A stretch of 50,574 nt of DNA, taken from an uncultured Coriobacteriia bacterium (GTDB lineage: Bacteria > Actinomycetota > Coriobacteriia > Coriobacteriales > Eggerthellaceae). The DNA is taken from positions 1-50,574 of the forward strand of contig CASEJD010000056.1 of the NCBI GenBank assembly GCA_949288145.1, read 5' to 3'. Below, in pieces: positions 1 through 50,574 of the stretch. The position numbers and the translations under genes were made by a program. Within the stretch, counting starts at the first letter, position 1. Each line of letters begins with the position of its first letter. The notes under the pieces are model-generated. The model had not been told where the DNA came from, did no database searches, and saw only the letters and a list, made by a program, of their open reading frames with translations.

Positions 1-22
1 CAGGATCAAACTCTCCGTGGAA
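1..22 (-). rRNA. 16S rRNA, 5' tip (partial)
   Basis: Read on the minus strand, the window's first bases give the conserved 16S start agagtttgatcctg (complement of positions 1-14), preceded by cacgg. Only the 5' tip is present; the gene continues off the left edge. The mature 5' end is estimated at about position 20-22 from the usual distance to this motif and is not exact. Confidence 0.85.
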
Positions 23-248
23 ATCAGAGGGGCTTCTCGCCCCTCCTCGGATCCATGGTCGCTCCTTCGAGCTGATTCTCATCTGCTCGCTGAAAGCTGG
101 AAAAAGAAATTGGAAAGGGCTCTCTCGGGTCGTGCCCGAGGGCTCCTTCGACTTCGTCTCTTCGCGGTATCCGTCTCTCAAGGTGCGGGCTCGGGAGGAG
201 CTCTCCTCCCTGGCCTTGCCGTCTTCCCTGCGGAAGCGGCGAGGAAGT
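23..248 (-). other. rRNA operon leader
   Basis: This is the transcribed leader between the putative rrn promoter and 16S. It contains two hairpins: one next to the gene (aggggc pairing with gcccct, about 27-43) and one with ccctcggg/cccgaggg arms around 122-146. Such leaders hold RNase III processing stems and antitermination signals, but neither can be assigned here. Open frames in this stretch look like chance. Confidence 0.5.
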
Positions 249-277
249 ACAATACGCCCCCTTCCCCTCCCTTGCAA
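249..277 (-). promoter_or_regulatory. Putative rRNA operon promoter
   Basis: On the minus strand there is a -35-like TTGCAA (272-277) and a -10-like TATTGT (249-254), separated by exactly 17 bases. Transcription would start near 242 and run into the 16S gene. Position and spacing fit a sigma-70-type rrn promoter; no expression evidence is available. Confidence 0.5.
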
Positions 278-334
278 GCGGATCCGGGGTTCTCCACGAA
301 TCGTCCACAACTGGGGGTCGAGGGGCGTAAAGAG

Positions 335-361
335 GCCCGGCGCGCCGTGGGCGCGCCGGGC
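335..361 (-). terminator. Terminator-like hairpin after pyrE
   Basis: A perfect 12-bp stem (gcccggcgcgcc / ggcgcgccgggc) with a 3-base loop lies just past the pyrE stop codon. The T tract on the minus side is short (ctcttt). It separates pyrE from the downstream rrn promoter region. Confidence 0.65.
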
Positions 362-391
362 TCGAGTTCGAGAAACTGTGCGTAGTGGAGT

Positions 392-1078
392 TTACTGCTG
401 CTTCACGCCGTACTGCTCGTAGTACGCGTCGATCGCGGCCTTCATGGCCTCGTCGATGACCGGGCCGCCCTCACGCGCCGGGTCGGAGAGCAGTTCCACC
501 ACTTCGGCCATGCTCACGATGGAAGCGACCGGGAAGCCGTACTTCTCCTGGACTTCCTGCTGCGCGGTGACGACGCCGCCCTTGCCCACTTCCATGCGGT
601 TCAGCGAGACGATGAGGCCCTTAATCTCAACGTCGGCTGCGCCCGTCACGATGGGGTACGTCTCGTCGATAGACTTGCCGGACGTGGTCACGTCCTCCAC
701 CATCACCACGCGGTCGCCGTCCTTGAGCTCGGCGCCCAGCAGGTTGCCCGCATCGGCGCCGTGGTCTTTGACCTCCTTGCGGTTGGAGCAGTAGCGGACC
801 TCTTTGCCGTACAGGTCATGGATGGCAATGGCCGTGACGACGGACAGCGGGATGCCCTTGTACGCGGGCCCGAAGAGCACGTCGAAATCAAGGCCGAAGT
901 TGTCGTTGATGGCACGGGCATAGTATTCGCCCAGGCGCTTGAGCTGCTCGCCCGTCACGTAGGCGCCCGCGTTCATGAAGAACGGGCTCTTGCGACCGCT
1001 CTTCAGCGTGAAATCGCCGAACTTGAGCACGTCGCTCTCCACCATGAACTCGATGAACTCCCGCTTGTACGTCTCCAT
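392..1078 (-). CDS. pyrE: Orotate phosphoribosyltransferase
   Basis: This 228-residue cytosolic enzyme joins orotate to PRPP to make orotidine 5'-monophosphate in de novo pyrimidine synthesis. The PRPP-binding loop VVMVEDVTTSGKS is at residues 124-136, and the lysine/arginine-rich segment YCSNRKEVKDHG at about 97-108 corresponds to the mobile catalytic loop. Length matches the family. The ATG at 1078 has a taggag Shine-Dalgarno. No other pyr genes are next to it; it is a single gene divergent from the ClC-type channel and ends at a strong hairpin before the rRNA promoter. The assignment is secure from motif and overall similarity. Confidence 0.93.
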   Translation of the reverse strand: METYKREFIEFMVESDVLKFGDFTLKSGRKSPFFMNAGAYVTGEQLKRLGEYYARAINDNFGLDFDVLFGPAYKGIPLSVVTAIAIHDLYGKEVRYCSNRKEVKDHGADAGNLLGAELKDGDRVVMVEDVTTSGKSIDETYPIVTGAADVEIKGLIVSLNRMEVGKGGVVTAQQEVQEKYGFPVASIVSMAEVVELLSDPAREGGPVIDEAMKAAIDAYYEQYGVKQQ

Positions 1079-1244
1079 GCGCGCTCCTATCCGCGTCCAG
1101 GCCGAGCCTTCGGCAGCCTACCTGCGCTGATTCGGCCAGCCAATGTGCACTTGCTGCCCGTATTGTACCGGACTCGAGACCCTTTATTCGGTATGCTGGC
1201 GGTATTGGAACGCGGTGCGCACTTCGCGCAGGCAGGAGGCGGTT

Positions 1245-2684
1245 ATGCGGCACGTCAATCAGACCGATTCTCAGGCTGCCCATAGCGCCAAGACGCCCAA
1301 AACGCTCCGCGCCGACCGCACGCGCACGACATACTCCGCAGGCATCTCCGCGGACGCGCCCGATGCCGCCAACGGCGCCCCTACCCCCAGCGCTCCCGAT
1401 TCCGCTGAACCTTCTTATGTGGGCGACTACGGTGGCGAGCTGCGAACGGCGCGCGAGAAAGTCGCCGTCGGGCTGCCCACCATCTTGATGGCGCTTGCGG
1501 TCGGGTTCTGCGTCGGCACCGTGGTCTGGGCAGCGCTCGGCGTCTCGAGCTTGCTGGTGAAATTGCTGTGGACCGACCTGCGCCCGGTCTTCGACGTGGC
1601 ATGGTACCCACTTGCGCTCTGCACGATCGGCGGCTTGGTGATCGGCCTGTGGACGAAGTTCTCAGGGACGAAGATCGAGCTGCTCGACGATGTCATGGCG
1701 CAGGTAAAGCGCACGGGCGGCTACCGCGTGGACAACGTGCCGAAGAGCCTCGTGAGCTTTTTCCTGCCGCTCGCGTTCGGCGGCTCCATCGGACCGGAAG
1801 CAGGCCTGACAGGGCTGATCGCCGCAGCGTGCACGTGGATCGGCACCACGCTCAAGCGCGCTGGCCTGAAGGCGAAGAGCGTGACGGACCTGACGCTTTC
1901 GGCGACGCTTTCCGCCGTGTTCGGAACGCCGTTTTTGGGCATCGTCGCCACGGCGGACGACGGCATGCCGCGCGCCGAGGACTACGCGTTCCGACGTCCG
2001 GCGAAAATCGTGCTGTACACCGCGGCGGCATTCGGGGCGTTCGGCGGCATTTCACTCATCACGTCGATTCCTGGCATGAGCTCGGGCCTGCCGCGCTTTG
2101 GCACCTTCGACGCTGGGCTGCTCGAGTACGCATGGTTCGTGCCCATCGTGGTGGCAGGCTGGCTTTTGGCCCTACTGTTCCATGCGGCCGAAGCGGGAAC
2201 GGCGAAGCTCGGCGCGCGCCTGGCAGCGTTCCCAGTGTTCTCGGCGCTCCTGTGCGGCGCGCTTATTGGTCTGGCGGGCACGTTCTTGCCCGACGTGTTG
2301 TTCGCCGGCGAGGAACAATCCAGCGAAATCATGGGAACCTGGACGAACATGGGCGCCGCGACCTTACTGCTGACCGGCGTGCTGAAACTTGTGGCGACGC
2401 CGCTGTGCCAACACCTTGGATGGGTCGGCGGCCACTTCTTCCCGTCCATTTTCGCGGGCATCAGCTTCGGTTACGGCCTGGCGGCGCTCACGGGCGCCGA
2501 GCCGCTGTTCTGCGTGACGGTGTGCGTGACCTCGCTCGTGGCGGGCATCATGCGCAAGCCGTTCGCTGCGATCGCGCTGCTCATCTTGTGCTTCCCGCTC
2601 GACGGCGTGCTGTGGATGGGCCTGGCGGCCGTGCTGGGCGCGGCGCTGCCCATGCCGAAGGCCCTTCTGGGCAAGAAGGCGTAG
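1245..2684 (+). CDS. ClC-family chloride channel/ion transporter
   Basis: This 479-residue polytopic inner-membrane protein belongs to the ClC superfamily (chloride channels or anion/H+ antiporters). After a hydrophilic N-terminal tail of about 70 residues it has many membrane helices. Two ClC signature regions can be seen: GSIGPEAG (about 180-187, matching the GxEGP selectivity-filter loop, although the order of residues differs) and VGGHFFPS (about 394-401, matching GGxFxP). The ATG at 1245 is chosen over an upstream in-frame ATG at 1143 because aggagg lies at 1234-1239. The altered first motif means the ion and the transport mode cannot be predicted. It is monocistronic and converges on the lysozyme gene. 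Confidence 0.82.
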   Translation: MRHVNQTDSQAAHSAKTPKTLRADRTRTTYSAGISADAPDAANGAPTPSAPDSAEPSYVGDYGGELRTAREKVAVGLPTILMALAVGFCVGTVVWAALGVSSLLVKLLWTDLRPVFDVAWYPLALCTIGGLVIGLWTKFSGTKIELLDDVMAQVKRTGGYRVDNVPKSLVSFFLPLAFGGSIGPEAGLTGLIAAACTWIGTTLKRAGLKAKSVTDLTLSATLSAVFGTPFLGIVATADDGMPRAEDYAFRRPAKIVLYTAAAFGAFGGISLITSIPGMSSGLPRFGTFDAGLLEYAWFVPIVVAGWLLALLFHAAEAGTAKLGARLAAFPVFSALLCGALIGLAGTFLPDVLFAGEEQSSEIMGTWTNMGAATLLLTGVLKLVATPLCQHLGWVGGHFFPSIFAGISFGYGLAALTGAEPLFCVTVCVTSLVAGIMRKPFAAIALLILCFPLDGVLWMGLAAVLGAALPMPKALLGKKA

Positions 2685-2819
2685 CACGGGAAGCCGCACG
2701 CAATCGCGTGCGATCGGGCGGCACGATCATACGCGCGCCAGCGCCCAGGCCCCGCAGGACGCACGACCGCCGAGAGCTCAGCGCGTACGGGCGCAAGCCG
2801 GCCTTCCGCCCGCGCCCCA

Positions 2820-3686
2820 CTATTCGTAGGTGCCCGTGCGCTCCTCTACCATATATATGTTAAGGTCGACTTCCGTGTCGATGCCGCGCACCGTGCCGGA
2901 GTTGGTGTACTGCCACATGATGAAATCAAAGTCCGCGCTCGGCTCGGCGACGTCGTACTCGGCGTACCACACCGGGTAGGCCGACAGCTCGTCCATGTTG
3001 CGCTGCGCCATGTCGATCTGGTTGCCGTAGACCATCGGGCGGTAGCCCGCGTTCTCAATCTCCTGGCAGAACGCGATGGCGTTGGCCGTCAGCTGGTCCG
3101 CGGACAGGTTGTTCGCCCGACCCTCCCCCTCCACGGGCTCTTGGTCGAACACCACCGGATACTGCACGCTCTCCGGCGAGAGACCGTGAGACGAGAGCGT
3201 GCTCAGGACGAATTGCGCCTCTTCGCGCGCCTCGTCCTCGCTCGTCGCCTGCGAGAAGAAGTAGGCGCCGAACGGCATGCCCACGGATTGGACGCCCAGC
3301 ACGTTGTCGGCGAACGTCGTGTCCTCGTAGAGCTGGCCTTCCGTCGAGCCGCGGTTGCCCAGGCGCAGCATGGCGAAATCGATGCCGTCCTGCGCCACGG
3401 CGGCCCAGTTGACGCTGTGCTGGTGGTCGGACACGTCGATGCCCACGCGCGATTTGACCTCGCCGTTCTCGGAGTAAACGTAGCGGCCGTCCTCGCGGGA
3501 GAGGTTCGCCGCCCAATCGTAGGGGCTCACGTAGGTCAGGTGGCGCTGCTCTTCGACAGCGCCCGTGCCGTCGTCCGACGCGCAACCGGTGAGTACCGTG
3601 GGAATCGCGAGCATGCATGCGAGCATCGTGGCGAGCGCGGCGCGACCCGCCATGCGAGCGGGATGGGAAATCTTGAAAAAGGGCAT
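2820..3686 (-). CDS. GH25 lysozyme-like lipoprotein
   Basis: This 288-residue predicted lipoprotein has a basic N-terminus, a hydrophobic stretch and the lipobox VLTGC (Cys35), so it should be anchored outside the membrane. Residues about 82-280 form a glycoside hydrolase family 25 (muramidase) domain: GIDVSDHQ (Asp84), then VVFDQEPVEG with Asp181 and Glu183, the DxE acidic pair of the family, and late strands MVYG and FIMWQYT. It would cleave MurNAc-GlcNAc bonds in peptidoglycan, in remodelling or in competition. The ATG at 3686 follows gaaagga. It is a single gene converging with the ClC gene. Confidence 0.88.
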   Translation of the reverse strand: MPFFKISHPARMAGRAALATMLACMLAIPTVLTGCASDDGTGAVEEQRHLTYVSPYDWAANLSREDGRYVYSENGEVKSRVGIDVSDHQHSVNWAAVAQDGIDFAMLRLGNRGSTEGQLYEDTTFADNVLGVQSVGMPFGAYFFSQATSEDEAREEAQFVLSTLSSHGLSPESVQYPVVFDQEPVEGEGRANNLSADQLTANAIAFCQEIENAGYRPMVYGNQIDMAQRNMDELSAYPVWYAEYDVAEPSADFDFIMWQYTNSGTVRGIDTEVDLNIYMVEERTGTYE

Positions 3687-3852
3687 GGTCGTCCTTTCGT
3701 GCGTTTCAGGTTCGCCCCATCATACGGAGGCTGACGGCTTGTCGCGCGTACGTTCGCGCGTCTTCGCAGAAGCGGCACCGAACCGGCACTGAACCGCCAC
3801 GCGCTGCCCACAGACCCGTCGTAACCCCCCTAAATATGAAGACCCTGAGGAG

Positions 3853-3893
3853 AACCGCCCCTTTGCAAAGAATTATCTTGCAAAGGGGCGGTT
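3853..3893. repeat. 16-bp perfect hairpin upstream of tRNA-fMet
   Basis: Positions 3853-3868 and 3878-3893 are perfect inverted copies (aaccgcccctttgcaa / ttgcaaaggggcggtt) around a 9-base loop. No T tract follows on the minus strand, and only a loose AT-rich stretch follows on the plus strand. It lies in the 250-base gap between the lysozyme gene and the tRNA. It could be a transcription terminator, a REP-type element or part of the tRNA promoter region; nothing distinguishes these. Confidence 0.6.
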
Positions 3894-3937
3894 GCGTGAG
3901 TAATATTAATTTTCGTTCTTCGGAACGCACTTCACAG

Positions 3938-4090
<153 letters not shown>

Positions 4091-4238
4091 AACGAGAGGA
4101 CGGGATGGCGACGTCAGCCGACATACTCCGTCCTCTGCAACGCAATGCAGTATCCATTTCCGAGGCAAGCGAGCAGGCTAGCACTGAAGCAGAATTGCAT
4201 TGGCTGGCTTGATCTGTCAGGTTGATGGCTCGAAGAAT

Positions 4239-5663
4239 TTACCGCACAACGTCTCCATCGTCGAACGGATCCCCGCATTCCGGGCAAAACTTGGTCGGCC
4301 GCGCGCCAGGTTGCGGCTCCCATCCGCACTTGTCGCAACGGTACTGCGGAACACCCGCCGGTTTGGGCGAGCCGCATTCGCTGCAAAACTTGCCTTTGTT
4401 GACGACACCGCATGAACAGGCCCATCCATTGCACTCGACAGGTTTCGACTTGCCGCATTCAGGGCAGAATTTCCCGACGCTCTCTGCGCCACAACTACAG
4501 GTCCAGGCACCTTGCGCCTCCGCTTGAGACGCTCCGCAGGCTTGGCAGAAATTGCCGCTGTTGCCCGCCTGTCCGCACGCGCATGTCCACCCTGCGGACG
4601 GTGCGCTCGTCGCGACGGCAGCACCCTGCTGGGCGGCAGCAGGGTGCGCCTGTTGCTTCATTTGATAGAGGTCCTGCGCGGTTGCGCCAGCTGCGCCCTG
4701 CGCCATGCTCATGCCCATGAACGCCATCGCAGGCCCGCCCGCTCCTGTGTTTTCCGCGGCTGCTTGCATGGCGGCGCCTTGCGCGCCCACCATGTAGGCT
4801 GCCGCAAGCGTGGGATCGCGAAACGCAGCATTGCGCTGCATCTCCTTGATCATCTGCTCGTCTTCCTCGTTTGCCTTGACCGAGGAAACGCCCACGCGCT
4901 GGATTTCTATCCCGCGAAAGTCACGCCATTGCTCCGAAAGCTCGTCCTTGAGGACCTCGGCAAGCTCTTTTGCCTTTCCTGGCAGTTCAGAATAACGAAT
5001 GCCCATGGCGGAAATGCGGGCGAACGCCGGCTGGAGCGCCGTCAGCAGCTCGCTCTTCAGCTGGCTGTCGAGCTCTTCTCGACCGTACACGTCCGCAACG
5101 TTGCCGCATACATTCGCGTAGAGCAACATCGGATTCGTGATCTTGTAGCTGTATTCCCCGAAGCATCGTATCGCTATGTCAATGTCGATTCCCGCGCGCT
5201 CGTCGACCACACGAAACGGCACTGGCGAGGGAGTCCCGTATTTGTTGCCTATCAGCTCTTTGGTGTTGAAATAGTACACACGCTGGTCCATGGGGGCTTC
5301 CCCGCCGAAGATGAAACGCTTGCCGACATTGGCGAGCACGGAGGTTATGCTCGCGCCGAGTTCTCCCGTGAACAGAGAAGGCTCCGTGCCTGCCTCGTAG
5401 GTGTACTCGCCGGGCTCAGCGCAGATGTCCACCACCTTGCCTTGTTCGACGATGAGCATGCACTGCCCGTCCGCGACGGCGATCACTGAACCGTCAGAGA
5501 TGATGTTGTCGGACCCTTTCGTGTTGCTCGATCGGCCCGAGGCGCGCTTCGTCCCCTTGACGGCCAGAGCGTCAGCGGGAATGGCCTCGCAGTAGAAGTA
5601 GTCTTTCCATTGCTCCGCCAGAACGCCGCCCGCAGATTCCATTGCCGCTTTGATGAGCCCCAT
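4239..5663 (-). CDS. SPFH-domain protein with C-terminal zinc ribbons
   Basis: This 474-residue cytosolic protein resembles the SPFH/band-7-like 'virion core' family (YdjI-type). Residues about 30-300 form the SPFH-like part, including ISDGSVIAVADGQ and the segment RGIEIQRVGVSSV typical of the domain's end. An alanine/methionine/glutamine-rich linker (about 300-357) leads to four or five CxC/CxxC zinc ribbons at 358-474 (for example WTCSCG...FCPECG). There is no signal peptide or membrane span. The ATG at 5663 follows gaaagga. The gene lies 156 bases downstream of the DUF4428 gene on the same strand and is probably co-transcribed. Family members act as membrane-stress scaffolds or are uncharacterised; no enzymatic role is proposed. 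Confidence 0.8.
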   Translation of the reverse strand: MGLIKAAMESAGGVLAEQWKDYFYCEAIPADALAVKGTKRASGRSSNTKGSDNIISDGSVIAVADGQCMLIVEQGKVVDICAEPGEYTYEAGTEPSLFTGELGASITSVLANVGKRFIFGGEAPMDQRVYYFNTKELIGNKYGTPSPVPFRVVDERAGIDIDIAIRCFGEYSYKITNPMLLYANVCGNVADVYGREELDSQLKSELLTALQPAFARISAMGIRYSELPGKAKELAEVLKDELSEQWRDFRGIEIQRVGVSSVKANEEDEQMIKEMQRNAAFRDPTLAAAYMVGAQGAAMQAAAENTGAGGPAMAFMGMSMAQGAAGATAQDLYQMKQQAHPAAAQQGAAVATSAPSAGWTCACGQAGNSGNFCQACGASQAEAQGAWTCSCGAESVGKFCPECGKSKPVECNGWACSCGVVNKGKFCSECGSPKPAGVPQYRCDKCGWEPQPGARPTKFCPECGDPFDDGDVVR

Positions 5664-5819
5664 GATCTAGTCCTTTCAATCGCTAGTCGATAGCTATCAT
5701 GCAATCGCATCGCGAGGGCGCCGATTGCCTTGCCCCATGCCTCACGCCCCATGCCCGATGCAAAAACAAAGCACGAGGCAGCCCCAACGGCCAGTTGCCC
5801 AGAGCCATCCGGCCATGAA

Positions 5820-6644
5820 TTACGCGCCAAGGGCGCCGCCGCAGAACTCACAGCAATTCGTTGCCGTAGGCATTGTTGTCGCGCCACAATATGGGCATGT
5901 GAGAGCCGTTTTGGGAGCCGACGCCGCCTCGATTTCTTCGCGCGCGCTCTGACGGTTCTCCAAAAGAATCGCGACTATGCTTTCGCACATGTCGCGATAC
6001 ATGCGATACTCGACGTCAATCTCGGGATTGAACGCGTTCGCGCTCGGAAGCGCGCCGATGACGAGGTTGACCCCTCCCGAGTTCGCGGAAATCTCAGATC
6101 CGCGCAGTTCCTCTATCTCGACTCTTCGGCTGTTCACCTTGAAGCGCATGTCGTCGAAATACGGGTTGTTGACACGCACGGTCACAAAAAAGTTATAGGA
6201 ATGTTTAAACCTCGGCGGATCGCAGCTCACGGACTCACCGTTTTCGTCAAAACGCGTTATCTCGTCAACGTCTTCATCGATGTCGAACGTGCACCCTGTG
6301 ATATCGGAAAGCTTGAGGACGTCAGGATTGGCTTCTGAGTAATTGCGCGCAGACGTGACCATGAATCGCCCCGCATTCTCATCGATAAGGACCTTGGTGG
6401 CTTCGCCAAGCGAAAGCGTCGCGCAAAACGCCCCGACATCCGCCTTGTTCGCCTCACGGTATGCGAGCTGGCTTTCGATCTGTTCGACGGTCGAGTGTCG
6501 CCGCTCGTCGAACCATGGCGACAACTTTGACGCGCACGCTTTGCACATGTTTCCGTCTTCGAGCTTCCGATTGCCCAGAAGGCCAATCTCACCGCCGCAA
6601 ATCGCACACTCCTTCTTCTCGAACAGTTTCCCGAACAGGCCCAT
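5820..6644 (-). CDS. DUF4428-type zinc-finger protein
   Basis: This 274-residue protein of unknown function starts MGLFGKLF, followed at once by a treble-clef-like zinc finger (CAICGGEIG ... MCKACASKLSPWF), as in DUF4428 proteins. The middle half is a beta-rich domain of PH or SHOCT-associated type (YNFFVTVRVNNPYF). A final zinc ribbon is CPYCGA ... CCEFCG. The ATG at 6644 is chosen over an upstream frame extension because aaaggaggg precedes it. With the SPFH/zinc-ribbon gene downstream it forms a two-gene unit, a pairing seen in other Gram-positive genomes. Function is not known; a role with lipid or membrane platforms is only inference. Confidence 0.72.
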   Translation of the reverse strand: MGLFGKLFEKKECAICGGEIGLLGNRKLEDGNMCKACASKLSPWFDERRHSTVEQIESQLAYREANKADVGAFCATLSLGEATKVLIDENAGRFMVTSARNYSEANPDVLKLSDITGCTFDIDEDVDEITRFDENGESVSCDPPRFKHSYNFFVTVRVNNPYFDDMRFKVNSRRVEIEELRGSEISANSGGVNLVIGALPSANAFNPEIDVEYRMYRDMCESIVAILLENRQSAREEIEAASAPKTALTCPYCGATTMPTATNCCEFCGGALGA

Positions 6645-6840
6645 GGCTATCCCTCCTTTGTCGGACGCCGTGCCAAGCAGCTGCGCAGCCGTTTGCACGT
6701 GCGCCTCTATTGGCAACTGACGTGCAGTCCTCGAGGACCCCTCTAAGCAAGACCCCTGTCGCGCGCAATCAGGTCAGCAGCTCTTACGCGGGCCCATTAT
6801 GCGTTCGTCAAGTCATGAAAATCCATTATCAGATTGGGTA

Positions 6841-6877
6841 TTTCGAAACAGGGAATGCCGCGTACTCAATTTGGTTA
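6841..6877. promoter_or_regulatory. Candidate regulator site (tttcgaaa ... tactcaatttg)
   Basis: This site lies between the DUF4428 gene start and the LuxR stop. The block tttcgaaa (6841-6848) is followed 14 bases later by tactcaatttggtta (6863-6877), an imperfect inverted repeat. The same two blocks, with a perfect palindrome, occur at 10161-10193. The shared design suggests a common DNA-binding protein; the neighbouring LuxR protein is the obvious candidate. Confidence 0.45.
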
Positions 6878-6893
6878 GAAAACTGGCCGATGC

Positions 6894-8489
6894 CTACGCC
6901 CCAGGAGATTGCGGAACATCCTCTTCGCCAAAAAGCGCATCGAGCCGCTTGCAGCGACGGAATAGCTCGAGGTAGAGTACAAGCTCTTCACGCGAGCCGA
7001 CGTTCAACTTGTGGTAGATGTTCGCATTATGCTTGCGTGCAGTATGAATGCTGATGAACAAGCGCTCAGCGACCTCGCTCGTCTCCATGTTCTCGGCGTA
7101 GAGCTTGACCACCTTGCGCTCTGTGGCGGTAAGGGTCTCGAAGCGAGCTGAGAAATCGTCGAGCAAGGACGCCACGTCCGGTGGAAGCAAGTTTGGTTGG
7201 ATGTTCGCCGCCCTGGAGTCGAGCACCGAAACGAGCGTGTCAATTTCAGAGAATCCCGTCAGGCTCTCCTCCACAGAGCCGTTCGTCTTGATGAGGTCAA
7301 CGGCATCCGCTATGGGCTTGACGAACTGGCGAGACAGGTAGCGGGACAGCGCGAAAGCCGCAACGAACAGAAGCAGCGAGACGAAGAAAATTTTCATGCG
7401 GTCGGAAGAAACCATCGAGCCGTAATACTCTTGGGGGATCAGCGTCATGACGCACACGTCCTTGCCATCCGTCGTTTGGAGACCGAGGGACGTATGGAGG
7501 CCGATGAAAGACCCACTTGATGTTGAGTACAGATTGAACCCGGACTGTTCGCGAATGTAAAGCTTGTCGGTACTAGACAGGTAAGTCGACTTGAGCTCTC
7601 CGGTCATCCCTTTGGAAAGGTCGGCAACGCCGTCACTCACGGGAGCGATAGCCGTCATCACGGGCCCATACTCGCTGCTCTGGGCAGGGTAGGACAGCTT
7701 GAGAAACAAGTCGCTGAGCTCCAGGCCGCACATTCCTCGCACGGTCCCGCTCGAAGCGTAGATGGGGGCAACGACCATGACAACGTTCTCCCAGGTGCCG
7801 GGAAGCTGCGACCGATTCGTCCATCGACAGCTCCCTGAAAGCCTTTCGTCCGAATCGAGAAGCATCGTTTCGTAGCCGGGCATGAGCGAAACGTCGAATT
7901 CCATTCGCCATCGGTTATGGAGCTCAAGACCGCTCTCTCGAGCGATTTGGGGGATCCCACGATACAGGACGACGTCTCGACCGACCACTTCGCTTACGCT
8001 GAGGTTTGCGAATCTGACGTACACGCCAGCGCGAGAGTCCTCGGACTCGTTCAATCTCGTATTGACCGTAGCGTCGATGATGGCAAAGGCGCCGTTGCAT
8101 GGGCTTGATTCGAGCGTAGTGCGGAGCAATGAGAACAGCGAGCGCTCTGCCTTGGCAATGCCTTCCGAATCATCATTGAGTTTGGAGGTAGGATGGGTGA
8201 GCAATTGAGCGTCGAGGGCATTCGAAGCCTCTTGGGAAAGGTCTATCGCATGAGCGGCGAGCGCACCTGTCTGCTTCGTGACGTTCGCTACCGTGCTGGC
8301 ATGGTGAGCGCCGAGCGCATGGCGAAGGTTGTTTTCCCGGATGGTGAACACGCCAGACAGGCTGGCAAGCGCAAGCACTGCAGCAAGCAAGACGACGAGC
8401 ATTGAGGTCCAATACGCAAAAAGCTTGCACCGCATGGACGCCTTGCGCGTCGTGTGCGTGAGTTTGAGAACCCTCCCTATGCGGGCCAT
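6894..8489 (-). CDS. Membrane-anchored LuxR-family sensor regulator
   Basis: This 531-residue one-component regulator has a transmembrane helix near residues 22-50, a large extracytoplasmic region (about 50-360) that reads like a Cache-type sensor, a second helix (about 365-386, FFVSLLLFVAAFALSRYLS) and a short HAMP-like linker. At 453-507 there is a LuxR-type helix-turn-helix (LTATERKVVKLYAENMETSE). It would bind DNA from the membrane in response to an external ligand. The ATG at 8489 follows gaaaggaagg. The gene lies 117 bases downstream of the solute-binding lipoprotein gene on the same strand and probably shares its transcript. The ligand is unknown. Confidence 0.85.
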   Translation of the reverse strand: MARIGRVLKLTHTTRKASMRCKLFAYWTSMLVVLLAAVLALASLSGVFTIRENNLRHALGAHHASTVANVTKQTGALAAHAIDLSQEASNALDAQLLTHPTSKLNDDSEGIAKAERSLFSLLRTTLESSPCNGAFAIIDATVNTRLNESEDSRAGVYVRFANLSVSEVVGRDVVLYRGIPQIARESGLELHNRWRMEFDVSLMPGYETMLLDSDERLSGSCRWTNRSQLPGTWENVVMVVAPIYASSGTVRGMCGLELSDLFLKLSYPAQSSEYGPVMTAIAPVSDGVADLSKGMTGELKSTYLSSTDKLYIREQSGFNLYSTSSGSFIGLHTSLGLQTTDGKDVCVMTLIPQEYYGSMVSSDRMKIFFVSLLLFVAAFALSRYLSRQFVKPIADAVDLIKTNGSVEESLTGFSEIDTLVSVLDSRAANIQPNLLPPDVASLLDDFSARFETLTATERKVVKLYAENMETSEVAERLFISIHTARKHNANIYHKLNVGSREELVLYLELFRRCKRLDALFGEEDVPQSPGA

Positions 8490-8606
8490 GCGCGACCTTC
8501 CTTTCTTCGATCAGGGGTCGGCCCGGTCGACAGGCCATGTGCTTCCCGCGACCATGCACGGAGCCTCCTGCCGAATTCCAAACGGCTTGCAGAATCTAGT
8601 TCGGCA

Positions 8607-9995
8607 TTAATCCAAAGTCGATTCAAGCCCTTTCTTGAACTGCTCGTAGCTATCGGAGATATGCCTTTCGAGGACGGGAGCGCTTTGATCGCCAGATTCG
8701 ATAAAGCTGTTTCGCGCCGCGGAGAGGTGTTTTCGGACGTTCGACTCGAAAGAGTCCTCTATCTGCAGATATGAATCGGTTAGAGGGGCTCTGAAAAACG
8801 TATACTCTTGCAAGGTCTCGATATACGCACGATAAAGCTCAGCGTATTTTTGGTCAGTAAGCCCTTCGACATACTGCGGCAAACAAGCCTCGTACGCCTC
8901 TTGGACAACGGGCATATAGCCGGCGCTTACGGCAAATTGGGTGTTTCGTTCTGGCTCAATGAGCCATTTCAGAAAGCGGATGGCCGCCTGCTCTTTCTCG
9001 GGCGTGGATTTGACCATGCATATCCCCGCACCTCGCTGCATCACCATTTTCTCTCCGTCAGCGAATGTCGGGCAGGGCATGATCTCGAACTCAATGGTTT
9101 CGGTGCTGTTGTCATCACGAATGACCTCGTTGGTATAGTACAGAACGCTCGCGGAAGAACCGACGCTGGCCAGCACCTCTCCTGTTCTCAGAGGGTCGGT
9201 CGCGTATCCTCCTCCCAGCCATAGCCCCCCGTCGATCGCCGCACGCGCGTAAGGTTGCCAGACGTACGCGAACGTCGGACTCAACGAAATGTCTTCGCCG
9301 TCAAAGAACGGTGCGTTCAACGACTCAACGCCCACTTGAAAATAATTGAAGTGGTAGTCGTGGGCAAAAAACGCCTTCCCATCGTTTTCGATTTCAGGCG
9401 TGAGTCCGTCGGTCCATTCTTCGTAAATGCAGCAGGCTTCAAAAAGCCCTTCCCAGGTTCTCAAGCTGTCCATAGTAACGCCCGTAGCTGCCGAGAATCG
9501 ATTGAAGCCTGTCTTGTTGACGAAAAAAAGCTCGGTTGATTTAGCGAAAGGCAAACACACAAGACGTCCGCCCACCTCACCTTCTTCGAGAAAGGCGGGC
9601 ACGAAGGCATCGAGCTCGTCCTCCTGGAAATAGTCGCGATAATCGACAAGGATATTCTGGTCGGGCAGCGATAGAACAGTTTTCGGGTAAGAAACGAAAA
9701 GGTCGGGCAACTCTGGAGCCCCGGGATCGCCCGAAGCGGCAGCGACGATGCCGTTGTGGATGTTCTTGTTATCCGACACCATGGCGACCTCCACCCGTAT
9801 GCCCTCTTCAACCCCAACCGTGTTGTTGAACGCTTCGATGAGGTCATTGAGAGGCGAGTCCGTCTGCCCTCCGTAGACGTGCCAAATGGTGATGGTGGTC
9901 GGCTGATCGCTTTGATGACGAGAGGCACATCCGGTCGCGAACGACAGCCCGCAGACAAGCGTCAATGCGAGCGCAATCTCGAAAATCTTTTTCAT
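8607..9995 (-). CDS. Orphan extracellular solute-binding lipoprotein (ABC family 1)
   Basis: This 462-residue secreted lipoprotein has lipobox FATGC (Cys23). The mature part starts with TTITIWHVYGGQ, the typical first strand of family-1 (sugar-type) binding proteins. Conserved features include PDLFVSYP, LPFAKSTELFFVNK and late AAIRFLKWLIEPERNTQFAVSAGYMPV. The ATG at 9995 is preferred over an upstream GTG/ATG because gagggg lies just before it. No permease or ATPase gene is present within the surrounding 7 kb. The next gene on the strand is a membrane LuxR sensor, so the protein may present its ligand to that sensor rather than feed transport. This is inference from gene order. The ligand is unknown. 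Confidence 0.87.
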   Translation of the reverse strand: MKKIFEIALALTLVCGLSFATGCASRHQSDQPTTITIWHVYGGQTDSPLNDLIEAFNNTVGVEEGIRVEVAMVSDNKNIHNGIVAAASGDPGAPELPDLFVSYPKTVLSLPDQNILVDYRDYFQEDELDAFVPAFLEEGEVGGRLVCLPFAKSTELFFVNKTGFNRFSAATGVTMDSLRTWEGLFEACCIYEEWTDGLTPEIENDGKAFFAHDYHFNYFQVGVESLNAPFFDGEDISLSPTFAYVWQPYARAAIDGGLWLGGGYATDPLRTGEVLASVGSSASVLYYTNEVIRDDNSTETIEFEIMPCPTFADGEKMVMQRGAGICMVKSTPEKEQAAIRFLKWLIEPERNTQFAVSAGYMPVVQEAYEACLPQYVEGLTDQKYAELYRAYIETLQEYTFFRAPLTDSYLQIEDSFESNVRKHLSAARNSFIESGDQSAPVLERHISDSYEQFKKGLESTLD

Positions 9996-10160
9996 GAGCG
10001 CACCCCTCGTCCATGTCGTCGGACACATCGATGAAGGAATCGTCCTGCCCTTCTGGCAAGCATCTTAGCAAAGCGCCGTCCGCACATTCTTTCGCATAGG
10101 CGAAAGGAAATCGACCATCTTGTTCAATTCGCACGAACCAAGCGTTTGAGCCGGGATTAC

Positions 10161-10193
10161 TTTCGAAATAGTGGCCTCTACTCAATTTGAGTA
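10161..10193. promoter_or_regulatory. Candidate operator: tttcgaaa plus 15-bp palindrome
   Basis: tttcgaaa (10161-10168) is followed 10 bases later by the perfect palindrome tactcaatttgagta (10179-10193). It lies in the divergent gap between the solute-binding lipoprotein (start 9995) and the two-domain lipoprotein (start 10320). Length and symmetry are of the kind bound by dimeric LuxR-type helix-turn-helix domains. A related copy is at 6841-6877. Confidence 0.5.
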
Positions 10194-10319
10194 TTTTCCG
10201 TTCGACCCCTCTAAGATACCTAACGGAGTAATGGAACCGTACGTTTCCAACGCGTATAGATGGTGGCATGAAGCAGTCGCTTCATGAATCGAGTATTCGA
10301 GCAAAGGAGGGCGAAAGCC

Positions 10320-11153
10320 ATGAAGAAAATGCTATCGATCACGATGCTGGCTCTTGCGGTTGCTTTGAGTCTTGCATTCGCAGGATGCAGCAGCGCGCCG
10401 AAGGATTACTCGGCGAATTTCCAGGGCAACTGGAAAATGACGAGCATGGTGGGCGCGTCCGAAGAAGACATGGCTTTTATTGAGGCCCTTGGCATGAGCG
10501 TCATACTCGACCTCAAGGAAGACAAGTCGGCTTCGTTGAACATGATGGGCGAAGAAATGACCGGCAGCTGGGAGGCTGTAAGCGAAACCGAATGCACCGT
10601 GACTTTCGAAGGCGATTCCGCCACAGGGAAACTGAACGGCGAGGAGCTCTCGCTTGCTGTCGAGGGCGAAGAGATGGTCTTCAAGAAAGTAAGCGAGGAT
10701 GAAGCAGCGGCGATCAAGGAGAATGCAGCCAGCATGGAGGACGCTTTGGGAGTCGACAGCGAAGACTCCGCTTCCGATGACAGTGGGGTGACCTACGATG
10801 CCTCCTTCATCCCCGTCACCGTTGCAGACGATGATCAGTGGACAATCAATGTCGTGGCTAAGAAAACCGACGAGTGGGGCGACGCGGGCTATGCTCTTGA
10901 CATTACCAACAAGTTGGACATCCCGATCTACGTGACAGTCCCCTTCGACAAGTGCACCGTCAACGGCAAAATGGTTGATTTCTGGGGAGGCAAGCTCGTG
11001 CTTCCAGGCAAGTCGGCGGAGGACGTGTTCTTTTACGCCAGCGCTGACGACGTCCCGAGCATCAGCGAAATGACGAACGTTGAGATGGCCATCGAGGTCT
11101 GGAACAATGACACCTATGAAACCCTGGGGTCCTATAACGTAGCGCTGAACTAG
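10320..11153 (+). CDS. Two-domain predicted lipoprotein, function unknown
   Basis: This 277-residue protein has lipobox AFAGC (Cys23). The mature part has two beta-rich halves. Residues about 30-130 resemble lipocalin-like small domains (FQGNWKMTSMVG ... GSWEAVSE ... ECTVTFEG). Residues about 165-277 resemble DUF5067/immunoglobulin-like lipoprotein domains (WTINVVAKKTDEWGD ... YALDITNKLDIPIYV), joined by an acidic serine-rich linker. The ATG at 10320 has aaaggagg nine bases upstream; an earlier in-frame ATG at 10284 lacks one. It is divergent from the solute-binding gene across the palindromic site. A role in sensing or binding outside the cell is only inference. Confidence 0.78.
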   Translation: MKKMLSITMLALAVALSLAFAGCSSAPKDYSANFQGNWKMTSMVGASEEDMAFIEALGMSVILDLKEDKSASLNMMGEEMTGSWEAVSETECTVTFEGDSATGKLNGEELSLAVEGEEMVFKKVSEDEAAAIKENAASMEDALGVDSEDSASDDSGVTYDASFIPVTVADDDQWTINVVAKKTDEWGDAGYALDITNKLDIPIYVTVPFDKCTVNGKMVDFWGGKLVLPGKSAEDVFFYASADDVPSISEMTNVEMAIEVWNNDTYETLGSYNVALN

Positions 11154-11237
11154 TCTCAAACACTGCCATCCTTCTTTTTTGGCGATACGCGGCGCCATGG
11201 GATGGGTTTAACTCTTCGCAATTTGCCCCAAGGCAAA

Positions 11238-11274
11238 CAAGTGGGCCCGGATGATACCGGGCCCACTTGTTTTC
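11238..11274 (+). terminator. Terminator after lipoprotein gene
   Basis: A 13-bp perfect stem, caagtgggcccgg / ccgggcccacttg, with loop atgata, is followed by ttttctt. It is a strong intrinsic terminator 84 bases after the lipoprotein stop. Confidence 0.9.
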
Positions 11275-11428
11275 TTCACACGTGCGCCCTGGACTCCTTG
11301 CGGAACTTCGGTATGAGAGCGAATGAAAACAGAAACGCACCCCCCTTACCAGAGAACAAGGCAATTTTGCCGGGTCGACTTTTCGGAGCTTGCAGTCCAC
11401 TGGCACCGGCAAAACGACCCCGTCCCTC

Positions 11429-11560
11429 CTCATAACCCGAATGTCGTAGGTTCAAATCCTGCCCCCGCGACCATGAAACCGCAGGTCGGAAGCGAATTCG
11501 CTTCCGACCTTTTTCGTGTTTCGTCACCTTTGGGGTATCAGGTGGTCCCAAAGTGGTCCC
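11429..11560 (+). repeat. Right copy: tRNA-fMet 3' fragment (putative att)
   Basis: 11429-11473 is the 3' part of tRNA-fMet (from inside the anticodon stem-loop through CCA) without its 5' half, so it cannot be a functional tRNA. It is followed by a 26-base perfect palindromic terminator (11484-11509, stem identical to the real one) and the 22-base block at 11539-11560. A 9-bp inverted repeat (ttttgccgg, 11365-11373 / ccggcaaaa, 11406-11414) lies just upstream. It marks the right edge of the island starting at the intact tRNA. Confidence 0.78.
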
Positions 11561-11702
11561 GGACACTTCTTCGTCTTCCTACTCAAAGCTCTTTCGCTCG
11601 CCTTACTGTCGCCGCCCCCTCCTTAAAACATCGAAGGAATCGACCTCGTCTACACGCCAACACTCACCTTGGGCGAAAGATGGAGCGCTTATTTTACGCA
11701 AC

Positions 11703-11730
11703 GAGGCCGTCGGCATATGCCGACGGCCTC
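11703..11730. terminator. 28-base perfect palindrome (possible terminator)
   Basis: gaggccgtcggc / gccgacggcctc flank the 4-base centre atat. It lies 90 bases beyond the stop of the TorD-like gene on the minus strand and may end that operon, although no T tract follows on either strand. It could instead be a protein-binding palindrome. The rest of the gap 11154-11819 holds only the repeats and terminators listed. Confidence 0.5.
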
Positions 11731-11819
11731 TCCTGGAAACTTGGAGCTCCATGCCATTCGGAGGGAGGGGGTGCAGGCGGCATGATAGCTCCACGAATAA
11801 TCGGGGCGAAGCCTGCCAA

Positions 11820-12509
11820 TCACGCTTGGAGCGCATCCTCCAACGCGCGGAATGAGTCTTTCTCGTCCGCCAAGAATGCCTTCGTGATTTTCAACCAACC
11901 TCGATAGAAACGCGTGACCACCAGTTTATTCGCTATGGCCTTGAAGCGCGGGAACCACGATGCGATATGGCGCTCGAAGAACGCCCTCTGCTCGTCAAGC
12001 GTCCGCGACGCTTCCTCCCAACGACCATCCTCAACACACGTTGCGATTCTTTCGCACAAGCATGCCATGAACTCGAACAGGAAGGAGAGATGGTCGTCCG
12101 GAAGATCGAGCCCTTCGCGGACTTTGACGCACGATTCCCGGAACGCCCGGTAGACCTCACCGCTGGCTTCGCCCATCACCAAACCGCCGTCCGAACGGTA
12201 CAGCGATTCAATCGGCTGCGCCGCACGCCCCTCATACGTCTGGATCCCGTAGAACACAGACGTGAAATCGGATGCAAGTTCCTGGCGCGTCCCCGTGTTC
12301 ATCCGACGCAGGTAGCGGTACACGTCGTTGTAGCCATCCGCGAACGGCGAAGCGTCACCCACCGCCAACGCAGCAAGGTCAGCCTGCGCCAAAGCGTCAA
12401 TCTGCTCCTGCGACAACGGTTTGAAGTACACCTGCGCCAGCAGACGATACATTTCGGCTCGGTCTCGAACAGACGCGACCATTTCGGCCTTCTTCGTTTC
12501 GCGTGGCAT
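11820..12509 (-). CDS. TorD/DmsD-family molybdoenzyme chaperone
   Basis: This 229-residue all-helical cytosolic chaperone binds the Tat signal of a partner molybdoenzyme and holds export until the cofactor is inserted. The family signature LPDDHLSFLFEFMACL (TorD's E/LPPDH...ELEF region) lies in the middle, and a C-terminal W-x-x-x-F segment follows. The ATG at 12509 is chosen because aaggaagg precedes it; an upstream ATG at 12530 overlaps that signal. It is the last gene of the molybdopterin oxidoreductase operon, 37 bases after the anchor gene, so its client is almost certainly the catalytic subunit at 13984-16854. Confidence 0.85.
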   Translation of the reverse strand: MPRETKKAEMVASVRDRAEMYRLLAQVYFKPLSQEQIDALAQADLAALAVGDASPFADGYNDVYRYLRRMNTGTRQELASDFTSVFYGIQTYEGRAAQPIESLYRSDGGLVMGEASGEVYRAFRESCVKVREGLDLPDDHLSFLFEFMACLCERIATCVEDGRWEEASRTLDEQRAFFERHIASWFPRFKAIANKLVVTRFYRGWLKITKAFLADEKDSFRALEDALQA

Positions 12510-12546
12510 AAAGCGACTCCTTCCTTGCATTCGAAACGCGTCGACG

Positions 12547-13395
12547 CTAGTAGTTCAGCATGACGCTCGGAACGGTGTGGCTGAACAGGTCGATATAGCC
12601 CGTCGCACACAGCCACATGAGCGCCCTCAGGGCGATACCGCCAACAGCGGCGCACGCAAGCCCCGCAGAGCTCAGAGCAAGCGGGCTGGCCTTCGCCGCG
12701 CCGGTCATTCCCACAACCGCAATGATCAGGGTCGCCACGATGCCGACAGCAACGATGCCTCCCCAGAAAACGAGCGCCTGGGCAGATGCTGCGGCAAATC
12801 CCACGTGCATCACGTAGGCGACCATGCCAACGACGGCAATGGCAACCGCCACCAGCGAAGCGACCGCGCTCCTGCCGCCAAGCTCCGTACCGTCGCCTTT
12901 GATGGCGCCCAAGACGCCGAACAAGAACGCGCCGCACGCAAGGGACGTGCCGAGGTAAGCGAACGGCAGAGTCTCGGTATTCCACGTCGGCTGCGCCTCG
13001 ATGACGTAACCGTGCCCGCAGAAGAAGCCCAGCATAAGGCCGAACACGATGCCCGCTACCGCGAGGGCCTTCGCGGCCACATCAGAACTCGAGCGCTTGC
13101 GGACCGCCAGGTACGCGGCCATCACGATAAAGCATGCGCCAAGCAGCATGAGCTCGATGGAAATGCCAGAGAACGACAGCAGGTTGGTCACTGCGCTGAT
13201 CGCGTGCAGCGGCGACGCCAAGTGCAGCACCGAGAAGCATCCGCCGATCACGATCAAGGCCAGGGAGCACACAGCCCCCGCATCGCGCACCTTCGCAGAG
13301 CCACCCAAGAACTCAGACAGGCCAACAAACGCGAACAGCGACCCGCCCGTCCCGGCAGTCAGGGAAAACAGGACCAGAGGCCATTGAATCTCCAT
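12547..13395 (-). CDS. DmsC-like membrane anchor subunit
   Basis: This 282-residue protein has about eight predicted membrane helices and matches the DmsC/NrfD-like anchors that oxidise menaquinol and pass electrons to the Fe-S subunit. The N-terminus MEIQWPLVLFSLTAGTGG and the HLASPLHA segment after the second helix are typical of DmsC proteins. Its ATG follows the Fe-S gene's TAA with no gap, using an aaggag inside that gene, so translation is coupled. It would anchor the exported oxidoreductase on the outer face of the membrane. Confidence 0.85.
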   Translation of the reverse strand: MEIQWPLVLFSLTAGTGGSLFAFVGLSEFLGGSAKVRDAGAVCSLALIVIGGCFSVLHLASPLHAISAVTNLLSFSGISIELMLLGACFIVMAAYLAVRKRSSSDVAAKALAVAGIVFGLMLGFFCGHGYVIEAQPTWNTETLPFAYLGTSLACGAFLFGVLGAIKGDGTELGGRSAVASLVAVAIAVVGMVAYVMHVGFAAASAQALVFWGGIVAVGIVATLIIAVVGMTGAAKASPLALSSAGLACAAVGGIALRALMWLCATGYIDLFSHTVPSVMLNY

Positions 13396-13983
13396 TTACA
13401 CCAGCTCCTTCCAGCTTGCCACGTTGGGGGACAGAATGTAGCGGGTTAGCGGTTGCGAATTGCCCGGATCGGGGAGAGCGTGGATGGCTTCCGGAGGATA
13501 CTTCGCCATCTCCTTGCACACGTCGCTTTCCGGGTCGTCGTAGTCGCCGAAGAAGCGGGCTCCGCAGTTGCAGTTGTGCACGCACGCAGGCACACCGTCC
13601 CCGTTTGCCGTGATCTGGGAGCAAAGCGTGCATTTCTCGACGCACCCCTGCTCTTCGTCGAACTCGCGCACACCGTAGGGACACGCGTACATGCAATACC
13701 GGCAGCCAATGCACTTCTCCTTGTCGATGAGCACGAAACCCGTCTTCTCGTCGCGGTACGACGCGCCCGTGGGGCACACAGAGACACACTGGGGATTGCG
13801 GCACTGCTGGCACTGCGAGGGTAGCCAGTACTTCTCCACGTTCGGGAACGTCCCCGTCGGCCCGATTGAGAGAACCTTGTTGTAAAAGCGCCCCAGAGGC
13901 AGCTCGTTCTCCAACTTGCAGGCGACGATGCAGCTATCGCACCCGCTGCAGCGATCAAGGTTGATGAGCAGGCCTTTCGCCAT
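13396..13983 (-). CDS. 4Fe-4S electron-transfer subunit (DmsB/NrfC-type)
   Basis: This 195-residue ferredoxin-like subunit has four cysteine clusters for [4Fe-4S] centres: CSGCDSCIVAC at the N-terminus, CQQCRNPQCVSVC, CIGCRYCMYAC and CTLC ... CVHNC. This order is characteristic of DmsB-type subunits linking anchor and catalytic subunit. It has no signal peptide of its own and is expected to be exported in complex with the Tat-bearing catalytic subunit. The ATG at 13983 follows gaggaggtgttctaa, overlapping the end of the catalytic gene (no intergenic gap). Confidence 0.92.
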   Translation of the reverse strand: MAKGLLINLDRCSGCDSCIVACKLENELPLGRFYNKVLSIGPTGTFPNVEKYWLPSQCQQCRNPQCVSVCPTGASYRDEKTGFVLIDKEKCIGCRYCMYACPYGVREFDEEQGCVEKCTLCSQITANGDGVPACVHNCNCGARFFGDYDDPESDVCKEMAKYPPEAIHALPDPGNSQPLTRYILSPNVASWKELV

Positions 13984-16854
13984 TTAGAACACCTCCTCGG
14001 TGACCGGTTCGTTTTGCAGCGTCGGCATGAAGGGCTCGAATTGCTCGCTTTCGACCCACACACGCTCGGGGCGTTCCGACTTCTCGATCTTCACCGTGAA
14101 CGCGCGATAACTGTTCGTGGCGAAGCACGGGTTCTGGAACTCGTCCGCAGACATCACGTTGTATCCGCACTCCTCAATGCCCGATGTGATGCCGTCCTGC
14201 GTCGCGTCGAAGCACTCCGGATTCCAGAATCGCTCGGTGATCAGCACGCCAGGAGCAATACCCTGGGTCAAGTACGCACGGGCGTGCGAGCTTCCGCGAC
14301 GGGACGTGATCTTCACCCAATCAAGGTGCTCGATGCCGTACTCCGCCGCCGTCTGCGGGTTGATGCGCAGCTCGGGCACGGGCATAAGCTCGCGCACGAA
14401 CGGAGCGTGGCGCATGGTGCCGTGGTGGAAGTGCGGCAGACGGCCCGTCGTGATGACGAGCGGGTACTCGGAATCGTTCAAGGGGCTCTCCGTCGGCTCC
14501 TTGAACACGCAAATCGGCGTGTAGTCTTCGCATGCTTCCTGCTCGTAGGGGTACATGTACGGGAAACCGGTGCGCGCCAGGCGCAGCATGCTCTCACTGT
14601 ACGCCTCGACCTTGCGGGAGAGCGTGGCGAAACCGCGCGGCAGGCCATCGGAAACCGCGTCCTTGTACTGGTAGTACACCATGTACTCGTCGATGGGCGT
14701 CTCAGTGTAGTGGTGGTCGATGTCCGCCAGCATCTCGTCCCACGAAGAACGGCCCATCTGCTCCGCCCAGTACTGACGCGCAGCATCGGTGCTCTCGAAG
14801 AACGGAACCTTATACGCGTCCGGATCGAAGCAGTTCTCCTCTCCCAGATGCTTTGCGGCAGACTGCGCCACCTGGTACGGAGAGACGAACGGGTTCACGG
14901 TCTCGCCCAAATGCGTCACGTGGCAGCGTGCGTAATGGCGGTTGAAGTGGGTGGCCGGGGACTCGTAGCTGTCGTACTCAAGCCATTCAGTGGTGGGCAG
15001 GAACAAATCGACCGATTGCACCGTGAACGAGGTCATGTTGGGATATTGCTGGATGACGAAGTCCTGCTGGTCGTACGCCTTCTTCCATTCCAGGGCAGGG
15101 CCCATAACCGCGTACTTGTTGCCGGACATCTCGTACATGACGCGCGGACGATACGGCTCGCCCGACGTGATTGCCAGGCGCAGCTCTTTCGGTGCGCAGG
15201 TCTGCCACTGATGGATGCCCTTGTGCTCTTTCGCGCCCAAAGTGTCGCACTTCGACTGGAAGAAGTAACGGCGCATCTCCTCGCCGTCGCGGCCCTTGGC
15301 GTTCCACTCCGCCACCGTCGCATCAAGCTGGCGATCGTTCTCTTCCTTGGTAAGACCTGCCGTCCAGCCCAGGCCATAGCGCTCGAAGCTGGTAGAGGCA
15401 GCGCCCAAGCGCGAAGTCGGGCGATCGGCCGTCAGGCTTGCCGGGCCATGGTTTTGATACGCTGAAAGCGGCGTCTCGATGCGGCCGAGCAGCGCATCGA
15501 TCATCAGCATGCCAAGCGGCGCCGTAGAAGAGCATTCCTGGTGATCGGAGAACACGCCGCCGGAGATGCCGCCCCAGTCGGCGCCGATGTACAGATCGAG
15601 CGCCTCTTTGATGCGGTCAGCCTCCAACCAGCACGTTTCGGCGGCAGCATCGAGCGTCCACGGCTCTGCTTCCTCCCAATAAATTTGGCCAGCAGTCTTC
15701 GCCTGAACGCCATTGACGTCAGCCGTCGTGAACGGGACCGGATCGACCGGGCTGCTCTCGGGCGACGTGAACGGGAACGGCTGGACGCTGTTGGTGCGCG
15801 CGTCGAAGCACACATACGCAGGCGTGTCGTAGACGCCGTTCGGGTCGGCAGCGGGATTCGTGTAGTCCGGCCAGACCTCTTCTGCGTGATACGGCAGTTT
15901 CGTGTCGGGATTCACCAAGAACGGAAGATTGGTCCAGTATTTGACGAACTCCTCGTCGTAGCCCTTCGTGTCGATGATATAGCGAATCCACGCGAGCAAC
16001 AGCGCCGTATCGGAGCCCGGACGAACCGGCAGCCACACGTCTGCCTTCACCGCGTCGGCGGTCATGTACGGATCGACGACGATCGACTTCACGCCCAGGT
16101 TCGAGCGCGCGTCAGCCAAGCCATGGCCACCGTGCGCAGCCTTCGAAGCGCTCGGCTGACTTCCCCACATGACGAACACGCGCTCGGAGTCATCACGGCG
16201 CTGACCGTCGAGTTCGGCGTTGTCCACAATGCCGACGAAGCGGTCGACGTTGTCCATGTCGACACAACAGTTGAAACCAACGCTCGTCGTGGAGACGAAA
16301 TCGCGCGGCATTGCGCATTGGCACGCACCGGAAGCAAGGGAGTTGCAGCCGCCAACGGTGTAGTCCATACCCCAGGTCTCCCATTCGATATAGGCTCCAC
16401 CGCCACCGCGAGCAGACCAGTAAGAGTACGGGCCGTATTTTTGCACGGCGGTCGCGATCTCCTGACCCGCCAGATCGACCGCCTCGTCCCACGAGATGGC
16501 TTCCCATTTGTTCTCGCCGCGCTCGCCCGCGCGCTTCATCGGATGCAGCACGTGACGCGGGCTGTAGAGCGTCTGCAGCTGTGCCAGGCACTTCAGGCAG
16601 ACACCGCCCTTGTTCAGCGGACCGTCCGGGTCGCCTTCGATCTTCACCACCCGTCCGTTCTCGGTGTACACGCGCACCGGGCAGCAGTTGGTGCAACCAT
16701 GGCACGCTGTTTTGTGCATCACGCGCTCTGCGGTCGCGGCAGACGCGGGCTCCGCGCCCTCGAGCAGCTCGACCGACCCCGCAGCAGTCACCGTTGCCGC
16801 AACCGCTGCCGCCGTCTTCATGAAGTTGCGCCTTGTCAGCGTAGTGTGGGGCAT
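13984..16854 (-). CDS. Tat-exported molybdopterin oxidoreductase, catalytic subunit
   Basis: This 956-residue DMSO-reductase-superfamily enzyme has a twin-arginine signal (TRRNFMK) followed by an alanine-rich h-region. The cysteines C51-x2-C54-x3-C58-x27-C86 bind a proximal [4Fe-4S] cluster. Molybdopterin-binding regions include FVMWGSQPSASKAAHGG and VDPYMTADAV, with the C-terminal molydopterin-dinucleotide domain (PLVITTGRLPHFHHGTMRH, INPQTAAEYGI). The substrate cannot be told; Eggerthellaceae carry many paralogues acting on S- or N-oxides or on catechols. The gene sits 28 bases after the unknown 268-residue gene. Start: ATG with gagagga. Confidence 0.93.
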   Translation of the reverse strand: MPHTTLTRRNFMKTAAAVAATVTAAGSVELLEGAEPASAATAERVMHKTACHGCTNCCPVRVYTENGRVVKIEGDPDGPLNKGGVCLKCLAQLQTLYSPRHVLHPMKRAGERGENKWEAISWDEAVDLAGQEIATAVQKYGPYSYWSARGGGGAYIEWETWGMDYTVGGCNSLASGACQCAMPRDFVSTTSVGFNCCVDMDNVDRFVGIVDNAELDGQRRDDSERVFVMWGSQPSASKAAHGGHGLADARSNLGVKSIVVDPYMTADAVKADVWLPVRPGSDTALLLAWIRYIIDTKGYDEEFVKYWTNLPFLVNPDTKLPYHAEEVWPDYTNPAADPNGVYDTPAYVCFDARTNSVQPFPFTSPESSPVDPVPFTTADVNGVQAKTAGQIYWEEAEPWTLDAAAETCWLEADRIKEALDLYIGADWGGISGGVFSDHQECSSTAPLGMLMIDALLGRIETPLSAYQNHGPASLTADRPTSRLGAASTSFERYGLGWTAGLTKEENDRQLDATVAEWNAKGRDGEEMRRYFFQSKCDTLGAKEHKGIHQWQTCAPKELRLAITSGEPYRPRVMYEMSGNKYAVMGPALEWKKAYDQQDFVIQQYPNMTSFTVQSVDLFLPTTEWLEYDSYESPATHFNRHYARCHVTHLGETVNPFVSPYQVAQSAAKHLGEENCFDPDAYKVPFFESTDAARQYWAEQMGRSSWDEMLADIDHHYTETPIDEYMVYYQYKDAVSDGLPRGFATLSRKVEAYSESMLRLARTGFPYMYPYEQEACEDYTPICVFKEPTESPLNDSEYPLVITTGRLPHFHHGTMRHAPFVRELMPVPELRINPQTAAEYGIEHLDWVKITSRRGSSHARAYLTQGIAPGVLITERFWNPECFDATQDGITSGIEECGYNVMSADEFQNPCFATNSYRAFTVKIEKSERPERVWVESEQFEPFMPTLQNEPVTEEVF

Positions 16855-16882
16855 TGATTCTCCTCTCTGTCTTTAACTCGAA

Positions 16883-17689
16883 CTACGCGCTTGCTTTCGC
16901 CATGCGGCTCAGCAGCGCCTCCCCCTGTTTTGTGACCTTCCATCCTCCGTTCCATACAAGTCCGCCCGACCGCTCCAGCATGTCCACGAAGAAGCTCGGC
17001 TGAAGCGGTTGTCCGTCCGCGTTCCTCGTCAAAGACAGGACATCCCGTCCTTGCAGCAAATCGCGCACCTCCTGGTACGCTCGCGGCTTGCGACAGAAGT
17101 CCATGACGTCCAGGTACGCCTCGGTTCGGTGCGGGTGCTCTTCGAACAGGCTTCTCAGCCGGCGTTCGGGAGCAAAGTCTTCGCGGACTTGCTCGCCGAC
17201 AGCAGTCGTCAGCACGGCGAACCCCGCCACCAAATCGTCCGCCTCGTCGTCGGTCAAACCGGCTTTGTCTTCCGAAGTCACGACTGTGCCGTCCTCGGAA
17301 AGCTCAATCCACTCCAAGCCCCCGTGGTCGACCATTGTCCGAATCAGCCGGTAAGGCGGCTGGGCGCCGTACGGAAACTCCGGGTAGCCTTCGATTTCGC
17401 GCTCAGCCTCCTCGAGGGAACGGCGGACCTGGCAAAACTCGAGCAGCTTCAGATACATCTCGCGAAGTCGCGGCATTGCCGTGACCGCAGTAGATAAATC
17501 TGCGACCGCTTCCTCGAACGTCAGTTCTTCTTCGCTCGCTGCCTTGGCCGCAGGAGATCCAGACTCAGCCACTGCTCCTGTTCGCGCCTGGGCTTCTGCC
17601 GCCTGGTCCTCTTCCACCAGCCGCTGCCAAAACAGCTCGTTTTCATCAATTGATGTGAACGTCTGCGGGCTGGGCTGTCCTGCTCCCAT
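16883..17689 (-). CDS. Unknown protein with duplicated domain in molybdoenzyme operon
   Basis: This 268-residue soluble, acidic protein has no signal or membrane span and no recognised family. Two similar halves are visible: residues about 75-130 (MPRLREMYLKLLEFCQVRR ... RLIRTMVDHGGLEWI) and about 180-255 (HPHRTEAYLDVMDFCRKPR ... SFFVDMLERSGGLVW). Each has a helix ending in a FC-R-R/K motif, then a winged-helix-like LIRTMVDHGGLEW/FFVDMLERSGGLVW unit. Its ATG overlaps the NapH-like stop (TGATG), with aaaggggg upstream, so it is coupled to the ferredoxin gene. Placement suggests an assembly factor or regulator specific to this enzyme (inference). Confidence 0.75.
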   Translation of the reverse strand: MGAGQPSPQTFTSIDENELFWQRLVEEDQAAEAQARTGAVAESGSPAAKAASEEELTFEEAVADLSTAVTAMPRLREMYLKLLEFCQVRRSLEEAEREIEGYPEFPYGAQPPYRLIRTMVDHGGLEWIELSEDGTVVTSEDKAGLTDDEADDLVAGFAVLTTAVGEQVREDFAPERRLRSLFEEHPHRTEAYLDVMDFCRKPRAYQEVRDLLQGRDVLSLTRNADGQPLQPSFFVDMLERSGGLVWNGGWKVTKQGEALLSRMAKASA

Positions 17690-18711
17690 CACATCCCCCT
17701 TTCTTCAGGAACACCGCCAGATGCATCCATCTCCGCTTTCGCAAGGCGCATCGGCCGAAGAAAGCTCACCGCTCCCTTCGGGCACGCCTGCACGCAACGG
17801 CCGCAGCGCGTGCATTCGGACAACGGGCGGTCCCCCAAGTCCTCGCATGGGTCCAGATGCTCCGGACACACTGCCGCGCACTGATGGCACGCGGTCCCGT
17901 CGTTTCTCAGGCACTTCCCGCGATCGACCTTGGGAAGCGTTGCCTTGCTGAACCTCGCCACGAGCGAAAGAAGAGCGCCGATTGGGCAGAACCGATGGCA
18001 CCATCTGCGCAGAACCGTCAGCTCCAAGACGATGATTGCCGGAAAGACCAGCAAGCCAATCGTCGGCTCGTTGAACCCTACGAGCCGGTTGATCGCTATG
18101 GCGGTCGCGAACGTCAACCCAATAGGGCAGACCAAGCAAAATACCGGGAATCCGCAGAGGAGCGACGAGCCAAGAGCGCCCGCCAGAACCACGTGGCGAC
18201 CATCGAGCTTGATGCCGCGACCCCTCTTTTTTGGCTTTGGCACGATTGCGCTCGATTCCGCGCCTTCCGCGGCAACGGGCGCCGCACAGGCGGAACAGCT
18301 TGCGCAGCCGCCACGACACGCCTCCCACCGCTCGCCTGCGCGCTTTCCTGCCTCCGCTCGCTCGGCACAATCCGCTTGACGCCGCTTCTTTGACGAGAGA
18401 AAGTCAGATAAAGGCGGCACGGGGCAAACCCAGCTGCAGAACGCCTTGCCAACCACGAGCGTGACCGCAACCACGATGGCAAGAGCAATCAGCGCACGCG
18501 GGGCCCAAGCACCCGCACCAAACAAGGACTCCAACGCTCCGAGCGGGCAAATGTACGCGATGGCGTCGTACCCTACGCTGCAAAGCGTACCCGGCCCTAC
18601 GCCGACCACAATAGCTACGATGATGGCAAGAGGAACGATCGCCCTGATAGCCTTCCTTGCCCTTACGACCGCAGGCGTCGAAGCGCCATGGCGCTTCGCT
18701 TCCTCAGACAT
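17689..18711 (-). CDS. NapH-like membrane polyferredoxin
   Basis: This 340-residue protein has five or six membrane helices. It carries the quinol-dehydrogenase-type loops CSWVCPVPPLSDF and HRFCPIGALLSL typical of NapH/CcoG-like proteins and a C-terminal pair of [4Fe-4S] motifs (CHQCAAVCPEHLDPC; CTRCGRCVQACP). A cysteine-rich insert (CRGGCASCSACAAP) lies in the cytosolic loop near residue 135. It is thought to pass electrons from menaquinol towards exported reductases together with NapG. The ATG at 18711 (aaggagg) overlaps the NapG-like stop by 8 bases. Second gene of the operon. Confidence 0.83.
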   Translation of the reverse strand: MSEEAKRHGASTPAVVRARKAIRAIVPLAIIVAIVVGVGPGTLCSVGYDAIAYICPLGALESLFGAGAWAPRALIALAIVVAVTLVVGKAFCSWVCPVPPLSDFLSSKKRRQADCAERAEAGKRAGERWEACRGGCASCSACAAPVAAEGAESSAIVPKPKKRGRGIKLDGRHVVLAGALGSSLLCGFPVFCLVCPIGLTFATAIAINRLVGFNEPTIGLLVFPAIIVLELTVLRRWCHRFCPIGALLSLVARFSKATLPKVDRGKCLRNDGTACHQCAAVCPEHLDPCEDLGDRPLSECTRCGRCVQACPKGAVSFLRPMRLAKAEMDASGGVPEERGM

Positions 18712-19351
18712 TGCTCGCCTCCTTCGCCTCAATGTTTATGCCGCGCTTTCCTGAGCCCGAATACGTTCGATACGCACTCGTCGGGCACACGAACTCGCAT
18801 GCGCCGCACCCATTGCAGCGCGACTCATCGACCACAAGCCTGCCGTTTTCGTCAATCGACAAAGCCTTGTATTCGCATGCGTCGACACAAGGCGCGTTGC
18901 ACGTTGCGGAGACGCCGTACAGCTGGCACTCTTCAACGTCGACCACCGCCACGCCGATTTTGTCGGCAAAAGGATCGAAAGACGTAAGCGCACCCGTCGG
19001 GCAGGCCTTAACGCAACGAAACTCTCCGTCGCACATGTCGCAGTACCCTGAGCGGAAATCCATCTGCGGCAGACGGACGTTCACAACACCGTCGGCGAGC
19101 GCGCCGACTCCTATCGCCTTCGTCGGGCAGACCGTGCGACACCGGTCGCACCGAATGCACGACCCTTGGAGCCGTGCTTCGTCCTGGCCGCCCGGCGGGC
19201 GCAGTGGCGTTCCTTCTCCAGCGAACGCCCGTACTGCGCCCCCGAGACCAAGCATGACAACCGCCGCAGCCGCCCCTTCCAAGACCGACCTTCGCGTGAT
19301 TGCCGGCAAGTCGACATTTTGTTCGTCAGCCTGCAGCCCTCCTTGTTTCAC
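18704..19351 (-). CDS. NapG/MauM-like Tat-exported ferredoxin
   Basis: This 215-residue periplasm-facing ferredoxin has a twin-arginine signal ITRRSVLEGAAAAVVML, followed by four cysteine groups (CIRCDRCRTVC, CDMCDGEFRCVKAC, CNAPCVDAC, CNGCGACEFVC) that bind [4Fe-4S] clusters, as in NapG. The start is taken as GTG 19351 because aaaggggg precedes it by six bases; an open frame to 19444 has no such signal. It is the first gene of the seven-gene minus-strand operon and lies 241 bases from the divergent LuxR gene. It probably partners the NapH-like protein in quinol oxidation. Confidence 0.85.
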   Translation of the reverse strand: MKQGGLQADEQNVDLPAITRRSVLEGAAAAVVMLGLGGAVRAFAGEGTPLRPPGGQDEARLQGSCIRCDRCRTVCPTKAIGVGALADGVVNVRLPQMDFRSGYCDMCDGEFRCVKACPTGALTSFDPFADKIGVAVVDVEECQLYGVSATCNAPCVDACEYKALSIDENGRLVVDESRCNGCGACEFVCPTSAYRTYSGSGKRGINIEAKEASNV

Positions 19352-19592
19352 GATTCCCCCTTTCCGTTTTGCTGCGGCAACTGTAAGGGGGTTTGCAGGG
19401 CGCTGATAATTCGCCGAACCGTTTGAATCCGATGCTGCCCACATCCATCAAAACGCTTATTTTTCCTTGTTTTCCCAGGTCATCGTTTTCAACGCTCCAA
19501 AACAACCGCATCGACGGCTTTGTTAGATAGCCGCTGGTTTACAATTGCTGAACGTAGCCGGGCTATGCGAGTGCGAGGGCAAGGGAGGGTCG

Positions 19593-21116
19593 ATGCTGGC
19601 AAAGTCAGAGCTTTTCCCTTTGCGATTTCTTGGCTTCGGCTTTTTTTGGGGATGGCTGTTTCTCGTCAACCTCTCCCCTTCACCTTTGTTCGGTGCGCAG
19701 CACGGCATAGGAGGCATCCCGTTCGAGATGTCAGAACTGTGCGCACGCATCATCTTGCTCATCGTGTTCGCCACGTTCTCGCACCAAATCGCAAATGCAA
19801 GGCTTCGATTGTGGTTCATTGCAGCCTCTTGCGTTCTCGGCGCAGCGACGACCCCCGCCATGGTTCTTTTCGACGGACCGATGGTCGTGACCGCATCCTC
19901 AGTGTTCGCCGGCATCGCAGAAGTGAGCTTGTTTTTAGGCTGGATTACCTTCTTTGGCTACATGAAGCTTGGTGAGACGCTTTTGTTGCTCGTCGCCTCG
20001 TACGCCGCAGGAGCCGTCGTGAGCCTGGGATCGATGGCACTCGGACACACAGCGATGGCCTTCTTCGGGACGATGTTGCCCCTGGCTTCTTTGGCCACGT
20101 TCGTCTTGTCTCAGCGATTCTACGAAAGCCGTCGTTCCGAGCACGGCGTCACGTCAGCTCGTGCGTCAACGAATCCGCCGACGCACGAGCTGACCGAAGC
20201 GCGCACCCCGCCCCGCCTCTCACCCCCTGTGACCAAGGGCTCCGCCACTGCAGGAAAGTCGGGCGGATTCAGCCAGTTTCTACCACGCGTGACCGCCGGT
20301 TTGTTCCTATACTCGTTCGCGTTTGCCCTTTACCTCGGCATCGCACTCTTCCTCTCCGATGAGCTTGCGTTCGGCTATGTCGTTGAACCAACGTGTGCCA
20401 TTGCCCTTGCCTGCGTGTTCGCTGTCTTCCTCAAGTTCGCGCATGATCCCACGCGCCCCTACAGCCTGTATCGAACGGTGCCTCCACTCTTTGGAGGAGG
20501 CTTCGCCCTACTTGCCATTGAGTTTTCGCAGCCGTTGCTCGCAGGAGCGCTCATCGCAATGGGCTTCCTCATCTTCGAATTGCTTGCGTATAACGATTAC
20601 TGCAACATCGTCAAAGCAGATAATGTCTCCCTTTTGAAGGCAATCGCAAGCGCTCGACTGGCAAGCTCGATAGGCATGCTGCTGGGATGGATCGTCGGAT
20701 ACGGAGCGCAACCCGTCATGGAGGCGGCGGGGTCCGGCACGGTCCTGGCGGTGTTTGCGCTGTTCGCCGTTCTGTGCACTGCAACGCTTGTGTTCACCGA
20801 TCGCGACCGGCAAGCACTCGTCTCAATTGCTGACGACCAAGCCATCAGCGAGGAGAGCGACACGAGCATGCGCAAGGAGGATTTCTACGACGGCTTCTCA
20901 GAGAGTATTGGCCTTTCGAAACGAGAGTCCGAGGTTCTCTCGCTCCTCCTTTCCGGAAGAACCACTTCTTACGCCGCAGAGAAGCTCTTCGTGGCGGAAT
21001 CGACTGTTCGCGCGCACGTCCACAACATCTACCGCAAGGCGGACGTCCATTCGCGCATGGAGCTCATGGACGCATTTGACCAGTTCTGGAATGAAAACAA
21101 AAGCATCCAGGAATGA
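19593..21116 (+). CDS. Multi-span membrane LuxR-family regulator
   Basis: This 507-residue protein starts with about 12 hydrophobic segments in two groups (residues about 10-180 and 235-400, split by a hydrophilic loop rich in Pro/Ser/Thr), resembling a transporter-like sensor. It ends with a LuxR helix-turn-helix (LSKRESEVLSLLLSGRTTSY ... VRAHVHNIYRK, about 440-495). Such fused regulators are expanded in Eggerthellaceae. The ATG at 19593 has aagggaggg upstream. It is divergent from the NapG-first operon and is its likely local regulator, inferred from gene order. The hydrophobic part may sense the operon's substrate. Confidence 0.85.
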   Translation: MLAKSELFPLRFLGFGFFWGWLFLVNLSPSPLFGAQHGIGGIPFEMSELCARIILLIVFATFSHQIANARLRLWFIAASCVLGAATTPAMVLFDGPMVVTASSVFAGIAEVSLFLGWITFFGYMKLGETLLLLVASYAAGAVVSLGSMALGHTAMAFFGTMLPLASLATFVLSQRFYESRRSEHGVTSARASTNPPTHELTEARTPPRLSPPVTKGSATAGKSGGFSQFLPRVTAGLFLYSFAFALYLGIALFLSDELAFGYVVEPTCAIALACVFAVFLKFAHDPTRPYSLYRTVPPLFGGGFALLAIEFSQPLLAGALIAMGFLIFELLAYNDYCNIVKADNVSLLKAIASARLASSIGMLLGWIVGYGAQPVMEAAGSGTVLAVFALFAVLCTATLVFTDRDRQALVSIADDQAISEESDTSMRKEDFYDGFSESIGLSKRESEVLSLLLSGRTTSYAAEKLFVAESTVRAHVHNIYRKADVHSRMELMDAFDQFWNENKSIQE

Positions 21117-21423
21117 GCTCGAGCGAGCGTCGGCCTCTAGCAAAAGAGGTTGCTCCGGGCGAGGTGGCAAAATCGTCTCAGCGCCCCATAAACTCATGCC
21201 CTCAAGCACATGCGCAAGCGCTTATTATCATCCCTCCCCGCGCTTAATGTATTCACCGGGCGTTGACCACGCCCTGAGAGCTACGTAGCGTAACCCCTGA
21301 AAATCCTCGTGGACTTTTCCAGACAGTCGTCTCTTTTTGCCACGTGCCCGAGCAGCGGGCCGCGTGGCGTGCGTAAGAACGAGCCATGCGGCCTTTCACC
21401 CTTGACCAGAAAGGACGCACCGA
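21117..21423. other. Gene-free stretch
   Basis: This is 307 bases between the LuxR and EamA genes on the same strand. No open frame with a start signal, tRNA or clear terminator was seen. There are only short imperfect palindromes near 21117-21160. It presumably holds the EamA promoter. Confidence 0.4.
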
Positions 21424-22353
21424 ATGGAAACGAAGTCTCGCCGCCAGATTGCTTCTTTAGAAGTGCTCATTGGCGGAACATGCTATGGCGCGAACGCGAC
21501 GATGTACAAGCTCGCGTTCGCCGCAGGATTCAGTTGGCCTCAGGTTGTGGCCGGCCAAATGATCTTCGCCGTGCTGTGCTTTCTGGCCTTGTCGTTTTTC
21601 GACCGGATGGGCGGAAAAGCTTGGACCCCAGTCCCTCTGCCGACAATGGCAAAGTTGGTAGGCCTTGGAATGCTGACGTGCGGAACGAGCATCTTCTATT
21701 GCTTCGCTATGACGATGCTTCCTGTTTCGGTGTCGTTGACCCTCTTGTTCCAGTTCACCTGGATTGGCTTGGTCATCCAGATATTCTTCTCGAAACGACC
21801 GCCAAGGCTCTACGAGCTTGCCGCAGTTGCCATCATACTGTTCGGAACCGTGTTCGCAAGCGGCTGTTACAAGACCGGCATCGCCGGATACAGCCTGGTC
21901 GGTCTTGCCTGCGCGTGCTTGGCTGCCCTCTGCTGCGCATTGTTCATCACGCTGTCCGGCAAGGTGCGGGTATCCTGCTCTTCAGCGCAGCGTGGTCTCA
22001 TTGTGAGCACGGGATCGCTCGTGCTCTCTTTGGTCGCCTGTCCCAGCATCTTCGCGTCCGGAGCTCTTGTTAATGGCCTTGCCCCGTACGCCGCAGTAAC
22101 CGGCGTTTTCGGGCTGGCGCTTCCCGTCCTCTTTTTTGGCCTTGGCACGCCGCACCTACCCGCCAGCTTGTCCACAGTCCTGGCAGCATCCGAGCTTCCG
22201 GCAGGTCTAGCCGTTTCGCTTTTCGTGCTGCACGAGCCCATAAGCCTTGCGCAATGGCTGGGCGTGGCAGTCCTCCTCGCCGGCATCGCGCTCGCGCAAT
22301 GCGCTCCTTTTGCGTGTAGATGGAAAAGAGGCCAAGTGTGTAGAAAGCAGTAA
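21424..22353 (+). CDS. EamA/DMT-superfamily transporter
   Basis: This 309-residue inner-membrane protein has about ten hydrophobic helices in two five-helix halves, matching EamA (drug/metabolite transporter) proteins. The first half holds GGTCYGANATMYKLA and the second ends with LHEPISLAQWLGVAVLLAGI, the usual ExxxxxQxxGxxLIxxGI-type signature of the family. The start ATG at 21424 follows agaaagga. Family members export amino acids, nucleosides or other metabolites, and the substrate is not predictable. It is a lone gene and has no clear link to its neighbours. Confidence 0.85.
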   Translation: METKSRRQIASLEVLIGGTCYGANATMYKLAFAAGFSWPQVVAGQMIFAVLCFLALSFFDRMGGKAWTPVPLPTMAKLVGLGMLTCGTSIFYCFAMTMLPVSVSLTLLFQFTWIGLVIQIFFSKRPPRLYELAAVAIILFGTVFASGCYKTGIAGYSLVGLACACLAALCCALFITLSGKVRVSCSSAQRGLIVSTGSLVLSLVACPSIFASGALVNGLAPYAAVTGVFGLALPVLFFGLGTPHLPASLSTVLAASELPAGLAVSLFVLHEPISLAQWLGVAVLLAGIALAQCAPFACRWKRGQVCRKQ

Positions 22354-22521
22354 TAACGAGTGGACCGGGATAGCGCGCGTTTGATGGAAGGCCTGACCAC
22401 CGTCAACGACGCGTTCTGAGAGTGGTTCGGCGTAACGCGACCAAGCGGAAGGACGGCTTCTGACCGAACCAGGAGAATAAGCCTCTCCCAGAAGGCGATG
22501 CGCGCCGCAGCCTCCTGCCCT

Positions 22522-22812
22522 TCACCTCGCTTCCTTCTGGCCAGCGAAGCGGAAAAGGCTAGACATCGACGCCAGCCGCGGCGCCGCAAGGCGCTTGTCG
22601 GCGTGCTCTGAATAGTCCTTTTCGATAAGGTAGGCCAGCGACAGCTGGGCGTCAGCGACGCGCTCTCCCATCTCGATAACCCGCTCGTAGAGCTCGATGG
22701 AATTCGCCTCGTCCTTTTCTTGGATTTTGCCAGCCTTGACCAGCAATCTTAGAAAGCGGGGTTCACGGTGCTCCCAGAGCTGTGTGCGAAAGACTTGCTT
22801 TAGGCCCGCCAT
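22522..22812 (-). CDS. Small Sel1/TPR-like protein, possibly a remnant
   Basis: This 96-residue open frame has ATG at 22812 and gaaagggg upstream. The middle reads SIELYERVIEMGERVADAQL then SLAYLIEKDYSEHADK, which resembles a Sel1/TPR helix pair (small-residue pattern A-x-x-x-L-x-x-x-Y). The N-terminal KQVFRTQLWEHREPRFLRL is unfamiliar. It lies in a decayed region next to a frameshifted toxin gene, so it may be a fragment. The 380 bases upstream (22813-23192) show no recognisable gene. Confidence 0.4.
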   Translation of the reverse strand: MAGLKQVFRTQLWEHREPRFLRLLVKAGKIQEKDEANSIELYERVIEMGERVADAQLSLAYLIEKDYSEHADKRLAAPRLASMSSLFRFAGQKEAR

Positions 22813-23192
22813 CGTGGGCCCCTTTCGAAATCGGAAGGACGGAGGTTTAAGCCCGCCCGGCAAGACGACCGAAGCCTCATTGGCCATCGGGCCAAATGCC
22901 GGAATCGGCCTCCTTCCTGACATGGATAGCAGCACGCGCCCAACCCCGCTCCATCCAGAACGCAGGTCGGAGAATCTTTCCGCGCGCTCTTGCGCTTCGT
23001 CGCCTTCGGAAGGCGATTTCCTGCGTCCAAGACGATGGACCCATCGCCATAAGGGCCTTCTCCATAGCGGCGCCATCTCGATAGCAGCGTTGCGTCGAAG
23101 CATAATCTCTGGCAGCCCTCTCTATCCGGCCCCTTCCTCCGCCTTGGGAGCGAAAGGTCGCGCATAACGCCCGCTCTTTGGCATGCCGCAAA

Positions 23193-23455
23193 TCACTCAT
23201 ACACTTCGCGGCGATGACCTATCTCCATAGCGCGAACAACAAGTCTTCCGTCCTCCAGCTGGCAGAGGACGCGATGGCTTCCCACGCGATACCGCCACAA
23301 CCCGGACAGATTGCCAGTCAAGGCCTTGCCGTCACTCGAGGGTTCTCGCAACCTTCCAGGTTCGCGTCAATCCGCTTCAATATCAACGTCCGATCGAACG
23401 CATCGAGCTTCCGCAGCACGACGCCCGCAGGACGGCTCACCGCCCGCTTTCTTGC
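23193..23455 (-). pseudogene. Frameshifted RelE/ParE-family toxin
   Basis: On the minus strand, one frame (from about 23455) reads VVLRKLDAFDRTLILKRIDA then NLEGCENPRV. A one-base shift then continues as GKALTGNLSGLWRYRVGSHR, VLCQLEDGRLVVRAMEIG and HRREVYE, stop at 23193. This is the full C-terminal two-thirds of a RelE/ParE-type mRNA-interferase/toxin, whose family reads ...L.G.LsGlwRYRvGdyRvlc.i.d..lvvlvv.vGHR..vY. The junction near 23325-23345 lacks one base and no good start codon is present. No antitoxin gene was found upstream. It is a decayed toxin unless the shift is a sequencing error. Confidence 0.7.
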
Positions 23456-23569
23456 GGAACGATACCGTCATTGCAGTGCGCGCAACCGGAAGAAAAGAGG
23501 CCACCCCCTCCGCCAGCCCCCCTCGAGCCCTCACGAAAGCGTTTCCCTGCTGCCAAATCACACGCTGTG

Positions 23570-23873
23570 GAACATTTCATAACTTCGTGCACGAGAAAGG
23601 GCTTCCATCTGCCAAATCGCACGCGAAAGAATGGAGGAAAGATGGATAGACGCTCCTTCGGGCGGCGCCATCACGGGACACGACATGCGAGATTTGACCG
23701 AACCCGCGTTCTCCCTGTTCATAATAATAGCGCTACGAGCATAGTTCGGATGCTGCGAGCACGAGGCGCACCAACCCACCCCAATCGAGTCCATCCGCAC
23801 CGCATTTCGCGTGCTACAGAGTCCGATTTGTCAGATAGAAGCCCGTTTTCGAACGCCAGATTGTGAAATGTGC
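23570..23873. repeat. 304-bp segment with 53-bp imperfect inverted ends
   Basis: Positions 23570-23622 and the complement of 23821-23873 align without gaps at about 40 of 53 positions (shared cores acatttca, gggcttc and ctg-caaatcg). A partial direct copy of the ctgccaaatc core lies at about 23550-23560. The interior holds no convincing gene. It resembles a degenerate MITE or paired REP unit. The remainder of 23456-24104 shows nothing else recognisable. Confidence 0.55.
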
Positions 23874-24104
23874 TATCGCGTCGAATTTGGCGGCACGTTT
23901 GCTCGCCATCAGGGAGGGAGAGCAAAGGAGGTTGCACGCCGCATAACAGTTCGGCAAAACATCGCCGTTCTCTTGATGCCGCCTGGCGCCGGTGCCTATG
24001 CTGCTACCGAAAGACACCATTACCCGCCCGCCCCGCCTGAGCGAACGGTCGCCACGGCGCCGGGCGCAGGCAAAGGCGGCAAGCGTTCCGAAAGAAGGCA
24101 CCTC

Positions 24105-24524
24105 ATGACCCAGACAGACACCTCAACCCACAAGTTCACGGACATGAGCGCCGCCGAGCTGCGCGCGTCCATGGCGCAGTTCGAAGGACTGTGCGTCGTT
24201 GCCACGGTCAACCCGGACGGCACGCCCGACGCGGCAATCTTCGTTCCCACGATGCCGGACGACGAGCACGTCATCTTCATGCTCGCCAACAACCACACGC
24301 GCGCGAACCTCGAGCGCACCGGCACGGCGCGCCTGGTCTACGACGTCGCGAGCCCGCACGCGGAGGACAAGGCCGCCCGCCACGCCGGCGCACGCCTGGA
24401 CGTGTCGCTCGTGCGGCAAGACGGCGAGACTGCCGAAGAGTACGAGCGCGTCGCAAGCAGCTTCCCTCGCATGAACCCGTCCGTCGTCATCCTGCGCATC
24501 GAGCGCATCCTGCCCGTCGGGTAA
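24105..24524 (+). CDS. Pyridoxamine 5'-phosphate oxidase-fold protein
   Basis: This 139-residue flavin-binding split-barrel protein (PNPOx-like) has the segment FEGLCVVATVNPDGTPDAAI (residues about 26-45), which matches the family's first strands (...g.vatv..dG.P..a.). It is followed by VIFMLANNHTRANLERTGTA, the usual second block (l.ta..s.k..nl...p.v.l). The start at 24105 is supported by aaagaagg; an open frame upstream has no such signal. The cofactor (FMN or F420/haem) and substrate are unknown. It converges with the LuxR gene ten bases away. Confidence 0.82.
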   Translation: MTQTDTSTHKFTDMSAAELRASMAQFEGLCVVATVNPDGTPDAAIFVPTMPDDEHVIFMLANNHTRANLERTGTARLVYDVASPHAEDKAARHAGARLDVSLVRQDGETAEEYERVASSFPRMNPSVVILRIERILPVG

Positions 24525-24533
24525 GCGGACGGG

Positions 24534-26192
24534 CTACTCCGCCTGCCTGCTTTCCCGCTCGAACAGGGCGATAATCTCGTCGCGGTTGTGCGTGTCGCAT
24601 TTGCGGTAAATGTTGCGGAGATGGGTCTTGACTGTCGACTCGGAGATGAACAGGTCGCTTTCGATCCTCTTGAGCCCATGCCCGGTGACCCACAGCGCGA
24701 ACACGTCCTTTTCCCGCCGTGAGAGGCCATGCGCCTGCGAGAATTCTTCAATAAGCTCCTCCACAGGGCGCGCCTGCGCAGCACGCACGTCCGACGAATT
24801 CCGCGCCTCCGCTTCGCGCTGGGGCGCAACACCCTGCAACGCCGGCGCCGGCGAAGCCTCTACGCCCTTCCCGAAGAGCTCTCCTTGCCCCGGCCCATCG
24901 CCCATGCCGTCGGCTTCCGCCACGACGGCGCCCGCGTTCTCTAAGTCGGTCCGCTCTGCAAAAGCTTTGTCGCGCGCACCGCGCTCGTCCAGTTCGTCCT
25001 GCTGGAAGTCCACGTCCAGCATCACGCTGCCCTCACTGAACGCGAACCCGACCGCTACAATGATCAGCATGATCGAGACCGCGAAGAACGCTTCCAGGCT
25101 GTCGGCGAGCATAGGTGCGAACACGCGACCCGACGTCACACCGACGCATTCAGCCACCCATCCGATGGCGAAGACAATCCTCGGTTCGACCGGGGTCTTC
25201 TTCGCCCACAGCGCGAGCATGGCCCACATCATAGCCTCAGCGATGATGTTGGCGAAAAAGACGAACGCCGCGCTGATTCCTGTGGAGTACGCAATCAAGA
25301 ACACGCCGGCGCCAAAGAGGGCCAGCAGTATCTTGAACAGGATGCTCGAATCAATCTGATGGCGCACAAGATATGCCGTCAGGACGAAGAACAGAGCGAC
25401 ACCGATCGGCGCCAAGAGCGCGACCGGCTTGACCGCAATGGAGAACAGTCCGAACGAAGGCGCGAGCGCCACGACCGAGCTGATAATGAAAAACGTGATG
25501 GCAAGGCCCACCATGGTTCTGACGGGAATTGCCGCTGCCATGACATCCCGCAGGCCCCGTCCAGCGGACCCTGTTTTGGAGGCGGATTCTGCCTCCCGAG
25601 AAGCACCGCCAGTCCCGCCTTCTTTCGCCGCGTCCTTCGCGTCATGCGCTTCTCCGTGCGCCTTCGAAGACGGGAGCAGCAGGTACGACGCCATGGGCAA
25701 AAGCGAGACGAATACGCTCACCGTGCTCGTCGTGACGAACATGAGCAGCCAGCAGACCACCGAAGCGACCGCAATGGCGCATCCGGCAGCCGCGATGATG
25801 ACGCGCGGCGAAAGACGTGAGAATGCCTCGAACCAGGACATGATGAACAGGACGGCGAAAAAACCCGAAAGGCACAAGCCCGCAAACCTAAGGCTGTCGT
25901 TTTCCGCCATGGCAGGGTACGTGCAGAGGAGCGTGCCTCCCGCCATGCAGAAAGCCGAGAGCGTCGTAAGCCACGTCCTCCCCTCCAAAGACGGGAACGA
26001 GCGGCGCAGCGCGACGCTTGCCAAACAAGCGGCGAGTCCGGGAAGCATGGAAGCGGGAGCCGTGTAGAACGCGGACGCCGATCCGAAGATGGGCGACAAG
26101 ATCAAAATGACCGCCCACAAACACATGCACGCGTACCCGACGGCATACCGTGCATGAGTGGGCTTCATGCCTATGTTTCGAACAGCGTTCAT
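24534..26192 (-). CDS. Multi-span membrane LuxR-family regulator
   Basis: This 552-residue protein has roughly 12 hydrophobic segments over residues about 10-410 (two halves split by a charged AHGEAHDAKDAAKEGG-type loop), then a charged linker. A C-terminal LuxR helix-turn-helix follows (LSRREKDVFALWVTGHGLKR ... VKTHLRNIYRKC). It has the same architecture as the regulator at 19593-21116 but clearly differs in sequence. The ATG at 26192 is chosen, with ggaggg close upstream (short spacing, so somewhat uncertain). It is divergent from the flavoprotein/cytochrome pair and is its likely regulator (inference from gene order). Confidence 0.85.
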   Translation of the reverse strand: MNAVRNIGMKPTHARYAVGYACMCLWAVILILSPIFGSASAFYTAPASMLPGLAACLASVALRRSFPSLEGRTWLTTLSAFCMAGGTLLCTYPAMAENDSLRFAGLCLSGFFAVLFIMSWFEAFSRLSPRVIIAAAGCAIAVASVVCWLLMFVTTSTVSVFVSLLPMASYLLLPSSKAHGEAHDAKDAAKEGGTGGASREAESASKTGSAGRGLRDVMAAAIPVRTMVGLAITFFIISSVVALAPSFGLFSIAVKPVALLAPIGVALFFVLTAYLVRHQIDSSILFKILLALFGAGVFLIAYSTGISAAFVFFANIIAEAMMWAMLALWAKKTPVEPRIVFAIGWVAECVGVTSGRVFAPMLADSLEAFFAVSIMLIIVAVGFAFSEGSVMLDVDFQQDELDERGARDKAFAERTDLENAGAVVAEADGMGDGPGQGELFGKGVEASPAPALQGVAPQREAEARNSSDVRAAQARPVEELIEEFSQAHGLSRREKDVFALWVTGHGLKRIESDLFISESTVKTHLRNIYRKCDTHNRDEIIALFERESRQAE

Positions 26193-26523
26193 ATCCCTCC
26201 CGCGCGAGCGCGTCCACATCCCCCGAACGAAAGACGTTACCAACCCATTTTGGGCGTTTCAACCCTCGCGAGAAAGAATCAGCCATAACGGTTGATGTCT
26301 TCATCAGGCTTTTTCTCACATAGCTGAAAAGCACCACGTTTTCATCCCTCTCCCCCGCGCTATCAACCATGAGGAATGGCGCGCCCTGAAGCGCGTTTGG
26401 ACACAATGTCGGCACGTCAATCCCAAAGGGATTGCACGGCGGCTCGCCGCACGCGGCATGACGCCGCCCGAAGGAACGCCCGAGAAACACCGGGCAAGGG
26501 ATACCGAAAGAAGGGGAGAGACT
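26193..26523. promoter_or_regulatory. Divergent regulatory gap with possible operator
   Basis: This 331-base gap lies between the LuxR gene and the flavoprotein gene. An imperfect inverted repeat, tcagcc-N5-ggttga (26279-26295), is of LuxR-operator size. No gene is seen. Promoters for both neighbours must lie here but were not resolved. Confidence 0.4.
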
Positions 26524-28317
26524 ATGAGTATCGAAGGCATCAGCCGACGCAGTTTCCTTTCCGGCGCCGCGATCGCCGGTGCCGCCTTGGTGGGCGCAGG
26601 GCTCACCGGCTGTGCTCCGGAAGCACGCGACGCAAGCACGGGCAACGCCAAGGGCGGCGCGTCCAGCGCTACCGCGTCCGGCTCCACGGTCGGCTTCGAC
26701 GGCACCGGCACCATGCCGTGGCTGGGCGAGGCCCCGCAGATCTCTGACGCGGACGTCGAAGAGACCATCGACACGGACGTGGTCATCGTGGGCCTGGGCT
26801 GCGCAGGCGTTCCTGCCGCGCGCGCCGCGGTCGAAGCCGGCGCGAAGGTCGTGTGCCTGGAGACCTCGTCCAAGCTCAACAGCGCCGCGAGCGACATGGC
26901 CATTTTCGGCGGCCAGACCATGGCCCAGTGGGGCCGCGGAGACGGCTTCATGGACAAGAAGACCGTCGTCGAGATGCACATGGAGGAGTGCAGCCACCAC
27001 GTGAACCAGAGCATCATCAGCCGCTACTACGATATCTCCGGCGCTGCGCTCGACTGGTTTATCTCTGCGAGCAAGAACCTCTACATCGCTCCGGAAAGCT
27101 ACGCCGAGATTCCGGCTGAGAGCCAAGCGAACTACATGTACCCGTACATGTACCCCCTGCCCGAGACCTACGACTACACGAAGGAAGCCCTGCCGTGCTA
27201 CCCGACCTCCATCGGCTTCAGCAGCCTGGCGACCGTCATGGCCGATAACCTGCAGGCAGCCGTCGACGGCGGCGCGGACGTCCGCTACAACACCAAGGGC
27301 ATCGCGCTGATCAAGGACGAGAGCGGCGCCATCGCCGGCATTTACGCGCAGGGCACTGGCTCTGAGAAGTACATCAAGATCAACGCCAAGAGCGTCGTCC
27401 TTGCCACCGGCGACTACCTGGCTAACGAAGAGATGATGAAGTTCTACGCCCCCGAGTGCGTTGAGAACGGCATCAAGATTCTGAGCATCGACATGGACGA
27501 CCAGGGCAACTACACCAACGTCGGCGAAGGCCACAAGATGGGCGCGTGGGCAGGCGCCGCCATCGAGCAGTGGCACGCCCCGATGATCCACCACATGGGC
27601 GGCGGCGCCGGCGCGGACGGCCGCGGCGTCATCGGCAACAACGGTTTCCTGTGGCTCAACCTGCACGGCAAGCGCTTCATGAACGAGGACCTTCCTGGTC
27701 AGCAGCTTGAGAATCAGGTCGAACTCCAGCCGCAGCGCAAGGCGTACCAGTTCTTCGACTCCTCCTGGCCCGAGCAGCTGCAGTACTTCCCCGCCGCCCA
27801 CGGCGTCGCGTGCTTCTACCGCGCCGAGGCGCTGCCTGAGTACACCGCCTCCGGCTTGCGCATCAACGTCCGCACCGACGCCGACATCGAAACCGCCGTC
27901 GAGGAAGGCCGCTGCCTGAAGGCCGACACCATCGAAGAGCTGCTGGGCATGATCGAGGGCATGGACGTCGAAACCGCCAAGGCCTCCATCGACCGCTACA
28001 ACGAGCTGTGCGTAGCCGGCGAGGACACCGACTTCTTCAAGAGCCCCCAGCGCCTGTTCGGCCTCGTCAACGGTCCGTTCTACGCCGCCGAATGCGGCTG
28101 CGCGCTTAACCTCGCCAACCTGGGCGGCCTGGAATCCGACGAGGAATGCCACGTCTACAGCACCGAGCGCGAGATCATTCCCGGCCTGTACGCATGCGGC
28201 GCCCCGCAGGGTGGCCGTTTCGCGGTTCAGTACCCCATCTCTCTGAAGGGTCTTTCCGCTGGCATGTGCATGGTCTACGGCAAAGTGGCCGGCGAGAACG
28301 CTGCTGCCGGCGTCTAA
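26524..28317 (+). CDS. Tat-exported fumarate reductase-type flavoprotein (lipoprotein)
   Basis: This 597-residue FAD-dependent reductase belongs to the fumarate/urocanate reductase flavoprotein group. The N-terminus holds the twin-arginine motif ISRRSFLSG and then a lipobox LTGC (Cys30), suggesting a Tat-exported lipoprotein. The FAD dinucleotide fold is VVIVGLGCAGVPAARAAVEA (about 82-101). The substrate domain has LHGKRFMNEDLP (about 379-390), and the FAD-binding end is LYACGAPQGGRF. It has no FMN or haem domain. The ATG at 26524 follows gaaggggaga. It is followed 39 bases later by a NapC-like cytochrome, which should supply electrons. The pair resembles the cgr1/cgr2-type gene pairs of Eggerthella, but the substrate is unknown. 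Confidence 0.9.
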   Translation: MSIEGISRRSFLSGAAIAGAALVGAGLTGCAPEARDASTGNAKGGASSATASGSTVGFDGTGTMPWLGEAPQISDADVEETIDTDVVIVGLGCAGVPAARAAVEAGAKVVCLETSSKLNSAASDMAIFGGQTMAQWGRGDGFMDKKTVVEMHMEECSHHVNQSIISRYYDISGAALDWFISASKNLYIAPESYAEIPAESQANYMYPYMYPLPETYDYTKEALPCYPTSIGFSSLATVMADNLQAAVDGGADVRYNTKGIALIKDESGAIAGIYAQGTGSEKYIKINAKSVVLATGDYLANEEMMKFYAPECVENGIKILSIDMDDQGNYTNVGEGHKMGAWAGAAIEQWHAPMIHHMGGGAGADGRGVIGNNGFLWLNLHGKRFMNEDLPGQQLENQVELQPQRKAYQFFDSSWPEQLQYFPAAHGVACFYRAEALPEYTASGLRINVRTDADIETAVEEGRCLKADTIEELLGMIEGMDVETAKASIDRYNELCVAGEDTDFFKSPQRLFGLVNGPFYAAECGCALNLANLGGLESDEECHVYSTEREIIPGLYACGAPQGGRFAVQYPISLKGLSAGMCMVYGKVAGENAAAGV

Positions 28318-28356
28318 GCCTAACCGAGAAGCCAGAAAAGCCCGAAAGGATACGAC

Positions 28357-29028
28357 ATGAGCGAGAACAACACCGCCGAAACCGCTCCCTCCGCGAAGAA
28401 GCCCCGCAAGAAGTGGCCTATCGTCACGGGCGTGGTCGCTGCAGTCCTGGTAGTGGCCGGTGCGGGCATGTGGGTTTGGCACGAGCAGCCCAGCTTCTGC
28501 GGCGCTATCTGCCATTACCCCATGGCCACCTTCTACAGCACCTACGAACAGGAGCCCGACACCGCCGGCGTGGACAAGTGGGGCAACGAGGTCTCCAACA
28601 CGAGCGCTATGCTCAGCGTCACTCACAAGGCCTCGACCGAGGAGGGCGGCGCCGACGCCACCTGCCTGAGCTGCCATGTGCCCACGATGTCCGAGCAGAT
28701 TTCCGAAGGCATGACCTGGGTGGCAGGCAACTACGTCTACCCGCTCTACGAGCGCTCCTCCGCGGAGCTCACCGAGGCGCGCGGCGTGGACGCGGACGAG
28801 TTCTGCCTGAACGAGTCCTGCCATAACGTCACGCGCGACGACCTGGCAGAGCTGACCAGCGACATGGAACGCAACCCCCACATCGCGCAGCACGGCGAAG
28901 TGGCGTGCACCGAATGCCACAAGGCCCATCGCGCTTCCGTGATGTACTGCAGCGAGTGTCACACGGACGCCGAGATTCCGGACGGCTGGCTCACGGCCGC
29001 CGAAAACGAGGCGCTCCCGTACGCATAA
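28357..29028 (+). CDS. NapC-like five-haem membrane cytochrome c
   Basis: This 223-residue protein has one N-terminal membrane anchor (about 20-42) and an exported domain with five c-type haem sites. Three are standard CxxCH (C103, C184, C198). Two have wider spacing: CGAICH at 48-53 (C-x3-C-H) and CLNESCH at 150-156 (C-x4-C-H). NapC/NirT-type proteins oxidise menaquinol and pass electrons to a soluble partner, here the flavoprotein directly upstream. The ATG at 28357 has gaaagga. Whether all five sites are loaded is uncertain because of the two unusual motifs. Confidence 0.88.
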   Translation: MSENNTAETAPSAKKPRKKWPIVTGVVAAVLVVAGAGMWVWHEQPSFCGAICHYPMATFYSTYEQEPDTAGVDKWGNEVSNTSAMLSVTHKASTEEGGADATCLSCHVPTMSEQISEGMTWVAGNYVYPLYERSSAELTEARGVDADEFCLNESCHNVTRDDLAELTSDMERNPHIAQHGEVACTECHKAHRASVMYCSECHTDAEIPDGWLTAAENEALPYA

Positions 29029-29153
29029 CGCCCCGAAGCTACCGACCAACGCGTAGGTCGCCGTCTTCACGACGCGTCGGCGAACCCCTTCCCTCCCTTC
29101 CGTAGTTCACCGACGCGGGTGCCCCCATGTGATGCGCCGCGGCCGCTACTCCC

Positions 29154-29205
29154 AAGGCCCCTCCCACGCGACGATTCTCCAATCGCCCGCGAGAGGGGCC
29201 TTTTC
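29154..29205 (+). terminator. Terminator after cytochrome gene
   Basis: aaggcccctc (29154-29163) pairs with gaggggcctt (29193-29202), with a shorter inner stem and a T run. It closes the flavoprotein/cytochrome unit about 125 bases past its stop and lies before the hydrolase gene. Confidence 0.75.
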
Positions 29206-29298
29206 GCATCGACGCTCTTTATAATGGCGCCAAGGCGCGCTCCCTCTGGGCGCAAGCGCGCGGCTCGGTGCAGCCACGTCCGAACGAAAGGATGAGCC

Positions 29299-30228
29299 AT
29301 GCTTCATGAAATCCACTTCCCCTCGTCCAACGAGCGAGACACCGTCACGGGCTGGATCTACGTTCCCGCCTGCGAGCCGGAGGGCATCGTGCAGCTCGTC
29401 CATGGTTTCGGCGAGCACTCCCGCCGGTACTTCCACCTCATCGTGGCGCTCATGGACGCGGGCTACATCGTAGCAGCCGACGACCACGTGGGCCACGGCG
29501 CGACGGCCATCGCCAACGACACCTGGGGTGACTGGGGCGACGGCGGGCCGCACACCATGATGGAGGACGAGAAGCGCTTCCACGACCTCGTGTGCGAGAA
29601 GTACCCGAACCTGCCCTACTTCCTGTTCGGCCACTCGATGGGCTCCATGATCGCGCGCGATTACTCGGCTCAATACGGCGAGGACCTCACCGGCACCATC
29701 TACTGCGGCACGACCGGCATCTTCAAGAACACCCATGAAGTGCGTGCGAAACTGGACGCCATCATCGCCGAAGGCGGCGCGCACGACACGGACCCCTCGC
29801 TGACCGGCGAGCTCATGGGTTGGATGTTCGCCCGCTGCGAAGAGGGCGCGAACCTGGGCAACGAGTGGATCTGCCACGACCCGTTCGTGCAGAAGGACCA
29901 CGCCGAGGACCCCTTCGACGCGTTCACCCACCCGGTGCACAACGTCAGCCTGCGGGACTTCATCGACATGATGCTCTGCATCGAAGGCCCTGAATGGGCG
30001 CAGCGCGTTCCGAACGACCTGCCCATCCTCCTGATCGCCGGCGACCAGGACCCCGTGGGCAACTACGGCGAGGGCGTCTACCAGTGCGCAAACTGGCTCG
30101 TGGACACCGGCCATGACGACGTCATCACCAAGCTCTACCCCGGCTACCGCCACGAGATCCACAACTACGACGACATCAAATTCGACGTGGAGGACACCAT
30201 CGTCACGTGGCTTGATTTGCACCTGTAG
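29299..30228 (+). CDS. Alpha/beta hydrolase (monoacylglycerol lipase-like)
   Basis: This 309-residue cytosolic serine hydrolase has oxyanion motif LVHGFGEHSRRY (about 33-44), nucleophile elbow GHSMGS (111-116, Ser113), late acid ILLIAGDQDPVGNYG and catalytic histidine in YRHEIHNYDD. Together these form the Ser-Asp-His triad of the lysophospholipase/monoacylglycerol lipase (PldB/YtpA) group. The ATG at 29299 follows gaaagga. Probable role: cleavage of fatty-acyl esters. The gene is followed 39 bases later by a small unknown gene, probably on the same transcript. Confidence 0.87.
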   Translation: MLHEIHFPSSNERDTVTGWIYVPACEPEGIVQLVHGFGEHSRRYFHLIVALMDAGYIVAADDHVGHGATAIANDTWGDWGDGGPHTMMEDEKRFHDLVCEKYPNLPYFLFGHSMGSMIARDYSAQYGEDLTGTIYCGTTGIFKNTHEVRAKLDAIIAEGGAHDTDPSLTGELMGWMFARCEEGANLGNEWICHDPFVQKDHAEDPFDAFTHPVHNVSLRDFIDMMLCIEGPEWAQRVPNDLPILLIAGDQDPVGNYGEGVYQCANWLVDTGHDDVITKLYPGYRHEIHNYDDIKFDVEDTIVTWLDLHL

Positions 30229-30267
30229 GTCGCTAAAGTTCGCGCCGACTCGTACGGAAGGATGAAG

Positions 30268-30537
30268 ATGGGACTGTTCGACGGAGGCAGGACACCAGAA
30301 GACAAGAACCTTGAGAAGGTCGCCCGCGCACTCGACGAGATGCGCCTGAAAGAGTCCGACGGCCTATTGCACGCCGGCTGCTTCGGCATGAGCATGATCG
30401 CCGACGCCTCGAGCATCAGCATGGTCGTCGACGGCGTGCTGGAGTTCCTGCAGAAGAACGGCCGCGAGATCGTCGACGTGAAGCCGAGCACTATCTCAGG
30501 AAGCGGTAACTCTCTGTTCACGGTGCTGTACAAGTAA
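30268..30537 (+). CDS. Small protein, function unknown
   Basis: This 89-residue acidic/neutral protein reads MGLFDGGRTPEDKNLEKVAR at the start and ends with STISGSGNSLFTVLYK. It has no membrane helix or cysteine motif. The ATG at 30268 is chosen over the in-frame ATG six bases earlier because ggaagg sits at proper spacing only for the second. It follows the hydrolase by 39 bases. It looks like a genuine small protein with a helix-strand pattern, but no family was recognised. Confidence 0.65.
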   Translation: MGLFDGGRTPEDKNLEKVARALDEMRLKESDGLLHAGCFGMSMIADASSISMVVDGVLEFLQKNGREIVDVKPSTISGSGNSLFTVLYK

Positions 30538-30569
30538 CAGCCCTACAGACGACCCCTTATTAATAAAGT

Positions 30570-30633
30570 GCTCCGAACGCCCGCCCCTCCGCCCTTTGCA
30601 GAACGCTCGGACGGACAGGGTCGCGTTCGGAGC
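30570..30633. repeat. Inverted repeat downstream of small protein gene
   Basis: A perfect 11-bp pair, gctccgaacgc (30570-30580) / gcgttcggagc (30623-30633), encloses 42 bases with inner C-rich and G-rich parts. It may end the hydrolase transcript, although no T tract follows; a REP-type element is an alternative. Confidence 0.45.
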
Positions 30634-30742
30634 CCTCGTCGTTCCTCACCATCCGCGCACCATTACACAGGCGAAATAATCTGTGGGTCCCACCTGGTGC
30701 TATGCTGCCAACAAGACGCTACACCGAGCATAAGGGGGACCC

Positions 30743-31267
30743 ATGATCAGAAACGAACGCGACCTGCGTCAGAATCAGGCGCTCGACATCGCACAGAAGA
30801 TGCTGGTTGCCGCGCGCACGGCGCCGAAGGGCAAGGGCGCAGACATCGTGGAATGCGCCGTCGTGAACGGCGACGACCTGGAGCGTCTGGCTCAGGAGAT
30901 GGAGCGCATCGGCGCCGAGCGCTGCTACGGGTTCTTCCTGCGCGACGCGGGCAACGTGCGCCAAAGCCTGTGCACGCTGCTCATTGGCACGTGCGAGCAG
31001 GCGCAAGCGCTCGACTGCGGTCATTGCGGCTTTCCCACGTGCGCCTCGCGCACCGAAGGCGTGCCGTGCGCCATCAACAGCGTGGACGTGGGCATCGCCC
31101 TTGGCGCCGCGTGCTCGAAGGCGTGCGACTACCGCGTGGATACGCGCGTGCTGTTCTCCGCGGGCTTGGCCGCTCAGAGCCTGGGCATACTCGGAGCGGA
31201 CGTGCGCCAGGTCTACGCCATCCCGGTGAGCATCTCGTCCAAGAGCCCCTTCTTCGACCGGAAGTAG
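30743..31267 (+). CDS. DUF2148 ferredoxin-domain protein
   Basis: This 174-residue protein matches the DUF2148 (ferredoxin-like) family found in anaerobes. The cysteine-rich part QALDCGHCGFPTCASR (about 90-105) with GVPCAINSVDVGIALGAACS is its signature and could hold an Fe-S cluster. An N-terminal ARTAPKGKGADIVE (about 24-37) precedes it, as in family members. The ATG at 30743 has aaggggg. Function is unknown. The gene is monocistronic and is followed by a palindromic repeat element. Confidence 0.82.
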   Translation: MIRNERDLRQNQALDIAQKMLVAARTAPKGKGADIVECAVVNGDDLERLAQEMERIGAERCYGFFLRDAGNVRQSLCTLLIGTCEQAQALDCGHCGFPTCASRTEGVPCAINSVDVGIALGAACSKACDYRVDTRVLFSAGLAAQSLGILGADVRQVYAIPVSISSKSPFFDRK

Positions 31268-31300
31268 CCGAAAAAAGCACGCAGCGTGCACGCTCGATTG

Positions 31301-31514
31301 CAGTTAATTGCAAAAAACTGGAATTATGCGCGCCGCGAAGCGAGAAAACCAAGCCCAGAATGCCCAAACAGCCCTCATCTCCCCTGCCGAGATAAAACAC
31401 AATGGGCTGTTTGGGGCTATTTGTCCGTCCAGAATCGGCACTCAACAACTTTTTTTCCGAAAGCCCGCATAATTTCCGAAAGCCCGCATAACTCCAGAAA
31501 AATGCAATTAACTG
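31301..31514. repeat. MITE-like 214-bp element with nested inverted repeats
   Basis: The outer arms (31301-31330 and the complement of 31485-31514) share cagttaattgca, a 5-base poly-A/T spacer and ctgga-ttatgcg. A nested pair, 31363-31374 / 31404-31415 (cccaaacagccc), forms an inner stem. A 19-bp tandem direct repeat (31454-31472, 31473-31491, tttccgaaagcccgcataa) lies near the right arm. It has no coding capacity and lies after the DUF2148 gene. The structure fits a non-autonomous mobile element or a large REP/BIME unit. Confidence 0.7.
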
Positions 31515-31591
31515 GCCTGACACGCGCAAAAGGAGTCGCGATCACGACGTATTACCGGCCGAGCATGAGCAACGAGTGCGCCGTCGCGTAG

Positions 31592-32284
31592 TTACTTGCT
31601 TCTTCCGCGCATCGTCTTCGCAACCGCGCTCGCCACCTTCGGGGCCGCTTCTGCTGCGCGCTCCGCTGCGGCGGGCACGGTCTGCGCAACTTTGCTTGCG
31701 ACCTGCGGAGCCGTCTTCGCTATGGCGCCCGCCACCTTCGGGGCCGTCCTTGCCACGGCGTCCGCTACCTTTGGGGCGGTTTTAGCGACGGCGTCTGCCG
31801 CTTTTGGCGCTTGGCGGGCCACCGTGCGCGCTGCCTTGCCCGCGACTTCGGGCGCCTTCTTCGCCGCCGTGCGGGCTGCCTGAGCCGCCTGGTCTTTTGC
31901 CGCTTCGCCAAGCTTCGCGGCGGCGGCGTCGAGTTTCGCCTCGACCGGCGTAGCCGCGCGACCGGAGAAATTGCGCTGCCCCTTGCTCGCAAGCGCCGCG
32001 CCGCCCGCGATGGCAGCCACGCCCGGACCCGGCAGAATGCACATCGGCACGCCGGCGGCAACGAGCGCTGCACCGCCCGCCATCTGCGCTGCGCCTTTAA
32101 TCTTCTGCGCGGCAGGAACGCCGTCAGGGATGACGGTCGCCGTCGCGTTGGCGGAGCCGGATTGCGCCGCAGAATCCGGCGCGTCGCTTACCACGACGTT
32201 GCTCGCAGGCACGACGCCAGGGTCGGAACCAACAGTGGTGTACGAACGATTCGTGCGGTGCGCGCGCTGACGAGAGCCCATCAT
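31592..32284 (-). CDS. Alanine-rich 11-residue-repeat protein
   Basis: This 230-residue protein has a hydrophilic N-terminus, a glycine/alanine hydrophobic stretch (about 65-100, CILPGPGVAAIAGGAALAS) that could enter a membrane, and a C-terminal half of seven 11-residue units. Examples are KTAPKVADAVA, RTAPKVAGAIA, KTAPQVASKVA and EAAPKVASAVA (residues about 142-222). Such 3/11 repeats form amphipathic helices in apolipoproteins, LEA proteins and synucleins. Start ATG 32284 (a second ATG follows directly) with gggaagg. A -10-like TATAAT lies at 32316-32321. No family was recognised; binding to a lipid or granule surface is inference only. Confidence 0.72.
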   Translation of the reverse strand: MMGSRQRAHRTNRSYTTVGSDPGVVPASNVVVSDAPDSAAQSGSANATATVIPDGVPAAQKIKGAAQMAGGAALVAAGVPMCILPGPGVAAIAGGAALASKGQRNFSGRAATPVEAKLDAAAAKLGEAAKDQAAQAARTAAKKAPEVAGKAARTVARQAPKAADAVAKTAPKVADAVARTAPKVAGAIAKTAPQVASKVAQTVPAAAERAAEAAPKVASAVAKTMRGRSK

Positions 32285-32458
32285 CAGAGAACCTTCCCTC
32301 GGAGGGTTTTCGCCCATTATATCCACCGCCCGGAACGCCACGACTTCGGCTGCTCCACAGTTCGGAAACGCCTTGCATAATTCCCGCCCGCACAACACCG
32401 TGCACCCCCGCGTCGGCTACAATGAAGCCACGTTTACCCGAGAGAAGGGAGCCCGCCA

Positions 32459-32998
32459 ATGGAGCTCAAGGGAAGCCAGACCGAGAAGAACCTGGAGTAC
32501 GCGTTCGCCGGCGAATCGCAGGCGCACACGAAGTACCAGTACTACGCCAGCCAGGCCAAGAAGGACGGCTACGTCCAGATTCAGAACATCTTCCTGGAGA
32601 CCTCGCGCAACGAGAAGGAGCACGCGAAGCTCTGGTTCAAGCTGCTGCACGGCGGCGAAGTGCCCTCCACCATGGAGAACCTCGCCGACGCCGCTGCCGG
32701 CGAGAACGAGGAGTGGACCCAGATGTACGCCGAGTTCGCGAAGGTCGCCCGCGAAGAGGGCTTCGCCGACATCGCCGAGCTGTTCGACGGCGTGGCAGGC
32801 GTCGAGAAGGAGCACGAGGAGCGCTACCGCAAGCTCATGGAGCGCATCGAGGCCGGCGAGGTCTTCCAGCGCGACGACGTCACCGTCTGGAAGTGCAACA
32901 ACTGCGGCCACATCCACATTGGCAAGGAAGCACCTGAGGTCTGCCCCGTGTGTGCCCACCCGCGCTCGTTCTTCGAGGTCCGCGCCGAGAACTACTAA
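32459..32998 (+). CDS. Rubrerythrin
   Basis: This 179-residue diiron peroxidase protects anaerobes from hydrogen peroxide. Residues 1-140 form the ferritin-like four-helix bundle with metal ligands in [11 protein letters not shown] (Glu19 region), [10 protein letters not shown] and [13 protein letters not shown]. Residues about 145-170 form the rubredoxin-like domain ([10 protein letters not shown] ... CPVCAHP). The length is typical. The ATG at 32459 follows gaaggga. The gene is monocistronic and ends at a strong terminator. An electron donor is not encoded nearby. Confidence 0.95.
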
Positions 32999-33005
32999 TC
33001 CGCGC

Positions 33006-33095
33006 ACTGGTAGAGGCCGAATTCGGAGGCTGAGTTAAGAGGCTGTACTTAGAGGCCGAAACGAGTGGCCGAATTCGGAGGCTGAACCGAGATGC
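33006..33095. repeat. Degenerate short tandem repeats
   Basis: The stretch repeats aggc[ct]ga-type units about eight times, including two copies of gccgaattcggaggctga (33017-33034 and 33069-33086) 52 bases apart. It lies between the rubrerythrin stop and its terminator, so it would be in the 3' end of that transcript. Function is unknown. Confidence 0.55.
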
Positions 33096-33101
33096 CGAAG
33101 C

Positions 33102-33139
33102 AGGACGCCGCCCCGGGACTCCCAGGGCGGCGTCCTTTC
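33102..33139 (+). terminator. Terminator after rubrerythrin
   Basis: A 12-bp perfect stem, aggacgccgccc / gggcggcgtcct, with an 11-base loop, is followed by a short T run. It ends the rubrerythrin transcript. Confidence 0.8.
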
Positions 33140-33240
33140 GTTCGGCGCGCGCCTCCTTCCGACGAGGCGCCATCATATCCAGGACCGCCCCAGGACGGCG
33201 ACCCGTTTTTCCTCCGCCGCCTCGTCATCAATCCACCCCA

Positions 33241-33306
33241 CAGAATTTGGCCCCTCAAACACACACTTTTCCGTGAAAATCCGTGTGTATGAGGAGCCAA
33301 ATTCTG
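33241..33306. repeat. 66-base near-perfect hairpin (24-bp arms)
   Basis: 33241-33264 and the complement of 33283-33306 agree at 22 of 24 positions (cagaatttggc-cctca-acacac). The loop contains another small inverted repeat (tttt/aaaa). It lies 216 bases upstream of the TetR gene in a region without genes. It looks like a REP/BIME or MITE unit rather than a terminator. Confidence 0.65.
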
Positions 33307-33521
33307 CGATCGTGACCAAGCGTGCTACAAGGAAGCACCCAGCCCTTCGATGCACGCTCGAACGCATGGCTCCTTTGCACCACAGCAGTCTGGCCACTCA
33401 TTTTCGTAACATATTGTCACTAGCAAACTATTTTGGCGTAACTTCCATTTGTATTAACGAGGTAGTCGCCTGCGCTATACTGGCGTCAAACACGACAGCA
33501 CAAACAGAAGGCGGCTCACCA

Positions 33522-34190
33522 GTGGCAGAATTCATCCGGGCGCGCAGCAGCGCGCAAAAAGAGCAGCGCATGCACGAGATCAAGAACGCTGCGAACGACC
33601 TATTCCACGAACGGCGGTATCACGAGATCACACTCAAGGCCATCGCCGAGAAGCTCGGCTGGTCGCACGCTGCGCTGTACAAGTACGTCACCACGAAAGA
33701 GGACATCTTCCTTGAGCTGTGCGCCGACGCCCGCGCGGACTACGTCGCGTCGCTTTTGGCCGCCTATCCCGCGGGGTGCTCCTATTCGCCCAGCGTCTTG
33801 GCGGAAGTCTGGACCGAGCAGCTCAACAGCCATCGTGACTACCTGGCGTACAGCGATTTACTCTTCTCCATCATAGAGACGAACGTGAGCCCCGAACGGC
33901 TCGCCGTGTTCAAGCGCTCGTACTTCAGCGATATGGACCGCCTGGCCCAGCGGTTCGTCGAAAACGGCGTTATCGACGCCGCCAACGCCGACCGGCTGTT
34001 CAACGCCGTGCTGTTCCACGCCGCCAGCCTGAACGGGTGGTGCTCGGAGAACGAGCTCGTGGCGCAGGCCATGGAGATCGCTGGGCTGGAAAACCGCGCG
34101 CCCGATTTCAAGCGCGAGATGCGCGATTTCATCGGCATGTGCCTGCACCACTACGCCCCCGAAGAGAAAGCCGGTACCGACCGTGAGTAA
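33522..34190 (+). CDS. TetR/AcrR-family regulator
   Basis: This 222-residue one-component repressor has an N-terminal TetR helix-turn-helix covering about residues 13-60 (IKNAANDLFHERRYHEITLK ... LGWSHAALYKYVTTKEDIF). The C-terminal ligand-binding domain has no named family. The start is taken as GTG 33522 (agaaggcgg upstream), because an open frame reaching back to 33273 runs through the hairpin and has no such signal. A possible promoter is TTAACG/TATACT at 33454-33481. The DUF2252 gene overlaps its stop (GTGAGTAA), so the two are co-expressed and may be functionally linked. Confidence 0.83.
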   Translation: MAEFIRARSSAQKEQRMHEIKNAANDLFHERRYHEITLKAIAEKLGWSHAALYKYVTTKEDIFLELCADARADYVASLLAAYPAGCSYSPSVLAEVWTEQLNSHRDYLAYSDLLFSIIETNVSPERLAVFKRSYFSDMDRLAQRFVENGVIDAANADRLFNAVLFHAASLNGWCSENELVAQAMEIAGLENRAPDFKREMRDFIGMCLHHYAPEEKAGTDRE

Positions 34191-35847
34191 GCACTCCCCC
34201 GCCGCGAGCGAAGCGGCCACCCCTAGCACCGCCGAGCGCGCCGCCGTGCATGCCAGCGTCAAGCGCGGGTTCTACGCCAGCTGCAGCAACGAGCTGGGCA
34301 GTCGGCGCGGCGGCGCCGTCGCCGAGCGCGAGGCGCGCGGCATTGCGGCGCGCGAAGCCTGCCCGGTCTCCTCGCTGGCAGAATGGACGTGCACGCCGGA
34401 CCGCCAGGACGTCATCGCGCTTCTGGAAGAGCAGTCCTCCACGCGCGTGCCCGAGCTCGTGCCACTGCGCTACGAACGCATGAGCGCCTCGGCGTTCACG
34501 TTCTACCGCGGCTCCGCCATCGTCATGGCGCACGACCTCGCCGCGCAGCCCACCTCCGGCATCGAGGTCCAGTGCGTCGGCGACGCCCACATCGCGAACT
34601 TCGGCATCTTCCTCAGCCCGACGCGCCATCTGGTCTTCGACGCGAACGACTTCGACGAGACCGCGCCCGGCCCGTGGGAATGGGACATCAAGCGCCTGAC
34701 CGCGAGCATTGAAATCTGCGGCCGCGACCGCGGCTTTTCCAAGGACGAGCGCCGCGACGCCGTGCGCGCATGCGCGAAGCAGTATCGTCACGCCATGGCG
34801 CGCTTCGCCGAGATGAACGACCTGGACGTGTGGCACGCGCACCTTGACGTCGACGAGTCGCTTGACGAGTTCGAGCACGAGCTGAACGGTAAGAAGGGGC
34901 GCAGCATCCGCCGCGCTGTGGAGAAGGCGCGCGCGAAGAACAACGCTCGCGCGGCCGACAAGCTCGCGCACGAAGAGGACGGCGCGCTGCGCTTCAACTC
35001 TCAGCCGCCTGAGCTCGTGCCGTTCGCCGAGATCATGGCCACGGAGGGCTACGAAAGCCCCGAGGAGCTCTCCCGCGCGCTCGGCACGTTGGTGGGCTCG
35101 TACTTCGAAAGCCTGCCCGCTGACCGCCGGTTCCTGCTGGGCGGCTACACCGCACAGGACGCGGCGCGCAAGGTCGTGGGCGTGGGCAGCGTCGGCACGC
35201 GCGCGTGGGTCGCGCTGCTGGCGGGCAAGGACGCCAATGACCCGCTCGTGCTGCAGATCAAGGAAGCGAACCAGTCCGTGGTCGAGCGGTTCTACCGAAC
35301 CACCCCCTACGCCCACCACGGCGAGCGCGTCGTGCAGGGACAGCGCCTCATCCAGTCGACGAGCGACGTGCTGCTCGGCTGGACGGACATCACCGCGCCC
35401 GACGGCACACGCCGCGACTACTACGTCCGCCAGCTGTGGAATGGAAAAGGCTCCATCGACCTGGAAGAAATCGGCCCCGAAAGCTTGGAGAACACCGCCC
35501 GCCTGTGCGCCTGGGCACTCGCCCACGCGCACGCACGCACAGGCGATGAGGTGGCGATCGCCGCGTACCTGGATGACAAGCACGCCTTCGAGGACGCGCT
35601 GTGGGACTACGCCCGCGCGTACGCCGATCAGAACGAACTGGACTATCAGGCGTTCATGGAACGCTACGAGGCAGGAACGCTGCTCGGCCAGCAGGCGCCT
35701 GTCGAGTGGTACGTCCGCGCAACAGCGCCACACGGACGTACCACACCACCCCGCGCACGCGACCGGGCGGCAAGTCGGGGTGGTACGCTCGCCTATTCGC
35801 GCCGCGCCTGCGGCAACCCCTTGCAAACGAGCGGCCGGCAGGGCTGA
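34183..35847 (+). CDS. DUF2252 protein (kinase-like fold)
   Basis: This 554-residue protein belongs to DUF2252, a family with a protein-kinase-like core of unknown substrate. It shows MSASAFTFYRGSAIVMAHDL, the HRD-like VQCVGDAHIANFGIF and the DFG-like FDANDFDETAPGPWEWDIKR, in the order expected for this family. The GTG start at 34183 overlaps the TetR stop. The last roughly 50 residues (after VEWYVR) are arginine/threonine rich, unlike the usual end, and run into the terminator, so a lost stop or small frameshift is possible. A short hairpin, tggtacgtccg / cggacgtacca, lies in that tail. Confidence 0.8.
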   Translation: MSKHSPAASEAATPSTAERAAVHASVKRGFYASCSNELGSRRGGAVAEREARGIAAREACPVSSLAEWTCTPDRQDVIALLEEQSSTRVPELVPLRYERMSASAFTFYRGSAIVMAHDLAAQPTSGIEVQCVGDAHIANFGIFLSPTRHLVFDANDFDETAPGPWEWDIKRLTASIEICGRDRGFSKDERRDAVRACAKQYRHAMARFAEMNDLDVWHAHLDVDESLDEFEHELNGKKGRSIRRAVEKARAKNNARAADKLAHEEDGALRFNSQPPELVPFAEIMATEGYESPEELSRALGTLVGSYFESLPADRRFLLGGYTAQDAARKVVGVGSVGTRAWVALLAGKDANDPLVLQIKEANQSVVERFYRTTPYAHHGERVVQGQRLIQSTSDVLLGWTDITAPDGTRRDYYVRQLWNGKGSIDLEEIGPESLENTARLCAWALAHAHARTGDEVAIAAYLDDKHAFEDALWDYARAYADQNELDYQAFMERYEAGTLLGQQAPVEWYVRATAPHGRTTPPRARDRAASRGGTLAYSRRACGNPLQTSGRQG

Positions 35848-35864
35848 GACCTGCCGGCCGTTTT
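35832..35864 (+). terminator. Terminator after DUF2252
   Basis: An 11-bp perfect stem, cggccggcagg / cctgccggccg, with a 7-base loop containing the DUF2252 stop codon, is followed by tttt. It also faces the minus-strand alarmone synthetase gene. Confidence 0.88.
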
Positions 35865-35909
35865 GCACGATTCTGCGCTCCGCCCGCCAGGAAAGGACAG
35901 ACGCCCTCG

Positions 35910-36656
35910 TTACTGGCCCTCCGCCTGCAGCGGCGGCACCTCCCTGCCGGTGATCTCTTGGTCCGCCTCGCTCATGAGGCGGTCGATGCGCGCCGCGAGC
36001 TCGGCGCACTCGAGTAGGTTGCTGCGGACAAGGTCGGTCTTGCGGTCTTCGTCCTTCTTGTACAGGAGCTTGTGCTCCAAGCTCGCCCACACGTCCATGG
36101 CGAGCGTTCGCAGCTGGACTTCCACTTCCATGGTCTTGCGGCGGTCATGCAGGAAGATCGGGACGGACACAATCAAGTGCAGGCTGCGGTAGCCGCTCTC
36201 CTTCGGGTGGACGATGTAGTCCTTCTTCTCCACCAGCCGCACGTCGTCTTGGCGCAAGAGCGCGTTCGCCAGCATGTACACGTCTGACTCGAACGAGCAC
36301 AGCACGCGGATGCCCGCGATGTCGCTCATGCCAGCCTCGATGGCCTCGGGCGTGAGGTCGATGCCCTTGCGCTCCGCTTTCTCCAGAATGCTCTCCACGG
36401 ACTTCAGCCGCGACTCGATGCCTTCGATGGGATTCTGCTCGCTGTCGAGCGACAGCTCCTCGTTCAGCACGCGGAATTTCGTCTCGACCTCCATAAGCGC
36501 GCACCGGTAGTACGCCATGAGCTCGCGAAACGGCAGCGAGTACTCCTTAAGGATGCTGCGCGCCAGGTCGTTGTCGAAGCGCTGCATGAGCGCGCGCTTG
36601 AAGTCCTCCGCGACTCCCTCGGTGAACGCGTGGAGCCCCGATTTTCGATCCTGCAT
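35910..36656 (-). CDS. Small alarmone synthetase (RelA/SpoT domain)
   Basis: This 248-residue protein consists of a RelA/SpoT nucleotidyltransferase domain without hydrolase or regulatory domains, as in RelQ/YjbM. Motifs are SDIAGIRVLC (synthetase start), KKDYIVHPKESGYRSLHLIV (GTP-binding G-loop) and VEVQLRTLAMDVWASLEHK (catalytic glutamate region). It would make pppGpp/ppGpp from ATP and GTP or GDP in stress. The ATG at 36656 is chosen because gaggagg precedes it, over an earlier frame extension. It is a single gene converging on the DUF2252 terminator. Confidence 0.88.
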   Translation of the reverse strand: MQDRKSGLHAFTEGVAEDFKRALMQRFDNDLARSILKEYSLPFRELMAYYRCALMEVETKFRVLNEELSLDSEQNPIEGIESRLKSVESILEKAERKGIDLTPEAIEAGMSDIAGIRVLCSFESDVYMLANALLRQDDVRLVEKKDYIVHPKESGYRSLHLIVSVPIFLHDRRKTMEVEVQLRTLAMDVWASLEHKLLYKKDEDRKTDLVRSNLLECAELAARIDRLMSEADQEITGREVPPLQAEGQ

Positions 36657-36998
36657 GCGAAACCTCCTCAAAGTCTGCGCGCCCAAAAGCCGAACACCCC
36701 GTGCCGTTTACGCTTGAGCGGCGCGAACCGTATCTTCTCGCAGCCCGACGCCGCGCGGCAAGGGACACCAACGGAGCTTGAACGAACCGTTACGGAAGAG
36801 AAGCGGCATCAAGCGAAAAGCTGCCGGAAGACATCGGCCTCGTGGCAACGTCGTGAATAACGCCCGAACGCCCAGAGCGCAGGTTAGACTGAGCGCACGC
36901 AAGAACGCTGTCGAACGAACACGGGGCGCACGGAACGCGCATCTCGCAGACAGCGTGGACGGTGGCATCGATCGCACGATGCCGCGAAAGGACGGAGC
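36657..36998. other. Gene-free stretch
   Basis: This is 342 bases between the divergent alarmone synthetase and zinc-finger genes. Long open frames here lack start signals and look like high-GC shadows. No repeat or RNA was recognised. Confidence 0.4.
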
Positions 36999-37292
36999 AT
37001 GGGAAGCAGGAAGCCTTCCGCGAAGGCAAAACAGGTCGCGGCGTTTAAGGCAGAGCTGGGCGGCATGGACGACACCTTCGCCCGCGAGGAACGCCGGCGC
37101 GAACAGCGCGCAGCCGAGCACGAGGAGGCCCTGCGCGAGAAAGCGTGCCGTTCGAAGAACCGTTATTCCTGCCGCTCTGAAGCCGAAGGCGCCATCCGCG
37201 CGTGCGCCGACCACGGCACGACCGGCTTGCACAGCTACCGATGCCCCTACTGCAACGGCTGGCACCTCACCTCGAAGCCCGAGCGGAAATAA
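36999..37292 (+). CDS. Small C-terminal zinc-finger protein
   Basis: This 97-residue basic/acidic protein has a highly charged helical middle (EERRREQRAAEHEEALREKA) and a C-terminal motif RCPYCNGWHLTSKPERK preceded by CRSKNRYSCRSEAEGAI. The CPYC-x-x-WH pattern is shared by small, often phage-linked or RNA-associated proteins of actinobacteria. The ATG at 36999 follows gaaaggacgg. Function is unknown; nucleic-acid binding is inference. Confidence 0.7.
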   Translation: MGSRKPSAKAKQVAAFKAELGGMDDTFAREERRREQRAAEHEEALREKACRSKNRYSCRSEAEGAIRACADHGTTGLHSYRCPYCNGWHLTSKPERK

Positions 37293-37416
37293 CATGCGGG
37301 CACACCCTCGGCGCCCCTCCCAGAGTGCCACGACCAGCATGTCGCGCTATGTTTGCGCGCACTGCGGCAGGGTGTGAAGAAATTGTGAACCATGGCTTAC
37401 TTTTCAAGCTCCCCCC

Positions 37417-37445
37417 TTGCCAGCCAGCAAGAGTTAACCTAGGAT
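37417..37445 (+). promoter_or_regulatory. Promoter of putative small RNA
   Basis: -35 TTGCCA (37417-37422), exactly 17 bases, then -10 TAGGAT (37440-37445). This is close to sigma-70 consensus. Start predicted near 37452. No protein start follows on this strand before the terminator. Confidence 0.6.
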
Positions 37446-37451
37446 AACAGT

Positions 37452-37591
37452 CGTCCCAAGGAACGAAACCTCCTCTCTCTCCGAAGGACGCGAACCTTGC
37501 TTAACCGGGTGGTGGAAGCTCCTCTCGTCTGGCTGTCCACCACAAAATCTAAAACCCCAGGCCTCCTCCCCCTTGCCTGGGGTTTTCTTTT
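37452..37591 (+). ncRNA. Putative small RNA of about 140 bases
   Basis: Between a good promoter (37417-37445) and a strong terminator (37554-37591) there is no coding gene; the next gene is on the opposite strand. The segment holds a stem gtggtgga (37509-37516) / tccaccac (37536-37543), and the terminator itself has a C-rich loop. Each hairpin loop or linker carries a cctcc/ctcct motif (near 37469, 37519 and 37563), complementary to Shine-Dalgarno aggagg, as in several Gram-positive regulatory RNAs. It does not match 6S, SRP or RNase P RNA by eye. The 5' end is estimated from the promoter. Confidence 0.6.
37554..37591 (+). terminator. Terminator of putative small RNA
   Basis: The stem accccaggc (37554-37562) / gcctggggt (37575-37583) has a pyrimidine loop and ends in ttttctttt. 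It is an intrinsic terminator with no upstream protein gene closer than 260 bases. Confidence 0.88.
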
Positions 37592-37712
37592 GCCCCACCG
37601 ACCAAAGCCGGCGGGGCGCACTACTGTTGCATTTGCCGTTAATCGCTCAACGCGGTTGCGTACGGACCGCTCCGTCCGTACGCCACAACCTGCCGAGCGA
37701 CGCTGCGGGCCT

Positions 37713-38036
37713 TTACTTCTCCTCGTAGAGCTCGATGATAGCGTCGTCCTTCACGACGAACGCCAGGCGCACGCCCTCGCCCAGGCTCTCCGGGCCGAAG
37801 ATGACGCGGTCAGCGTCCTGCGCGTACGCGTCCAGGTCGTCGACCTTGTACGCCACGTGCGGCTGCTTCGAGAGGATCTCCGGGAAGCGGGTGCCCTCTT
37901 CGAACTTCAGATACTCGATCTTGTAGTCGTACTCGTCGACGCTCTCGTTCACCCAGAAACCGCCCCACTCGTTGTAGACCATGTTGGGCTTCTTGTTCAG
38001 CACCGGAATGCCGATGTGCATGTACTCAGCGGACAT
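37713..38036 (-). CDS. VOC/glyoxalase-like protein
   Basis: This 107-residue protein has the short beta-alpha pattern of the vicinal-oxygen-chelate fold. It starts MSAEYMHIGIPVLNKKPNM and ends VVKDDAIIELYEEK, with metal-site candidates His7 and Glu103 region. It may act as a dimer. The ATG at 38036 follows gaaaggtg and is preferred to an upstream frame extension. It is the last gene of the DhaK/DhaL/aldolase group, 102 bases after dhaK, suggesting a role in handling triose or keto-sugar intermediates (inference). Confidence 0.68.
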   Translation of the reverse strand: MSAEYMHIGIPVLNKKPNMVYNEWGGFWVNESVDEYDYKIEYLKFEEGTRFPEILSKQPHVAYKVDDLDAYAQDADRVIFGPESLGEGVRLAFVVKDDAIIELYEEK

Positions 38037-38138
38037 GAATGGACACCTTTCTGTCGAAGGGTTCAAGCGCCCGAAACGCACCGGGCGCGACACAGGGCGC
38101 CGCACGAGCGCCGCTCGCCCAGCGCCCCAAGATTTCGC

Positions 38139-39137
38139 TTACTCCTTGAAGAACACCGGGGTGTGCGCCGGGGTGTTCCACAGGCGCACGAACTCGTCGT
38201 CCCACTTGGCGATGTTCATCTGGAAGCCGCCGGCCTCCTGCACGGTGAGAATCTCGCCTACCATGTTGGCCACGACCTCGACGCCCAGACCCTGCAGGTA
38301 CTCCACCGTGTCCTTGAACAGGATGAGCTGCTCCATCATGGTGGTGGCGCCGCAGCCGTTGATCATGACGAATGCCTTGTCGCCGGCGGTCAGGCCCAGA
38401 TGCTCCACGAGCTTCGGCGCGATGAGGCCCACCGTCTCCTTCGAGGACGCCATGGGTACGCGCACGCCGCCGCCTTCGCCATGCTGGCCGGCGCCGATCT
38501 CCATCTGGTCGGTCTCGCCCAGGTCACCGAAGGACATGCCGTTCTGCGGGTGCGTCGCGTCGGTGCTCTTGACGGTGATGGACGCCATGTTGTCGGCGTA
38601 GCGCTGCGCAATCTCGGCTACCTCGTCGAGCGTCTTGCCCTCGGCCGCCGCCGCGGCGGCAATGTGGTACAGTGGGACAGCGCCGGCCAGGCCGCGCTGG
38701 TTGTCCTCGCCCTCCGGGTCGTATTTGATCTCTTCGCCCGTGACCACCTGGCGGACCTCCATGCTCGCCTTCTTCGCGAGTTTCATGGCCTGCTTGCCGG
38801 CCAGCTGGTCGCCCGCGTAGTTCAGCGTGAGCAGCAGCACGCCGTGGCCTTTGTCGGCCAGCTTCATGGCCTCGAACACGGCTGCGCCGTTCGGCGCGGC
38901 GAAGATGTCGCCGTCGACCTGGATGTCGAGCATGCCGGGGCCGACGAAGCCCTTCTGCGCCGGCTCATGGCCGGATCCACCGTACGTGACGACCGTCACG
39001 CGGTCCGCGTCGGCGAGCGCGCGGCTGACGACCGTATGGCCGTCGACCGTGAGGACGTCGCCGTACGCCAGCCCGAAGCCGACGAGCTCTTCGTCGGTGA
39101 TGGTCTCCTGGCTGTTGATGAACTTCTTCATCGCCAT
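38139..39137 (-). CDS. dhaK: Dihydroxyacetone kinase, DhaK subunit
   Basis: This 332-residue substrate-binding subunit of dihydroxyacetone kinase has GGSGHEPAQKGFVGPGMLD (about 53-71), which forms the substrate pocket, and GAGQHGEGG (about 217-225) with the histidine that binds dihydroxyacetone covalently as a hemiaminal. The length is normal. It works with DhaL (next upstream), which carries the nucleotide. The start at 39137 uses gaggagc. No DhaM phosphotransferase subunit is present in the window, so the phosphate source (ATP or PEP via a distant DhaM) is open. Confidence 0.93.
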   Translation of the reverse strand: MAMKKFINSQETITDEELVGFGLAYGDVLTVDGHTVVSRALADADRVTVVTYGGSGHEPAQKGFVGPGMLDIQVDGDIFAAPNGAAVFEAMKLADKGHGVLLLTLNYAGDQLAGKQAMKLAKKASMEVRQVVTGEEIKYDPEGEDNQRGLAGAVPLYHIAAAAAAEGKTLDEVAEIAQRYADNMASITVKSTDATHPQNGMSFGDLGETDQMEIGAGQHGEGGGVRVPMASSKETVGLIAPKLVEHLGLTAGDKAFVMINGCGATTMMEQLILFKDTVEYLQGLGVEVVANMVGEILTVQEAGGFQMNIAKWDDEFVRLWNTPAHTPVFFKE

Positions 39138-39250
39138 GTGCTCCTCGCTTTCCCGGGCGCACAGCCCGTATCCGAGGGGCGGCGCGTCCGAACACAGCGC
39201 ACCGCCCGTCTTCTCACCCCGCTCCTGCGCGAGGTCATGACCGAATGCTC

Positions 39251-39281
39251 ATGTGAAAAAGGGACAGGCACTTTTTCACAT
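39251..39281. repeat. REP-like hairpin between dhaL and dhaK
   Basis: A perfect 11-bp pair, atgtgaaaaag (39251-39261) / ctttttcacat (39271-39281), surrounds ggacaggca. Hairpins with a gggacaggca core and ttttcaca arms occur as dispersed REP units, some linked to TnpA_REP (RAYT) transposases in other genomes. Here it lies in the 154-base gap inside the dha cluster and might also attenuate transcription. No RAYT gene is seen in the window. Confidence 0.6.
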
Positions 39282-39291
39282 TCCTGCGGCG

Positions 39292-39900
39292 TTACGCCTG
39301 AGCGAGCCCCTTGAAGAAGCGCGCCATGGACACGGCGCCCGCGTCCGGCGTGCCGATGGTCTTGTCGCCGTAGCTCTTCGCGCGGCCGAACTTCGAGGCG
39401 AAGTTCTTCGTGTTCTCGGCGCCGGCTTCGGCGGCCTGCGCGGCGGCGTCGAACAGCGCTGCCTCGTCGCCCTCGCACGCGGCGATGGCCTCGCAGGCGG
39501 GAATGAACGCATCCATCATGGTCTTGTCGCCCACCTGCGCGCCCGACATGTCGGACAGCTCCTCGAGCGCGTTCGCGAACATGGCCTTGAGCTGCGCCGC
39601 GTCCGCCGCATCACCTTCGGGCGCCTCTTCCTGCAGCGCGTCGAGCCACGTGTTCCACAGCGGCACCGCGCTGCCGCCGTTCAGCACCATGACCGCCATG
39701 GCCGCATCGTCAAGCATCTCCTGGATGCCGCCGTCGGCCTCAGCCACGGCGCCTTCAATGGCGTTCGCAATCTTGACCATGGTCAGGCCATGGTCGGCGT
39801 CGCCGAAGTGCGAGTCAATCTCGGTCAGCTCCGCCTCGGAAGCGACCACCTCGGCGCACGCATGCTGCAGGCGTGCCGCCAGCTCGTCTTTCGTGATCAA
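39292..39900 (-). CDS. dhaL: Dihydroxyacetone kinase, DhaL subunit
   Basis: This 202-residue DhaL-type nucleotide-binding subunit has EIDSHFGDADHGLTM (about 27-41), matching the D-x5-D-x-D magnesium/nucleotide motif. A glycine-rich turn NGGSAVPLWNTWLDAL and the typical end KSYGDKTIGTPDAGAVSMARF follow. The best start is TTG 39900 (gaaggagg six bases upstream); no ATG or GTG fits this signal. It carries ADP/ATP that phosphorylates the dihydroxyacetone held by DhaK. It lies 135 bases after the aldolase gene. Confidence 0.9.
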   Translation of the reverse strand: MITKDELAARLQHACAEVVASEAELTEIDSHFGDADHGLTMVKIANAIEGAVAEADGGIQEMLDDAAMAVMVLNGGSAVPLWNTWLDALQEEAPEGDAADAAQLKAMFANALEELSDMSGAQVGDKTMMDAFIPACEAIAACEGDEAALFDAAAQAAEAGAENTKNFASKFGRAKSYGDKTIGTPDAGAVSMARFFKGLAQA

Positions 39901-40035
39901 AACGTGCCTCCTTCGTGCCAAATGTCCCACGCCCTCAGCGCGGGGCGCACCTTGCTCTCGTGTCGGGGATAGGCGCCCTCGCGCACGCCGTTCCAGCGCG
40001 CGTTTAAGGCATCCGGCCCGCCCGCCTTGCGCGCG

Positions 40036-40866
40036 TTACCCTGCGCAGCGCAGCACGCGGTAGTAGTGCCGCAAGACGTCCTTCATAGCAGCGTCACCCG
40101 TGTTCAGCAGCTTGACCCAGTTGTCGGGATGCTGCTCGTAGACGGCGTCGCGCGCCGCCACGATGAAGTCCGTGTACAGATTGACCTTCGCCACGCCGCC
40201 CTGCGCGCATCGGGCCAGGTTCTCGTCGCCCGAGCCCGAGCCGCCGTGCAGGACCAGCGGGATACCGAGCGCTTCGTTCAGCACAGCAAGGCGCTCGAAA
40301 TTGATGTGCGGCTCGCCCTTGTAGGAGCCGTGCTTCGTGCCGATGGAGACGGCGAGCGAGTCCACGCCGGTAGCGTCCACGAGCGCCTTCGCCGCGGCGA
40401 CCTCTGTGTAGACGCTCTCGGACAGCGCATGCGGGTTGCCCTCTTCTTCGGTGCCCACATGGCCAATCTCTGCCTCGACCGTCACCCCGTGCGCGTGCGC
40501 CAGCTCCACCACTTCTTTGGTGCGGCGGATGTTCTCGTCAAGCTCTTCGCTCGAGGCGTCGATCATGACCGATGTGAACCCCTGGCGGATGGACTCTTCG
40601 ATGACGTTGAAATGGACGCCGTGGTCAAGATGGAGCGCGATGGGCGCGTCGCATGCGCGCGCGTAGTACGTGCCCAGCAGCGCGGCCTCCTCCACGCTCA
40701 TCTGCTCGAGGTGCACTTCGGCGAAGCTCAGGATAAGCGGAGCATGGAGCTCTTCTGCCACCTGGGCGAACGCCCGCACGGAGTTCGAGTCGACGTAGTC
40801 GGGCGACGGGATGGCGTACCCTTCCGCGTGCGCCTTCTCCAGCATGTCCTTCGTGGATACGAGCAT
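40036..40866 (-). CDS. Class II fructose/tagatose-bisphosphate aldolase family
   Basis: This 276-residue zinc-dependent aldolase has metal-binding HLDHGVHF (about 80-87), EAEIGHVGTEEE (about 132-143), AVSIGTKHGSYKG (about 170-182) and LHGGSGSGDENL (about 208-219), the family order for FbaA/GatY/KbaY. It cleaves ketose-bisphosphates to dihydroxyacetone phosphate and an aldehyde. The ATG at 40866 follows gagagga. It is the first gene of the dhaL-dhaK-VOC cluster, so its products may be linked with dihydroxyacetone (inference). The exact sugar is not predictable. Confidence 0.88.
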   Translation of the reverse strand: MLVSTKDMLEKAHAEGYAIPSPDYVDSNSVRAFAQVAEELHAPLILSFAEVHLEQMSVEEAALLGTYYARACDAPIALHLDHGVHFNVIEESIRQGFTSVMIDASSEELDENIRRTKEVVELAHAHGVTVEAEIGHVGTEEEGNPHALSESVYTEVAAAKALVDATGVDSLAVSIGTKHGSYKGEPHINFERLAVLNEALGIPLVLHGGSGSGDENLARCAQGGVAKVNLYTDFIVAARDAVYEQHPDNWVKLLNTGDAAMKDVLRHYYRVLRCAG

Positions 40867-41092
40867 GGGCAATCCTCTCTTGGCGCCGCTGACGGCGAGG
40901 GCTCTGCCCAGGCGAACGCGCGCCCGGAACGCCCCGCACCACCGGCGCGCCGGCTCGAAGCGCTGCAATGCGCACATTATACCCCTGTTCGTAGGATAAT
41001 TCTGCACGCTCATGACGCCCGTTGAATCAGACACCATGAGCGAAAAGGCGCTACCATACAGAGCGCACGTTTTTCAGACCAAGGAGCAGCGC

Positions 41093-41692
41093 ATGCACGT
41101 CACCGTGTACTGCGGGTCCAGCCCAAGCCGCAACCCGCACTTCGAGCTTGCAGCCCGCGAACTGGGCACATGGCTGGCATCCGCCGGACACGCGCTTGTC
41201 TACGGTGGCAGCTCCGTGGGGCTCATGGGCGTGATCTCGCGCACGGTCCTTGAAGCCGGCGGCACGGTGTACGGCGTGGAGCCGCGTTTCTTCATTGAAG
41301 CGGGCGTGGCGCAGCACGACCTGACCGAGCTCTACGTGGTGGAGACCATGAGCGAGCGCAAGGCGAAGATGATCGAGCTGGGCGACGCGTTCGTGGCGCT
41401 GCCGGGCGGCGTGGGCACGCTCGAAGAAATCTCCGAGATCTTCTCCCGTGTGCGTCTGGGATTCGAGCCGGCGGAATGCTACCTGTTGAACATCGATGGC
41501 TTCTACGACGAGCTGCGCCGCTTTCTGCTCACCATGCGCGACGAAGGTTTCCTGAGCGCGACGGACATCGAGCGCTTCCGTTTCCCCGAGAGTATCGACG
41601 AGCTTGCGGCCATGCTCGAAGAGCGCGAGCGCAACCCGCTGCAACCGCGCGCCACGGCGACGGAGCTCAGCCCGGACATCACGCGCAGCTAA
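41093..41692 (+). CDS. LOG-family nucleotide hydrolase
   Basis: This 199-residue LOG-family protein (lysine-decarboxylase-like Rossmann fold; cytokinin-activating phosphoribohydrolase) has VYGGSSVGLMG and the diagnostic PGGVGTLEE (the PGGxGTxxE motif) with MSERKAKMIEL ahead of it. In bacteria this family cleaves nucleoside monophosphates to base and ribose 5-phosphate. The ATG at 41093 has aaggag; an upstream ATG at 41012 lacks one. It stands alone on the plus strand. Confidence 0.9.
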   Translation: MHVTVYCGSSPSRNPHFELAARELGTWLASAGHALVYGGSSVGLMGVISRTVLEAGGTVYGVEPRFFIEAGVAQHDLTELYVVETMSERKAKMIELGDAFVALPGGVGTLEEISEIFSRVRLGFEPAECYLLNIDGFYDELRRFLLTMRDEGFLSATDIERFRFPESIDELAAMLEERERNPLQPRATATELSPDITRS

Positions 41693-41785
41693 GCCCGCGC
41701 ATCGCTCAACCAGCGCACGCCAGCTCCGTCCAGCACGCGCCTTTTCGCCCGCTGCGCGCGTATTGCCAGCCAAGCGCCCTAGCGC

Positions 41786-42385
41786 TCACCCGCGCACGAA
41801 CGCGAGCTTGTCAATGAGCTTGCGATAGATACGGTCGCGAATCCACGGCTCCGTGGACAGGCGGACAGCGTCTTCCAGCGGCACCCAGCGCACGCCGCTG
41901 TTCTCGTCGGGCTTCACGCGCACCGCATCCGCCGGGTCCGCCACGGCCAGGTACGTGACGTTCAGATGCAGGTGCGAGCTCACGTACGCGCCGTGCTTCT
42001 CGTGCCCGTCCACCGTGAGCACTTCGAGCGAGTACACCGGCCCCGGTTGCCCGCTCCCACACGATACCAGGCGCCCGCGCACGCCCGTCTCTTCCTCCAG
42101 CTCGCGCAGCGCCACGGCAGCCAGGTCGAACTCGCCGTCCGCATGCCCGCCAATCCAGCTCCATGAATCGTAGATGTTGTGATAGACGAGCAGCGTCTGC
42201 TCGAACGCCGGATCGACCGTCCAGATCGAGCACGCCAAGTGCGCCTGCGCCGACCGTTCGGCAACATGCGGGTCCGTCTCAATCGCGCGAAGGATAACCT
42301 CCTTGTCGGCCGCCTCCTGCTCGTTGAACGGCCGAAACGCCGCAATATCCTCGTACAGCCTTCGCGCATCCTCGCACAACTCCAC
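41786..42385 (-). CDS. Nudix hydrolase
   Basis: This 199-residue Nudix enzyme has the Nudix box GGHADGEFDLAAVALRELEE followed by ETGVRG (GX5EX7REUXEEXGU), the pyrophosphatase metal site, at about residues 82-108. The remainder fits an IDI/phosphatase-like subgroup with HLHLNVTYLAV and DENSGVRWVPLED. The preferred start is GTG 42385 with aaggaggg; the open frame continues upstream into hipA but has no other signal. It lies 43 bases after the hipA stop and may be co-transcribed with hipBA. Substrate unknown. Confidence 0.83.
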   Translation of the reverse strand: MELCEDARRLYEDIAAFRPFNEQEAADKEVILRAIETDPHVAERSAQAHLACSIWTVDPAFEQTLLVYHNIYDSWSWIGGHADGEFDLAAVALRELEEETGVRGRLVSCGSGQPGPVYSLEVLTVDGHEKHGAYVSSHLHLNVTYLAVADPADAVRVKPDENSGVRWVPLEDAVRLSTEPWIRDRIYRKLIDKLAFVRG

Positions 42386-42428
42386 AACGCCCTCCTTCGC
42401 AATCAAACTCGCCGTCGTCGGCCGCTCG

Positions 42429-43586
42429 TCACAATTCGTCCAGCAGACCTTCCTTTTGCACGCAATCATGAATATCAATCGCAACGCTTCGCGCGCAGGA
42501 TACACTGAGTCCAGCCTTATCTCCGACCCCAATGATGTCCTGGAGCGTGATCTCGCGGCCTTTTCCGTTAACCGTGGTCGCTCGCTCGCCATACAAACCC
42601 GGATTGCACGTCAAATCGTATGCCGGCGAAAGGCTCCATTTCGATTTCCGCTCGTCATAGAGATACGAGAAGTTCTTCGAATGATCATCGCGATTGCCGA
42701 TGAAAACGTTAAAGCACATCAGCCGGTAGAGCTGCTCCATGTCCTCAGCGCTCTGCGTCATGCGCAACGTCAGCCGCATAAGCGTCTCGTAGTCGAGGTT
42801 CGGCATGCGATGCGACGTCTCCAAAAGCGCTCCTGCCGAGACCATATGAATTTTCCGCTGCCCACCCGTACCGTTTTCACGGTCGAAGCGTTTGACGCCA
42901 AAGTACCCGTCGCATCGCTTCGAAGGAAAGAGCCGCGTTTCGGGGACGCATATGCCGCATGCGCGGGCTGCTTGCATGATGTGGTATTCATCCCTGCCAA
43001 TCGATGGCGGGTCGACTGATGACGCGAACTTGACAATCCATTCTTCCCCTTCAATGGTCGTGAGGATTTTCGGACGCGCTCCGCCGGACGAGCCTCCAAG
43101 CGCGAACAGCGTGTCCAGATCGTCGGACGCATCGGTCTTGAGAACGCGCGCGCACTCTTCTGCTATCTCGTCGAAATCAACCCCGCCAACCGACACAGGA
43201 AGCGTTGTCTGCGGCCTGTATTCGAGCGCGCCCATGCCGCTCGAACCAACGATTGACAGCCGTTCGAGCGGACCGATTGAAGACGGGCTCACGCCATGGC
43301 GCGCAAGCGTTCGATCGACCAAGAGTCTGCCCCAACCATCGGGCAAGCTATCGTCAAACACGCCAAAAACGCCATCGAGCGGATGGGGCTTCGCCACGAA
43401 GACCCGCTGTTCGAGCGGAAGGCTCAGCGGACTAATGCTGAACCCGTCACGCAGCCATTCCCGGGAGTACTCAAAGGCAAGCACACCCCCACTGGCGACA
43501 GCCACCGTTCCCACAACGCGACCGTGCATGAGAACGCGCACTCGTGCAAACGACCTCGGAAAAAGCGGTTGACTTAACGGTGCCAT
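42429..43586 (-). CDS. hipA: HipA-family serine/threonine kinase toxin
   Basis: This 385-residue HipA-like kinase is the toxin of a type II toxin-antitoxin pair; family members phosphorylate aminoacyl-tRNA synthetases and slow growth. The N-terminal subdomain has LPDGWGRLLVDRTL, and ALGGSSGGARPKILT forms the P-loop-like region. FIGNRDDHSKNFSYLYD is the catalytic loop and LSPAYDLTCNPG the metal-binding DxD-like loop. The ATG at 43586 follows aaggagggg; a longer open frame reaches 43655 but overlaps that signal. It lies 40 bases downstream of its antitoxin gene. Confidence 0.9.
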   Translation of the reverse strand: MAPLSQPLFPRSFARVRVLMHGRVVGTVAVASGGVLAFEYSREWLRDGFSISPLSLPLEQRVFVAKPHPLDGVFGVFDDSLPDGWGRLLVDRTLARHGVSPSSIGPLERLSIVGSSGMGALEYRPQTTLPVSVGGVDFDEIAEECARVLKTDASDDLDTLFALGGSSGGARPKILTTIEGEEWIVKFASSVDPPSIGRDEYHIMQAARACGICVPETRLFPSKRCDGYFGVKRFDRENGTGGQRKIHMVSAGALLETSHRMPNLDYETLMRLTLRMTQSAEDMEQLYRLMCFNVFIGNRDDHSKNFSYLYDERKSKWSLSPAYDLTCNPGLYGERATTVNGKGREITLQDIIGVGDKAGLSVSCARSVAIDIHDCVQKEGLLDEL

Positions 43587-43626
43587 GGCCCCTCCTTGCG
43601 CACCACCTCTGCTAAGCATGGCGTCC

Positions 43627-43920
43627 TTATCCGCGCGAGCATGCCCTTTCCGCAATAACGTCCTCTATGGAGGCGTACGATTTCTTGGAAAACAGTTCGG
43701 CAAAATCGTCCTCGCACCCAAGGGCGAACGCCACCTTCACAAGCGAGGCAAGCGAAATCTGATGCTCCCTCTCGAAGCGCTTAATCGACCCAAGGCTGAC
43801 GCCGGACCTCTCAGCAAGAAGAGCTTGAGAAATCCCTTGCTCCTTACGACGACGCCTCGCCCGAGAGGCAATCCCCTCAAGCACTTCTCCGGGCAATTGT
43901 TGATCAAGTAGCGTAAACAT
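43627..43920 (-). CDS. hipB: HipB-like XRE-family antitoxin
   Basis: This 97-residue DNA-binding protein has a helix-turn-helix at about 19-70 (RARRRRKEQGISQALLAERS then GVSLGSIKRFEREHQIS). It would neutralise HipA and repress its own operon. The ATG at 43920 has no clear Shine-Dalgarno, unlike its neighbours. AT-rich direct and inverted repeats directly upstream (43921-43981) are candidate operators. It forms hipBA with the next gene. Confidence 0.86.
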   Translation of the reverse strand: MFTLLDQQLPGEVLEGIASRARRRRKEQGISQALLAERSGVSLGSIKRFEREHQISLASLVKVAFALGCEDDFAELFSKKSYASIEDVIAERACSRG

Positions 43921-43981
43921 AGCTCATATATTATCTAATATATCCCGATATTACGAGTTTTAGCTCATATATAAGCTAAAA
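43921..43981. promoter_or_regulatory. hipB promoter/operator region
   Basis: This AT-rich stretch (unlike its GC-rich surroundings) carries agctcatata twice (43921-43930, 43962-43971) and the perfect 8-bp inverted repeat ttttagct / agctaaaa (43958-43981). Such paired palindromes are typical of HipB autoregulation. The inverted repeat overlaps the stop codon of the phosphoesterase gene. Confidence 0.55.
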
Positions 43982-44665
43982 CTTCAACGGCACGACACGT
44001 TCGTACAGGGCGCTGAAGCTGTCTTCGTAATCGCGGTCGACGTGGTAGTGGCCGAAGAACCAGCGCTTGAACGACACGGTCTCGCGCACATGCTCAAGGT
44101 AGTCCGTCAGACGGTCGGTGTCGAACGTCGGGTCGATGCGGCCTTGCACGAGCGTGGGCGCGCAGTGCGTCACCACTACGTCCACCGTGCGCCCGCACGC
44201 ATCGAGCGCCGCCTCCGCCTGGCGCAGCTCTTCATCTGACGGCATCTCACGCGGCCACCATGACACGCCCTCTTTGCGCCAGGGCATGTCGTGCGAGCTC
44301 GCGCCGCCCAGCGTGAACAGGAGCACGCCCTCCAGCTCGTACACCTGCGAACGCATGAGGTGGTAAACCTTCTCGTGGACGGGATGGACCAGGCCGCCAT
44401 TCCACTCCTCCACCGGATACGCGTCCAGGCGGTCGAAGTTCTCATGGTTGCCGTCCACGAACAGCGTCGTCCACGGCTTTTTCGCCAGCCAGCGCAGCCA
44501 GTAGCGCTCCTCGGAGTTCTGGCGCTTGTTCCACACAAGCCCGAAATCCCCGCACACGATAAGGTAGTCGCCCTCGTGCGGCGCGATGGCCTGATCCGTC
44601 AGGCCGCGCGTAGCCAGCTTGCGGATGTCGTAGTTCCCGTGGATGTCTCCAGTCAGGTAGATCAC
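43976..44665 (-). CDS. Metallophosphoesterase
   Basis: This 229-residue calcineurin-like phosphoesterase has dimetal motifs in order: TGDIHGNYD (D-x-H), VCGDFGLVW (GD), DGNHENFD (GNH[ED]), VTHCAP (H) and FFGHYHVD (GHxH). Substrate not known. The start is GTG 44665, three bases after the adenine deaminase stop, with gggggag inside that gene, so the two are co-translated. It ends in the hipB upstream region. Confidence 0.88.
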   Translation of the reverse strand: MIYLTGDIHGNYDIRKLATRGLTDQAIAPHEGDYLIVCGDFGLVWNKRQNSEERYWLRWLAKKPWTTLFVDGNHENFDRLDAYPVEEWNGGLVHPVHEKVYHLMRSQVYELEGVLLFTLGGASSHDMPWRKEGVSWWPREMPSDEELRQAEAALDACGRTVDVVVTHCAPTLVQGRIDPTFDTDRLTDYLEHVRETVSFKRWFFGHYHVDRDYEDSFSALYERVVPLKF

Positions 44666-44668
44666 GCG

Positions 44669-46483
44669 CTACTCCCCCACCAGAAGCGGCGCGAACCGGA
44701 ACGTCGTGCAGTCCACCAGGCCGCGGTCCGTCAGGCACAGCTCGGGCAGGCGGGCCAGCGGGATGAACGCCATCGTCATGAAGGGCGCCGGGATGGCGCA
44801 GCCCAGCTCATGCCACGCGCGCTCGAGCTCGTGGACGGCGCAACTTGCCTCCTCCGCCGCCACGTCCGCCATGATGCCGGCGATAGGCAGTTCCACGAGG
44901 GCGAGCACCTCTCCGTCGGCCATGACCACCTGGCCGCCGCCGCACGCGATGAGCGCGTTCGCCGCCAGCGCCATGTCCTCGTCGTTCGTGCCCACCACGA
45001 ACAGGTTGTGCGCGTCGTGCGCCACGGTGGACGCCATGGCGCCGCGCTGGATGCCGAAGCCCCTCACGAACCCGCAGCCAACCTGACCCGTCGCCCGATG
45101 GCGCTCGAACACGAACGCCTTGAGCACGTCGTGCGCCGGGTCGGCCTGGATGGCGCCGTCGCGCACCTCGACCTCGACATGGGCTTCTTTCGTGCTGATG
45201 CTGCCAGGCGCCACTTCAATGGCGCGCACGGTCACGCGGCCGTCGCGCGCCTGCACGTCATCAGGCAGCGGCACCGTGAACGACGCGGGGGTCACCTCAC
45301 CGCGCACGTGCACCGAGCGAACCGCCCATTCCGGATACGCGAACGCCTCGAGCCGAAACGTCGGCACGCCCTCTTCCGCAACCACCACGCCGTCAATCAT
45401 GACGCGCAGGACGCGGAAGTCGCGCAAATCCTCCAGGAACACAATGTCGGCGCATTTGCCCGGTGCGATCGAGCCTAGCTCATGGTCCATCTGGAAGCAC
45501 TGCGCGGTATTAATGGTGACCATCTGCACGGCGGTGACCGGGTCGATGCCACAGCGCACTGCCTCGCGCAGGACGCGGTCCATATGCCCATCCTCCACCA
45601 GCTCGTGCGGGTGTACGTCGTCGGTCACCAGGCAGGCGAACCGGGTGTCCACCGCGCCCGACGTCACTGCCGCAGCGAGCTGCGGCAGGTCGCGCCCGGC
45701 AGAGCTGAAACGAAGCTGCGTGTACAAGCCCAGGCGCATCTTCGCAAGCGCCTCCTCGGCGCGCGTGGACTCACGGCAGCAGCGAACGCCCGACGCCACA
45801 TAGGCGTTCAGGCCGCGATCCACATCGGGTGAGGCGTAATGCCCGGTGACGACCTTGCCGGCCTTGAGCGTCTCGGCCATTTCGGCATGCGGCTGCTCGG
45901 CGCCGTTCACGACGCCTACGAAGTTCATCATCTCGCCCAAGCCCACAACGGTATCCCACGCCATGGTCTCGGCGATGTCCTCCGGACCAATGACAGCGCC
46001 CGTGTCCTCGAAGCCAGGAACCGCCGGCACGCACGAGGGCGTGGTCACCATGGCTTTGAGCGGCGTGCGCCGCGCGTCCTCCAGCATGGCCCGCACGCCT
46101 TCGAGCCCGAGCACGTTGCACACCTCGTGCGGATCCCAGTAGATGCCCGTTGTGCCATGCGGCACAACGGCACGCGCGAACTCGCCCGCGCCGACCATGG
46201 AGGACTCCGCATGCACGTGGCCGTCCAGGAAGCCCGGCGCGATGTAGCAGCCCCGCGCGTCGACGACCTGCGTGTCCGGCCCAATGCACTGATCCGCATG
46301 CCCAACGTACGCGATACGCCCCTCCGCGATGGCGACGTCCGCGCCGTCCTGCACCTCAGCAGTGCACACGTTCACCAGGCGCGCGCCCTTCACCACGACG
46401 TCTGCCGGACGGCGCCCGTGCGCCACGTCCGCCAGCGCCCGCGCGCATTCCCAGAGCGGCTTCTTGCAGAACGCGTTGAACAT
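44669..46483 (-). CDS. ade: Adenine deaminase
   Basis: This 604-residue amidohydrolase-fold adenine deaminase turns adenine into hypoxanthine. The metal site is GFLDGHVHAESSM (H-x-H at about 88-90), preceded by the small beta-domain at the N-terminus (VVVKGARLVNVCTAEVQDGA). Later family marks are TDDVHPHEL, SIAPGKCADIV and the C-terminal GFGIQRGAMASTVAHDAHNL. The length fits AdeC/YerA types. The ATG at 46483 follows gaaaggg. With xpt and the NCS2 permease it forms a purine-salvage neighbourhood. Confidence 0.93.
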   Translation of the reverse strand: MFNAFCKKPLWECARALADVAHGRRPADVVVKGARLVNVCTAEVQDGADVAIAEGRIAYVGHADQCIGPDTQVVDARGCYIAPGFLDGHVHAESSMVGAGEFARAVVPHGTTGIYWDPHEVCNVLGLEGVRAMLEDARRTPLKAMVTTPSCVPAVPGFEDTGAVIGPEDIAETMAWDTVVGLGEMMNFVGVVNGAEQPHAEMAETLKAGKVVTGHYASPDVDRGLNAYVASGVRCCRESTRAEEALAKMRLGLYTQLRFSSAGRDLPQLAAAVTSGAVDTRFACLVTDDVHPHELVEDGHMDRVLREAVRCGIDPVTAVQMVTINTAQCFQMDHELGSIAPGKCADIVFLEDLRDFRVLRVMIDGVVVAEEGVPTFRLEAFAYPEWAVRSVHVRGEVTPASFTVPLPDDVQARDGRVTVRAIEVAPGSISTKEAHVEVEVRDGAIQADPAHDVLKAFVFERHRATGQVGCGFVRGFGIQRGAMASTVAHDAHNLFVVGTNDEDMALAANALIACGGGQVVMADGEVLALVELPIAGIMADVAAEEASCAVHELERAWHELGCAIPAPFMTMAFIPLARLPELCLTDRGLVDCTTFRFAPLLVGE

Positions 46484-46511
46484 GGAAGGGCCCTTTCTCG
46501 CGAGAACGACG

Positions 46512-46680
46512 CTACCGGCCCAGTTCGACCTCGCCGTACACGATACCGTGTTCCCGTTCTATCAGCGAGAACAGCTCTTCGCAATCGAGCACCGGAATAA
46601 ACGACCGCTCAAAATCCCCCTTGTTCCGCGTGACGATAGCATCCGCCTTGAGCTTGAGCGCCGACTGGTGCACGCACGCA
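46512..46680 (-). pseudogene. C-terminal remnant of PIN-domain toxin
   Basis: The minus-strand frame ending at 46512 reads CVHQSALKLKADAIVTRNKG and then DFERSFIPVLDCEEL before its end. This matches the last third of PIN-domain ribonucleases (acidic D in ADAIVTRNKGDF; then IPV...eeL). The N-terminal catalytic part is absent; upstream, the frame enters the terminator of the permease gene and low-quality sequence. It is a truncated, inactive gene. Confidence 0.7.
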
Positions 46681-46681
46681 A

Positions 46682-46715
46682 AATCGCCCCTCACGGCAGT
46701 GCCGGGAGGGGCGAT
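46682..46715 (-). terminator. Terminator of xanthine permease gene
   Basis: A 10-bp stem, atcgcccctc / gaggggcgat, with a GC-rich inner part, is followed on the minus strand by tttt. It lies 47 bases after the permease stop. Confidence 0.85.
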
Positions 46716-46761
46716 GCGCGCCTGCGCGCTTAGCGGGCGGGATTCTTGCGATGTCGGGACG

Positions 46762-48168
46762 CTACTTCGCCTCGTCAGATGGCGATTGCGCTTCTGTGTC
46801 GCCCTCCTCCGGGGCGGACTCGACCACGAGCGGGCCTTCGACCGTCTTGTCATGCGGCAGCACGAGCGACAGCACGAGCGCCACCAGGAAGACAAGCGCC
46901 ACGCTGTTGCCCACGAACACGCTCTGCAGCAGCGCCGGGAAATGCACGAAGATGTCGCTCACCTGCGTGAAGCCCACGCCGATGGCCAGCGACAGCGCTG
47001 CGATGGTGATGTTGCGCTGCGAGAAGCCGGCGCTCGCAATCATCTGGAAGCCGGAGAGGATGATGCTGCCGAACATCATGATGGTGCAGCCGCCCAGCAC
47101 CGCGTCGGGCAGCGAGGCGAACAGCGCGCTCACCGCGGGCACGAGGCCGGCCAGCAGCATGACGCCCGCGCCGCAGGCGATGGCCTTGCGGTTGACGACC
47201 TTCGTCATGGCGATCAGGCCGATGTTCTGGGCGAAGGACGTGAGCGGCGTGCAGCCGAACACGCCAGAGAGCGCGCTCACGAAGCCGTCGGCCGCGATAG
47301 CGCCCTGGAACTCGCGCTCGGTGGGCTGGCGGCTGAAGCCGATGGAGGTCAGGGCCGCCGTGTCGCCGATGGTCTCCGCCGCGCTCACCAGGTACAGCAG
47401 CACCATGGAAATGATGGGCCCGGCATGGAACTCCGGCGCGAACGGCATGATGGACGGCAGCGAGAGGATGCTCAGGTTCTGGAAACCGCTGAAGTCCACC
47501 TTGCCCATGAACAGGGCCACGACATAGCCCACGACCAGGCCGAACAGGACGGCGAGCTGCTTGAGGCTGCCCTTCGCCAGGCCCTGGAACGCCAGGCACG
47601 CCACGAGCGAGATGGTGCCAAGCAGCAGGTTCTCCCACGAGCCGAAGTCCTCGGCGCCGCTGCCGCCGCCGAACGACTCGGCGCCCACGGACAAGAGCGA
47701 GAAGCCGATGGACGTGACGACCACCGCCGAGACGATGGGCGTGATGAAACGGCGCCAGTACTTCGCGAACAGGCCGAGCACGCCTTCGCACACGCCGCCT
47801 GCGATGATAGCGCCCACGGCGGCTCCGTAGCCGTACTGCGCGGCGATGGTGCACAGCACCGTGACGAACGTGAAGCTCACGCCCATGACGATGGGCAGGC
47901 GCGAGCCCACGCGCCACACCGGGAAGAGCTGGATGAACGTGCCGATGCCGGCGATGACCATGGCCGCCTGGATGACCATGGAGGTCTGTGCGGCGTCAAG
48001 TCCCGCGGCCGCCGCCACGATGGCGATGGGCGCCAGGTTCGCCACGAACATGGCCAGCACGTGCTGGATGCCGTACGGGAACGCCCGCGCCAGGGAGATT
48101 TTGCCGTCGAACGACCGCAGTTCGTGCAGCTCGTCCAGCACGGACGCTGCCGAGATGTTCTTTGCCAT
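46762..48168 (-). CDS. NCS2-family xanthine/uracil permease
   Basis: This 468-residue inner-membrane purine/pyrimidine permease of the NCS2 (UraA/XanQ) family has about 14 membrane segments. Family marks include FPYGIQHVLAMFVANLAPI (early), SAAETIGDTAAL (the substrate-site glutamate in TM8) and SFAQNIGLIAMTKVVNRK (TM10 region, QNxGxxxxT). The ATG at 48168 is chosen; gaagggg lies 12 bases upstream. Because it follows the xanthine phosphoribosyltransferase gene, the substrate is most likely xanthine. Confidence 0.9.
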   Translation of the reverse strand: MAKNISAASVLDELHELRSFDGKISLARAFPYGIQHVLAMFVANLAPIAIVAAAAGLDAAQTSMVIQAAMVIAGIGTFIQLFPVWRVGSRLPIVMGVSFTFVTVLCTIAAQYGYGAAVGAIIAGGVCEGVLGLFAKYWRRFITPIVSAVVVTSIGFSLLSVGAESFGGGSGAEDFGSWENLLLGTISLVACLAFQGLAKGSLKQLAVLFGLVVGYVVALFMGKVDFSGFQNLSILSLPSIMPFAPEFHAGPIISMVLLYLVSAAETIGDTAALTSIGFSRQPTEREFQGAIAADGFVSALSGVFGCTPLTSFAQNIGLIAMTKVVNRKAIACGAGVMLLAGLVPAVSALFASLPDAVLGGCTIMMFGSIILSGFQMIASAGFSQRNITIAALSLAIGVGFTQVSDIFVHFPALLQSVFVGNSVALVFLVALVLSLVLPHDKTVEGPLVVESAPEEGDTEAQSPSDEAK

Positions 48169-48257
48169 GCTTGCTGTCTGTCCCCTTCTTGCTCGTCGCG
48201 CCCTTCCGCGCGCGTCTTCAGCGCTTGCCCGCTCGGGCAGCGCGCACCATCCCGTAC

Positions 48258-48294
48258 ACCAAAAAAGCGCCCGCGGCACTGCCGCAGGGCGCTT
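48258..48294 (-). terminator. Terminator/attenuator between xpt and permease
   Basis: On the minus strand, aagcgccctgcggca pairs with the following tgccgcgggcgctt (one mismatch) and then a six-T tract follows, 12 bases after the xpt stop. It could end xpt or only reduce read-through into the permease gene. Confidence 0.8.
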
Positions 48295-48306
48295 TCGAAC
48301 GCTTGT

Positions 48307-48882
48307 TTAGCGGAAGACGATCTCGCCGGTCTCCGGGTCCATGGACTCCACGATAGCGAGCGACTGCAAGTCGTAGCCGCGCTCGCGCAGGCTGTCGCCG
48401 CCGTGCTGGAAGCCCTTCTCGATAGCGATGCCGATGCCCTCGACCACGGCGCCGGCGTGCTCGCAGACCTCGATGAGGCCGTTCATGGCGCAGCCGTTGG
48501 CCATGAAGTCGTCGATGAGCAGCACGTGCTCGCCTTCGCCGATGAACTTCTTCGACACGATGACGTCGAAGACCTTGCCGTGCGTGAAGCTCTGGATGCG
48601 CGTGCAGTACACGGTGCCGTCCAGGTTGATGCTCTGGCTCTTCTTGGCGAAGACGACCGGCACGTCGAAGACCGACGCGGCGATGGCAGCGATACCGATG
48701 CCCGACGCCTCGATGGTGAGGATCTTGTCGATCTGCTTGCCCGCGAACAGGCGCTGCCATTCTTCGGCCATGGCCATGAACAGCTTGACGTCCATCTGAT
48801 GGTTCAAGAACGCGTCAACTTTCAGCACGCTCTCGCTCTTCACGGTGCCGTCCGTGCGGATGCGATCCTCCAAAAGCTTCAT
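48307..48882 (-). CDS. xpt: Xanthine phosphoribosyltransferase
   Basis: This 191-residue enzyme makes XMP from xanthine and PRPP. The PRPP loop is [17 protein letters not shown] (about 121-137), and the N-terminal marks KLLEDRI and [13 protein letters not shown] match Xpt of Gram-positives. [12 protein letters not shown] lies in the middle. The length is normal. The ATG at 48882 has aggaagg. Although xpt-permease operons often have a purine riboswitch, the 130 bases upstream show no such fold. Confidence 0.94.
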
Positions 48883-49019
48883 GGCGACCTTCCTGCCCGT
48901 GCTCTCGCACGCTCCCCTGGCGCTGGCGACGGCCTGGCCGCCGTGCGCTCCGGACGGCCCCGCAGGCCCGCCCGGCGCTCCCGCGCCTTGTTGACGATTT
49001 CCTTACAGTGTAGCGAAAA

Positions 49020-50574
49020 TCAGCGCTCGAGCGCGATTTTTTCCACGGTAATGCGCGCCAACGCCTCCTCGTCGAGCACGCAGCCAAGTCCGTGCTCGAA
49101 CCCGTCGCCGTTGAGCTCCACGTAGCCGCACTGCAGTACGAAGGCGGGTCGCGCCACGTCCCGCGGGAAGTAGCGGGCGGAGTCGCTCAAGTCGCCCGGC
49201 ACCGCGCAGCATGGCAGGGTCTCGAAGGCGGCGTGCAGGCGCTTAGAAATGCCCGTGTCGTACATGCCGCCCATCCACACGCTCACGCCGTGGCGCTGCG
49301 CCCACTCGCAGAACGAGAGCGCCGGCCCCACGCCGCCGAACTTCGCGATCTTCACGGCGTACCAGCGCAGCTGCGGGAACGCGAGCGCCAGGCGCAGGTC
49401 GTCGTAGCTCGCGAAGCTCTCATCCAGGCAGATGGGCACACGCACGAGCTCCTGTAGGCGGGAAAGGCGCTCGAACAGTTCGCGTGGGCCTTCCCCCTCG
49501 CGCGGCTTGAGCGGCTCCTCGACGCAGCGCACGCCGAACGCCGCCAGCTCGTCAATGACGCGCTCGGCCTCGCGAGCGTCGTCGTAGCTCTGGTTCGCGT
49601 CGACCATGAGCTCCAGGCGCGGGAAGGCGAAGCGCACGGCCCGCACCGGCTCCACGTCCTGGCCCGGCGCGATCTTGAGCTTCGCGCGCGGGATGCCCGC
49701 CTCGACCGCCGCGCCCACCGCGGCGACGAGCTCGTCCTCCGGCATGAGCCCAAAGACTGCACCGCCGGGCACGAGGGTGCGCGCGGGCACCTCGGCGGCA
49801 ATGCGCTCGCCGTCCTCCACCGGACGCTCGTCGGCCTCGGCCTCGCGCACGGGACCGGCGCACGCGGTGCCCGCCGGCAACGCGCTTCCGGCGCCGGCCG
49901 CATCGGAGGCGTCCGCCTCCACCACGCGCCCGCCGTACGGCTCGCCGCCGATGAGCTGCCACAGTGGCTTGCCCACTATCTTGCCGTAGAGGTCCCACAG
50001 TGCCGGCTCCAGCGCGCCGCACGCGAGCGGGTGATCCGCCGCGCCCGGGCACTCGAGCAACGCGTCCATGACCTGCCGCGGGTGCGCGTACGTGCCCGCG
50101 AGTACGCGCGGGGCAAGCTCCTCGCGCAGCAAGCGCTCGTCCTCGTCGAGCGTCTCGGGCAGGTACCAGTCCGTCGCGAACGCCACGCCCTCGGCGATGC
50201 CCGTGCGGCCTTCATGGTCCGTCACGCGCACCAGGAGCGACTCGCGCTCTTCGAGCGTCGTCTTCGCTGTGCGGATGGGCTTCACGAGCGGCTGCTTCAC
50301 GCAGAAGACCTCGACCCGCTCCACGCGGATGCGCTCGTCGTAGGCACGGCGCAGCGCCGTGCGGTCGACCTTGCCGATGCCCGTGCGCGGGAACTCCTCG
50401 ACGACGAGCACGTCGTCGGGACGGTACACCTTCGAGAGCACGCCTTCGAGCGCAGCGCCCACGCCTTCGGCGAAGCGCTGCGCGGAAGCCCCCGGTGCCA
50501 GGCGCTCGTCCTGCGGCTCGGCGGCAGCGTTTGCCGCCGCACTCGACGGCACGAAGCGCGACGGGCCGGCAAGG
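49020..50574 (-). CDS. menC: MenE-tail/MenC (o-succinylbenzoate synthase) fusion, partial
   Basis: The reading frame has no stop up to the right edge (50574), so its 5' end lies outside. The visible N-terminal part ends with YRPDDVLVVEEFPRTGIGKV, the C-terminal tail of an AMP-forming acyl-CoA ligase (MenE type). It is then fused to an enolase-superfamily domain with KLKIAPGQD (KxK), LMVDANQS (Asp), VEEPL (Glu), CLDES (Asp) and VKIAKFGG (Lys), as in o-succinylbenzoate synthases for menaquinone synthesis. A roughly 55-residue Ala/Glu-rich insertion follows IGGEPYGGR. A dipeptide epimerase is the alternative. The stop is at 49020. Confidence 0.8.
   Translation of the reverse strand, partial: LAGPSRFVPSSAAANAAAEPQDERLAPGASAQRFAEGVGAALEGVLSKVYRPDDVLVVEEFPRTGIGKVDRTALRRAYDERIRVERVEVFCVKQPLVKPIRTAKTTLEERESLLVRVTDHEGRTGIAEGVAFATDWYLPETLDEDERLLREELAPRVLAGTYAHPRQVMDALLECPGAADHPLACGALEPALWDLYGKIVGKPLWQLIGGEPYGGRVVEADASDAAGAGSALPAGTACAGPVREAEADERPVEDGERIAAEVPARTLVPGGAVFGLMPEDELVAAVGAAVEAGIPRAKLKIAPGQDVEPVRAVRFAFPRLELMVDANQSYDDAREAERVIDELAAFGVRCVEEPLKPREGEGPRELFERLSRLQELVRVPICLDESFASYDDLRLALAFPQLRWYAVKIAKFGGVGPALSFCEWAQRHGVSVWMGGMYDTGISKRLHAAFETLPCCAVPGDLSDSARYFPRDVARPAFVLQCGYVELNGDGFEHGLGCVLDEEALARITVEKIALER

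Follow-up and report, generated by a model that had tools for sequence, protein, structure and literature searches.

A conserved small RNA of Eggerthellaceae with a proposed role in iron sparing

The small RNA gene and its relatives

The window, which is the whole stretch of 50,574 nucleotides analyzed here, holds a free-standing small RNA (sRNA) gene between a zinc-finger gene and a VOC-type gene. The initial annotation had described a near-consensus promoter and a strong terminator around about 140 bases without a gene, and this anatomy was confirmed by promoter scan, fold and sequence. The only promoter-like site in the region 36000-39500 consists of TTGCCA (37417-37422), a 17-bp spacer and TAGGAT (37440-37445), one site being found against a shuffle mean of 0.3. 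Folding of the predicted transcript (144 nt as folded) gave an energy below that of the shuffles (z = -3.1) and three hairpins, the last of which is the terminator. The terminator is plain in both the sequence and the fold, with the arms AAAACCCCAGGC (37551-37562) and GCCTGGGGTTTT (37575-37586) enclosing the loop CTCCTCCCCCTT, followed by CTTTT. Three C/U-rich stretches are unpaired in the fold, at 37469-37482 (5' loop), 37519-37530 (middle) and 37563-37574 (terminator), which agrees with the earlier placement of cctcc/ctcct motifs in loops or linkers. The features of the locus are as follows.

37373-37384, plus strand: conserved element TGTGAAGAAATT, immediately next to the upstream operator and belonging to the conserved block TGTGRAGRAATTGTRWRCC (promoter alignments)
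37385-37400, no strand assigned: upstream operator GTGAACCATGGCTTAC, palindrome GTWARCC-WW-GGYTWAC, score 19.6; the same motif occurs in feoAB promoters
37417-37445, plus strand: sigma-70-type promoter TTGCCA-17-TAGGAT (promoter scan), conserved in relatives
37433-37448, no strand assigned: second operator GTTAACCTAGGATAAC, overlapping the -10 box, score 20.3
37452-37591, plus strand: small RNA gene, predicted transcript, start within 3 nt either way (promoter/terminator anatomy; covariance model R1)
37452-37490, plus strand: 5' hairpin, variable between genera, with the C/U-rich loop CCTCCTCTCTCTCC at 37469-37482 (fold)
37509-37543, plus strand: core hairpin with stem GTGGTGGA/TCCACCAC, an inner stem and loop CTCCTCTCGTCT; invariant CTCGTCT at 37524-37530 (alignment, covariation, loop counts)
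37519-37529, plus strand: predicted seed CTCCTCTCGTC, perfectly complementary to GACGAGAGGAG at ribosome-binding sites (seed-match scans)
37551-37591, plus strand: terminator with the C-rich loop CTCCTCCCCCTT (37563-37574) and T tail (fold, covariation, C run in relatives)

Other readings of the locus were also considered. A small coding gene was rejected because the frame is not conserved, and the relatives differ by insertions and deletions not divisible by 3 in length, which argues against a coding ORF. A mobile element or a phage or plasmid origin was likewise rejected, the searches having returned no match. Elsewhere in the window, an inverted repeat (TGTGAAAAAGGGACAGGCACTTTTTCACA, 39250-39282) lies between dhaK-like and dhaL-like genes and occurs there as a single copy.

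Relatives were sought by DNA search in 60 related genomes and by pattern scan in GTDB contigs, and turned up, among others, in Aveggerthella, Eggerthella, Paraeggerthella, Gordonibacter, Rubneribacter, Ellagibacter and Raoultibacter. A first alignment of 21 sequences gave a two-hairpin consensus with compensatory changes at 18 of 21 pairs. The covariance model matches 72 of 138 Eggerthellaceae genomes, often with two to four copies per genome. The genome taken as E. lenta DSM 2243 has two copies, at 727580-727683 (plus strand) and 2736214-2736317 (minus strand). Runs of N, which mark masked sequence, break some of the loci or their neighbors (L035, L084 in G. pamelaeae, L041/L133 in Raoultibacter), and copies may be undercounted there. 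In 296 genomes sampled from Coriobacteriia, matches outside Eggerthellaceae had only E values of at least 5.8e-4, and the sRNA is taken as absent or too diverged there, nothing convincing having been found. In the larger alignment (100 members, 88 distinct), 20 of the 21 pairs changed on both sides, and 98.2% of cells are paired against 36 to 59% in slid structures. Conservation together with covariation rules out chance. The sRNA is kept across the family, and its stems covary, which supports the initial proposal of a free-standing regulatory RNA whose C-rich loops are anti-Shine-Dalgarno and answers its caveat that the sequence might not be conserved in close relatives.

CUCGUCU, the core-loop heptamer, is kept in 86 of 87 members while the stem varies freely, a pattern characteristic of RNAs whose loops have to contact a partner. 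All 87 members carry four or more consecutive C in the terminator part, and CCUCC, CUCCU or C5 is found in the 5' domain of 48 of 74 (shuffle mean 16.4, maximum 26). The proposed C-rich motif thus holds as far as pyrimidine loops are concerned, but its invariant part is CUCGUCU with the adjacent pyrimidines rather than a bare CCTCC. The core loop diverges in one subgroup (L113-L132, mostly from a genus labeled g6), reading CUCCUCGUCUCGC or similar, and most of this subgroup lacks a feo/dtxR neighbor within 2 kb; the targets of the subgroup may differ from those of the main group. In Paraeggerthella, a further divergent copy (L118) adjoins an ABC transporter gene instead of feo/dtxR, and its -10 operator is still recognizable.

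Operators, neighboring genes and the DtxR-type regulator

The two operators of the window sRNA are the only sites with motif scores above 10 in the whole 50-kb window. Most members share this arrangement: GTTARCYTAnnnTAAC encloses the -10 box of a -35/-10 promoter, and a second palindrome, GTWARCCWWGGYTWAC, immediately precedes the -35 box. The operators lie a whole number of helical turns apart, 36 to 37 or 46 to 48 bp in nearly all members, giving two classes that differ by one turn. The same motif is found before feoA and/or between feoA and feoB at 12 of 12 feo loci, that of the window's own genome included; there are 28 occurrences in the 12 feo regions (15.9 kb), while shuffled sequence gives 0.25 and 176 kb of other loci gives 4. 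The block TGTGRAGRAATTGTRWRCC, at up to two mismatches, occurs in 10 genomes, mostly at sRNA promoters. A response-regulator site (TGTGAA-N5-TGTGAA, PhoR/WalR-like) was dropped as the main reading of the upstream block because the same palindrome is present at feoAB and over the -10 box, although a second factor may act at TGTGAAGAAATT.

Outside the window's genus, the typical order is feoB, sRNA and a dtxR-type gene on one strand, or the sRNA directly before a gene for a DtxR/MntR-family repressor. DtxR-type and/or Feo genes adjoin 54 of 91 sRNA loci, some of which come from near-identical genomes, whereas 37, including the window and most of L113-L132, have neither within about 2 kb. Many genomes have the dtxR-type gene downstream on the same strand, in some cases 24 to 45 bp past the modeled sRNA; the gene is also present in genomes that lack the sRNA. 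The window sRNA is not at a feo locus, and its next gene is convergent. The initial annotation had suggested looking for covariation in orthologous loci between the zinc-finger and VOC genes; the covariation was found, at 20 of 21 pairs, but these neighbors are local to the window's genus and are replaced elsewhere by feoB and the DtxR-type repressor gene. For the VOC-type gene itself (37713-38042, minus strand), relatives from E. lenta and further genera (L247, L248, L266) have a ribosome-binding site perfectly complementary to the sRNA loop; the ribosome-binding site of the window copy is not a perfect complement.

The regulator encoded at the feo locus is a 126-aa protein. Its phmmer matches are 8pvt (an iron-dependent repressor) and MntR, IdeR and DtxR chains, and judged by this similarity it is homologous to the DtxR/MntR metalloregulators. 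MntR models score above DtxR models, all of them below cut-off. Almost all members carry the metal site EACxxEH, in which the Cys aligns with Glu99 of Bacillus subtilis MntR. In DtxR/MntR proteins this position sets the metal choice, Cys being of the iron type and Glu of the manganese type, so the Cys favors iron.

Predicted targets and the proposed regulation

The initial annotation had called for target prediction with the loops against ribosome-binding sites. A 14-nt loop complement with one mismatch gave only scattered candidates (acpP, efp), and for this reason a shorter seed with a start codon was used, that is, the core-loop complement GACGAGAGGAG, an 11-mer, located 3 to 10 nt before ATG. 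In 22 sRNA-bearing genomes this arrangement occurs 55 times against 10 for the permuted control GCAGAGAGGAG, a thin comparison because it uses a single permuted control. It occurs 8 times in 22 family genomes without a model-detected sRNA (per-base ratio 4.95, p = 6e-7). Anywhere in the sequence, the bare 11-mer was counted 112 times, the sRNA genes themselves among them, against 22 for the control. The seed and the Shine-Dalgarno sequence overlap, and some of the enrichment at start codons is therefore generic.

Fifty of the seed matches precede an ORF of at least 60 codons; these were classified by a Pfam-type scan of one or a few members per group, with orthologues assigned by sequence. By our own count, 24 of the 50 are genes for Fe-S, heme or molybdopterin proteins. 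Molybdopterin oxidoreductases (PF00384) account for 12 of the 50 (24%) compared with 1.3% of genes, a background for which gene number was estimated from genome size (p = 1.5e-12), and after collapsing orthologues they still account for 6 of 29 groups (p = 1.6e-6). They come from several genera and are accompanied by ferredoxin-type (Fer4) subunits, one of them in E. lenta, by multiheme cytochromes of the Cgr1-like type in the window's genus (at 95 bits they stay under the Cgr1 cut-off), and by aldo-keto reductases with a 4Fe-4S domain. The window's own genome has four perfect sites, before genes for a molybdopterin oxidoreductase (L263), a Cgr1-like cytochrome (L262), a TPR protein (L245) and an S-layer-domain protein (L229). 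Matches that are not iron proteins include KdpC, RodA-like, S-layer and TPR proteins, a YhcG nuclease and a D-Tyr-tRNA deacylase. The predicted sRNA-target duplexes reach -27 to -37 kcal/mol, ignoring the cost of opening the hairpin, and cover the Shine-Dalgarno sequence. Over its 11 nt the seed thus complements iron-protein mRNAs at the region where translation starts, a feature that marks the class of iron-sparing sRNAs.

A conserved structured RNA, a two-operator promoter, operators shared with feoAB, adjacency to feoB/dtxR and seed enrichment at the start codons of iron-protein genes and in sRNA-bearing genomes are all present in the sequence, and they point to a trans-acting, DtxR-repressed, iron-responsive sRNA of Eggerthellaceae that probably masks the Shine-Dalgarno sequences of iron-protein mRNAs and thereby spares iron. 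When Fe2+ is plentiful, the 126-aa DtxR-family repressor would occupy the two operators and switch the promoter off; such repression is suggested by the position of one operator over the -10 box. When iron is scarce, derepression would allow the sRNA to be made, and its C/U-rich loops, above all CUCGUCU and the flanking CUCCU, would pair with the Shine-Dalgarno region of target mRNAs. These would encode dispensable iron-rich proteins, namely molybdopterin oxidoreductases with their Fe-S subunits, multiheme cytochromes and 4Fe-4S aldo-keto reductases, and blocking their translation initiation would spare iron. From the sequences we infer expression of the sRNA, operator binding and iron sensing by the DtxR-type protein, and translational repression through pairing.

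Several alternatives have to be weighed against this reading. The sRNA could mainly be a cis-acting 5' leader or attenuator of the downstream dtxR-type gene, its terminator setting the regulator level (autoregulation), with no trans targets. The same-strand dtxR-type gene in many genomes, where a gap as short as 24 to 45 bp leaves little room for another promoter, speaks for such an arrangement, but it does not fit the 37 of 91 loci, the window and most of L113-L132 among them, that have no dtxR-type or Feo gene nearby. It also leaves unexplained both the invariant loop under a covarying stem and the seed matches at iron-protein start codons in sRNA-bearing genomes, and we regard an exclusively cis-acting leader as unlikely. 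Because the gaps to dtxR are so short in some genomes, a cis role as dtxR leader through terminator read-through may nevertheless coexist with the trans role.

A manganese-responsive RNA under an MntR-like sensor would fit the higher scores of the MntR profiles and the presence of the Mn efflux gene mntP (L280) among the seed matches; the feoB neighborhood, the iron-type Cys at the selectivity position and the iron-protein targets all argue against it and make it quite improbable. The sRNA might also be a general anti-Shine-Dalgarno RNA for another stress, such as nitrogen or envelope stress, of the ar14/NfeR1 or staphylococcal RsaE type and with no special iron link. By its shape and CUCCUC loops, ar14 is indeed the best Rfam match (25-36 bits against a gathering score of 58.8), but the operators common to feoAB, the feoB/dtxR neighbors and the enrichment of Fe/Mo targets render this reading highly improbable.

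Literature searches found no description of a small RNA in Eggerthellaceae, which are gut actinobacteria, and there was no Rfam match. The iron-sparing sRNA seems likely, with somewhat more reserve than its basic mechanism, to be a previously undescribed family-wide riboregulator, with two to four sibling copies in many genomes, which sits between a ferrous-iron transporter and its own repressor and couples iron supply to a large set of Mo/Fe-S oxidoreductases and cytochromes acting on drugs and on dietary and host compounds; it may also be a leader that tunes the repressor. Eggerthella and Gordonibacter reportedly modify drugs, catechols and other compounds, as in a catechol study in E. lenta, and these enzymes belong to the class apparently targeted by the sRNA. 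If so, the iron level would act as a switch, at the post-transcriptional level, for the microbial metabolism of drugs and metabolites.

Comparison with known regulatory RNAs

The initial annotation recognized no standard RNA family, and the Rfam scan of the window sRNA likewise gave no family at gathering score; a permissive scan returned only sub-threshold ar14 and weaker, chance-level matches. The 6C RNA of actinobacteria resembles the sRNA in having stem-loops with C-rich loops that bind mRNAs, but its model (RF01066) gave no match even at E <= 10, its layout is different, and we know of no link between 6C RNA and iron. For ar14 (RF02344), the window sRNA scored 31.5 bits and its relatives 25.2 to 36, against a curated cut-off of 58.8. 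The alphaproteobacterial ar14/NfeR1 has three hairpins with anti-Shine-Dalgarno loop motifs, the ultraconserved CCUCCUCCC in all three, and a role in nitrogen stress (PMC10746234). The three anti-Shine-Dalgarno loops are common to both, whereas the motif differs; identity with ar14 was rejected because CCUCCUCCC is not in all three hairpins here and the core loop is CUCCUCUCGUCU with the invariant CUCGUCU. As no Rfam model of a known family matches at threshold, the sRNA was classed as an independent new family within a functional kind already known.

Within that kind, the mycobacterial iron-sparing RNA MrsI has a site for the DtxR-family regulator IdeR in its promoter (PMC8628891). It resembles our sRNA in being actinobacterial, in the iron sparing proposed here and in a promoter site for a DtxR-family regulator, which is putative in our sRNA, and differs in its six-nucleotide seed and hypF/bfrA targets, with no C-rich three-loop layout described in that paper. 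FsrA of B. subtilis uses a C-rich motif against Shine-Dalgarno sequences (PMC9410917). FsrA and the proteobacterial RyhB and PrrF do the job proposed here, an iron-sparing response through base pairing, but they are Fur regulated, work with protein helpers (Hfq or FbpABC) and lie at a different genomic place, and their families gave no Rfam match here.

The closest parallel in design is IsrR, an iron-sparing sRNA of Staphylococcus with three C-rich regions, two repressor boxes, pairing to Shine-Dalgarno sequences and Fe-S enzyme targets (PMC9410917). For the Eggerthellaceae sRNA a counterpart to each of these is predicted from sequence; IsrR is proven by experiment. IsrR belongs to a different phylum, has Fur boxes where DtxR-type operators are predicted here, and gave no Rfam match; several copies per genome and the feoB-dtxR location further set the Eggerthellaceae sRNA apart. 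It seems to have evolved independently as a new counterpart of RyhB, FsrA and IsrR; if this is true, the iron-sparing RNA would have been invented independently once more, converging on the C-rich three-loop design of the staphylococcal IsrR.
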